DNA from: Clostridiales bacterium
GTDB taxonomy: Bacteria; Bacillota; Clostridia; Christensenellales; Aristaeellaceae
NCBI GenBank assembly: GCA_015056155.1
Contig: SVGU01000023.1
Span: 1-34,981 of the forward strand
Length of the DNA stretch: 34,981 nucleotides
Direction: 5' to 3'
Shown: positions 1 to 34,981 of the stretch, piece by piece
Layout: each line of letters begins with the position of its first letter
Position numbering within the stretch: the stretch's first letter is position 1
Position numbers and translations under genes: made by a program
Notes under the pieces: generated by a model
Told to the model about the DNA's origin: nothing
What the model saw: the letters and a program-made list of their open reading frames with translations, nothing else
The model's database searches: none

Positions 1-209
1 GGGGTCATCGACAGGATGCAGCCGGTCTCCAGCAGCGCGGCGGTGGCCTTCTCCGCGTCGTCCACGATCAGGCGCAGCACGCCGTAATCCTTGGTTTCAG
101 CGATGTTGAGAGCCCGCAGGTTCACGTTCTTGTCCGCCAGCAGACGAGTGATCTCCGCCAGCTGACCGGCACGGTTCTCCAGGAAGATGGAAATCTGATG
201 AACGCTCAT
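1..209 (-). CDS. ACT-domain protein, 3' end outside the window (last gene seen of the ior-paaK operon)
   Basis: The visible 69 residues begin MSVHQISIFLENRAGQLAEI and read as one ACT domain: a beta strand, then the ENRAGQL helix start typical of amino-acid-binding regulatory domains, then a second strand around VNLRALNIAE. A ribosome site (GGAGG, about position 218 on the minus strand) precedes the ATG at 209. The gene follows paaK by 15 bases. Stand-alone ACT proteins are common next to paaK and iorAB in anaerobes. From the family I infer that it binds an aromatic amino acid or a related ligand and modulates the pathway; no ligand can be read from the sequence. The C-terminal part lies outside the window. 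Confidence 0.85.
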   Translation of the reverse strand, partial: MSVHQISIFLENRAGQLAEITRLLADKNVNLRALNIAETKDYGVLRLIVDDAEKATAALLETGCILSMT

Positions 210-224
210 TGTGTTACACCTCCA

Positions 225-1523
225 TCAAATCTTACGCTTGTCGATGACGCGCACGGCCTTGCCCTCGGAGCGGGTGATGCTCTTGGGGGAGACGATGCGC
301 ACCTTGGCGTAGATGCCCAGCATGGCCTTGAGCGCGCCGACGAGGGTCTTCTCCTGCTCGGCGATATCCGCCAGGGAGTCGGAGAACTTGTCGGGAGCCA
401 TCTCGACCAGGACTTCCAGGGTGTCGGAGTGGTTCACACGGTCGACCACGATCTGATAGTTGGCCGGATAGCCCTGCTCCATCAGCACGGTCTCGATCTG
501 GGACGGGAACACATTCACGCCCTTGATGATGAGCATATCGTCGCTGCGGCCCATGGGCTTGGACATCTTCACATGGGTGCGGCCGCAGGCGCACTTCTTG
601 CGGCTCAGCACGCAGATATCGCGGGTGCGGTAGCGCAGGAGGGGGAAGGCTTCCTTGGTGATGGAGGTGAAGACCAGCTCGCCCTTCTCGCCCTCGGGCA
701 GCACTTCGCCCGTTTCGGGGTTGATGATCTCGGCGATGAAGTGGTCCTCATTGATGTGCATGCCGGTCTGCTCGCAGCATTCGAAGGCGACGCCGGGGCC
801 GGAGGTCTCGGTCAGGCCATAAATATCGTAGGCCTTGATGCCCAGACGGCTTTCGATATCGTGACGCATTTCCTCGGACCAGGCTTCCGCACCGAAGATG
901 CCGGCCTTGAGCTTGATCTTGTCGCGCAGGCCCGCCTCCTCGATGGATTCGGCCAGGTACTGCGCATAAGAGGGCGTGCAGCAAAGGATCGTGGCCTCCA
1001 GATCGGTCATGAAGGTCAGCTGACGCTCGGTGTTGCCCGAGGACATCGGCAGAGTCAGGCAGCCCACCTTGTGGGAGCCGCCGTTGAGGCCGGGGCCGCC
1101 GGTGAACAGGCCGTAGCCATAAGCGACCTGCACCACGTCTTCGTTCGTGCCGCCGGCGGCGACGATCGCGCGGGCGCAGCAGTCTTCCCACAGGTCGACG
1201 TCGTGCTGGGTGTAGAATGCGACCACGCGGCGGCCGGTGGTGCCGGAGGTGGACTGGATACGCACGCAGTCCTTCAGCGGCTTGGCGCACAGGCCATAGG
1301 GATAAGCGTCGCGCAGGTCGGCCTTGGTCAGGAAGGGCAGCTTGTGCAGATCGTCAACGCTCTTGATATCGGCGGGGGTCACGCCCTTCTCCTCCATCTT
1401 GGCGCGGTAGTAGGGGACGTTGTCCCATACATGCTGCACCTGCTTGACGAGGCGATCGTTCTGCCATGCCAGGATCTGCTCCCGCGATGCGGTCTCGATC
1501 TCCGGCTGGTAATAATTTGCCAT
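225..1523 (-). CDS. paaK: phenylacetate--CoA ligase (PaaK family)
   Basis: This 432-residue cytoplasmic adenylate-forming enzyme joins an arylacetate (phenylacetate or indoleacetate) to CoA with ATP, releasing AMP. Visible marks are the P-loop STSGTTGRR (about residue 91), the YGLTETSGPG motif, the LRYRTRDI motif, a Cys cluster (CACGRTH) and the GRSDDMLIIKGVNVFPSQIE hinge typical of PaaK. The length matches the family. I chose the ATG at 1523 rather than an in-frame ATG nine bases upstream, because GGGAG then sits at a normal distance. It lies 79 bases after iorB in the T-box operon. With IorAB it can link arylacetates to arylpyruvates. Substrate preference among aryl acids is not visible. 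Confidence 0.93.
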   Translation of the reverse strand: MANYYQPEIETASREQILAWQNDRLVKQVQHVWDNVPYYRAKMEEKGVTPADIKSVDDLHKLPFLTKADLRDAYPYGLCAKPLKDCVRIQSTSGTTGRRVVAFYTQHDVDLWEDCCARAIVAAGGTNEDVVQVAYGYGLFTGGPGLNGGSHKVGCLTLPMSSGNTERQLTFMTDLEATILCCTPSYAQYLAESIEEAGLRDKIKLKAGIFGAEAWSEEMRHDIESRLGIKAYDIYGLTETSGPGVAFECCEQTGMHINEDHFIAEIINPETGEVLPEGEKGELVFTSITKEAFPLLRYRTRDICVLSRKKCACGRTHVKMSKPMGRSDDMLIIKGVNVFPSQIETVLMEQGYPANYQIVVDRVNHSDTLEVLVEMAPDKFSDSLADIAEQEKTLVGALKAMLGIYAKVRIVSPKSITRSEGKAVRVIDKRKI

Positions 1524-1602
1524 GGTGATCATCTCCCATTATAGTGTAACGTCGCTCACGGCGTTCAGGGTACACGGAAAGGGGAAACGGGGGCGGCGTC
1601 CC

Positions 1603-2175
1603 TCAGGCCTCGCGGCCCAGCAGGAATGCCTTTTTGTTCAGCTCGAGGAACTTGGCAGGCACGCTCTTTTCGATGGCCTCCATCCACTCCTCGAGGGTGA
1701 AGTCGAAGCTGCGGCTCAGGTGGCCCATCAGGACGATGTTGACCGCCTTGGTGCTGCCGGCCTGCTCGGCCAGGGACAGCGCGTCAAAGGCGTCCACGTC
1801 GATACCGGCGGCCTTCATCTTCTCTGCCAGATTCTCGGGATACTGCGCCGCGCCGGTGATGACGGGCATGGGGTTGATCTGCTGGGTGTTGACGACCAGC
1901 TTGCCATCCGGCTTCAGGTACTCCGTCCAGCGGGCGGCCTCCAGCAGCTCAAAGGACACGATGTAGTCTGCCTCGCCCTTGTCGATGACGGGGGAATACA
2001 CCTTGTCGCCGAAGCGGACGTAGGTGACGACGCTGCCGCCGCGCTGGGACATGCCATGCACCTCGGAAACCTTGATGTCATAGCCCTTGGTCAGCAGCAG
2101 GCGGCCCAGGAGCTTCGAGGCCAGAAGGCTGCCCTGACCGCCGACGCCGACGATCATGATATTGGAAGTTTTCAT
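1603..2175 (-). CDS. iorB: indolepyruvate ferredoxin oxidoreductase, beta subunit
   Basis: This 190-residue subunit matches the gamma-type domain of 2-oxoacid:ferredoxin oxidoreductases. It starts with the IMIVGVGGQGSLLASKLLG signature, and SEVHGMSQRGGSVVTYVRFG follows at about residue 37. It works with IorA to interconvert arylpyruvates and aryl-acetyl-CoA plus CO2, using ferredoxin electrons. Its ATG is one base after the iorA stop, and its AGGAGG ribosome site lies in the last codons of iorA, so the two are translationally coupled. No Fe-S motif is present here; the clusters are in IorA. Length and motifs are normal for the family. Confidence 0.95.
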   Translation of the reverse strand: MKTSNIMIVGVGGQGSLLASKLLGRLLLTKGYDIKVSEVHGMSQRGGSVVTYVRFGDKVYSPVIDKGEADYIVSFELLEAARWTEYLKPDGKLVVNTQQINPMPVITGAAQYPENLAEKMKAAGIDVDAFDALSLAEQAGSTKAVNIVLMGHLSRSFDFTLEEWMEAIEKSVPAKFLELNKKAFLLGREA

Positions 2176-2176
2176 A

Positions 2177-3928
2177 TTATTCAGCCTCCTTGAGTGCGCC
2201 GAAGTGGCACAGCTGTACGCACACGCCGCAGCCGGTGCACTGGGTGTGATCGACGACGGCCTTGACCTTGCCGTCGGCAGCGGGCTGCATGGAGATCGCC
2301 GGGCAGCCGATCTTCATGCACAGCTTGCAGGAGCGGCACTTGTCGCTGTCCACGGTGACAGGCTTCGAGTGCTTGACGTACTTGAGCAGCGCGCAGGGAC
2401 GGCGGCTGATGATGACGGACGCTTCGGGAGCGGCCAGCTCCTCCTTGATGGCGGTCTCGGTCTGCTCCAGATTGTAGGGATCGACCACGCGCACGCGGCG
2501 GATACCGACCGCGCGGCAGAGCGTTTCGAGGTCGATCTTCGTGCAGGGATCGCCCTTGAGGTTCATGCCGGTGGTGGGGTTCTGCTGGTGGCCGGTCATG
2601 CCGGTGATGGAGTTATCGACGATGATGATCGTCGCGTTGGACTCGTTGTAGGCCACGTTCACCAGGCCCGTGATGCCGGAATGCATGAAGGTGGAGTCGC
2701 CGATGACGGCCACGGTCTTGCCGTCCGCCGCGCCTTCGAGGGCCTTGACGAAGCCGTGGGTGCCGGAGATGGACGCGCCCATGCAGATGACGGAGTCCAC
2801 CGCGCCCAGCGGCGGCACAGCGCCCAGTGTGTAGCAGCCGATGTCACCCAGGACGGTGATCTTGTTCTTTGCCAGGGTGTAGAACAGACCGCGATGGGGG
2901 CAGCCGGCGCACATGACCGGGGGACGGGCGGGGATCGCATCGTCCACCTTGCAGCCTGCGCAGGGGGCATCCATGCCCAGCTTTTCGGCGACGAGGTTCT
3001 GGCTGAATTCGTCGATCACGGGGAACACGTTTTTGCCCGTGACCTTCAGGCCCAGCGCGTCGCAGTGCGCCTCGATGAAGCTGTCCAGCTCCTCGACCAC
3101 GACCAGTTCTTCGACGGACGCGGCGAAATCGCGGATCTTCTTCTCCGGCATCGGCCAGATCATGCCCAGCTTCATCACCGGGTACTTGTCGCCGCAGACC
3201 TCCTTGACATACTGGTAGGCAGTGGAGGAGGTGATGATGCCGCGGGAGTGATCGCTGCCGTCCTCGACGCGGTTGATGTCGGCCGTCTCCGCCCACTCGA
3301 CGAGGGCGCGGGTGCGGGCTTCGACCACAGGGTGACGCTTCTTGGCGTTGCCGGGCATCATGATGTACTTGGCGGGGTTCTTTTCGTAGGTCTTCACGGC
3401 CTCCACGCGCTCGCCGCACTCCACGACGCTCTGGCTGTGGCTGACACGGGTGCACATCTTCAGCAGCACCGGGGTGTCGAACTGCTCGGACAGGTCATAC
3501 GCGAGCTTGGCAAAGGCGATCGCCTCGGCGGAATCGGCAGGCTCCAGCATCGGGATCTTCGATGCGCGCGCATAGTGGCGGGAATCCTGCTCGTTCTGGG
3601 AGGAATGCATGCCCGCGTCGTCCGCAACGCCGATGACCATGCCGGCGTTCACGCCCGTGTAGGCGATGGTGAACAGCGGGTCGGCGGCGACGTTCAGGCC
3701 CACGTGCTTCATGCCGCAGAAGCTGCGCTTGCCGGCAAGGGACGCACCAAAGGCGGATTCCATCGCGACCTTCTCGTTGGGGGCCCACTCGGCGTAGACC
3801 TCCTGGTACTTCGCGACTGCCTCGGTGATCTCGGTGGAGGGGGTTCCGGGGTAGCTGGATACGAAGGCGCATCCGGCTTCATAGAGTCCGCGGGCAACTG
3901 CTTCGTTGCCCAGCATAAGCTGCTTCAT
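2177..3928 (-). CDS. iorA: indolepyruvate ferredoxin oxidoreductase, alpha subunit
   Basis: This 583-residue thiamine-diphosphate subunit is complete. The N-terminal pyruvate-oxidoreductase-like domain begins LMLGNEAVARGLYEAG and contains SYPGTPSTEI. The TPP domain carries CAGCPHRG, then GDIGCYTLGAVPPL, and the cofactor-binding GDSTFMHSG with VDNSITGMTGHQ. The last 60 residues hold two ferredoxin clusters: Cys 531, 534, 537, 542 (the short CX2CX2CX4CP form known in IOR) and Cys 564, 567, 570, 574. I chose the ATG at 3928 because AGGAGG lies 8 bases before it; a longer frame to 3958 has no such site. It can oxidise arylpyruvates or run backwards as a reductive carboxylase. The Phe T-box upstream favours the reductive reading. 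Confidence 0.95.
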   Translation of the reverse strand: MKQLMLGNEAVARGLYEAGCAFVSSYPGTPSTEITEAVAKYQEVYAEWAPNEKVAMESAFGASLAGKRSFCGMKHVGLNVAADPLFTIAYTGVNAGMVIGVADDAGMHSSQNEQDSRHYARASKIPMLEPADSAEAIAFAKLAYDLSEQFDTPVLLKMCTRVSHSQSVVECGERVEAVKTYEKNPAKYIMMPGNAKKRHPVVEARTRALVEWAETADINRVEDGSDHSRGIITSSTAYQYVKEVCGDKYPVMKLGMIWPMPEKKIRDFAASVEELVVVEELDSFIEAHCDALGLKVTGKNVFPVIDEFSQNLVAEKLGMDAPCAGCKVDDAIPARPPVMCAGCPHRGLFYTLAKNKITVLGDIGCYTLGAVPPLGAVDSVICMGASISGTHGFVKALEGAADGKTVAVIGDSTFMHSGITGLVNVAYNESNATIIIVDNSITGMTGHQQNPTTGMNLKGDPCTKIDLETLCRAVGIRRVRVVDPYNLEQTETAIKEELAAPEASVIISRRPCALLKYVKHSKPVTVDSDKCRSCKLCMKIGCPAISMQPAADGKVKAVVDHTQCTGCGVCVQLCHFGALKEAE

Positions 3929-3970
3929 GGGGATAACCTCCTGATATTGCTGGAGCATTGGCTCAGAGGG

Positions 3971-3997
3971 CGGCGCGGCAGGAGTGCTGCCGTGCCG
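3971..3997 (-). other. hairpin between the symporter gene and iorA
   Basis: Eleven-base arms (3971-3981 and 3987-3997) around a 5-base loop form a GC-rich hairpin in the 94-base gap. No T-tract follows on either strand, so it is not a standard terminator. Such hairpins can stabilise the 3' end of a processed upstream message; that is only a possibility here. Confidence 0.45.
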
Positions 3998-4022
3998 TCT
4001 TGCTGAACCACCAGCTGGTTGA

Positions 4023-5609
4023 TTACCTGGTTTTGGTGGAACCTGCTTCTTCGCCGATGGAGTCGGTCACGTGCACAGTCACCGTCCTGTCGTAGCAGGA
4101 GAAGACGTTCTCGACGTGGGCCTTGTCCAGCTTCGGGGTGATGAGGCTGACGACGGGGACGATGACGAGGCCTGCGATCATGCAGAAGGCGCCGGCGTTG
4201 ATGGGGCTCTGCAGGATGGTCGGGAAGGCGCTCTTCGCCACGACGTTGGCCAGCATGACCACGGTGGAGAAAATGAAGGAGCACCAGACGGACGCTCTGG
4301 TGGTGCGCTTCCAGTACAGGCCGTAGAGGAAGGGGGCGAGGAATGCGCCGGCCAGCGCGCCCCAGGAAACGCCCATCAGCTGAGCGATGAAGGTAACGGC
4401 GGACTTGTGCTGCACGATGGCCAGCACGACGGAGATGGCGATGAACACCACGATCAGCGCGCGCATGACCAGCAGCTGCTTCTTCTCGTCCATGTTCTTG
4501 ACGAGCTTGCCCTTGATGAAGTCAAGCGTCAGGGTGGAAGAGGAGGTCAACACGAGGGAGGACAGCGTGGACATCGAGGCCGCCAGCACCAGCACGATCA
4601 CCAGGGCGATCAGCACCGTGGGCAGGCCCTCCAGCATCGTGGGGATGACGGAGTCGTAGTTGGGCCTGGCAGGATCCATGTTGATCTGTTCGGCATACAG
4701 TCGGCCGAAGCCGCCCAGGAAGTAGCAGCCGCCGGCGACGATCGCCGCGAAAATGGTGGAGATGATCATGCCCTTTCCGATCTGCTTCTCGCTCTTGATG
4801 GCGTAGAATTTCTGCACCATCTGGGGCAGACCCCAGGTGCCGAGGCTGGTCAGGATGACAACGCCCAGCAGGTTCACCGGGTCGGGGCCGAAGAAGGAGG
4901 CGAATGCGCCCGGGGTACCGTCCAGCGGCATGCCCGTGCCCTCCACGGGGATCTTGCCCAGCTCGCTCAGCGCGTTGAGGAAGCCGCCGTTGGCGCTCAG
5001 CACCGCCGCGATCACCGCAACGATGCCAACGATCATGATGATGCCCTGGATGAAGTCGTTGATGGCCGTGGCCATGTAGCCGCCAGCGATGACATAAATG
5101 GCCGTCAGCACTGCCATGATGATCACGCACCAGGCATAATCAATGGAGAAAGCCATGGCGAAGAGGCGGGACAGGCCGTTGTAGAGGGAGGCGGTGTAGG
5201 GGATGAGGAAGATGAATACGATGGCCGAGGCGGCGAGTTTGAGCGCGGGGCTCCTGAAGCGCGCCTGGAAGAACTGCGGCATGGTGGCCGAATCAAGATG
5301 CTGCGTCATCACGCGGGTGCGGCGTCCCAGCACGGCCCATGCCAGCAGGGAACCCAGCAGCGCATTGCCGATGCCGGCCCAGGTGGCGGCGATGCCGTAC
5401 TTCCAGCCGAACTGGCCGGCATAGCCGACGAACACGACCGCGGAGAAGTAGGAGGTGCCATACGCGAAAGCCGTCAGCCACGGGCCGACCGAGCGTCCGC
5501 CCAGAACGAAGCCGTTCACGTCTGTGGAGTGCTTGCGGCAGTACAGGCCGATACCGATCGTAACGGCAAAGAACACGAAGAGCATACCCAATTTGATGAC
5601 CAGATCCAT
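4023..5609 (-). CDS. sodium:solute symporter (SSS/SLC5 family)
   Basis: This 528-residue integral membrane protein has about 13 hydrophobic segments, beginning LGMLFVFFAVTIGIGLYC. Family marks are the FVLGGRSVGPWLTAFAYGTSYFSA region near residues 34-55, the GGYMATAINDFIQGI helix, and the WGLPQMVQKFYAIKSEK loop typical of PutP/PanF-like transporters. It should couple solute uptake to the sodium gradient. The start at 5609 has GGAAGGAG in front. The substrate cannot be read from sequence. Its place between a CoA ligase and iorA-iorB-paaK suggests an aryl or other organic acid such as phenylacetate, or an aromatic amino acid. Confidence 0.9.
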   Translation of the reverse strand: MDLVIKLGMLFVFFAVTIGIGLYCRKHSTDVNGFVLGGRSVGPWLTAFAYGTSYFSAVVFVGYAGQFGWKYGIAATWAGIGNALLGSLLAWAVLGRRTRVMTQHLDSATMPQFFQARFRSPALKLAASAIVFIFLIPYTASLYNGLSRLFAMAFSIDYAWCVIIMAVLTAIYVIAGGYMATAINDFIQGIIMIVGIVAVIAAVLSANGGFLNALSELGKIPVEGTGMPLDGTPGAFASFFGPDPVNLLGVVILTSLGTWGLPQMVQKFYAIKSEKQIGKGMIISTIFAAIVAGGCYFLGGFGRLYAEQINMDPARPNYDSVIPTMLEGLPTVLIALVIVLVLAASMSTLSSLVLTSSSTLTLDFIKGKLVKNMDEKKQLLVMRALIVVFIAISVVLAIVQHKSAVTFIAQLMGVSWGALAGAFLAPFLYGLYWKRTTRASVWCSFIFSTVVMLANVVAKSAFPTILQSPINAGAFCMIAGLVIVPVVSLITPKLDKAHVENVFSCYDRTVTVHVTDSIGEEAGSTKTR

Positions 5610-5646
5610 GATGTTTCTCCTTCCGTACTACATGATCTACTTAGAA

Positions 5647-5740
5647 AACAGGAACGCCCTGTTGTCTACCAAACTACAATGCTACCCATCCGCCGCAGCG
5701 CGCGGCGAAAACTACAATTCCGGATCCCGATCCGGCATCC
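5647..5740 (-). other. 134-base operon spacer with three small hairpins and a short direct repeat
   Basis: Between the CoA ligase stop and the symporter start, the minus strand holds GATCCGG-ATG-CCGGATC, then CGCCGC-GCGCT-GCGGCG, then AACAGG-GCGTT-CCTGTT followed by TTCT. The plus strand carries the repeat AACTACAAT twice. None is a convincing full terminator. They could tune expression between the first gene and the rest of the operon. No promoter is evident. Confidence 0.35.
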
Positions 5741-5743
5741 GGA

Positions 5744-7378
5744 TCAACCCGTGATCTGGGATTCCACCAGCCTGCCCTTGCAGTACCTCTCGCGCAGCGC
5801 GGGCTTTTCGATCTTGCCGGTGGGGTTGCGGGGCACCTTGTCAAAGATGACCTTGCGGGGGCGCTTGTACCGGGGCATGCCCTCGCAGAAGCGGTTGATC
5901 TCCTCCTCTGTGCATTCGGTATCTTCCTTGACCTCGACGATCGCCGCGGCGATCTCGCCAAGACGCGGGTGGGGGAGGCCGATGACCGCCACGTCCTTGA
6001 TCTTGTCGAAGCCGCGCATGAAGTTCTCGATCTCGACCGGGTACAGGTTCTCGCCGCCGGAGATGACCACGTCCTTCTTGCGGTCCACCAGCCAGATGAA
6101 GCCGTCCTCATCCATGCGGGCCATGTCGCCGGTGTAGAGCCAGCCGTCCTTCAGGACCTCGTTGGTCGCTTCTTCATTCTTGTAGTAGCACAGCATCACG
6201 CCGTCGCCCTTGACGGCCAGCTCGCCCACGTCGCCCTGCGGCACCTCGCAGCCCTTTGGATCGACGATCTTCGCTGCCCAGTTGTAGCCGGGCTTGCCGA
6301 TCGCGCCGACCTTGTGGACGTTCTCCACGCCCAGGTGCACGCAGCCGGGGCCGATGGACTCGGACAGGCCGTAGTTGGTGTCGTACTGGTGGTGGGGGAA
6401 GAGCTTGAGCCAGCGGGCCACCAGGCTCGGCGGGACGGGCTGGGCGCCGATGTGCATCAGGCGCAGCTGATCGAGGTAGTAGTCATCCAGATTGATGCGG
6501 CCCGCGTCGATGGCGTCCAGCAGGTCCTGGCACCACGGCACCAGCAGCCACACGATGGTGCAGCGCTCCTCTGTGACTGCCCGCAGGATCCACTCGGGCT
6601 TCACGCCGCGCAGCAGCACGGCCTTGCTGCCGGAGAGCAGGCTGCCGAACCAGTGCATCTTCGCGCCCGTGTGATACAGCGGCGGAATGCACAGGAACAC
6701 GTCCTCGCGGGTTTGACCGTGGTGATTCTGCTCCACCTCGCAGGAATAGGCCAGCGCGCGGTGGTTGTGCAGGATCGCCTTGGGGAAGCCGGTTGTGCCG
6801 GAAGAGAAGTAGATGGCGGCGTAGTCCTTCTCCGTCAGCGCCACGGGCGGGGCGGAGGTGGAGCAGTAGCCCATCAGCTTCAGGCAGTCCTCGGTGTAGG
6901 CGGGGCCGTTCTTGCCGACGAAGAAGGTGTAGCGGAGGTTGATCTGATCGGCGATCAGGTCCATGCGGGTGATGAACTCCGGGCCGAAGATCAGCACCTC
7001 CACGTCCGCCAGGTCAAGGCAGTACCTGATCTCCTCCGCGGAGTAGCGGAAGTTCATCGGCACGGCGATGCAGCCGGCCTTGAGGATGCCGAAGTAGACC
7101 GGCAGCCACTCCAGGCAGTTCATCATCAGGATCGCGCACTTGGTGCCCCGCTGGATGCCGCGGCTGAGCAGCAGGTTGGCGAAGCGGTTGGCGCGGCGGT
7201 CGAAATCTGCCCAGGAGATCTCGCGGCGGTAGGGGGCATCCGGGTTGGCGCTCTCGATCAGGTTGTAATCGCGCCAGGTGACGGCGTTGTCGCGCTCCTC
7301 GGAGGGATTGATCTCCACCAGCGCAGTCTCCATGCCCCACAGCCGGGCGTTCCGTTCCAGGTATTCGGTGATCAGCAT
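5744..7378 (-). CDS. AMP-forming acyl/aryl-CoA synthetase (class I adenylate-forming enzyme)
   Basis: First gene of the T-box operon, 544 residues. The core motifs are present: the phosphate loop YFSSGTTGFPKAI, YGLSESIGPG, GWLYTGDMARMDEDG with DRKKDVVISGGENLYPVEIE, and a C-terminal NPTGKIEKP bearing the catalytic lysine. It therefore activates a carboxylic acid as an acyl-AMP and transfers it to CoA. The ATG at 7378 is preceded by AAGGAG at 9 bases. The open frame continues upstream through the T-box, but that part is untranslated leader. The substrate is not visible; because paaK follows in the same operon, it probably handles a different acid. CoA ligase is likelier than a peptide-synthetase-like role, as there is no carrier domain. 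Confidence 0.9.
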   Translation of the reverse strand: MLITEYLERNARLWGMETALVEINPSEERDNAVTWRDYNLIESANPDAPYRREISWADFDRRANRFANLLLSRGIQRGTKCAILMMNCLEWLPVYFGILKAGCIAVPMNFRYSAEEIRYCLDLADVEVLIFGPEFITRMDLIADQINLRYTFFVGKNGPAYTEDCLKLMGYCSTSAPPVALTEKDYAAIYFSSGTTGFPKAILHNHRALAYSCEVEQNHHGQTREDVFLCIPPLYHTGAKMHWFGSLLSGSKAVLLRGVKPEWILRAVTEERCTIVWLLVPWCQDLLDAIDAGRINLDDYYLDQLRLMHIGAQPVPPSLVARWLKLFPHHQYDTNYGLSESIGPGCVHLGVENVHKVGAIGKPGYNWAAKIVDPKGCEVPQGDVGELAVKGDGVMLCYYKNEEATNEVLKDGWLYTGDMARMDEDGFIWLVDRKKDVVISGGENLYPVEIENFMRGFDKIKDVAVIGLPHPRLGEIAAAIVEVKEDTECTEEEINRFCEGMPRYKRPRKVIFDKVPRNPTGKIEKPALRERYCKGRLVESQITG

Positions 7379-7410
7379 CGTGAATAACTCCTTGTATACA
7401 TTATACCGTG

Positions 7411-7642
7411 AAAGAAAAAAGCCTCTGCACATGCAGAGGACGGGCAATGCCGTGGTACCACCTCGATTCGCCGCAGCACGCAAGCAGCGGCCTCGATCGC
7501 GCGGTATCGGGCGCACCCGTCACGGCCTACTCATGTTTCGACCGGAGGCTCGGCAGTGAATTCGTCGCTGTGCCGTCCGCTGCCTCGCACCTGCCGGCAG
7601 CTCTCTGAGGACGTTCTGGAGCGATTACTTGTCTGCGTCATC
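7411..7642 (-). ncRNA. T-box riboswitch, specifier UUC (tRNA-Phe)
   Basis: Read on the minus strand, Stem I starts GATGACGCAG at 7642. The loop-E strands are AGTA (7626-7629) and GAA (7561-7563). Immediately 3' lies the specifier UUC (7558-7560), flanked by the expected A and closed by GCAG (7633-7636) pairing with CUGC (7553-7556). The apical AGAGAG is at 7601-7606. The GAGTAGGCC...ACGGG Stem III region follows. The conserved T-box AGGTGGTACCACGG is at 7450-7463, with UGGU fitting tRNA position A73, as in tRNA-Phe. A terminator (CCTCTGC/GCAGAGG, 7422-7439) and a T-rich tract (7411-7420) end it. In this family uncharged tRNA stabilises the antiterminator, so the operon should switch on when phenylalanine is short. 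Confidence 0.93.
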
Positions 7643-7660
7643 GCACGTATTTCAGTCAAT

Positions 7661-7689
7661 ACTTTACCATTTCCGACAAGGAAAGTCAA
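7661..7689 (-). promoter_or_regulatory. promoter of the T-box operon
   Basis: TTGACT (7684-7689 on the minus strand), a 17-base spacer and TAAAGT (7661-7666) form a vegetative-type promoter. Transcription would start near 7654, just before Stem I of the T-box. Confidence 0.7.
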
Positions 7690-7721
7690 TCGTGCGCCTT
7701 GTACATATTATGTTCTCTTTC

Positions 7722-7751
7722 TTGACAAAGGCGCGCCGACGGGGCTAAACT
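7722..7751 (+). promoter_or_regulatory. promoter of the amidohydrolase operon
   Basis: A perfect -35 TTGACA (7722-7727) is followed after 18 bases by TAAACT (7746-7751). It diverges from the T-box promoter. A short inverted repeat, CTGT-CAG-ACAG, follows at 7750-7760 over the likely start site and could be an operator. Confidence 0.7.
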
Positions 7752-7789
7752 GTCAGACAGGACAATGAACAGGAAAAGAGGCGGTCATC

Positions 7790-8623
7790 ATGATCGACTT
7801 TCACGCGCATACCTTCCCGGACAGGATCGCGGAGGCTGCGGTGAAGAAGCTGGAAGAGAAGGCACACGCCACATCTTTCTCGGACGGCACGCGGGAGGGC
7901 TTGCTGCGTGCGATGCGTGCGGCCGGGATCGACCATGCGGTGGTGCTGCCGGTGGCGACGAACCCGCTCAAATGCGCCTCCATGAACGATACCTCCCGCG
8001 CGCTGGACGGCAGGGACGGCCTGACCTACTTCGCGGCCATCCACCCGGACGCGCCGGACTGGCATGAGGAGCTGGGCCGGGCGAAGGAGCTGGGCTTCCG
8101 GGGCGTGAAGATCCATCCGGTCTATCAGGATGTGGCGATCGACGATGTGCGGTTCGTCAGGATCCTGGCGCGCTGCGGCGAGCTGGGGCTGACGGTGGTG
8201 ATGCACGGCGGCGCGGACATTGGCTTCCCGGGCGTGGTGAAGTGCAGCCCGGCGATGCTGCGCAGCGCCCTGCGGCAGGCAGGCCCGGTGACGCTGGTCG
8301 CGGCACACATGGGCGGCTGGCGCAACTGGCAGGAGGTGCCGGAGATGCTGCTGGATACCGGCGTGTATCTGGATACGGCATACTCCCTGGGCGAGATCAG
8401 TCCGCTGGACGACCATTATGCCCCGGAGGAGCTGCCGATGCTGGAGGATGCACGGTTTGTGGAGCTGGTGCGCATCTTCGGCAGCGAACGGGTGCTCTTT
8501 GGCACCGACAGCCCGTGGGACGACCCGGCGCAGTGCGTCGCCCGCATCAGCGCGCTGCCGCTGACGGACGCGGAAAAGGCGGACATCTTCGACCGGAACG
8601 CCCGCCGGCTGCTGGCGATGTGA
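7790..8623 (+). CDS. amidohydrolase-family metal-dependent hydrolase (Amidohydro_2/ACMSD-like)
   Basis: This 277-residue TIM-barrel protein starts with the metal-binding DFHAHTFP motif (His5, His7). It continues with GVKIHPVYQD, VVMHGGADIG, LVAAHMGGW and GTDSPWDDP, whose Asp is the usual last metal ligand. These are marks of the amidohydrolase-2 branch, which includes decarboxylases and lactonases. The length is normal. The start has a GAGGCGG ribosome site. It leads a four-gene plus-strand run that diverges from the aromatic-acid operon. The substrate is unknown; a hydrolase or nonoxidative decarboxylase are both possible. Confidence 0.85.
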   Translation: MIDFHAHTFPDRIAEAAVKKLEEKAHATSFSDGTREGLLRAMRAAGIDHAVVLPVATNPLKCASMNDTSRALDGRDGLTYFAAIHPDAPDWHEELGRAKELGFRGVKIHPVYQDVAIDDVRFVRILARCGELGLTVVMHGGADIGFPGVVKCSPAMLRSALRQAGPVTLVAAHMGGWRNWQEVPEMLLDTGVYLDTAYSLGEISPLDDHYAPEELPMLEDARFVELVRIFGSERVLFGTDSPWDDPAQCVARISALPLTDAEKADIFDRNARRLLAM

Positions 8624-8630
8624 GGGCGAT

Positions 8631-8978
8631 ATGACGCAGAAAACGGAGAATTACCGCTTTTTCCAGAACCGGGCGTGCGAGTATTTTCCCTGCCATGAAG
8701 GGATCCCCGAGGAGGAGTTCAACTGCCTGTTCTGCTACTGCCCGCTGTATGCGCTGGGGAAGCGCTGCGGCGGCAGCTGCACCGAAACGGATTCCGGGAT
8801 CAAAAGCTGCATGGACTGCACCTTTCCCCACCGGCGGGACAATTACGATGCGGTGATCGCCCGCTTTGACGAGATCGCAGCCGTGGCGGCACGCTCGGAC
8901 GCGGAAGCGCGGGAAATCGCCGTTGACGATATGTCCCGCGCATGTTACGATGAAGGTACAAACAAATTCGGCAAATAA
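8631..8978 (+). CDS. cysteine-rich small domain protein (PF04071-like)
   Basis: This 115-residue protein has its conserved part in residues 7-70: FFQNRACEYFPCHEGI, then FNCLFCYCPLYALGKRCGGSC and SGIKSCMDCTFPH. The ten cysteines in these stretches, with flanking histidines, suggest binding of zinc or an Fe-S cluster. This pattern matches the Cys-rich small domain family, whose function is not established and which is sometimes found near or fused to cobalamin-synthesis proteins. The C-terminal 45 residues are charged and probably helical. It starts 8 bases after the amidohydrolase stop, so it is likely co-transcribed. Confidence 0.8.
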   Translation: MTQKTENYRFFQNRACEYFPCHEGIPEEEFNCLFCYCPLYALGKRCGGSCTETDSGIKSCMDCTFPHRRDNYDAVIARFDEIAAVAARSDAEAREIAVDDMSRACYDEGTNKFGK

Positions 8979-8993
8979 AGGAGAATGATGAAC

Positions 8994-10031
8994 ATGGATC
9001 GTAAGTATGCAGATTATGCATGGGACGCAACGGCCGAGCTGCTGGCCATCGACAGCCCCTCCGGCTACACCGCTGTGGCGGCGAAGTGGGTGCAGGAGGC
9101 GTTCGCGGCGCTGGGCTTTGAGGCGAAGATCACCCGCAAGGGCGGCGTGCTGATCGACCTTGGCGGCAAGGACGCGGAGGACGGTCTGCTGCTGGAGGCC
9201 CACGCGGACACCCTGGGCGCGATGGTCGCGCAAGTCAAGGGCGACGGCCGGCTCAAGCTGACCTCTCTGGGCGGCATGAACCCCAACAACGCCGAGGCGG
9301 AGAATGTCCGCGTGCATACCCGCGACGGCAAGGTCGTCGAGGGCACCTGCCAGCTGTGCAACGCCTCCGTGCATGTCAACGGCGACTATTCCTCTGCCAA
9401 GCGCAGCTGGGATACGGTGGAGATCGTGCTGGACGAGGATGTGAAGTCCGCCGCCGACACGCGCAAGCTGGGCGTGGACGTGGGCGACATCGTCTGCTTC
9501 GAGCCCCGCACCCGCCGCACCGCCTCGGGCTACCTGAAGTCCCGCTTCCTGGACGACAAGCTGAGCGTGGGCATCCTGCTGGGCTTTGCGAAGTACCTGC
9601 ATGACGAGGGCGTCGTACCTGAGCGCCGCGTGTGGGTGCATGTGACCGTGTATGAGGAGGTCGGCCACGGCGGCAGCGCTTCCGTCCCCGCGGGCGTGAC
9701 AGAGGCCATCAGCGTAGACATGGGCTGCGTGGGCAATGGCCTGCAGTGCACGGAGAAGCAGGTGTCCATCTGCGCCAAGGACTCCGGTGGCCCTTACAGC
9801 TACGACGTGACGACCAAGCTCATCCATGCCGCGAAGGCGACCGGCGCGGACTACGCCGTGGACGTCTACCCCTTCTACGGCTCCGACGTGGAGGCGACGC
9901 TGCGCTCCGGCGTGGACATCCGCCACGGGCTCATCGGCGCGGGCGTGTACGCCAGCCACGGCTATGAGCGCAGCCACATCGACGGCGTGTACAACACCCT
10001 GCTGGTGCTCAAGGGCTATCTGGGCGTGTAA
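8994..10031 (+). CDS. M42-family metallopeptidase (glutamyl/tetrahedral aminopeptidase-like)
   Basis: This 345-residue cytoplasmic peptidase has all the two-metal ligands of family M42 at expected spacing: His70 (EAHADTLG), Asp187 (RFLDDKLS), the Glu221-Glu222 pair (VYEEVGHGG), Asp242 (SVDMG) and His322 (YASHGYERSH). Members form large hollow complexes that trim short peptides. Three in-frame ATGs lie at 8985, 8988 and 8994. GGAG sits 10 bases before the last, which I prefer; the first leaves no room for the ribosome site. It follows the Cys-rich gene by 15 bases. Some relatives act as endoglucanase-annotated or deacetylase-like enzymes, but peptidase is the standard call. Confidence 0.9.
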   Translation: MDRKYADYAWDATAELLAIDSPSGYTAVAAKWVQEAFAALGFEAKITRKGGVLIDLGGKDAEDGLLLEAHADTLGAMVAQVKGDGRLKLTSLGGMNPNNAEAENVRVHTRDGKVVEGTCQLCNASVHVNGDYSSAKRSWDTVEIVLDEDVKSAADTRKLGVDVGDIVCFEPRTRRTASGYLKSRFLDDKLSVGILLGFAKYLHDEGVVPERRVWVHVTVYEEVGHGGSASVPAGVTEAISVDMGCVGNGLQCTEKQVSICAKDSGGPYSYDVTTKLIHAAKATGADYAVDVYPFYGSDVEATLRSGVDIRHGLIGAGVYASHGYERSHIDGVYNTLLVLKGYLGV

Positions 10032-10049
10032 GCAAGGAGGCCAGTACAG

Positions 10050-10904
10050 ATGATGAAGCTGCTTTTCTGTCTGGCGGCCTGCCTGGTGCTGGCTGCCGGC
10101 GCGTGGGCGGAGGAGCCCCTGTGGAACGATCCTCCTGCGGATTTCGACGTCCGCCATGATGATGTGACCTACGGCAAGATGCTCTACCACACCTATCTGT
10201 CCAAGACGACGGGCAATATCCGGAAGATGTTCATCATCCTTCCGCCGGACTACAGCGAGGAGAGGACGTACCCGGTCCTGTACCTGCTGCACGGCATCGG
10301 CGGCGACCACAGCGAGTGGCTCGGCGGCAGGCCGGATGTGGTGGTCGGCAACCTGATCGCTGCGGGCGAGGCACAGGAGATGATCATCGTCATGCCCAAT
10401 GTGCGCGCGCGGAAGCACGATTCGCCCAACAGCTCCGACATGTATACCCCGGCGCACTTCGCGGCCTTCGACAACTTCATCAACGACCTGACCAACGACC
10501 TGATGCCGTACATGAAGGCGCATTTCTCCATCGCCGAGGGCCCGGAAAACACGGCGGTCGCGGGGCTTTCGATGGGCGGCCGCGAGGCGCTGTACATCGG
10601 TCTGTCCCGGCAGGACCTGTTCGGCTATGCGGGCGCGTTCTGCCCCGCGCCGGGCGTGCTGCCCTACCATGCGGAGAAGGGCCTCTTTGCCAGGGCGGAT
10701 TTCCGCGCGGCGGAGGGGTTCGAGCCGTACATCCTCATCAACGCCGGCGCATCGGACGGCGTGGTGGGCCAGTGGCCGGCGACCTATGCCGCGACCCTGA
10801 CGGAAAACGGCACAGCAAACACCTTCTACACCATGCCCGGCGGACATGACTTCACCGTCTGGAAGCATGGCCTGTACAACTTCGCCCAAAGAATCTTCAA
10901 ATGA
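10050..10904 (+). CDS. secreted esterase (esterase D / feruloyl-esterase-like alpha/beta hydrolase)
   Basis: The 284-residue product starts with a signal peptide (MMKLLFCLAACLVLAAGAWA, probable cut before Glu21). The mature part is an alpha/beta hydrolase of the PF00756 type: YPVLYLLHGIGGDHSEW (oxyanion side), the nucleophile elbow AGLSMGG (Ser174), Asp236 in NAGASDG and His266 in PGGHDFTVW. It should cleave ester bonds outside the membrane, perhaps acetyl or feruloyl groups on plant polysaccharides; the true ester is unknown. AAGGAGG lies 9 bases before the ATG. It is the last gene of the plus-strand run and ends just before a strong terminator. LAAC near the N-terminus could be a weak lipobox, but it lies unusually close to the start. 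Confidence 0.88.
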   Translation: MMKLLFCLAACLVLAAGAWAEEPLWNDPPADFDVRHDDVTYGKMLYHTYLSKTTGNIRKMFIILPPDYSEERTYPVLYLLHGIGGDHSEWLGGRPDVVVGNLIAAGEAQEMIIVMPNVRARKHDSPNSSDMYTPAHFAAFDNFINDLTNDLMPYMKAHFSIAEGPENTAVAGLSMGGREALYIGLSRQDLFGYAGAFCPAPGVLPYHAEKGLFARADFRAAEGFEPYILINAGASDGVVGQWPATYAATLTENGTANTFYTMPGGHDFTVWKHGLYNFAQRIFK

Positions 10905-10908
10905 AACA

Positions 10909-10950
10909 GCGCGCGTCCTCTCATGCCGGGAGGACGCGCGCCTTGCATTT
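10909..10950. terminator. bidirectional terminator between the esterase and GNAT genes
   Basis: A perfect 12-base stem (GCGCGCGTCCTC at 10909-10920 with its complement at 10930-10941) and a 9-base loop sit between convergent genes. A short T-rich stretch follows on the plus strand. Confidence 0.8.
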
Positions 10951-10969
10951 TCGGGGAATATGAAGCGGG

Positions 10970-11452
10970 TCAGTCGATCTCCACCATCCGGGAATATACG
11001 CCATGTCCCTCGTCGGGGATCATCATGCCGCCGGTGGCTGCCTGATAGAAGTGGATGGCGTCCTCCGCCGGCCAGCCGATGAAGGCGTAGCCGTAGCCCA
11101 GCGCCCTCAGGGACTCCAGGCAGCGCAGCAGCAGCGCCTTGCCCACGCCCTTTCGGCGCTCGGAGGCCGCGACCAGCGTCGGGCCGAAGAAGCCGCGGGC
11201 GGTCGCCTCGTAGCAGCCGAAGCCGACGATGCGCTTCTCCTTCACGGCGATGTAGCAGCTCACAGGCTGGTTGCAGAAGCATACGCGGATCTCGTCTTCC
11301 CAGTTGGGGTAGCCGTTCTCCTTCGTGAAGGCGATCAGCTTGCTCATGTCGGGGGCGAGGGCCTGCTTGATGACGATGCCCTGTTCGGCAAGGTCGGGCT
11401 CGAGGTCGGGGTCGCAGGGAAGGGGATAGAGCTTGACGAGCATATCGGCCAT
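10970..11452 (-). CDS. GNAT-family N-acetyltransferase
   Basis: This 160-residue protein has the GNAT fold. The acetyl-CoA loop is in ASERRKGVGKALLLRCLESL (about residues 96-115, with the R-x-x-G-x-G/A pattern RKGVGKA). The strand YGYAFIGWPAEDAIHFYQAA follows, with a Tyr and Trp near the usual catalytic zone. The ATG at 11452 has AAAGGAG in front. It stands alone on the minus strand, convergent with the esterase gene, and 41 bases after an RlmA-like methyltransferase gene on the same strand. The acceptor substrate is not predictable. Confidence 0.87.
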   Translation of the reverse strand: MADMLVKLYPLPCDPDLEPDLAEQGIVIKQALAPDMSKLIAFTKENGYPNWEDEIRVCFCNQPVSCYIAVKEKRIVGFGCYEATARGFFGPTLVAASERRKGVGKALLLRCLESLRALGYGYAFIGWPAEDAIHFYQAATGGMMIPDEGHGVYSRMVEID

Positions 11453-11493
11453 GGGAAGGCTCCTTTCTTGATGGGGTCATGTGGGCGGACGGG

Positions 11494-12321
11494 TCACAAC
11501 CGGCAGGCAGCGATGTGCAGATCGACCGTGACGGTCGGCATGGGCCGGGCGGCGATGGTGTCCTTCTCTTCGGCGGACAGGTCCTGCATCAGCGGCGTCA
11601 TCCATACGAAATCCCGCCACAGGTCCGGTGAAACGGCGTGTGTCACCGTCACGCGGCGCTCGCCGACGACGGATGCCTTCTCCCGCAGGTAGGCGTCCAC
11701 CTGTCCCTCCTCGTATTCGGGCATGCCGCGGGATTGCCGCAGCTCCCTCAAATAGCCGCTGCCGGGGTAGACCTTGATCAGCAGCCCCTCCGGCGCAAGG
11801 ACGCGGCGGAACTCCTCGTAGCTGGCGGGGGTCAGCACATCCAGCACGGCGGTGAAGCTGCCGCCGGAAAAGGGGAGCCGGCGCAGGTCGCACACGCACC
11901 ACAGCGCCGTGCAGGGCAGGTCCGTCGCGCGGAGGATCGCGTCGCGGCTGATGTCCGCGCCCGCGCCGCACCAGTCCCCGTGCCGGGTCAGGAGGCGATC
12001 GAGGTACCAGCCGTCGCCGCAGCCCGCGTCCAACAGGCGGTGCGTCCCGGCGGGCAGCAGCTCCCCGATCGCGTCGGCCACCGCGTCATAGCAGCCCGCC
12101 CCGAAAACGCGGCGGCGCGCATCGAACAGCGCCGCGTCGTAGCAGGAATCGACCTGCTGGCTCAGCACGTTCAGGCATCCCTTGCGGTTGACGTTCAGCC
12201 GGTGCCCGGCCGTGCAGGCAAGGTCGTCGCCCGTGCGGGACAGGGGGGCGCGGCAGACCGGACAGATGAGGCTGCCGAGGGCTTCGGCGGCGCGAAAAAG
12301 CTTCTCTCGTTTGGACAGCAT
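11494..12321 (-). CDS. rlmA: 23S rRNA (guanine-N1)-methyltransferase, RlmA family
   Basis: The 275-residue protein has the two-part RlmA/TlrB layout. An N-terminal zinc finger (Cys20, Cys23, Cys36, His40) runs into the GHRLNVNRKGCLNVL motif. A class I methyltransferase domain follows, with SAM motif LLDAGCGDGWYLDRLL at about residues 96-111. RlmA enzymes methylate G745/G748 in helix 35 of 23S rRNA. Which of the two positions is modified here cannot be told. Divergent RlmA-like proteins can also confer macrolide-related phenotypes, but nothing here indicates that. It probably shares a transcript with the GNAT gene downstream. Confidence 0.87.
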   Translation of the reverse strand: MLSKREKLFRAAEALGSLICPVCRAPLSRTGDDLACTAGHRLNVNRKGCLNVLSQQVDSCYDAALFDARRRVFGAGCYDAVADAIGELLPAGTHRLLDAGCGDGWYLDRLLTRHGDWCGAGADISRDAILRATDLPCTALWCVCDLRRLPFSGGSFTAVLDVLTPASYEEFRRVLAPEGLLIKVYPGSGYLRELRQSRGMPEYEEGQVDAYLREKASVVGERRVTVTHAVSPDLWRDFVWMTPLMQDLSAEEKDTIAARPMPTVTVDLHIAACRL

Positions 12322-12448
12322 GGTGCCTCCGTATCATTCGGTGTATTTCCGGCGCAGCATGCCGCAACGGATACGGCAGCCGCGTTCCTTCTTAATTGTA
12401 CACGACGCAGCCCGGAACATCAAGCCCCGCAGGCGCAACTATTGCAAT

Positions 12449-12481
12449 GAAAAAAGCACATGCCGGGGATGCAGCATGCGC
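12449..12481 (-). terminator. rho-independent terminator of the MarR-DegV operon
   Basis: On the minus strand, GCGCATGC (12474-12481) pairs with GCATGTGC (12456-12463, one G-U pair) and is followed by six T. It lies about 20 bases after the degV-family stop. Confidence 0.85.
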
Positions 12482-12502
12482 AAAGGGGAATGCCAGGGGA
12501 TG

Positions 12503-13354
12503 TCAGCAGGCGGCAGCCCAGCACACGAGGGTCAGACCGGGGCCGACATGGGTGCCGATCAGGCAGCCGATGGGGACGCAGCGGATCTCCGGCAGGGGCA
12601 GGCCGGTATCCAGGAACATCTGCCGGAGCATCGCGGTGGTTTCCGGGCAGTCCGCGCCGCCGATGTACAGGGGGACGTTCACGTCCGGCGGGAATTGCTT
12701 CAGCTGCTCGGCGTACCAGGCCCAGCCCTTTTTCAGCCCGCGCACCACGCCGTCCTTTTCGATCTGGCCGCCCTCCAGCTTCAGCGTTGGCTTGATGGAC
12801 AGCATGCCGCCGACCTTGCCGATCAGCGGATTCAGCCGACCGCCCATGACGAGGTACTTGAGGTCGTCTGCCAGACCGATCAGGCGCTGCCGGGACATGA
12901 GCTCGCGTACTGCGTCAGCGGCCTGCGCGAGGGTCGCCCCAGCGTCGCGCATGCGGACTGCGCAGTCGATCAGCATGATCTCGCCGCAGGAGGCGGTCAG
13001 GGAATCAATGACGATGATGCGCTCCGGCGCCCTGAGGGCTTCCGCGGCCTGCACAGCGGTCTGATATCCGCCGGAAAGCCGGGAGGAGCCCGCGATGACC
13101 AGCGCCGTGTCCTCCGGGTCGGAGAGCGCCTGCTTCATGACGTCCTTCCATGTCTGCATCGCAACCAGCGAGGTCTTGGGCAGCTCCGTGCAGGTGCGCA
13201 GGCGCGCGTAGAACGTCTCCTGCGAGATGGACACGCCGTCGTCCATGTATTCCTCCATCCCGAAGCGCAGGGGCTGGAAGGCAAGCAGCACGCCGCTGTC
13301 CCGGTGGGCGGCGTGGATGTAGTCGGACATGCTGTCCGTGATGATGCGGATCAT
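12503..13354 (-). CDS. DegV-family fatty-acid-binding protein (FakB-like)
   Basis: This 283-residue protein shows the DegV signature from the first residues (MIRIITDSMSDY). It also has IAGSSRLSGGYQTAVQAAE, VIDSLTASCGEIMLIDCAVR and LKYLVMGGRLNPLIGKVGGMLSIKPTLKLEGG. Proteins of this family bind a fatty acid and, as FakB, present it to the kinase FakA for phosphorylation and entry into phospholipid. No fakA is seen in the window. An AGGAGGAGG ribosome site precedes the ATG. The start is one base after the stop of the MarR gene, so the two are co-translated, which suggests that MarR controls it (FabT-like). Confidence 0.92.
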   Translation of the reverse strand: MIRIITDSMSDYIHAAHRDSGVLLAFQPLRFGMEEYMDDGVSISQETFYARLRTCTELPKTSLVAMQTWKDVMKQALSDPEDTALVIAGSSRLSGGYQTAVQAAEALRAPERIIVIDSLTASCGEIMLIDCAVRMRDAGATLAQAADAVRELMSRQRLIGLADDLKYLVMGGRLNPLIGKVGGMLSIKPTLKLEGGQIEKDGVVRGLKKGWAWYAEQLKQFPPDVNVPLYIGGADCPETTAMLRQMFLDTGLPLPEIRCVPIGCLIGTHVGPGLTLVCWAAAC

Positions 13355-13355
13355 G

Positions 13356-13805
13356 TCAAACCTCCTCCTGTCCGTAGAAATAATCGTTGATGCCGCGCAA
13401 ACCGTCGATCAGCACGTCCAGCTGCTCGGCGGGGATGGCCTGCGTCACCGCCTCGACCATCCGGCGGTGGAACTCGCGGTGGTGCTTCTCCACCTCCAGT
13501 GCGGCGGGGAGGGGGAGGACGTGCACCCGGCGCTTGTCCACGTTGGACTGGCGGCGCTCCAGATAGCCCTTGCGGATCAGCGTGGAGACCGCCACGGTCA
13601 GCGACCCGACTGTCACGCGCAGCGTCGCGGCCAGCACGGTCATCGTGTTGTCCTCCGTCTGTGCGGCGCAGACCGCTTCAATAATGTGGATCTCCCGCAT
13701 GCTCAGACCCGGGCACTGCTTCTGCAGCGTCCGCTCCTCGATCCGCAGCAGGTCGTTGAACAGGTGGACCAGCACCTGATCGATCATTTGCTCATGTTTT
13801 TCCAA
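13356..13805 (-). CDS. MarR-family transcriptional regulator, possibly FabT-like
   Basis: A winged-helix regulator of 149 residues. It shows LSMREIHIIEAVCAAQ, a recognition region TVGSLTVAVSTLIRKGYLERRQSNVDKRRVHVLPL with the MarR wing, and a C-terminal dimer helix. I place the start at TTG 13805 (reading MEKHEQMIDQV) because AGGAAG lies in front. The frame also extends to a TTG at 13838, which has no ribosome site and would overlap a palindrome. FabT, the MarR-type regulator of fatty-acid genes, is known to control fakB in some streptococci. The coupling to DegV and the palindromes at 13826 and 13919 fit such a role, but this is inference. Confidence 0.88.
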   Translation of the reverse strand: MEKHEQMIDQVLVHLFNDLLRIEERTLQKQCPGLSMREIHIIEAVCAAQTEDNTMTVLAATLRVTVGSLTVAVSTLIRKGYLERRQSNVDKRRVHVLPLPAALEVEKHHREFHRRMVEAVTQAIPAEQLDVLIDGLRGINDYFYGQEEV

Positions 13806-13825
13806 TGTAATCTTCTTCCTTGTTT

Positions 13826-13840
13826 CTTTGAAGTTCAAAG
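13826..13840. promoter_or_regulatory. palindrome 1, putative MarR operator in the marR leader
   Basis: CTTTGAA-G-TTCAAAG is a perfect 15-base palindrome lying between the predicted transcription start and the TTG start codon. It resembles the second site at 13919 and the TTTGAT..ATCAAA core reported for streptococcal FabT. Confidence 0.6.
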
Positions 13841-13880
13841 TATAGGGCGAAAAATAAGTGTTGACGAATCAACGTGGACA

Positions 13881-13909
13881 AGGATAGCACACAGCATACG
13901 GGAAGTCAA
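13881..13909 (-). promoter_or_regulatory. promoter of the MarR-DegV operon
   Basis: On the minus strand TTGACT (13904-13909), a 17-base spacer and TATCCT (13881-13886) form a plausible promoter. It is bracketed by palindromes at 13826-13840 and 13919-13933. A possible second -10 (TATACT) touches the first palindrome. Confidence 0.6.
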
Positions 13910-13918
13910 CAAAAAGTG

Positions 13919-13933
13919 CTTTGATATTCAAAG
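13919..13933. promoter_or_regulatory. palindrome 2, putative MarR operator upstream of the promoter
   Basis: CTTTGA-TAT-TCAAAG is a perfect inverted repeat 9 bases upstream of the -35 box of the MarR-DegV promoter. Its outer six bases on each side are identical to those of palindrome 1. Confidence 0.6.
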
Positions 13934-14038
13934 AAAGTTGACGGAGATAGGGCCTCATGACAAAACAGGCTGGATGCAGGCTTCCTGCAGGAGGCGCCGG
14001 AAGCATCCGCAAAATTCGGAAAAGCACGTCTGTTCCCC

Positions 14039-14067
14039 TTGCAATTCGTGTGGAATTGCGCTATACT
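14039..14067 (+). promoter_or_regulatory. promoter of the SRP RNA gene
   Basis: TTGCAA (14039-14044), a 17-base spacer and TATACT (14062-14067) stand 7 bases before the predicted RNA 5' end. Confidence 0.8.
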
Positions 14068-14074
14068 ATTCAAG

Positions 14075-14197
14075 CCGTATCGCAATGACGATTGGGTCCC
14101 GTGCGATCTTTCTGTGTGAACCATGTCAGGTCCGGAAGGAAGCAGCATTAAGCATATGACGGATGTGCTGCGGGAGTGCCCTTTCTGAGCGGTGCGG
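14075..14197 (+). ncRNA. ffs: signal recognition particle RNA, small bacterial (4.5S) type
   Basis: The conserved Ffh-binding core is present: GTCAGGTCCGGAAGGAAGCA at about 14124-14143, followed by AGC...ATGACGG and GCTGCGGGAGTGCC. The 5' end CCGTATCGC (14075-14083) pairs over nine positions, including G-U, with GCGGTGCGG (14189-14197), which sets both ends. T-runs follow at once (14198-14210). The RNA scaffolds Ffh and FtsY for co-translational targeting of membrane proteins. The length of about 123 nt shows the short form without an Alu domain, unlike the longer scRNA of Bacillus. Confidence 0.95.
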
Positions 14198-14210
14198 TTT
14201 TTTGTTTTTT
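14198..14210 (+). terminator. T-tract terminating ffs
   Basis: TTTTTTGTTTTTT directly follows the closing helix of the SRP RNA, which itself serves as the terminator stem. Confidence 0.75.
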
Positions 14211-14243
14211 GGCCGTATGTCTGTATGAAATATGTTTTTTGTC

Positions 14244-14271
14244 TTCACAAGGCGATAAATTCATGTATAAT
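14244..14271 (+). promoter_or_regulatory. promoter of glyA
   Basis: TTCACA (14244-14249), a 16-base spacer and a perfect TATAAT (14266-14271) lie about 45 bases before the glyA start codon. No riboswitch fits in this short leader. Confidence 0.75.
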
Positions 14272-14317
14272 GGGAAAGTCTGTTCAATAATATCATGTGC
14301 ATGGAGGTCGTGTAACC

Positions 14318-15550
14318 ATGGAACTGAATGTGATCCGCAATGCTGACCCGGCGGTCTGCGACGCTATCGAGGCGGAGCTGCAGCGCCAGCGTACCCATAT
14401 TGAGCTGATCGCGTCGGAGAACTTCGTGTCCCCTGCAGTGATGGCTGCGATGGGCTCCTGTCTGACCAACAAGTATGCTGAGGGCTACCCGGCCAAGCGC
14501 TACTACGGCGGCTGTGAGTGTGTGGACGTGGTGGAGGATCTGGCCCGTGACCGCGCCAAGCAGCTCTTCGGCTGCGAATACGTCAATGTGCAGCCCCATT
14601 CCGGCGCGCAGGCGAACATGGCGGTCTATTTTGCTGTGCTGAATCCCGGCGACACCGTGATGGGCATGGCCCTGGACAACGGCGGCCACCTGACCCACGG
14701 CAGCCCCGTGAACATGTCCGGCAAGTACTTCAATTTCGTTTCCTACGGCGTGAACGACAACGGCTACATTGATTATGACGACGTGCTTGCCAAGGCGAAG
14801 GAGTGCCAGCCCAAGCTGATCGTCGCCGGCGCGTCCGCCTATCCCCGCACGATCGACTTCGCAAGGCTGCGCGAGATCTGCGACGAGGTCGGTGCGATGA
14901 TGATGGTCGATATCGCCCACATTGCCGGTCTGGTCGCGGCAGGGGAGCATCCGTCCCCCGTGCCCTATGCCGATTTCGTCACCACCACCACCCACAAGAC
15001 CCTGCGCGGCCCGCGCGGCGGCATGATCATGTGCAAGGAAAAGTGGGGCAAGGCCATCGACAAGGCCATCTTCCCCGGCACCCAGGGCGGCCCGCTGATG
15101 CACGTCATCGCGGCGAAGGCCGTGTGCTTCGGCGAGGCGTTGTCCGATGCGTTCAAGGCCTATCAGCACCAGATCGTCCTCAACGCCAAGGCGCTGGAGA
15201 ATGCGCTGCGTGCCGAGGGGATCAAGATGGTGTCCGACGGTACGGACAACCACCTCCTGCTCCTGGACTTCTCCGACACGGAGATGACCGGCAAGATGCT
15301 GGAAAAGCTGCTGGAGGAGGCCAACATCACCGTCAACAAGAACACTGTGCCCAACGAGAAGCGCTCTCCCTTCGTGACCAGCGGCGTGCGCGTGGGTACG
15401 CCGGCGATCACCAGCCGCGGCCTTAAGGAGGAGCATATGGTGATGATCGCCAAGTGGATCGCCCGCATCGTCAACGAGGGCGAGGCTGCTGTGGCGGAGG
15501 TCAAGGCCGAGGTGGAGAAGCTGATGGTCAACTTCCCCCTGTATGCCTGA
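14318..15550 (+). CDS. glyA: serine hydroxymethyltransferase
   Basis: The complete 410-residue PLP enzyme interconverts serine and glycine and charges tetrahydrofolate with a one-carbon unit. Family marks are [11 protein letters not shown] near residue 28, [55 protein letters not shown], and the PLP lysine Lys227 in [16 protein letters not shown] start at 14318, where GGAGG lies 10 bases upstream. An in-frame ATG at 14297 would overlap that ribosome site. The gene is monocistronic, with its own promoter and a strong terminator. Confidence 0.98.
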
Positions 15551-15573
15551 TCAAGCGAATATTGAACCAAAAT

Positions 15574-15608
15574 CCGGTCTGACAGCGTGTCAGGCCGGAA
15601 CTTTTTTT
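15574..15608 (+). terminator. terminator of glyA
   Basis: An 11-base stem CCGGTCTGACA/TGTCAGGCCGG (one G-U pair) with a 3-base loop is followed by AAC and seven T. Confidence 0.92.
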
Positions 15609-15701
15609 CTGCAGCTGTTCCGATTTGGTGGAAAATCCGCCGGAATGACGGATTTAATTTGAAATTTTTCTGAAAATGTTATGGATTTTTCTGCCCGTAT
15701 G

Positions 15702-15710
15702 TGCTATAAT
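15702..15710 (+). promoter_or_regulatory. promoter of the RNase J gene (extended -10)
   Basis: TGC-TATAAT is an extended -10 element (TATAAT at 15705-15710). No good -35 box is seen 16-18 bases upstream. Transcription would start near 15717, giving a leader of about 250 bases. Confidence 0.6.
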
Positions 15711-15716
15711 AGTAGA

Positions 15717-15968
15717 ACGAAAGGTGTTGTCGGCTGCATGTAAGGGCTGACAAACCGAATAAACAGTGCGTTTTCGTGGTGCTGTTTCCCCCGGCTGGCG
15801 GCAGGTGGTGACCGTTCGGCGAGGGAGTGTTTGATGCGCGCCAAAACGATGATAAAGCGTGGAACTATAAGTGCCATGCTTTAATAACGCTTGATATTTA
15901 ATGCGCCGCTTTCTGCGCGGTAAAGGGTTGGCATGTGCTGCATGCCTGAGTAAGAAAGGAGGCCAACT
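15717..15968 (+). promoter_or_regulatory. long structured leader of the RNase J gene
   Basis: The roughly 250-base leader has clear hairpins: TGTCGGC/GCTGACA (15728-15752), AAACAGTGC/GTGCTGTTT (15761-15787), AAAGCGTGG/CCATGCTTT (15854-15882) and GGCATG/CATGCC (15930-15946). The last lies just before the AAGGAGG ribosome site. It also holds a 16-codon open frame (15834-15884). I see no internal T-tract terminator and recognise no named riboswitch class. It may regulate RNase J, or include a separate small RNA. Confidence 0.5.
15834..15884 (+). CDS. possible 16-residue leader peptide
   Basis: The frame reads MRAKTMIKRGTISAML and is preceded by GAGGGAG at 6 bases, a good ribosome site. A 9-base hairpin (15854-15882) covers its second half, so ribosome passage would open it. 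It may simply be chance within a leader; comparison of relatives would decide. Confidence 0.3.
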   Translation: MRAKTMIKRGTISAML

Positions 15969-17648
15969 GTGAGCCAGAGAATGAACCAGAAATCAGACAG
16001 CCGGCTGCGGATCGTCAGCCTCGGCGGTGTGGATGAGATCGGCAAGAATATGACCGTTTTTGAATATGAAGATGATATCGTCGTCGTGGACTGCGGCAGC
16101 ATCTTCCCCAAGGAGGATATGCTGGGCATCGACCTGGTGATCCCGGACGTGAGCTACCTCGTGGCGAAGAAGAAGAACGTGCGCGGCTATCTGTTCACCC
16201 ACGGCCATGAGGACCATATCGGTGCGACGCCCTATATCCTGCGTCAGGTGCCCGCCCCGCTGTACGGCACGAAGCTGACGCTGGCGCTGGTGGACCTGAA
16301 GCTGAAGGAGCACCGCGTTCCGGGCATCCCCATGCAGGTGGTGCAGCCCAGGGATGAAGTGAAGCTGGGCAAGTATTTCACGGCGAAGTTTATCCACGTG
16401 AGCCACTCGATCGCGGGCGCCTGTGCCATCGCCATCACCTGCCCGGCGGGTACGGTCGTGGTGACCGGCGACTTCAAGATCGACTATACCCCCATCGACG
16501 GGCACGTCACCGACCTTGCGACCTTTGCGGAGCTGGGCGAGAAGGGCGTCATGTGCATGCTGTGCGAATCCACGAACGTGGAGCGCCCCGGCCAGACGAT
16601 GTCCGAGCGCCAGATCGGCGTGACGTTCGAAAAGATGTTCCGGGACGCCAAGGGCCGCGTGATCGTCGCCATGTTCGCCTCCAACATCCACCGTATGCAG
16701 ATGGTCATCGACAATGCCATCGCCTACGGGCGCAAGGTGTGCTTCATCGGCCGCAGCATGGTCAACGTCAGCCGCGTGGGCATGCAGATCGGCGAGATGC
16801 ATATCCCGGAGGAGATGCTGATCGAGGCGGACGACCTGGACCGCTACAACGACGATGAGATCCTCGTGATGACCACCGGCTCCCAGGGCGAGGCGATGGC
16901 CGGCCTGACCCGCATGGCCTATTCCGAGCACCGCAAGCTGCAGATCCGCCCCACGGATATGGTCATCATCTCCGCCAGCCCCATCCCCGGCAACGAGCGG
17001 GGCATCAGCCGCGTCATCAACCAGCTGTACCGCTGCGGCGCACAGGTCGTGTACCACACGATGGAGAAGGTGCACGTGTCCGGCCACGCCTGTCAGGAGG
17101 AGCTGAAGCTGATCCATGCGCTGGTGAAGCCGCAGTACTTCATCCCTGTCCACGGCGAATACCGCATGCTCTGGCAGCATGCAGAGCTGGCGGAATCCAT
17201 GGGCATGCCCAGCCAGAACATCGTCCTGCCGGAGATCGGTCAGGTGTATGAGATGAACGCCGGCGGGCTGTACCTGGGCGAGCAGATCCCCACGGGCGGC
17301 GTGCTGGTGGACGGTCTGGGCATCGGCGACGTGGGCAACGTGGTGCTGCGCGACCGCAAGCATCTCTCGCAGGACGGCCTGATCATCGTGGTCATGGCGA
17401 TCAACCGCGACGAGCGCAAGCTGGTCTCCGGCCCCGACATCATCAGCCGCGGCTTCATCTACGTCCGCGAGAACGAGGACATCATCGACAACACCCGCGA
17501 TGTGGTGCGTCAGATCCTGTCCGGCTCCAGCCTTGCGGGCGAGGACTGGCCGCTGCTGAAGAACCGCATCAAGGATGAGCTGCACCGCTTCATCTTCGAA
17601 AAGATCAAGCGCAACCCGATGATCCTGCCGATCATCCTGGATGTTTGA
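15969..17648 (+). CDS. rnj: ribonuclease J
   Basis: This 559-residue metallo-beta-lactamase/beta-CASP RNase begins with a GTG codon preceded by AAGGAGG. Metal-binding residues are in THGHEDHIG (His78, His80, Asp82, His83), followed by HVSHSIAGACAI and VVTGDFKID. Beta-CASP motifs follow: ESTNVERPGQT, the VMTTGSQGEAMAGL region, PIPGNERGISRVINQLYRCGA, VHVSGHACQEELKL and PQYFIPVHGEYRM. RNase J performs 5'-3' exonuclease and endonuclease steps in mRNA decay and rRNA maturation. The length equals the standard family size. It is the only RNase J in the window, so J1 versus J2 cannot be decided. Confidence 0.96.
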   Translation: MSQRMNQKSDSRLRIVSLGGVDEIGKNMTVFEYEDDIVVVDCGSIFPKEDMLGIDLVIPDVSYLVAKKKNVRGYLFTHGHEDHIGATPYILRQVPAPLYGTKLTLALVDLKLKEHRVPGIPMQVVQPRDEVKLGKYFTAKFIHVSHSIAGACAIAITCPAGTVVVTGDFKIDYTPIDGHVTDLATFAELGEKGVMCMLCESTNVERPGQTMSERQIGVTFEKMFRDAKGRVIVAMFASNIHRMQMVIDNAIAYGRKVCFIGRSMVNVSRVGMQIGEMHIPEEMLIEADDLDRYNDDEILVMTTGSQGEAMAGLTRMAYSEHRKLQIRPTDMVIISASPIPGNERGISRVINQLYRCGAQVVYHTMEKVHVSGHACQEELKLIHALVKPQYFIPVHGEYRMLWQHAELAESMGMPSQNIVLPEIGQVYEMNAGGLYLGEQIPTGGVLVDGLGIGDVGNVVLRDRKHLSQDGLIIVVMAINRDERKLVSGPDIISRGFIYVRENEDIIDNTRDVVRQILSGSSLAGEDWPLLKNRIKDELHRFIFEKIKRNPMILPIILDV

Positions 17649-17675
17649 CGTACAACGAAATATTTGATATGATGG

Positions 17676-17705
17676 GGGAGGCATGCGTGCGTGTCTCCCT
17701 CTTTG
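17676..17705 (+). terminator. weak terminator-like hairpin after rnj
   Basis: GGGAGGCA (17676-17683) pairs with TGTCTCCC (17692-17699) over 8 positions with one G-U. Only a short TCTTT follows, so read-through into the next gene is likely. Confidence 0.5.
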
Positions 17706-17765
17706 GTTGGGATGAATAACCAGGGGAGATTCGTTTCATTGAGTGAAAGGACGGTTAGAATCATT

Positions 17766-18116
17766 ATGGAGTATTCAACGGCACATCGTCTGGCGCAGGA
17801 GATCCGCCAGAGCGAGGAGTATCAGACGTATCACGGGATGAAGGAGAGCGTGCTGGCGGATGAGACGACGGCGGCGCTGATCAAGGAATACAAGAAGCTG
17901 CAGGTGAAGCTTCAGATGGGCGCAGTGGCGGGACACAAGCCGGATGATGTGGACATGCAGCGTTTTCAGGGGATCACGAGCCTGCTGTTCACCAAGCCGG
18001 ACGTGAGCCGGTACATGCTGGCGGAGATGCGACTGCAGCAGGCACTTGCGGACATTTTCAAGATCATCAACGACGCCGCAGGCCTGGACATGGGCTTCCC
18101 CATGGGGGACAACTAA
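17766..18116 (+). CDS. YlbF/YmcA-family protein
   Basis: This 116-residue all-helical protein begins MEYSTAHRLAQEIRQSEEYQ and continues with ALIKEYKKLQVKLQMGA and MLAEMRLQQALADIFKIINDA. These heptad-rich helices are typical of the YlbF family (PF06133). In Bacillus, YlbF, YmcA and YaaT form a complex that directs RNase Y-dependent mRNA maturation, so its position 117 bases after RNase J is notable. The ATG at 17766 has only a distant AAAGGA (14 bases). The frame is open upstream to 17691, so the start is uncertain. Confidence 0.85.
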   Translation: MEYSTAHRLAQEIRQSEEYQTYHGMKESVLADETTAALIKEYKKLQVKLQMGAVAGHKPDDVDMQRFQGITSLLFTKPDVSRYMLAEMRLQQALADIFKIINDAAGLDMGFPMGDN

Positions 18117-18440
18117 CAAGGAAGCGGCAAACGGGTTAAGGGGTGAAACCCCTTACGGGGGATGGAAGGGGCCGCGGAGGCCCCTCCCCGCCGGAGGCCG
18201 CCGCAGCGTTCCCGCGCCCGCAGGCGCAAAGATCCATGACGCCTTTGAACGATCTCTGATCGTTCAAACAGTCCGACCGACCCGCAAAGAAGCAAGCGTC
18301 CAAAGTGCACCAACTCCAAACCACGGGCACATCCTGAAAACCCGGAAATGAAACCGACGCAGGGTCCCTCTCCGACAGCTCCCCCAAGGGAGCTTAGCGG
18401 CCAGCCATACCAACAAGTCCCCAAAAGGAACACCATCCGC
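18117..18440. repeat. non-coding spacer with clustered hairpin repeats
   Basis: About 320 bases without a credible gene. It holds GGGGTGAAACCCC (about 18140-18152), GGGGCC/GGCCCC-type hairpins (about 18166-18190), a perfect 25-base palindrome TTTGAACGATC-TCT-GATCGTTCAAA (18244-18268), and AGCTCCC-CCAA-GGGAGCT (18377-18394). The GGTCCCTCTCCGACAGCTCCC stretch resembles intergenic repeat modules common in gut Clostridia. This is from memory and not searched. No clear promoter for mltG was found. Confidence 0.55.
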
Positions 18441-18490
18441 CGATGCGGAATGCAGCCGTGAACCCATCAACAGACCGGAGGTCATGCAGA

Positions 18491-19666
18491 GTGAAGAAAC
18501 GCGACACATACAGAAGCGTCCGCGATGAGCGCGAATACGGCCCGTACTGGTACAGCCTGCTGTGGCGGCTGGTGCGGCCGTTGCTGATCCTTGCAGGCAG
18601 CCTGCTGGTCGTGATCGGCATTCTCAGCAGCGCCTGGAACTGGGTGTACGGCGAATACCTTGCGCCGCCGGATGTGCAGAATCAGACGCAGATCGGCTTC
18701 ACCGTGGAAAGCGGGCAAAGCCTGACTCGCGTTGCCAATAACCTCGAAGCGGCCGGACTGATCCGCAACCGCACGGTGTTCAAGTATTACTGCGACTTCG
18801 CCGGCATGGGTCAGAAGATCCAGTCGGGCAGCTACCTGCTCACGCCTGCAATGACCATGACGCAGATCGCCGAGCAGCTCACCATGGGCGACGGAAACCC
18901 GATCGTGCGGAACATCACCCTCATTCCCGGCTGGACGCTGGAGGAATTCGCGGCGAAGCTGGTCAGCGACGGCGTGCTGCCGGACAGCGCGGAGTTCCTC
19001 AGCCTGTGCCGCACGGGGGAGCAATTCGCCGATTATTACTACGTCGCGGACATGCTCTCCGCAGGGAATGCCGCGCAGCGCCGCTATGCGCTGGAGGGCT
19101 ACCTGTCCCCCAACACCTATGAGGTGTACGTGACCGCAACGGCGGAGGACATCATCCGCCGCCTGCTGAGCCAGACGGAAAACACATTCCCCGTGGACCG
19201 TCAGGACCTGGCGGACGAGCTGGGGTATACGATGGACGAGATCCTCACGCTGGCCTCGATCATCGAGAAGGAAGCCAAGGAGGAGGACTTCGCGAAGGTC
19301 TCCGCCGTTTTCCATAACAGGCTCCGGCAGGGGATGAAGCTCCAGAGCGACGTGACCATCCACTACGTGACCGGGCAGCGGGAAATGGCGCTGGATGAGG
19401 ATGACCTGCATCTGGCCAGCCCGTACAATACCTATGTCGCCGCCGGTCTGCCGCCGGGACCCATCTGCGCCCCCAGCGAAGCGGCCATCCAGGCGGCGCT
19501 GGAGCCGGATGCGGAGTATGTGGCGATGAACTACCTGTATTTCTGCGCCGCCGAGCCGGAAAGCGGCAGGCTGGTGTTCTCCCGGACGCTGGCAGACCAT
19601 GAGCGCGCGGTGGAGAAGTACGCCCAGCTGTGGCGGGAATACGATGAATCCCGCGGCGTGAACTGA
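18491..19666 (+). CDS. mltG: endolytic murein transglycosylase MltG (YceG-like)
   Basis: The 391-residue protein has a cytoplasmic basic N-terminus, one membrane helix (about residues 27-48) and an extracytoplasmic YceG domain. LEGYLSPNTYEV (about 201-212), ASIIEKEAKEEDFAKVSAVF with the probable catalytic Glu259, RLRQGMKLQSDVTIHY and SPYNTYVAAGLPPGPICAPS are diagnostic. It cuts nascent glycan strands near the membrane and sets their length. I choose the GTG at 18491 because GGAGG lies 9 bases before it; the frame runs open to 18443 without a site. The U32 gene follows 14 bases later, a neighbourhood common in Clostridia. Confidence 0.93.
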   Translation: MKKRDTYRSVRDEREYGPYWYSLLWRLVRPLLILAGSLLVVIGILSSAWNWVYGEYLAPPDVQNQTQIGFTVESGQSLTRVANNLEAAGLIRNRTVFKYYCDFAGMGQKIQSGSYLLTPAMTMTQIAEQLTMGDGNPIVRNITLIPGWTLEEFAAKLVSDGVLPDSAEFLSLCRTGEQFADYYYVADMLSAGNAAQRRYALEGYLSPNTYEVYVTATAEDIIRRLLSQTENTFPVDRQDLADELGYTMDEILTLASIIEKEAKEEDFAKVSAVFHNRLRQGMKLQSDVTIHYVTGQREMALDEDDLHLASPYNTYVAAGLPPGPICAPSEAAIQAALEPDAEYVAMNYLYFCAAEPESGRLVFSRTLADHERAVEKYAQLWREYDESRGVN

Positions 19667-19680
19667 CAAGAGGAACGGAT

Positions 19681-20925
19681 ATGCATACGCAAGAGAACAG
19701 AAAGCCGGAGCTGCTGTGTCCGGCGGGAAGCATGGAGTCGCTGCGGGCGGCGCTGCACTTCGGTGCGGATGCGGTGTACGGCGGCATGAAGCGCTTCGGC
19801 CTGCGGGCGTTCGCGGGCAATTTCGACGAGGAGCAGCTGCGGGAGGCCGTTGCGCTCTGCCACGCGGCCGGGAAGAAATTCTACCTGACGATGAACGTCT
19901 TCCCCTTTGACGACCAGCTGGAGGACTTCGTGGAGACGGCGCAGATCGCCGCGAGGATCGGCGTGGATGCGGCGATCGTCAGCGATCTCGGCGCGATCGT
20001 GACCCTGCGGGAGCGCGTGCCGGAGCTGCCGCTGCATGTCAGCACGCAGGCGAGCACGGTCAATGCCGCAGCTGTCCGGCACTATCAGCAGCTGGGCTGC
20101 AGCCGGGTGATCCTGGCGAGGGAAGTGTCCATCGAGCGGGTGAAGCGCATGCATGCACAGCTGGATGGCGTGGAGCTGGAGACCTTTGTGCACGGCGCGT
20201 CCTGCGTGGCGTATTCGGGCCGGTGCCTGCTCAGCGCGGTGCTGGCCGGCCGCAGCGGCAATCAGGGCGAATGCGCCCAGCCCTGCCGGTGGCAGTACGC
20301 GGTGATGGAGCAGAAGCGCCCGGGCGAGTACCTCCCCGTGAGCGAGGACACGAACGGCACGTATATCTTCTCTGCGAAGGACCTGAACCTGATGCCCCTG
20401 CTGCCGCAGCTGGTGGATGCGGGCGTGGCGAGCCTGAAGATCGAAGGCCGCATGAAGACGGAATACTATGTGGCGACGGTGACGGCAGCATACCGCCGGG
20501 CGATCGACCTGCTGGCCGGTAGCCGGGAGGCGTTCGACGCGGCGCTGCCGGAGCTGATGGCGGAGCTTGCCTGCGCGAGCCACCGGGAGAGCGACACCGG
20601 CTTCATGCTGGGCGCTCCGGAGCAGCCCGGGGGAGCGGAGGGCTTCCATCAGGAGCGGGAGTATATCGCCCGTGCCATCGGGGACAGCGAGGCCGGCGAA
20701 ACGGCGCGCTTCGTGCTGAAGAATCGCTTCCATGCCGGGGAAACGCTGGAGCTGCTGTCGCCGGAGGGCGTGACGGCCTTCACGGCGGAGCCCTTCCTGA
20801 GGGAAAAGACCGGCGAGACCGTCGATACCCTCGGCGTGGGCGGGGAATGCATCGCCATGCGGACGCCCTGCCGCGTCCGGGAGGGCGACATCCTGCGCGG
20901 TCAGGTCCGCAATCACCGCCGCTGA
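19681..20925 (+). CDS. U32-family protein, probable prephenate-dependent tRNA hydroxylation protein (TrhP-like)
   Basis: The 414-residue protein starts ELLCPAGSMESLRAALHFGA and contains the U32 signature around residues 170-205. Four cysteines (175, 182, 198, 202) in CVAYSGRCLLS and NQGECAQPCRW probably hold an Fe-S cluster. SLKIEGRMKTEYYVATV follows. U32 proteins were first called collagenase-like peptidases. Members of this branch (TrhP/YegQ) are now known to make 5-hydroxyuridine in tRNA, and RlhA acts on 23S rRNA. The tRNA role is the best guess from size. It is translated right after mltG, probably in one operon. Confidence 0.87.
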   Translation: MHTQENRKPELLCPAGSMESLRAALHFGADAVYGGMKRFGLRAFAGNFDEEQLREAVALCHAAGKKFYLTMNVFPFDDQLEDFVETAQIAARIGVDAAIVSDLGAIVTLRERVPELPLHVSTQASTVNAAAVRHYQQLGCSRVILAREVSIERVKRMHAQLDGVELETFVHGASCVAYSGRCLLSAVLAGRSGNQGECAQPCRWQYAVMEQKRPGEYLPVSEDTNGTYIFSAKDLNLMPLLPQLVDAGVASLKIEGRMKTEYYVATVTAAYRRAIDLLAGSREAFDAALPELMAELACASHRESDTGFMLGAPEQPGGAEGFHQEREYIARAIGDSEAGETARFVLKNRFHAGETLELLSPEGVTAFTAEPFLREKTGETVDTLGVGGECIAMRTPCRVREGDILRGQVRNHRR

Positions 20926-20976
20926 CGGCTCCGGAACGGCATTTCTGTAAACTGTTGCGAATTTCGTCTGTGCAGA

Positions 20977-21005
20977 TTGCGTTTCGGTCAAAAGTGTGAT
21001 ATAAT
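20977..21005 (+). promoter_or_regulatory. promoter of rex
   Basis: TTGCGT (20977-20982), a 17-base spacer and a perfect TATAAT (21000-21005) precede rex by about 55 bases. A TGTTAA half-site follows at 21011-21016, but no full Rex palindrome is seen, so autoregulation is not supported. Confidence 0.75.
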
Positions 21006-21060
21006 CCATCTGTTAAGCACAATCAAAAACGCTTTTGCTTCAGATAAAGGAGGAACGGGC

Positions 21061-21699
21061 ATGGCAGGTCGAGTTTCCGATGCTGTGATCCGTCGTTTGC
21101 CGGGTTACTATCGTCATCTTCGCGAGCTGGAGGCTGCGGGCGTGACCCAGATCTCATCGCATGAGCTGGGAGAGCGGATGAACCTCACGCCCTCGCAGAT
21201 CAGACAGGACATCAACTGCTTCGGCGGCTTCGGCCGTCAGGGCTATGGCTACCGGGTGTCGGAGCTGAAGGGTCACATCGGTGAGATCCTCGGCCTGACC
21301 AGGGAGCATCGGGTCATCATCATGGGCGCGGGCAACATCGGCTGCGCCGTGGCGAGGTACCCGAGCTTCTCCCGCGAGGGCTTCCGGACGATCGCGATGT
21401 TCGATGTGGCGGAGGAGAAGGTCGGGCGCGAGCTGGACGGCATTCCGGTCTACCACATTGATCATCTGGAGGAGTTCCTCCGGGAGCATCCGGTGGATAT
21501 CGCCGTGCTGGCTTTGCCGAAGCGGTTTTCCTACGAAACGCTCAAGCGCCTCTACGATTGCGGTGTGCGGGCAATCTGGAATTTCGCTCCGGCAGATCTG
21601 CCGCATCCGCAGGACATGCTCGTGGTCAATGTCCACCTGATGGACAGCCTTCAGCAGCTGTCGTATCGCATGGCCCACAGGGATGATGACTTATCTTAA
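21061..21699 (+). CDS. rex: redox-sensing transcriptional repressor Rex
   Basis: A complete 212-residue Rex. The N-terminal winged helix contains VIRRLPGYYRHLREL, LTPSQIRQDINCFGGFG and RQGYGY. The Rossmann domain has the NADH-binding GAGNIGCAVARY near residue 89. The C-terminal domain-swapped helix ends in MDSLQQLSYRM. Rex leaves DNA when the NADH/NAD ratio rises and derepresses fermentation genes in Firmicutes. The ATG at 21061 has AAGGAGG in front. The gene has its own promoter and terminator. No clear Rex operator was noticed elsewhere in this window. Confidence 0.97.
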   Translation: MAGRVSDAVIRRLPGYYRHLRELEAAGVTQISSHELGERMNLTPSQIRQDINCFGGFGRQGYGYRVSELKGHIGEILGLTREHRVIIMGAGNIGCAVARYPSFSREGFRTIAMFDVAEEKVGRELDGIPVYHIDHLEEFLREHPVDIAVLALPKRFSYETLKRLYDCGVRAIWNFAPADLPHPQDMLVVNVHLMDSLQQLSYRMAHRDDDLS

Positions 21700-21720
21700 T
21701 AAATATTCATACTTCAAATG

Positions 21721-21757
21721 AAAGCGCGTGCGGCAATTCCGCCGGCGCTTTTGTCTT
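21721..21757 (+). terminator. terminator of rex
   Basis: AAAGCGC pairs with GCGCTTT around an inner GCGG/CCGC stem (21721-21751), followed by TTTTGTCTTT. It ends about 35 bases before the VanW gene, which may depend on read-through. Confidence 0.8.
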
Positions 21758-21790
21758 TCAGCAGAGTTTGCGAGCAACGAGGAGAGTGCA

Positions 21791-23602
21791 ATGACCCAGA
21801 CCCCGAATCCCGGCAGGAAACGCCGGATGGACAGATATCAGGAGCCGCAGTCCGGCAGCGTCCGCACGCCGTACAGCCGGCCGGCGGATGTGTCGCCGGT
21901 GCGCCAGACGCGCAGCCCGCAGGCACGCCAGCCCATCGGACGGTCGGCGGAGCTGCAGGCGAGGCAGGACCAGATGCGGCAGAATACGCAGTATGCGCCC
22001 GCCCGCAGGCAGACCCCTGCGTACAGCGATTTTGAGCAGCCGGGCCTCACCGGCGGCAGAGCGCCATACGGCAATATCCGCCGGAAAAAGAAGAACCCGC
22101 ATACCGCGCTGTGGGCGGCGGTCGCGCTGGTGTGCCTGATGACCAGCGGCGTGCTGCTGCTGTTCGCGGCGCCGCAGATGCTGAATATTTCCTTTGATTC
22201 CATGCCCAGCTTTGCCTTCGTCAACGGCAGCCTGATCCAGCGGGATCAGCGGGCGATCGACGCGCACGCCGGTCTGCGGCAGTATCTGGCGACGGACCGG
22301 ATCCACAACGGCATCTACATCGACGGCATCCACGTCGGCGGCATGACCCGGGACGAGGCGGTCGCGGCCGTTTCGGCGGTGCCGGGCAGCGCGGGCGGCA
22401 GCTTCGACATCGGCGTGAGCGTCGAGGGCTACATGTGGTCGGTCAATTCCAACAATGTGCCGCTGTACCGCAATGTACATGAGGTCGTCATGCAGGCCTA
22501 CGCCGTGGGCCGCAGCACCGGGACGAACGTCCGCAGTGCCTCCCAGACGCCGCTGAGCCAGCGCATGAGCGCGGTCAATGCCGTGCTGGAGCAGCCCATC
22601 GGCTTCTACACCGTGACCACTTACGACCGGGAGGCGGTGCGCATCATCTGCGCAGAGATCGCCGGCGTCATCAACCGCGATCCGGTCAACGCCTCGGTGG
22701 CCTCCTTCGATCAGGCGACGAAGAAATTCACCTTCAACAGCGATGAATCCGGCGTGTATGTGGATCCGGATGCGCTCTATACGCAGATCGTGTCCCGGTT
22801 GGACAGCGGCGTCTATTCGGATACGATCGAGGTGCAGCCGCAGGTCCTGCTGGCCGCCGTCACCCGGGCGGAGCTGATGAACAGCTTCGGCCTGGTGTCC
22901 TCCTTCACGACGAAGAAGACGGGCAACAGCAACCGCACGACGAACATTGCCCTGTCTGCGGACGCGATCAACGGAACGACCGTGCTGCCGGGCGAGACCT
23001 TCTCCTTCAACAGGGCGACGGGCGAGCGCACGGAGGCGAAGGGCTACAAGCCTGCGGCGGCCATCGCCGGCGGCGAGACCTTCGACGAGATCGGCGGCGG
23101 CGTATGCCAGACCAGCTCGACGCTGTTCAACGCGGTGGTGCGCGCGGATCTGGAAATTGCCTCCCGCAAGCCCCATGCCTGGCCGTCTGACTATGTTCCC
23201 AAAGGCGAGGACGCGACGGTCAACTGGCCCAACCTCGACTTCAAGTTCACCAACAACACCGACTGGCCCGTATTCATCGTCGCGTGGTGCGACAAGTCCG
23301 CCAAAACGGTGACGGTGGAGATCTACGGCAAGAGCCTTGCCAACGGCGTGACCATCGACCTGGAGAGCGAGGTCGTCTACAAGAAGGACCCGCCCTCGGA
23401 GACGCTCTACGTCTACAACCCGTCGCTGGCCTACGGCACGGAGGAGCAGACCGTCAAGGCGCGTACCGGCTACCGGGTGGAGACGTACAAGGTGTACCTC
23501 CAGAACGGACAGGAGGTCAGCCGGGTGCTGCTTCATACGTCGGATTACAAGATGTACCAGAAGACGGTTGAGCACAACAAGCCCAACGTGTACGGCACAT
23601 AA
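21791..23602 (+). CDS. VanW-family cell-wall protein
   Basis: This 603-residue single-pass membrane protein has a basic, Gln/Arg-rich cytoplasmic tail (1-104) and one helix (about 105-127). An extracytoplasmic region with VGGMTRDEAVAAV, a putative peptidoglycan-binding module (PG_binding_4-like), follows. The VanW domain covers about 361-515 and includes NRTTNIALSADAINGTTVLP, FSFNRATGERTEAKGY and EIGGGVCQTSSTLFNAVVRA. The tail (about 540-603) looks like a G5-type strand-rich domain. VanW occurs in some vancomycin-resistance clusters, but its activity is unknown and most chromosomal copies, like this one, have no link to resistance. The ATG at 21791 follows GAGGAGAG. No vanA-like genes are nearby. 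Confidence 0.9.
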   Translation: MTQTPNPGRKRRMDRYQEPQSGSVRTPYSRPADVSPVRQTRSPQARQPIGRSAELQARQDQMRQNTQYAPARRQTPAYSDFEQPGLTGGRAPYGNIRRKKKNPHTALWAAVALVCLMTSGVLLLFAAPQMLNISFDSMPSFAFVNGSLIQRDQRAIDAHAGLRQYLATDRIHNGIYIDGIHVGGMTRDEAVAAVSAVPGSAGGSFDIGVSVEGYMWSVNSNNVPLYRNVHEVVMQAYAVGRSTGTNVRSASQTPLSQRMSAVNAVLEQPIGFYTVTTYDREAVRIICAEIAGVINRDPVNASVASFDQATKKFTFNSDESGVYVDPDALYTQIVSRLDSGVYSDTIEVQPQVLLAAVTRAELMNSFGLVSSFTTKKTGNSNRTTNIALSADAINGTTVLPGETFSFNRATGERTEAKGYKPAAAIAGGETFDEIGGGVCQTSSTLFNAVVRADLEIASRKPHAWPSDYVPKGEDATVNWPNLDFKFTNNTDWPVFIVAWCDKSAKTVTVEIYGKSLANGVTIDLESEVVYKKDPPSETLYVYNPSLAYGTEEQTVKARTGYRVETYKVYLQNGQEVSRVLLHTSDYKMYQKTVEHNKPNVYGT

Positions 23603-23605
23603 AGA

Positions 23606-23642
23606 GATCCCCCTGCGCAGAGGTTTTTCTGCACAGGGGGAT
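23606..23642. terminator. hairpin between convergent genes (VanW and nucleotidyltransferase)
   Basis: ATCCCCCTGCGCAGA (23607-23621) pairs with TCTGCACAGGGGGAT (23628-23642) with one mismatch, around a loop of GGTTTT. Neither strand has a long T-tract afterwards. It probably ends both transcripts. Confidence 0.65.
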
Positions 23643-23660
23643 TCACTGTCTGTATGTTCG

Positions 23661-24578
23661 TCAGGACCAGAGGGGCGTGGGGTAGAGGCCTTCGTCGGCC
23701 ATGCGGCGGAGCGCAGCCATGACCATGGGCTTGTCCTCGCGGTAGGTCACGCCGTACCAGCGGTCGGTGCAGGAGAGCACCCTGACGCTGGCGGTGTCCT
23801 TCTCCAGCATTGCGTTGACGACGCCGGGGAGGAAGTATTCCGCCTTCATCGGGTTGCCGGGCACCGTTTCCTTCAGGAAAACGGGGAAGGTCTGCGCCAT
23901 CTCCTCCAGCAGGCTCGGGGTGAAGCCGAACATGTTCATGCTGACCGGAGCGTCCTCCGGCAGGCGGTGGTAGGTCTGCCCGTCCTCGGTGTACATGGGG
24001 CCGTCGCAGCTGCCGATGATGTGGGTGCGCTCGGTCACGGTGGTCAGGAAGCCGTTTTCGTCCACGGAGCAGACGCCGCGGGCAACGGAGCCGTTCTCGG
24101 TCAGCGTATTCTTCAGCTGGTAGCCGACCATGAAATAGCGCGCCTTGTCATCGTCCCGGAGGCCGGACAGGGTTTCATAGGCCACGCGGTAGGCGTCCAC
24201 GCCGTAATAATCGTCGGCGTTGATGACCAGGAAGGGCGCGTCGATCAGCTCCCGGCAGCACAGCACCGCATGACCGGTGCCCCAGGGCTTCACGCGGCCC
24301 TCGGGGATCGTGCAGCCTTCGGGGATCATATCCAGCTGCTGATAGCCGTACATGACCTCCATGTGCGGCTCGATGTGCGCGCCGATCATCTGCTTGAAAT
24401 CCTGCTCGATCTCGTGCTTGATGAGGAACAGAACGCGCTTGAAGCCCGCGCGGCGCGCGTCGAAGATGCTGTAATCAAGGATGACCTCGCCCGAGGGGCC
24501 GATGGGGTCCATCTGCTTCAGACCGCCGTAGCGGGAGCCCATGCCGGCGGCGAGGATGACAAGGATCGGTTCTTTCAT
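23661..24578 (-). CDS. sugar-phosphate nucleotidyltransferase-like protein (NTP_transferase)
   Basis: A 305-residue cytoplasmic protein with the pyrophosphorylase loop LAAGMGSRYGGLKQMDPIGP near the N-terminus, then GEVILDYSIFDARRAGFKRV, the metal-binding INADDYYGVDAY, and GTGHAVLCCRELI. It should transfer a nucleotide to a sugar-1-phosphate or similar phosphate. Some relatives act on N-acetylglucosamine or phosphocholine, and the sugar cannot be chosen here. It ends PTPLWS. The ATG at 24578 has AGGAGG 9 bases before; the open frame upstream to 24785 overlaps the divergent promoter and is not coding. Confidence 0.87.
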   Translation of the reverse strand: MKEPILVILAAGMGSRYGGLKQMDPIGPSGEVILDYSIFDARRAGFKRVLFLIKHEIEQDFKQMIGAHIEPHMEVMYGYQQLDMIPEGCTIPEGRVKPWGTGHAVLCCRELIDAPFLVINADDYYGVDAYRVAYETLSGLRDDDKARYFMVGYQLKNTLTENGSVARGVCSVDENGFLTTVTERTHIIGSCDGPMYTEDGQTYHRLPEDAPVSMNMFGFTPSLLEEMAQTFPVFLKETVPGNPMKAEYFLPGVVNAMLEKDTASVRVLSCTDRWYGVTYREDKPMVMAALRRMADEGLYPTPLWS

Positions 24579-24706
24579 GGGAATTCCTCCTGTGTGCAGC
24601 GGGCATGAGAACGCCCGCCGTCCTGCATGAACATCATAGCCCATTTGGCGGAAAATTGCAAGGGGATGCGGCGCATTGTAAATCTTTGCGAAGTTGCCAG
24701 AATCGG

Positions 24707-24735
24707 TTGTGTTTCCGGAATATTTGTCGTATAAT
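24707..24735 (+). promoter_or_regulatory. promoter of the peptidoglycan-binding protein gene
   Basis: TTGTGT (24707-24712), 17 bases, TATAAT (24730-24735). The transcript would start about 30 bases before the ATG. Confidence 0.75.
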
Positions 24736-24771
24736 ACAAGATGATGGATGAAATTGAGGAGGCTTTTGCCC

Positions 24772-25788
24772 ATGGATTTTCTCAAGACGCTGCTTGCCTA
24801 TATCGCGCTGCTGACCACCCTGTCCGTGCAGGAGGGCCCGCAGCCGCAGGCGGTTCCCACGCCCACGATGCTGCCGCCCAGCGTCACCGCGACGCTGGTG
24901 CCCCACCAGACGGAGGTGCCCACCGCTACGCCGTCGCCCACGCCTGCCCCGGTGCCGACCATCACGCCCAACTCGCGCTATGAGACGGTCCGTTATAACG
25001 ACCGCGGCTCTGCAGTGCGCAAGCTTCAGAACCGGCTGATCGAGCTGGGCTATCTGCCCCAGGGCTCTGCGGACGGCGCTTACGGCTACCAGACCTACAA
25101 TGCGGTCCGGGACTTCCAGCGCGCCAACGGCCTGGATGTGGACGGCACGGCTGGTCCCGCGACGCTGACGAACCTGTATGAGAACCCGGCGGTGCTGCCG
25201 AAGATGACGGCGGCGCCCGCTCCCACGGCCACCCCCACCATGCCCCTGCCCACGCCGGAGCCTGCGGCCTCCGTGCCTCAGGTCGATGACGCGCTGCCGC
25301 TGCCTGCGGACACCGCGCAGCCCCAGGCGGAGGAAGCCTTCGTTCTGACGGAGGTGGAGGATGCGCTGATCATTTCCGGCAACACCGGCATGGCGCTGAC
25401 GATCGTGGAAATGGTCGATGGCCAGCAGGTGCTGCTGCGGCCCGCGCTGTACGTGAGCGCGGAGGGCCAGCCCTTCATGTCCCTGCGTGACCTGGTGGAT
25501 TGCTATCAGGGCTGGACGCTCGCCGGCTCCAGCGCGGACGGCGTGTTCACGCTGAACGCTGCGGGCTATGAGGTCGTCATGCAGCTGGGCGGCGCTGACC
25601 CCGTGGTGACGGTGGATGGCGCAGCGGCGGCGCTGACGGCGGATGATGTGCTGCTTCGCGGCGGCGTTGTCTATGTCGGCAGCGAATTCCTGGAGGGAAC
25701 CATCGGCGCAACGGTCATCTTTGATCAGGATGAGAGCTCCGTGGTGCTGTTCATCCGCGACAAGAGCGTCGCCCAGTCCAGCGACTGA
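24772..25788 (+). CDS. exported peptidoglycan-binding protein with Pro/Thr-rich linkers
   Basis: A 338-residue protein. A hydrophobic N-terminus (DFLKTLLAYIALLTTLSVQ) acts as signal or anchor. A Pro/Thr linker (about 20-66) follows, with repeats such as PTATPSPTPAPVPT. A PG_binding_1 domain spans about 68-136 (GSAVRKLQNRLIELGYLPQG, YNAVRDFQRANGLDVDGTAG, ATLTNLY). A second Pro-rich linker leads to a C-terminal domain (about 190-330) resembling the copper-amine-oxidase N-terminal fold (FMSLRDLVDCY, VYVGSEFLEG), often used as a wall-associated module. No catalytic domain is seen, so a structural or adaptor role at the wall is likely. GAGGAGG precedes the ATG at 24772. Confidence 0.85.
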   Translation: MDFLKTLLAYIALLTTLSVQEGPQPQAVPTPTMLPPSVTATLVPHQTEVPTATPSPTPAPVPTITPNSRYETVRYNDRGSAVRKLQNRLIELGYLPQGSADGAYGYQTYNAVRDFQRANGLDVDGTAGPATLTNLYENPAVLPKMTAAPAPTATPTMPLPTPEPAASVPQVDDALPLPADTAQPQAEEAFVLTEVEDALIISGNTGMALTIVEMVDGQQVLLRPALYVSAEGQPFMSLRDLVDCYQGWTLAGSSADGVFTLNAAGYEVVMQLGGADPVVTVDGAAAALTADDVLLRGGVVYVGSEFLEGTIGATVIFDQDESSVVLFIRDKSVAQSSD

Positions 25789-25806
25789 TCTCCCAACCGA
25801 AGAAAC

Positions 25807-25855
25807 GCCCTCTGTACCGGCTTAACGGCGCAGAGGGCTTGCTTTATGCGTTTTT
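25807..25855. terminator. terminator between convergent genes
   Basis: GCCCTCTG (25807-25814) and CAGAGGGC (25831-25838) form an 8-base stem with T-rich DNA after it (TTGCTTTATGCGTTTTT). It serves the plus-strand gene and overlaps the end of the acyltransferase gene on the other strand. Confidence 0.75.
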
Positions 25856-26923
25856 CGGGCGCCGGGGCTGCTTGAGCAGCAGGCAGGGCTGCTCGATCAT
25901 CCGCCAGCTCAGATGTGCCAGCGGCAGCGCGAAGGCCAGCGAGAGGGCGAAGTGGACAAGCGGATGCAGCGCCGGGGCGACATGGCAGATCAGCTGCTGG
26001 ATGGGATAGCTGTACAGGTACAGCCCGAAGGACAGATCGCCGATCCTTGCAAAGCCGCTGCACAGGGGCGAGCAGGCAAGGTAGCACAGCAGGTAGGGAT
26101 AGGCGAACAGGTACACCCAGCGCAGGAAGCCGAAGCAGCCGCCGAGGATGAGGGCCAGCAGGGCGATCACGGCGAAGTACCACCTGCGGGGCAGCTTGTC
26201 GCGGTAGGCATACAGGAGCGTTCCGGAGAAGAAGAACAGGCCCGTCTCGGCAAAGCGCTGGTAGTTCCAGTGGCTGAGGACCCACAGGCGCGTGTCCTGC
26301 GCATCCCACAGGCGGACGCCGAAGCCTTCCAGCAGGCCATACACGATCAGGAAGAACACATGGAAGACGATGTAGGTCGGGCGCTTGCGGTTCAGGTGCG
26401 TCAGGATCAGCACGGCCATCAACAGGTACAGGCTGATCTCATGCTTGACCGTCCACAGGCTCACGTTCACGCCTTGCTTGAGGTTCCCCTCGAATACGCC
26501 CGCGATGTTCCACTGATCGCCCTGCACGTTGAGCGTCAGCCAGTTCCAGACGTAAGCGAAGGGCCCGTTGACCGGTTCGTTCAGGTACTGGGCGAAGGTG
26601 CCGCGATAGGCCAGACCGCCGGCGATGAACGCGGTGAAGAGCAGCGCGCAGACAAAGCCCGGCAGGATGCGCAGCGCCCGGTTCCGCAGGAAGGTCAGCA
26701 CGTTTCGCGTCCGCACGCCGCTCTGGCAGATGAGGAACCCGCTGACGACCAGGAAGCCGTCCACGGCCAGCGTGCCTTCGTTCATCTGTCCGCCGGTGAG
26801 CCGGTTCAGCGGCGTGGCCAGATTCCGCAGCGTATAACAGTGGCAGAGGATGACCAGCAGGGCCAGGAGAAACCGCACCAGATGGAAGCTGTTGCGGGCG
26901 GAGGAATAGGGCGCGTCGTGCAT
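25844..26923 (-). CDS. acyltransferase family 3 membrane protein
   Basis: The 359-residue protein has about ten hydrophobic helices and the acyltransferase-3 pattern: an N-terminal NSFHLVRFLLALLVILCHC with the conserved Arg and His, VDGFLVVSGFLICQSG, and RALRILPGFVCALLF. These enzymes O-acylate sugars, such as exopolysaccharide or cell-wall residues, with an acyl group carried across the membrane. No partner glycosyltransferases lie next to it, so the target is unknown. The ATG at 26923 has only a weak ribosome site (GAGTTGA). It faces the peptidoglycan-binding protein gene across a shared terminator. Confidence 0.88.
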   Translation of the reverse strand: MHDAPYSSARNSFHLVRFLLALLVILCHCYTLRNLATPLNRLTGGQMNEGTLAVDGFLVVSGFLICQSGVRTRNVLTFLRNRALRILPGFVCALLFTAFIAGGLAYRGTFAQYLNEPVNGPFAYVWNWLTLNVQGDQWNIAGVFEGNLKQGVNVSLWTVKHEISLYLLMAVLILTHLNRKRPTYIVFHVFFLIVYGLLEGFGVRLWDAQDTRLWVLSHWNYQRFAETGLFFFSGTLLYAYRDKLPRRWYFAVIALLALILGGCFGFLRWVYLFAYPYLLCYLACSPLCSGFARIGDLSFGLYLYSYPIQQLICHVAPALHPLVHFALSLAFALPLAHLSWRMIEQPCLLLKQPRRPKNA

Positions 26924-27026
26924 GGCGGTTCAACTCGTTTCGTGTGGATTCGCTGTGGATATTGTAGCATGCGCCGCCGGGGTTGTCAATTTGCGGCGCG
27001 GGGCAGCTGACGCGGGCAAAAAGCGA

Positions 27027-27054
27027 TTGACAAATACGATCGATCAGGTACAAT
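27027..27054 (+). promoter_or_regulatory. promoter of the E2-fold protein gene
   Basis: TTGACA (27027-27032), 16 bases, TACAAT (27049-27054). The leader of about 70 bases is AT-rich, with ATCATTCATCATCATC runs. Confidence 0.75.
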
Positions 27055-27130
27055 AGAAGACGGCGGACGTATTCATTTTGTTTCATCATTCATCATCATC
27101 CGCCAGAGAGAACGAAAGAGGAGAATGCCC

Positions 27131-28051
27131 ATGTTTGGATTCCGACCGGACGGACGGCGCGTGAAGGACATCGACCCCATCGTCCGCATCACGCCGTACC
27201 TGATGCCCATGCGCTGCGATGCGCAGGTCTTCCTGCAGCATAAGGCGGACTACGAGCTCATGGCGCGATACATTGCCAAGAAGGGCGCGGAGGGCGAGAA
27301 GATCACCTTCATGCAGATCATCATCGCTGCCTTCGTGCGCACCGTCTCCCAGCATCCGGAGATCAACCGCTACATCATGAACAAGCAGTTCTTCTCCCGC
27401 AACAACTGCACCGTGTCCTTCACCATGCTCAAGGATATGAACGATCCTGACGCGGGCGAAACGGCGGTGAAGATCAAGTTTGACCTGACGGACACCATCT
27501 TCGACGTGCGCGACCGCATGAACAAGGTCATCGAGTCCAGCCGCGGCGTGGAGAACCAGAACTTTGTGGACAAGCTGGTTCGCGTGCTCTTCGCCATTCC
27601 CGGGCTGCCGACGGCGATCGTGGGCCTGGTGCGCCTGCTGGACCGCTACGGCCTGTGCCCCGGCGCGCTGCTGGACGAGCTGCCCTTCCACACCTCCATG
27701 TACATCACCAACAACGCCTCCATCGGTCTGCACCATGTCAACCACCACATCTACAACTTCGGCAGCACCTCGCTGTTCTTCGGTATGGGCACGCTGGAGC
27801 GCGTCGCGGTGGTGGAAAAGGGCGTGACCCGCATGAAGCGCTTCCTGCCCATCGGCATCACGGCGGACGAGCGCGTCTGCTCCGGCGCGCACTACTCGCA
27901 GTTCTTCGGCACGATGAACTACCTCCTCAACCACCCGGAGGAGCTGGAGGTCCCGCCGGAGTCCGTGCGCTTCGACCCCAGGTGCGAATACCATGTGCCC
28001 AAGGCGGAGAAGGCGGAAGCCGACGCCCAAGCGCAGCAGAAAACCGCATGA
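27131..28051 (+). CDS. 2-oxoacid dehydrogenase E2-fold protein without the usual catalytic residues
   Basis: The 306-residue protein resembles the catalytic (CAT-fold) domain of E2 acyltransferases: a KITFMQIIIAAFVRTVSQHP helix, INNASIG-like GSTSLFFGMGTLERVAVVE strands and a C-terminal LNHPEEL helix. It lacks a lipoyl domain and an E1-binding domain. In true E2, the stretch near residue 246 reads D-H-R-x-x-D-G with catalytic His and Asp. Here it reads DERVCSG (246-252), so both are replaced. Genes annotated as E2 in Clostridia are sometimes like this. It is unlikely to be a working acetyltransferase of that type. The ATG at 27131 is spaced properly from GAGGAG; the ATG at 27125 is too close. 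Confidence 0.75.
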   Translation: MFGFRPDGRRVKDIDPIVRITPYLMPMRCDAQVFLQHKADYELMARYIAKKGAEGEKITFMQIIIAAFVRTVSQHPEINRYIMNKQFFSRNNCTVSFTMLKDMNDPDAGETAVKIKFDLTDTIFDVRDRMNKVIESSRGVENQNFVDKLVRVLFAIPGLPTAIVGLVRLLDRYGLCPGALLDELPFHTSMYITNNASIGLHHVNHHIYNFGSTSLFFGMGTLERVAVVEKGVTRMKRFLPIGITADERVCSGAHYSQFFGTMNYLLNHPEELEVPPESVRFDPRCEYHVPKAEKAEADAQAQQKTA

Positions 28052-28056
28052 TTCAC

Positions 28057-28095
28057 TGCCCGGCTGCAGAAATAATGCAGTCCGGGCATCTTTTG
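28057..28095 (+). terminator. terminator of the E2-fold protein gene
   Basis: TGCCCGG (28057-28063) pairs with CCGGGCA (28082-28088) around an inner CTGCA/TGCAG stem, then TCTTTTGT. Confidence 0.85.
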
Positions 28096-28097
28096 TC

Positions 28098-28128
28098 TGT
28101 AACGTTTTGTCCGCCCGTGTGTCTAATA
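28098..28128 (+). promoter_or_regulatory. putative ECF-type promoter of the sigma/anti-sigma operon
   Basis: TGTAACG (28098-28104) and GTCTAATA (28121-28128), 16 bases apart, fit ECF-sigma promoters (an AAC-containing -35 and a CGT/GTC-type -10). This suggests that the sigma factor transcribes its own gene. No good vegetative promoter is seen here. Confidence 0.55.
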
Positions 28129-28168
28129 GGTGAAAGCGCGCATGAACCATACGAAAGGAGGGAACGCC

Positions 28169-28660
28169 GTGTCGAGAGACTTTGAGAAGACCTACCGGGA
28201 ATATCAGCAGATGATCCATGCGTTCCTTCTGCGGCTGTGCGGCAATGCCCATCTGGCAGAGGAGCTGACGCAGGAAACGTTCTATCAGGCGCTGAAGCAC
28301 TGGGGGGAGTTCCGCGGGCAGTCCAGCGTGTCCACCTGGCTGTGCACGATCGCCAAGCGGCTGCTGTACAATGCGGTACGTCAGAAGGCGCCGCTTGCGC
28401 TGGACGAGGCGGCGAATGCGGCCGACGAGGACGTGACGGATGCACTGGTGCGCAGCGACCGGATGATGGCGGCGCACCGCCTGGTGCACCGGATGCCCGA
28501 GCCGATGCGGGAGGTCTTCACCCTGCGCACCTTCGGCGACCTCAGCCACGCGCAGATCGGCAGCCTCTTCGGCAAATCCGACAGCTGGGCGAGGGTGACA
28601 TACTACCGGGCGCGGCAGATGCTCAACCAGATGGCAAAGGAGGAATGGACGGATGAGTAA
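28169..28660 (+). CDS. ECF-type RNA polymerase sigma factor
   Basis: A 163-residue sigma-70-family factor with region 2 (FEKTYREYQQMIHAFLLRLC, AEELTQETFYQALKHW, STWLCTIAKRLLYN) and region 4 (RMPEPMREVFTLRTFG, SHAQIGSLFGKSDSWARVTY). No regions 1 or 3 are present, as in the ECF group. I choose the GTG at 28169, which has AAAGGAGG 7 bases before it; an ATG at 28142 lacks one. It overlaps the anti-sigma gene by 8 bases, so the pair is translated together. The signal and regulon are unknown. Confidence 0.92.
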   Translation: MSRDFEKTYREYQQMIHAFLLRLCGNAHLAEELTQETFYQALKHWGEFRGQSSVSTWLCTIAKRLLYNAVRQKAPLALDEAANAADEDVTDALVRSDRMMAAHRLVHRMPEPMREVFTLRTFGDLSHAQIGSLFGKSDSWARVTYYRARQMLNQMAKEEWTDE

Positions 28661-29474
28661 CGTGGAATGCAACGTGGTGCGCGATCTGATGCCGCTGTGC
28701 ATTGACGACGTTGCCAGCGAAGATAGCTGCAATTATGTCCATGGACATATTGCTGAATGCGAAGAGTGTGCCCGGATATATGAAGAAATGGGGCTGGAGC
28801 TGACGCGCAGCAACGAAGAAAAAGAAAGGATGGCGATGGAACAGGCTGCAAAACGAATGCGGTCCAGAAGGATTCGCCGCAGCGTACTCGGGATCATGAT
28901 GGCAGTACTGCTGGTCGTGGCAGCCGTTGCTGCCTGGCATGCGGTAGAGAACCGCCTCTATTCCATGACTGAAGCGACGCAGCTGGATAAGTATTCTGCG
29001 TTTGTGTTACAAACGCAGGATGGGAAAGGTTTTGTCGTCGTGAAGTCCAATGAAGAACGGCTGACGTCTGTGGGGTTTGCCAATCATTTCCGATGGCCAG
29101 GTATGAATGGATACGACAAGCATGCATTTGAGATTGAAATTCGTGAATCTCTTGTTCCGCAGTATCCGGAGGGTGATGAAGCAAACCGTCAGCTCCTTGG
29201 GCGAACAGTGTTTTATGGTACCATCGCAGAAGACGGCTGGCATGATCCTTCTTTCAGGGGACAGGAAGAAAACGTCGTGTGGGATGAAATTGCCATCGTA
29301 AGCGGCGATGAAAGGATTGTCATATACAGGCACGGAGATACAGTGCCGTTCTGTTCCCCGGAAATGGAGGAATATGCGCAATACTATACAGGATTCAGAC
29401 CATCGAATCTGAGTTATCCCGAATGGCGGGTCCAGCTGGTCGAAATGCTGCTGCGTACACCTGAGTGGCAATGA
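28653..29474 (+). CDS. anti-sigma factor with zinc-binding N-terminus, single-pass membrane
   Basis: The 273-residue protein starts with a zinc-finger anti-sigma domain (residues 1-45). His32-x3-Cys36-x2-Cys39 lies in HGHIAECEECARIYEEM, and Cys6 and Cys16 lie nearby. A charged linker and one membrane helix (about 76-96) follow. The extracytoplasmic C-terminus of about 175 residues matches no domain I recognise and probably senses the signal. Release of the sigma factor would normally follow damage to or binding by this domain. Its 3' two-thirds uses more AT-rich codons than the neighbours, which may mark transfer or fast divergence of the sensor part. Confidence 0.87.
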   Translation: MSNVECNVVRDLMPLCIDDVASEDSCNYVHGHIAECEECARIYEEMGLELTRSNEEKERMAMEQAAKRMRSRRIRRSVLGIMMAVLLVVAAVAAWHAVENRLYSMTEATQLDKYSAFVLQTQDGKGFVVVKSNEERLTSVGFANHFRWPGMNGYDKHAFEIEIRESLVPQYPEGDEANRQLLGRTVFYGTIAEDGWHDPSFRGQEENVVWDEIAIVSGDERIVIYRHGDTVPFCSPEMEEYAQYYTGFRPSNLSYPEWRVQLVEMLLRTPEWQ

Positions 29475-29504
29475 TTGTCCTTCTGTTGTATTGAATGGTA
29501 AAGT
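29475..29504 (+). promoter_or_regulatory. putative promoter of tyrA
   Basis: TTGTCC (29475-29480), 18 bases, TAAAGT (29499-29504). Transcription would start near 29511, at the 5' arm of the hairpin below. It begins directly after the anti-sigma stop. Confidence 0.5.
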
Positions 29505-29509
29505 GAAAA

Positions 29510-29571
29510 GGAAAACCCCTCCGCGCTGCCGAATCTACCAAGCGTAGTACAGCAGAACGGAGGGGTTTTCC
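29510..29571 (+). promoter_or_regulatory. large hairpin that buries the tyrA ribosome site (or terminator of the sigma operon)
   Basis: GGAAAACCCCTCCG (29510-29523) is the exact complement of CGGAGGGGTTTTCC (29558-29571). An inner hairpin is CTAC-CAAGC-GTAG (29534-29546). The 3' arm contains GGAGG, the only ribosome site for tyrA, and ends at the base before its ATG. The structure could block translation, or act as a terminator of the upstream operon through its TTTT, or both. Confidence 0.65.
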
Positions 29572-30402
29572 ATGAACATTGCGATTATCGGACTGGGCCT
29601 CATTGGCGGCTCGCTGGCGCGTACCATCAAGCTGCGCACGGCACATCAGGTGTACGGCTGCGACCTGAACCCGCAGACCATCCAGCAGGCGTTCCTGATG
29701 GAGGCGATCGACGCGGAGCTGACGGACGAGCTCCTCGGCGGCTGCGATCTGGTGCTGGTCAGCCTGTATCCCGGCGCGATCGTCGACTGGGTGAAGGCCC
29801 ATGCGGACCGCTTCAGGCCCGGCTGCCTGGTGATCGACTGCGGCGGCGTGAAGCAGCATATCTGCGAGGCGCTGGTGCCGCTGGCCCGGGCAGGGAAGTG
29901 GCATTTCCTCGGCGGTCATCCCATGGCCGGCCGGGAGCATTCCGGCTTCCGCTATGCCAAGGACGATCTGTTTGACGGCGCGAGCATGATCCTGTGCACC
30001 GACGGCCTGGACGAGCCGGAGCTGCTGCAGGAGGCGCGGGACTTCTTCCTCGACCTGGGCTTCCGCCGCGTCCAGTTCACCAACCCCAAAACCCATGACG
30101 AGATGATCGCCTATACCAGCCAGCTGGCGCATATCGTTTCCAGCGCGTATGTGAAGTGCCCCCTGGCCGACAAGCACCGCGGCTTTTCCGCCGGCAGCTT
30201 CGCGGACATGACCCGCGTCGCCAAGCTGAATGAGGGCATGTGGACGGAGCTGTTTTTCGACAACCGGGAGGCCCTCCTGCCGGTGGTGGAGGATCTGGTG
30301 CAGCGGATGACCGAATACCGGGATGCGCTGCGGGACGGCGACCGGGACGGGATGATGCGCCTGCTCCGGGAGGGCCGGGAAACCAAGGAACGCCTGATGT
30401 AA
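29572..30402 (+). CDS. tyrA: prephenate dehydrogenase
   Basis: The 276-residue enzyme oxidises and decarboxylates prephenate to 4-hydroxyphenylpyruvate with NAD, the committed step to tyrosine. It has the Rossmann motif IIGLGLIGGSLA (5-16), VIDCGGVKQ, the active-site FLGGHPMAGREHSG with the catalytic His, and the helical TSQLAHIVSSAYV domain. There is no ACT or chorismate-mutase domain, so it is the short monofunctional form. It is followed 23 bases later by the DUF523 gene. Its presence shows that Tyr is made de novo even though the first operon suggests a by-pass for Phe. Confidence 0.93.
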   Translation: MNIAIIGLGLIGGSLARTIKLRTAHQVYGCDLNPQTIQQAFLMEAIDAELTDELLGGCDLVLVSLYPGAIVDWVKAHADRFRPGCLVIDCGGVKQHICEALVPLARAGKWHFLGGHPMAGREHSGFRYAKDDLFDGASMILCTDGLDEPELLQEARDFFLDLGFRRVQFTNPKTHDEMIAYTSQLAHIVSSAYVKCPLADKHRGFSAGSFADMTRVAKLNEGMWTELFFDNREALLPVVEDLVQRMTEYRDALRDGDRDGMMRLLREGRETKERLM

Positions 30403-30425
30403 GGCGGCAGAGGGGAGCGGAGAAA

Positions 30426-30851
30426 ATGACCATTCTGGTGAGCGCGTGCCTGCTGGGAGAAAACTGCAAGTACAACGGCGGCAACAATCTGAACGAGCGC
30501 GTCCTCCGCTATGTGGCAGGGCACGAGGTGCTCCCCGTATGCCCGGAGATGCTGTCGGGTCTTGGCGCGCCGCGCAAGCCGGTCGAGCTGCGGGAGGGCC
30601 GCGTCGTGACCGCAGACGGAGACGACTGCACCGATGCGTTCCGCGCAGGCGTGCGCAAGGCGCTTGAAGGGATCGCCGGAACGCAGATCGACCTGGCGAT
30701 CCTCCAGTCCCGCAGCCCTACCTGCGGCGTCAAGCAGATCTACGACGGCACCTTTTCCCGCCGGAAAATCGACGGGCAGGGGCTGCTCGCCCGCGCGCTG
30801 AAGGAGCGGGGGATCCCGCTGATGGATGCGGAGGATGTGCCGGACAGGTGA
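30426..30851 (+). CDS. DUF523-family protein
   Basis: The 141-residue protein carries the DUF523 pattern: SACLLGENCKYNGGNN at the start, VLPVCPEMLSGLGAPRKPVE, and ILQSRSPTCGVKQIYDGTFS. The Cys residues at 8, 16, 39 and 102 are the family's conserved ones and may bind metal. The function is unknown in the family; it is often listed as 2-thiouracil desulfurase-like because of a related activity reported for some members. It starts 23 bases after tyrA with GGAGCGGAG in front, so it is likely in the same transcript. Confidence 0.87.
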   Translation: MTILVSACLLGENCKYNGGNNLNERVLRYVAGHEVLPVCPEMLSGLGAPRKPVELREGRVVTADGDDCTDAFRAGVRKALEGIAGTQIDLAILQSRSPTCGVKQIYDGTFSRRKIDGQGLLARALKERGIPLMDAEDVPDR

Positions 30852-30862
30852 TGCTTATTCAG

Positions 30863-30886
30863 CCCGGAAGAATTTCCGGGTTTTTC
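30863..30886 (+). terminator. terminator of tyrA-DUF523
   Basis: CCCGGAA (30863-30869), GAAT, TTCCGGG (30874-30880), then five T. Confidence 0.92.
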
Positions 30887-30916
30887 ATTTCGTTCCGGAC
30901 TTGCGCCGCTGCCTGC

Positions 30917-31162
30917 TTACAGGCACAGCTCCTGCGCGTCCACGAGGATCACGTCGTCGCCGATCTTGCAGATCTTGTCCCAGGGGATGATGACGCCGGT
31001 GCGCTCGCCGCGCAGCATCGCGGAGAAGCAGAATTCGCCCGGAACGACGATCGCCGTGACGCGCCCGTCGCAGACGCAGAATTCGATGTCCACCACCCGG
31101 CCAAGGCTGCGGCCGTCGCGCGTGTTGATGACTTCCTTTTGCCGCAATTCGTTCAGGTTCAC
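30917..31162 (-). CDS. YlmC/YmxH-type PRC-barrel protein
   Basis: An 81-residue PRC-barrel protein on the minus strand. NLNELRQKEVINTRDGRSLG, VVDIEF and RVTAIVVPG near the start, and VIIPWDKICKIGDDVILVD at the end, match the YlmC/YmxH family of Bacillus and Clostridia. This family is conserved in spore-formers, with a poorly defined role. I choose the GTG at 31162 (AGGTG 6 bases upstream); a GTG at 31169-31171 is also possible. The start codon is close to the divergent transglutaminase gene, so the two share an intergenic region of about 70 bases. Confidence 0.85.
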   Translation of the reverse strand: MNLNELRQKEVINTRDGRSLGRVVDIEFCVCDGRVTAIVVPGEFCFSAMLRGERTGVIIPWDKICKIGDDVILVDAQELCL

Positions 31163-31232
31163 CGACAGCACCTGCCTTTCGGCAAAGGCTATGCGCAAAA
31201 TTGACCATCCATGCATCACAGGAGGAAAGAAC

Positions 31233-31943
31233 ATGACGCTGATCGGAAGCGCGGAGCAGCTGGCGGCGTACCTTGCCGAGGCGCAGGAAGCGCGCCGGAC
31301 GGAGGTGCGCTTCGAACTGACGGCGGAGCTGTCTGCCCGGCTGACGGACCAGCAGCTGACGGAAGCGCTCGTGACAGGCCTTCCCATGGCGCAGGGCGTC
31401 ACGCGGCGCATCGTGCGCAGCCGCGGTATGGGTACGCAGGTTTCGCTCAGGCTGCGCTACCGGGACGGCATCCGTCTTGCGGAGCTCGCCGCAGAGGATC
31501 CGGCGCTCCTGACCGATCTCGAGCGGGAAGCGCTGGACAAGGCGCGCGGCATCGCGGCGGAAGCCATGCAAAACAGCAGCGATGAGGAACGCTTCGCATC
31601 GGTGCATGCATGGCTGTGCGGGCACGTGACCTATGTCCATACCGAACCGGGACGCAAGGGCTATGAGCGCCTTGTGAGCGCGGTGGGCGCGCTGCTGGAC
31701 GGGCAGGCGAACTGCCAGGGCTTTGCCGATGCGCTGTATCTGCTGTGCCGCCTGTGCGGGATCGCTGCGGCGTATCGCTGCGGCAGGGGAGAGAAGCTCC
31801 TGCATGTGTGGAACGCCGTGCGCCTGAACGGCGAATGGCGGGAGGCGGATGCGTCAAAGGCAGCCCGGATTGATAATTTGCAAACAAATTTTCCGCCAAT
31901 GAAAAAAACTACTACCCAAGACGTGAAAAATGTGTTATACTAA
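31233..31943 (+). CDS. transglutaminase-like domain protein
   Basis: The 236-residue protein has the transglutaminase core in its second half. The catalytic triad is Cys161 (GQANCQGFADALYLL), His191 (LLHVWNAV) and Asp206 (EADASKA). The first 100 residues are helical and not recognised. No signal peptide is seen, so it is likely cytoplasmic, as in many bacterial transglutaminase-fold peptidases. AGGAGG precedes the ATG at 31233. The last 25 codons are AT-rich and overlap the -10 of the next promoter, so the natural C-terminus may have been shortened or altered. The substrate is unknown. Confidence 0.82.
   Translation: MTLIGSAEQLAAYLAEAQEARRTEVRFELTAELSARLTDQQLTEALVTGLPMAQGVTRRIVRSRGMGTQVSLRLRYRDGIRLAELAAEDPALLTDLEREALDKARGIAAEAMQNSSDEERFASVHAWLCGHVTYVHTEPGRKGYERLVSAVGALLDGQANCQGFADALYLLCRLCGIAAAYRCGRGEKLLHVWNAVRLNGEWREADASKAARIDNLQTNFPPMKKTTTQDVKNVLY
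31932..31940 (+). promoter_or_regulatory. promoter of the scaffold/GGGtGRT operon (extended -10)
   Basis: TGT-TATACT (TATACT 31935-31940) is an extended -10 element, with AT-rich DNA upstream from 31870. No -35 box is convincing. It lies inside the last codons of the transglutaminase gene, 67 bases before the next ATG. Confidence 0.55.
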
Positions 31944-32006
31944 AAAAGTATGGGGCTGAATGAGCTCCCTATTCACGACTATCATGCAGATAGGAGGAAA
32001 ATTCCG

Positions 32007-32708
32007 ATGCTTTACACCAAGGAAGTTGAAGAAATGGTCTGCGTCGCGAAGGGCCCGAATCACGGCCCCGCGCCCATTCCCGAAGAGGGCAAGTGGGTGC
32101 AGGCGAAGGAGATCAAGGACATTTCCGGCCTGACTCACGGTATTGGCTGGTGCGCTCCCCAGCAGGGCACCTGCAAGCTGACCCTGAACGTCAAGGGCGG
32201 CGTCATCCAGGAAGCGCTGGTCGAGACGATCGGCTGCTCCGGCATGACCCACTCCGCCGCGATGGCTTCCGAGATCCTGCCCGGCAAGACCATCCTGGAG
32301 GCGCTGAACACCGACCTGGTGTGCGACGCCATCAACACCGCCATGCGCGAGCTGTTCCTGCAGATCGTGTACGGCCGCACCCAGTCCGCGTTCTCTGACG
32401 ACGGCCTGCGCATCGGCGCCGGTCTGGAGGACCTGGGCAAGGGTCTGCGCTCTCAGGTCGGCACCATGTACGGCACCCTCGAAAAGGGCCCCCGTTACCT
32501 GGAAATGGCCGAGGGCTACGTGCTGAAGATCGCTCTGGACAAGGACAACCAGATCTGCGGCTATCAGTTCCTGTCCCTGGGCAAGATGATGGACGCCATC
32601 AAGAAGGGCATGGAGCCCAACGAGGCGTATGCCAAGAACATCGGCACCTACGGCCGCTTCAAGGCCGAAGACGGCGCGGTCGCCTGGATCGATCCCCGTC
32701 ATCAGTAA
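32007..32708 (+). CDS. NifU/IscU-like iron-sulfur cluster scaffold family protein
   Basis: The 233-residue protein contains an IscU/NifU-N-like core: GIGWCAPQQGTCKLTLNVKG, then VETIGCSGMTHSAAMASEIL followed by PGKTILEAL. This matches the Gly-Cys-...-Ser-x-Ser and GKT-x-x-EA pattern of scaffold proteins. Cysteines are at 12, 49, 56, 77, 106 and 184, so there may be three to four cluster ligands. Beyond residue 130 it differs from IscU, with a C-terminal region that includes LRSQVGTMYGTLEKGPRYLE. The AGGAGG site sits 9 bases before the ATG at 32007. It directly precedes a GGGtGRT gene. Fe-S handling is inferred from the family; it has not been shown for this pair to my knowledge. Confidence 0.8.
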   Translation: MLYTKEVEEMVCVAKGPNHGPAPIPEEGKWVQAKEIKDISGLTHGIGWCAPQQGTCKLTLNVKGGVIQEALVETIGCSGMTHSAAMASEILPGKTILEALNTDLVCDAINTAMRELFLQIVYGRTQSAFSDDGLRIGAGLEDLGKGLRSQVGTMYGTLEKGPRYLEMAEGYVLKIALDKDNQICGYQFLSLGKMMDAIKKGMEPNEAYAKNIGTYGRFKAEDGAVAWIDPRHQ

Positions 32709-32726
32709 TAGAGGAGGTATGTGATA

Positions 32727-33743
32727 ATGGCTCTGTTTGAAAATTACGAAGGCCGCATGCCTCAGCTGCAGCCTGTTCTGGATAAGTACGGCTTCGCCTC
32801 TTGGGAGGACCTGAAGAAGTTCAACAACGAGCACGGTGTTGACGGCTACGGCATCACCGAGGGCATCCAGCCCATCTGCTTCGAGAACGCCAAGTGGGCG
32901 TACGAGCTGGGCGCCGGCATCGCTCTGAAGAAGGGCGTCAAGACCGCCAAGGAAGCCGCTGTGTGCATCGGCGAGGCTCTGCAGGCCTTCTGCATCCCCG
33001 GCTCCGTTGCTGACCAGCGTCAGGTCGGTCTGGGCCACGGCAACCTGGGCGCCATGCTGCTGGACGAGTCCACCGAGTGCTTCGCCTTCCTGGCTGGCCA
33101 CGAGTCCTTCGCGGCTGCTGAGGGCGCCATCGGTATCGCCCGCAACGCCAACAAGGTTCGTCAGAACCCCCTGCGCGTCATCCTGAACGGCCTGGGTAAG
33201 GACGCCGCCATGATCATCTCCCGTATCAACGGCTTCACCTACGTGCAGACCAAGTATGACTACCTGTCTGCCGACGTGAAGGAAGATCACGCGCTGACCG
33301 TCGTCGCCAAGACCGCCTACTCCGATGGCGAGCGTGCGAAGGTCAACTGCTACGGCGCTGATGACGTCCGCGAGGGCGTTGCCATCATGTGGCACGAGGG
33401 CGTTGGCGTTTCCATCACCGGTAACTCCACCAACCCCACCCGCTTCCAGCACCCCGTTGCCGGCACCTACAAGAAGGAAATGACCGAGGCTGGCAAGAAG
33501 TACTTCTCCGTCGCTTCCGGCGGCGGCACCGGCCGTACCCTGCATCCCGACAACATGGCTGCCGGCCCCGCCTCCTACGGCATGACCGACACCCTGGGCC
33601 GTATGCACTCCGACGCTCAGTTTGCCGGTTCCTCCTCCGTGCCTGCGCACGTTGAGATGATGGGCCTGATCGGCATGGGCAACAACCCCATGGTTGGCGC
33701 TACCGTCGCCGTGGCTGTGGCTGTGGAGAACGCTCAGAAGTAA
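32727..33743 (+). CDS. GGGtGRT protein family
   Basis: The 338-residue protein carries the name motif SGGGTGRT at residues 264-271 and begins MALFENYEGRMPQLQPVLDK. Other blocks are GSVADQRQVGLGHGNLGAML and TECFAFLAGHESFAAAEGA. No function is established for the family (PF14057 by recollection). It has cysteines at 51, 80, 89, 118 and 208 that could bind metal, but no classic cluster motif. The ATG at 32727 has GAGGAGG 9 bases before it. It follows the scaffold-like gene by 18 bases, the same pairing seen in other Clostridia. The rich, even codon use (many GCT/GTT/CGT mixed with GGC/AAC) suggests high expression. Confidence 0.9.
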   Translation: MALFENYEGRMPQLQPVLDKYGFASWEDLKKFNNEHGVDGYGITEGIQPICFENAKWAYELGAGIALKKGVKTAKEAAVCIGEALQAFCIPGSVADQRQVGLGHGNLGAMLLDESTECFAFLAGHESFAAAEGAIGIARNANKVRQNPLRVILNGLGKDAAMIISRINGFTYVQTKYDYLSADVKEDHALTVVAKTAYSDGERAKVNCYGADDVREGVAIMWHEGVGVSITGNSTNPTRFQHPVAGTYKKEMTEAGKKYFSVASGGGTGRTLHPDNMAAGPASYGMTDTLGRMHSDAQFAGSSSVPAHVEMMGLIGMGNNPMVGATVAVAVAVENAQK

Positions 33744-33752
33744 ATACCTTCG

Positions 33753-33783
33753 CTGGACAGAGGATTACTCTGTCCAGTTTTTG
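33753..33783 (+). terminator. terminator of the scaffold/GGGtGRT operon
   Basis: A perfect 10-base stem CTGGACAGAG/CTCTGTCCAG with loop GATTA, followed by five T. Confidence 0.93.
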
Positions 33784-33797
33784 ATAGGAGGATACAG

Positions 33798-34226
33798 ATG
33801 GCGACGATCAAGGTTCCGTATACCTACAAGAGTTACCCCTATTCAAAGAAGGCGACATTCATCTCGAAGCATACGCATAAGCCAAACAGCTGCTTCCTCA
33901 TCAGCACGATTCTGCTGATTATTCCGGGTGCGCTGGGGGTCATCATCTACAACACGACCGGTCAGGAGATCGAGAGCGTTGGCGGTGCGATTGCGTCGGT
34001 CATCCTGCTGCTGACGATGGTGGCGTTTATTGTGCTGCCGATGCTGATCCCAAAGATATCTGACCACTTCGACTTTGCGGGAAAGGTTGCGGCGAAGGAT
34101 TTTGTTGCCTATGTTTCAGATCCGAATTACTGGTTCTGCAAATGCGGTACCCGTCGGGAAAAGATGAAGGACTTCTGCTACATCTGTAACATGCGGTACA
34201 CCCCGCAGGTGGATAAGGCTGAATGA
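33798..34226 (+). CDS. small membrane protein with C-terminal zinc-ribbon
   Basis: The 142-residue protein is not one I recognise by name. It has two membrane helices (about residues 32-51 and 61-85). The C-terminal tail has CKCGTRREKMKDFCYICNMR: two CxC/CxxC pairs that make a zinc ribbon on the cytoplasmic or outer side. AGGAGG precedes the ATG. GC content is lower than in neighbouring genes. The gene starts 15 bases after the terminator of the GGGtGRT operon, so read-through may supply its transcript. No partner is obvious. Confidence 0.75.
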   Translation: MATIKVPYTYKSYPYSKKATFISKHTHKPNSCFLISTILLIIPGALGVIIYNTTGQEIESVGGAIASVILLLTMVAFIVLPMLIPKISDHFDFAGKVAAKDFVAYVSDPNYWFCKCGTRREKMKDFCYICNMRYTPQVDKAE

Positions 34227-34244
34227 TCAGACGGGTTTGTTCCA

Positions 34245-34278
34245 GAACTCTCTCAGAGATGAGGGAGTTCCTTTTTTG
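34245..34278 (+). terminator. terminator after the zinc-ribbon protein
   Basis: GAACTCTCTCA (34245-34255) and TGAGGGAGTTC (34260-34270) pair over 11 positions with one G-U, followed by CTTTTTTG. Confidence 0.92.
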
Positions 34279-34359
34279 TGCCGAAATGGGCGTTTGTCCA
34301 TATTTTGTCCATAATCCTGTCCATAAAGTGTAAACAAAAAGGTGTTTGAACGGTGTAAA

Positions 34360-34545
34360 CTATTTGTATATCGTTGACAGGATTTGATGGGTCTGCTGGC
34401 GGATGACATCCGTGTTGTGGGCGTACTGCCAGGTGATTGCAAGCCGTGAATGACCAAGGCGTTCCTGAACATCAAGAGGATCTTTTCCAATCAGCCCGCT
34501 GACGAGGTGAACCATTTTCAGCATCATTATAACCATAGGGTTGTG
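34360..34545 (-). pseudogene. decayed C-terminal end of a tyrosine recombinase (phage-type integrase)
   Basis: The minus-strand tail reads GKDPLDVQERLGHSRLAITW then QYAHNTDVIRQQTHQIL. This is the integrase C-terminus with the GHS(R) block and the Tyr nucleophile in YAHNTD. The preceding stretch, HNPMVIMMLKMVHLVSGLIG, lacks the conserved His-x-x-Arg box. Two residues also seem missing between AIT and YAH. Upstream (rightward to about 34770) the frame is open but shows no integrase sequence. It is thus a fragment of an excised or eroded element, not a working enzyme. Confidence 0.75.
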
Positions 34546-34857
34546 GTCAGACAAGAGAATGGAAGGATTATGTAAATAAAGGTGCTTGATTTTACAACAT
34601 GGTACAACTATGGACAAGATGGTACATGATGCTATAACTATGTTGCTTGATGGTGCAATTCTATGTAACTTGCCACAACTATTTACAAGTGACAGGTAAA
34701 CGCGTGATGCGAACGGACTGTGGAAAAAAAGGCAGACGAGCAACAGACGGCAGAGCTGTTTCACCACAAAATTCCAACATATATCCGGGAAGATGTCCCT
34801 ATCTTACCATTTACACAATGTATACAGAAAACACCTCATAATATTTGTTTATTATGG
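34546..34857. other. AT-rich non-coding stretch
   Basis: About 310 bases of low GC content with no gene I can support. Short near-repeats occur (CAACTATG, TAACTATG, CAACTATT; also TGGTACA twice, at 34600-34627). A small open frame of 63 residues (34720-34911) has no ribosome site and overlaps the promoter at 34858. This may be remnant DNA from the element that left the integrase tail. Confidence 0.5.
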
Positions 34858-34886
34858 TTGACAAATCGCCAAATTGGTGCTATGAT
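34858..34886 (+). promoter_or_regulatory. strong promoter for a gene just right of the window
   Basis: A perfect TTGACA (34858-34863), 17 bases, and TATGAT (34881-34886). The spacer holds the palindrome CCAA-A-TTGG (34869-34877), a possible operator. A ribosome site (AAAGGAG) ends the window, so a start codon should follow beyond 34981. Confidence 0.8.
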
Positions 34887-34934
34887 AATGGACACACAAG
34901 AGGCAGAATAGAATAAATCTTCTCATCAAAGTCA

Positions 34935-34959
34935 TTTATGCAACGTGAGTTTGCATAAA
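34935..34959 (+). promoter_or_regulatory. leader hairpin before the gene at the right edge
   Basis: TTTATGCAA (34935-34943) and TTGCATAAA (34951-34959) make a perfect 9-base stem with loop CGTGAGT. Only AAATA follows, so it is not a terminator; it may stabilise the message or be a binding site. Confidence 0.6.
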
Positions 34960-34981
34960 AATATATCCTGTAAAGGAGACG

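Follow-up and report, generated by a model that had tools for sequence, protein, structure and literature searches.

A phenylalanine-specifying T-box in front of an arylacetate-CoA ligase and IOR operon of a clostridial genome, and a possible role of the operon in making aromatic amino acids

The question raised by this locus is whether an operon with genes for arylacetate-CoA ligases and an indolepyruvate:ferredoxin oxidoreductase (IOR) breaks down aromatic amino acids or makes them. It lies at the end of a window of 34,981 nucleotides, the whole stretch analysed, which is an entire contig, so that the last gene of the operon is incomplete and nothing behind it is visible. The order is T-box, acyl-CoA ligase, sodium symporter, iorAB, PaaK-like ligase and ACT gene, all on the minus strand (Table 1). 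A first-pass annotation had listed two CoA ligases, a sodium symporter, iorAB and an ACT protein, and profile searches agree. The T-box with its UUC specifier, the terminator and antiterminator, the gene families and the repeated link to aromatic T-boxes are established at the level of sequence. We think it probable that this T-box responds to tRNA-Phe and controls import, activation and reductive carboxylation of arylacetates to precursors of phenylalanine and tyrosine.

Table 1. Features of the operon and its leader, and one further gene in the window
Feature	Position	Strand	Basis
Promoter-like site, TTGACT-17 nt-TAAAGT	7661..7689	-	sequence
T-box leader RNA (RF00230)	7433..7650	-	cmscan 113 bits, E 1.8e-24, model 1-219 complete
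Specifier triplet UUC (Phe)	7558..7560	-	geometry as in pheS, tyrS and trpS T-boxes of relatives
Antiterminator, UGGU bulge at 7460-7457	7436..7465	-	leader sequence and cmscan match
Intrinsic terminator, 7-bp stem 7439-7422 then T6	7415..7439	-	shares CCTC with antiterminator
AMP-binding acyl-CoA ligase, first gene, 544 aa	5744..7378	-	PF00501 E 2.9e-73 and PF13193
Sodium:solute symporter (SSF), 528 aa, presumed importer	4023..5609	-	PF00474 E 3.9e-59
iorA, indolepyruvate (arylpyruvate):ferredoxin oxidoreductase alpha subunit	2177..3958	-	TIGR03336 690 bits, cut-off 651
iorB, beta subunit	1603..2175	-	NF005325 284 bits, cut-off 230; PF01558
PaaK-like arylacetate-CoA ligase, 435 aa	225..1532	-	TIGR02155 495.7 bits, cut-off 646.3
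ACT-domain protein, truncated by contig end	1..209	-	PF19571 E 4.3e-13 on 5' part
Prephenate dehydrogenase	29572-30402		

The leader was proposed to be a T-box and this is confirmed, as its score exceeds the RF00230 gathering score of 93 bits and it has both the UGGN bulge and the mutually exclusive antiterminator and terminator of a T-box. It scores 179.8 bits with our model R1, in the building of which it was included. When the first nine leaders from operons of this kind were aligned, 90.7% of cells were paired as against 75.9 +/- 1.5 in shuffles, and in all four pairs of the helix flanking the bulge with the specifier both partners change, with a bias toward the structure as it was derived from the same alignment. 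A promoter-like site similar to that in Table 1 precedes the first ligase in several genomes of the same genus, with and without a T-box.

The UUC had been placed at the specifier position by eye, and the RF00230 match together with an anchored helix search puts it there too; an initial unanchored search was noisy and was replaced. In lower Stem I GCAG pairs with CTGC (7556-7553), and a single A (7557) separates codon and helix, a spacing that the TBDB rule (PMC7778990) counts as the '+0' frame. For calibration, a T-box was found at 22 of the 24 pheS loci supplied to the search, all 22 with UUC (by eye), while the two complete tyrS leaders have UAC and eight leaders of trpS-type loci have UGG; identity was checked with NCBIfam for L314 (pheS), L333 and L336 (tyrS) and L346 (trpS). 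Seven of the eight other T-boxes in the same genome precede an aminoacyl-tRNA synthetase gene that fits the specifier, with genes named by eye and a choice allowed between two frames, +0 or -1, and two helices, best or second. The +0 rule by itself misreads two of these seven, MetG and ThrS, which require -1. With the anchored search, the +0 frame and the best or tied-best helix, 16 of 18 leaders of iorA operons read Phe or Tyr; G054 (Tyr) and G038 (Trp) do so in the -1 frame only, G038 with the third-ranked helix, and these two calls rest on likeness to tyrS and trpS leaders. An argument from a purine after the specifier was dropped, as it is true of the seven controls, yet C occurs there in pheS leaders.

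The UGGU bulge had also been taken to fit A73 of tRNA-Phe. The bulge is indeed present, but A73 is common among tRNAs, so that UGGU says little for Phe and we do not accept it as proof of specificity; one UUC leader (G049) has UGGC, a mismatch to A73. A tRNA-Phe with anticodon GAA was detected in six relatives, where A73 was read by eye. In the 74%-complete MAG to which the window belongs, tRNA-Phe was found neither by ARAGORN, run on 25 of the 30 loci taken from 33 tRNA matches, nor by a pattern search.

In the case of the enzymes, IorA and IorB belong to their families by equivalog scores, although IorB misses the older model TIGR03334 (188, cut-off 206), and activity between arylpyruvate and arylacetyl-CoA is predicted for the pair. 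The last ligase falls short of the TIGR02155 equivalog cut-off for PaaK, and for this reason we call it PaaK-like; it has the AMP-binding_C_2 domain of the fold family (PF14535, E 2e-29) and matches PDB 2y27 (E 1.5e-120) and 4r1l (E 7.7e-119). The closest solved structures to the first ligase are the fatty-acyl-CoA ligases FadD5 and FadD13. The symporter matches at the SSF superfamily level only and is under the cut-off for all ten NCBIfam models listed, with PutP types scoring best and PanF types next. In relatives the ACT protein is about 143 aa long.

To see how general the arrangement is we surveyed 139 iorA loci, this one included and seven of them not judged, and found T-boxes in front of the operon at 17; no T-box was found in 115 of the 132 judged. 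The general Rfam model gave eight T-boxes in the first 60 stretches, all read as aromatic. A further 80 named loci were searched with R1, which was made from aromatic leaders, so that very different T-boxes may escape it; it recovered pheS, tyrS and trpS leaders and one Thr leader. We took 60 of the 80 IorA matches outside the genome itself (59 genomes), leaving out second copies, fragments and genomes G029, G059, G071, G078 and G098; the IorA of G038 is of a 40%-identity type, and it is the copy of that type that the survey covers. L164 and L165, whose contigs equal those of G016 and G009 in length, were removed as duplicates of them, and two T-boxes were excluded from the count, a UGG leader on the other strand and not before IOR (L182) and a distant Thr leader on the other strand (L219). 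For G010 and G017 the separate contig with the front part of a split iorA was scanned, and that of G017 gave no T-box.

The 17 operons have 18 leaders, 7 for Phe, 10 for Tyr, 1 for Trp and none for any other amino acid, and all 18 retain the antiterminator motif; as the operons are related, the leaders are not independent. One locus (L171) has two, a Tyr T-box before ligase and symporter and a Phe T-box before iorAB, paaK, ACT and aminotransferase genes. The nearest kin of the window on the IorA tree (G007 and G010) have UAC at the same place, one base different. The reading as a Phe T-box holds for this leader, but "Phe" is probably too narrow for the operon: its substrates are better read as arylacetates at large, and Phe is probably one member of an aromatic series of Phe, Tyr and Trp.

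Four T-box operons (G020, L170, L171 and L243) have an aminotransferase directly behind the cluster, bringing ligase, IOR and aminotransferase into one regulated unit. In the window no aminotransferase is visible up to the contig end inside the ACT gene, and the first-pass description of the pathway as complete was too strong. G020 has a Tyr T-box before ligase, iorAB and aminotransferase, and neither prephenate dehydratase nor prephenate dehydrogenase was found in its genome. However, several observations count against the operon as sole source of these amino acids. The genome of the window has prephenate dehydratase and chorismate synthase, besides the prephenate dehydrogenase of Table 1. 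In eight genomes of the same genus (G001 with two copies, G002, G005, G006, G009, G012, G015 and G016) the ligase-SSF-iorAB-PaaK-ACT operon is present and no T-box was found before it, so that it can run without such control. IOR presence also showed no link to loss of prephenate dehydratase, IorA being present in 15 of 23 without the dehydratase and 50 of 77 with it.

We propose that the leader is a riboswitch that would regulate the operon by transcription attenuation, the antiterminator forming with uncharged tRNA-Phe to allow transcription and the terminator forming when tRNA-Phe is charged. The symporter would import phenylacetate and probably also 4-hydroxyphenylacetate, the AMP-forming ligases would use ATP to make arylacetyl-CoA, and IorAB would use reduced ferredoxin and CO2 to give arylpyruvates, from which an aminotransferase would make Phe or Tyr; the ACT protein may provide feedback. 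That the operon supplies Phe or a precursor, as first suggested, has comparative support, since leaders that are all aromatic and aminotransferases in four operons favour reductive carboxylation over degradation as the probable direction of flux.

The chemistry and the T-boxes are each already known. The pheS, tyrS and trpS T-boxes share RNA architecture, specifier geometry and the UUC, UAC and UGG specifiers, but regulate synthetases and not an arylacetate ligase, IOR and importer operon. In M. maripaludis an IOR pathway takes aryl acids to aromatic amino acids (Porat et al., as cited in PMC4162585), with the same IorAB family and proposed reaction; that pathway is archaeal, and it is the present loci that combine T-box control, symporter and paired ligases in a single operon. 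Phe synthesis from phenylacetate in the rumen is the same proposed net reaction, for which the passages in PMC7356843 citing it give neither genes nor regulation. In Bacteroides, IOR beside an AMP-forming arylacetate-CoA ligase is proposed in PMC13285125 to be biosynthetic, on the argument that such ligases typically favour the acyl-CoA direction, whereas for the present loci a starvation-sensing RNA gives independent evidence. In C. difficile, CD2382-iorAB-butK also has iorAB adjoining an aromatic aminotransferase, but with butyrate kinase and SigL control (as given in PMC7438776) in place of AMP-forming ligases and a T-box. Among open-licence PMC papers we found none linking a T-box with indolepyruvate, phenylacetate or iorA.

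It could be argued that the operon degrades aromatic amino acids in a Stickland-like manner, from Phe through phenylpyruvate and phenylacetyl-CoA to phenylacetate, the T-box having another purpose or being a relic. The IOR of B. thetaiotaomicron has been tied to conversion of Phe to phenylacetate (as described in PMC13285125), and most judged relatives have no T-box that we could find. We regard this as unlikely, as a T-box activates genes when its amino acid is scarce, which is the wrong sign, and the ligases here are AMP-forming, unlike the acyl kinases described for degradative clusters of C. difficile and C. scatologenes (PMC7438776, PMC13285125). A relic would not be expected to be aromatic with an antiterminator motif in 18 of 18 cases, nor to have stems that covary, as in the first nine leaders. 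T-boxes also frequently regulate amino acid transporters, and the symporter scores highest with PutP and then PanF types, none above cut-off, so one may ask if the operon serves the uptake of aromatic amino acids or peptides under Phe control, with ligases and IOR there to supply, for example, arylacetyl-CoA or reduced ferredoxin. This we find decidedly improbable: no symporter was seen in T-box operons L166, L180, G020 and G054, G018 has instead an MFS protein whose best match, under cut-off, is a lactate transporter and which therefore suits a carboxylate, and one T-box of L171 is directly before iorA.

If the specifier were one base upstream the leaders would be isoleucine T-boxes, with AUU for UUC and AUA for UAC, both Ile codons, and IorAB would make or break branched 2-oxo acids; the '-1' frame is after all that of MetG and ThrS in this genome. 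This reading is rejected as barely credible, because the same AUUC is present in eight pheS leaders (L301, L302, L304, L305, L307, L309, L310 and L311), and L184, L194 and L197 have GAAAUUUCA, which is Phe in both frames. At this position the tyrS leader of G020 reads GAAUAC. Among Ile specifiers AUU and AUA account for about 1% each, and UUC and UAC make up 99% of those for Phe and Tyr (figures in PMC7778990). The PaaK-like ligase and IorA, moreover, are of arylacetate and arylpyruvate families.

Beyond the supply of aromatic precursors in this one operon, gut Oscillospirales and their kin may have an aromatic regulon that harvests arylacetates made by neighbours and builds Phe, Tyr and Trp from them. 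The substrate would be tracked by one specifier base and the sensor retuned by point mutation, UUC and UAC switching back and forth among orthologous operons. The FadD-like first ligase would then be the 4-hydroxyphenylacetate enzyme and the PaaK-like ligase that for phenylacetate. The first ligase stands behind all 10 Tyr leaders but 3 of the 7 Phe leaders, and no other ligase was seen in four Tyr operons (G008, G018, G020 and G054). In L171 each half of the operon has a T-box of its own, one for Tyr and one for Phe. We offer this tentatively, as a possibility on which we would not yet bet.

PMC13285125 treats it as a matter of open debate if IOR next to an AMP-forming arylacetate ligase serves gut anaerobes to make aromatic amino acids or to break them down. 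A starvation-sensing RNA in 17 related operons bears on the sign of regulation without recourse to enzyme energetics. The single-base switch between Phe and Tyr is also a clean natural experiment on T-box specificity. Phenylacetate and 4-hydroxyphenylacetate feed the host pools of phenylacetylglutamine and p-cresol. If our reading is right, some gut bacteria would consume these acids and not produce them, and annotation of iorA and paaK as degradation genes would be wrong in these taxa.

The operon in the window lies on the minus strand behind a promoter-like sequence, a T-box leader and an intrinsic terminator, and comprises genes for an AMP-binding acyl-CoA ligase, a sodium:solute symporter, IorA and IorB (the arylpyruvate:ferredoxin oxidoreductase, IOR), a PaaK-like ligase and an ACT-domain protein, in that order. 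The last is truncated at the contig end, the window being one entire contig (C63) of a MAG of 2.9 Mb in 158 contigs that is about 74% complete. IorA is over the TIGR03336 cut-off, and IorB is over that of NF005325 and under that of TIGR03334 (188 vs 206 bits). The PaaK-like protein is below the PaaK equivalog cut-off (496 vs 646 bits), and its top matches among solved structures are PaaK enzymes. Elsewhere in the window the protein with CoA_binding and Put_DNA-bind_N domains is presumably a Rex-like redox repressor.

Features of the window and of related loci (L-numbers)
Feature	Position	Strand	Basis
Promoter-like TTGACT-17-TAAAGT	7689-7661	minus	sequence
T-box leader	7650-7433	minus	RF00230, 113 bits, E 1.8e-24
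Intrinsic terminator + T6	7439-7422	minus	sequence
Small SRP RNA	14090-14188	+	RF00169
Protein with CoA_binding and Put_DNA-bind_N domains	20977-21699	+	domain match
Prephenate dehydrogenase	29572-30402	+	PF02153 and PF20463
GGGtGRT protein	32721-33743	+	PF14057, 609 bits
Tyr and Phe T-boxes, one arylacetate/IOR cluster	L171:4927-5163 and 8677-8916		
PF01371 gene	L184:5457-5768		
PF01371 gene	L194:8654-8962		
PF01371 gene	L197:8627-8941		
T-box leader of G049	L124:2718-2946		
T-box read as Trp (UGG), directly behind a paaK-ACT pair, same strand	L182:2443-2685	-	

The first-pass annotation had claimed a T-box with a UUC (Phe) specifier, and both parts are borne out, the T-box by the covariance match and the specifier by position and by the pheS leaders of relatives. 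The Stem I base pairs as GCAG:CTGC, and the bulge preceding CTGC ends in GAA-UUC-A, so that the T-box database rule, which in PMC7778990 gives priority to positions 2-4 counted from the bulge end, makes the specifier UUC. For calibration, T-boxes with known targets were read in the same way in this genome and its relatives. Seven of the eight other T-boxes in the genome precede a synthetase matching a specifier in frame +0 or -1: at +0 for IleS, TrpS and ValS, with SerS and LeuS needing the second-ranked helix, and at -1 for MetG and ThrS (synthetases named by eye from sequence, TrpS also matched by PF00579). Among 49 loci searched in relatives, 22 of 24 pheS loci have a T-box, all 22 with UUC at the specifier place (by eye), the two complete tyrS leaders have UAC, and eight trpS-type leaders have UGG; NCBIfam identity covers L333 and L336 (tyrS), L314 (pheS) and, of the trpS-type loci, L346 only. 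In two relatives' genomes the geometry of the IOR leaders recurs before synthetase genes, at tyrS in G020 (GAAUAC) and at trpS in G054 (GAAUGGG). Reading one base upstream would give Ile (AUU/AUA), and this fails because the identical AUUC stands in eight pheS leaders before a Phe synthetase gene; it is also contradicted by three IOR leaders that are Phe in either frame.

With regard to other iorA loci, a first set of 60 in 59 genomes, taken from 80 IorA matches outside this genome, was scanned upstream against Rfam (E up to 0.01) and gave a T-box on the operon strand in eight. A second set, 80 named iorA loci among the matches listed (two being duplicates), was searched with a covariance model from the first nine leaders and gave at least nine further leaders in eight loci. 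Including the window there are thus at least 18 leaders in 17 operons among the 139 loci listed; by Rfam scan or nine-leader model none was found in 115, and seven were not judged. Phe T-boxes before iorA, which the first-pass annotation had suggested looking for in other Clostridia, do occur elsewhere: UUC is present in the window, G049, L166, L171 (second leader), L184, L194 and L197, UAC in G007, G010, G008, G054, G018, G020, L170, L171 (first leader), L180 and L243, and UGG in G038, with no non-aromatic specifier in the 18 leaders among the matches listed. The calls for G054 and G038 require frame -1 and the other 16 are at +0. Covariation is strong in the nine-leader alignment: 25 pairs have both sides changed (0 of 500 shuffles as high), and the helix that bounds the specifier covaries in each of its four pairs, the structure having been taken from that same alignment. 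G049 has a Phe specifier and bulge UGGC, yet its own tRNA-Phe carries A73.

On a quick IorA tree, with many weak branches and G038 on a very long one, T-box presence needs at least 13 changes and specifier state at least seven among the 17 T-box rows. No T-box was found before the equivalent operon in eight same-genus genomes, most of which have a similar promoter; this pattern suggests that the T-box is a cassette that has been acquired or lost in the stretch separating promoter from gene. These same-genus operons (L044, L046, L047, L048, L050-L054) keep a promoter block upstream of the first ligase, in most TTGACT..TGTC..GGTA(A/G)AAT, and a possible operator in it is formed by the conserved bases that separate -35 from -10.

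Gene content also varies. L171 (uncultured Eubacteriales, CASEOA010000016) is split: one T-box, read as Tyr, precedes the ligase and symporter genes, and a second, read as Phe, precedes the iorAB, PaaK-like, ACT and aminotransferase genes. In the G020 operon a Tyr T-box is followed by ligase, iorAB and aminotransferase genes. Six loci, L071 (G020), L073 (a weak match, 67 bits), L167, L170, L171 and L243, carry a class I/II aminotransferase gene downstream of the cluster in the same orientation, and four of them have a T-box. L184, L194 and L197 have a TrpR-like gene (TrpR superfamily) between Phe T-box and iorA, and G018 has an MFS transporter, closest to lactate and oxalate/formate types, in place of the symporter. 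T-boxes, IOR and PaaK-like ligases are each familiar as kinds, and in the literature searched we did not find the recurrent aromatic T-box control of this operon, the Phe/Tyr/Trp series or the split L171 cluster.

The first-pass annotation had suggested that the operon supplies Phe by reductive carboxylation. T-box-controlled expression proceeds with uncharged cognate tRNA (PMC7778990). The genes under it should supply that amino acid. For AMP-forming ligases the formation of acyl-CoA is typically the favoured direction, as PMC13285125 argues for the Bacteroides IOR, for which it suggests biosynthesis while also mentioning a report of opposite flow. The degradative clusters described in PMC13285125 and, for C. 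difficile, PMC7438776 have acyl kinases, whereas the window operon has AMP-forming ligases. There are precedents in rumen formation of Phe from phenylacetate (as cited in PMC7356843) and in the conversion of aryl acids to aromatic amino acids by M. maripaludis (as cited in PMC4162585). Together these make reductive carboxylation the best reading of the operon, and probably the correct one.

Some observations weigh against this reading, among them the same-genus operons in which no T-box was found and the UGGC bulge of G049. With regard to de novo synthesis, IOR was unrelated to prephenate dehydratase across 100 genomes (IOR in 15 of 23 without the dehydratase and 50 of 77 with it). Both prephenate enzymes are present in six of nine T-box genomes searched. 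In G020 (88% complete, chorismate synthase found) and G038 neither dehydratase nor dehydrogenase was found, and G008 gave no dehydratase match and a sub-threshold dehydrogenase match (24.1 vs 26.5 bits), the three being 80-94% complete. Prephenate dehydrogenase, of the canonical Tyr route, shares the window with the arylacetate operon. The window's genome retains prephenate dehydratase, prephenate dehydrogenase and chorismate synthase, and thus the operon would be a supplement to de novo synthesis in this organism.
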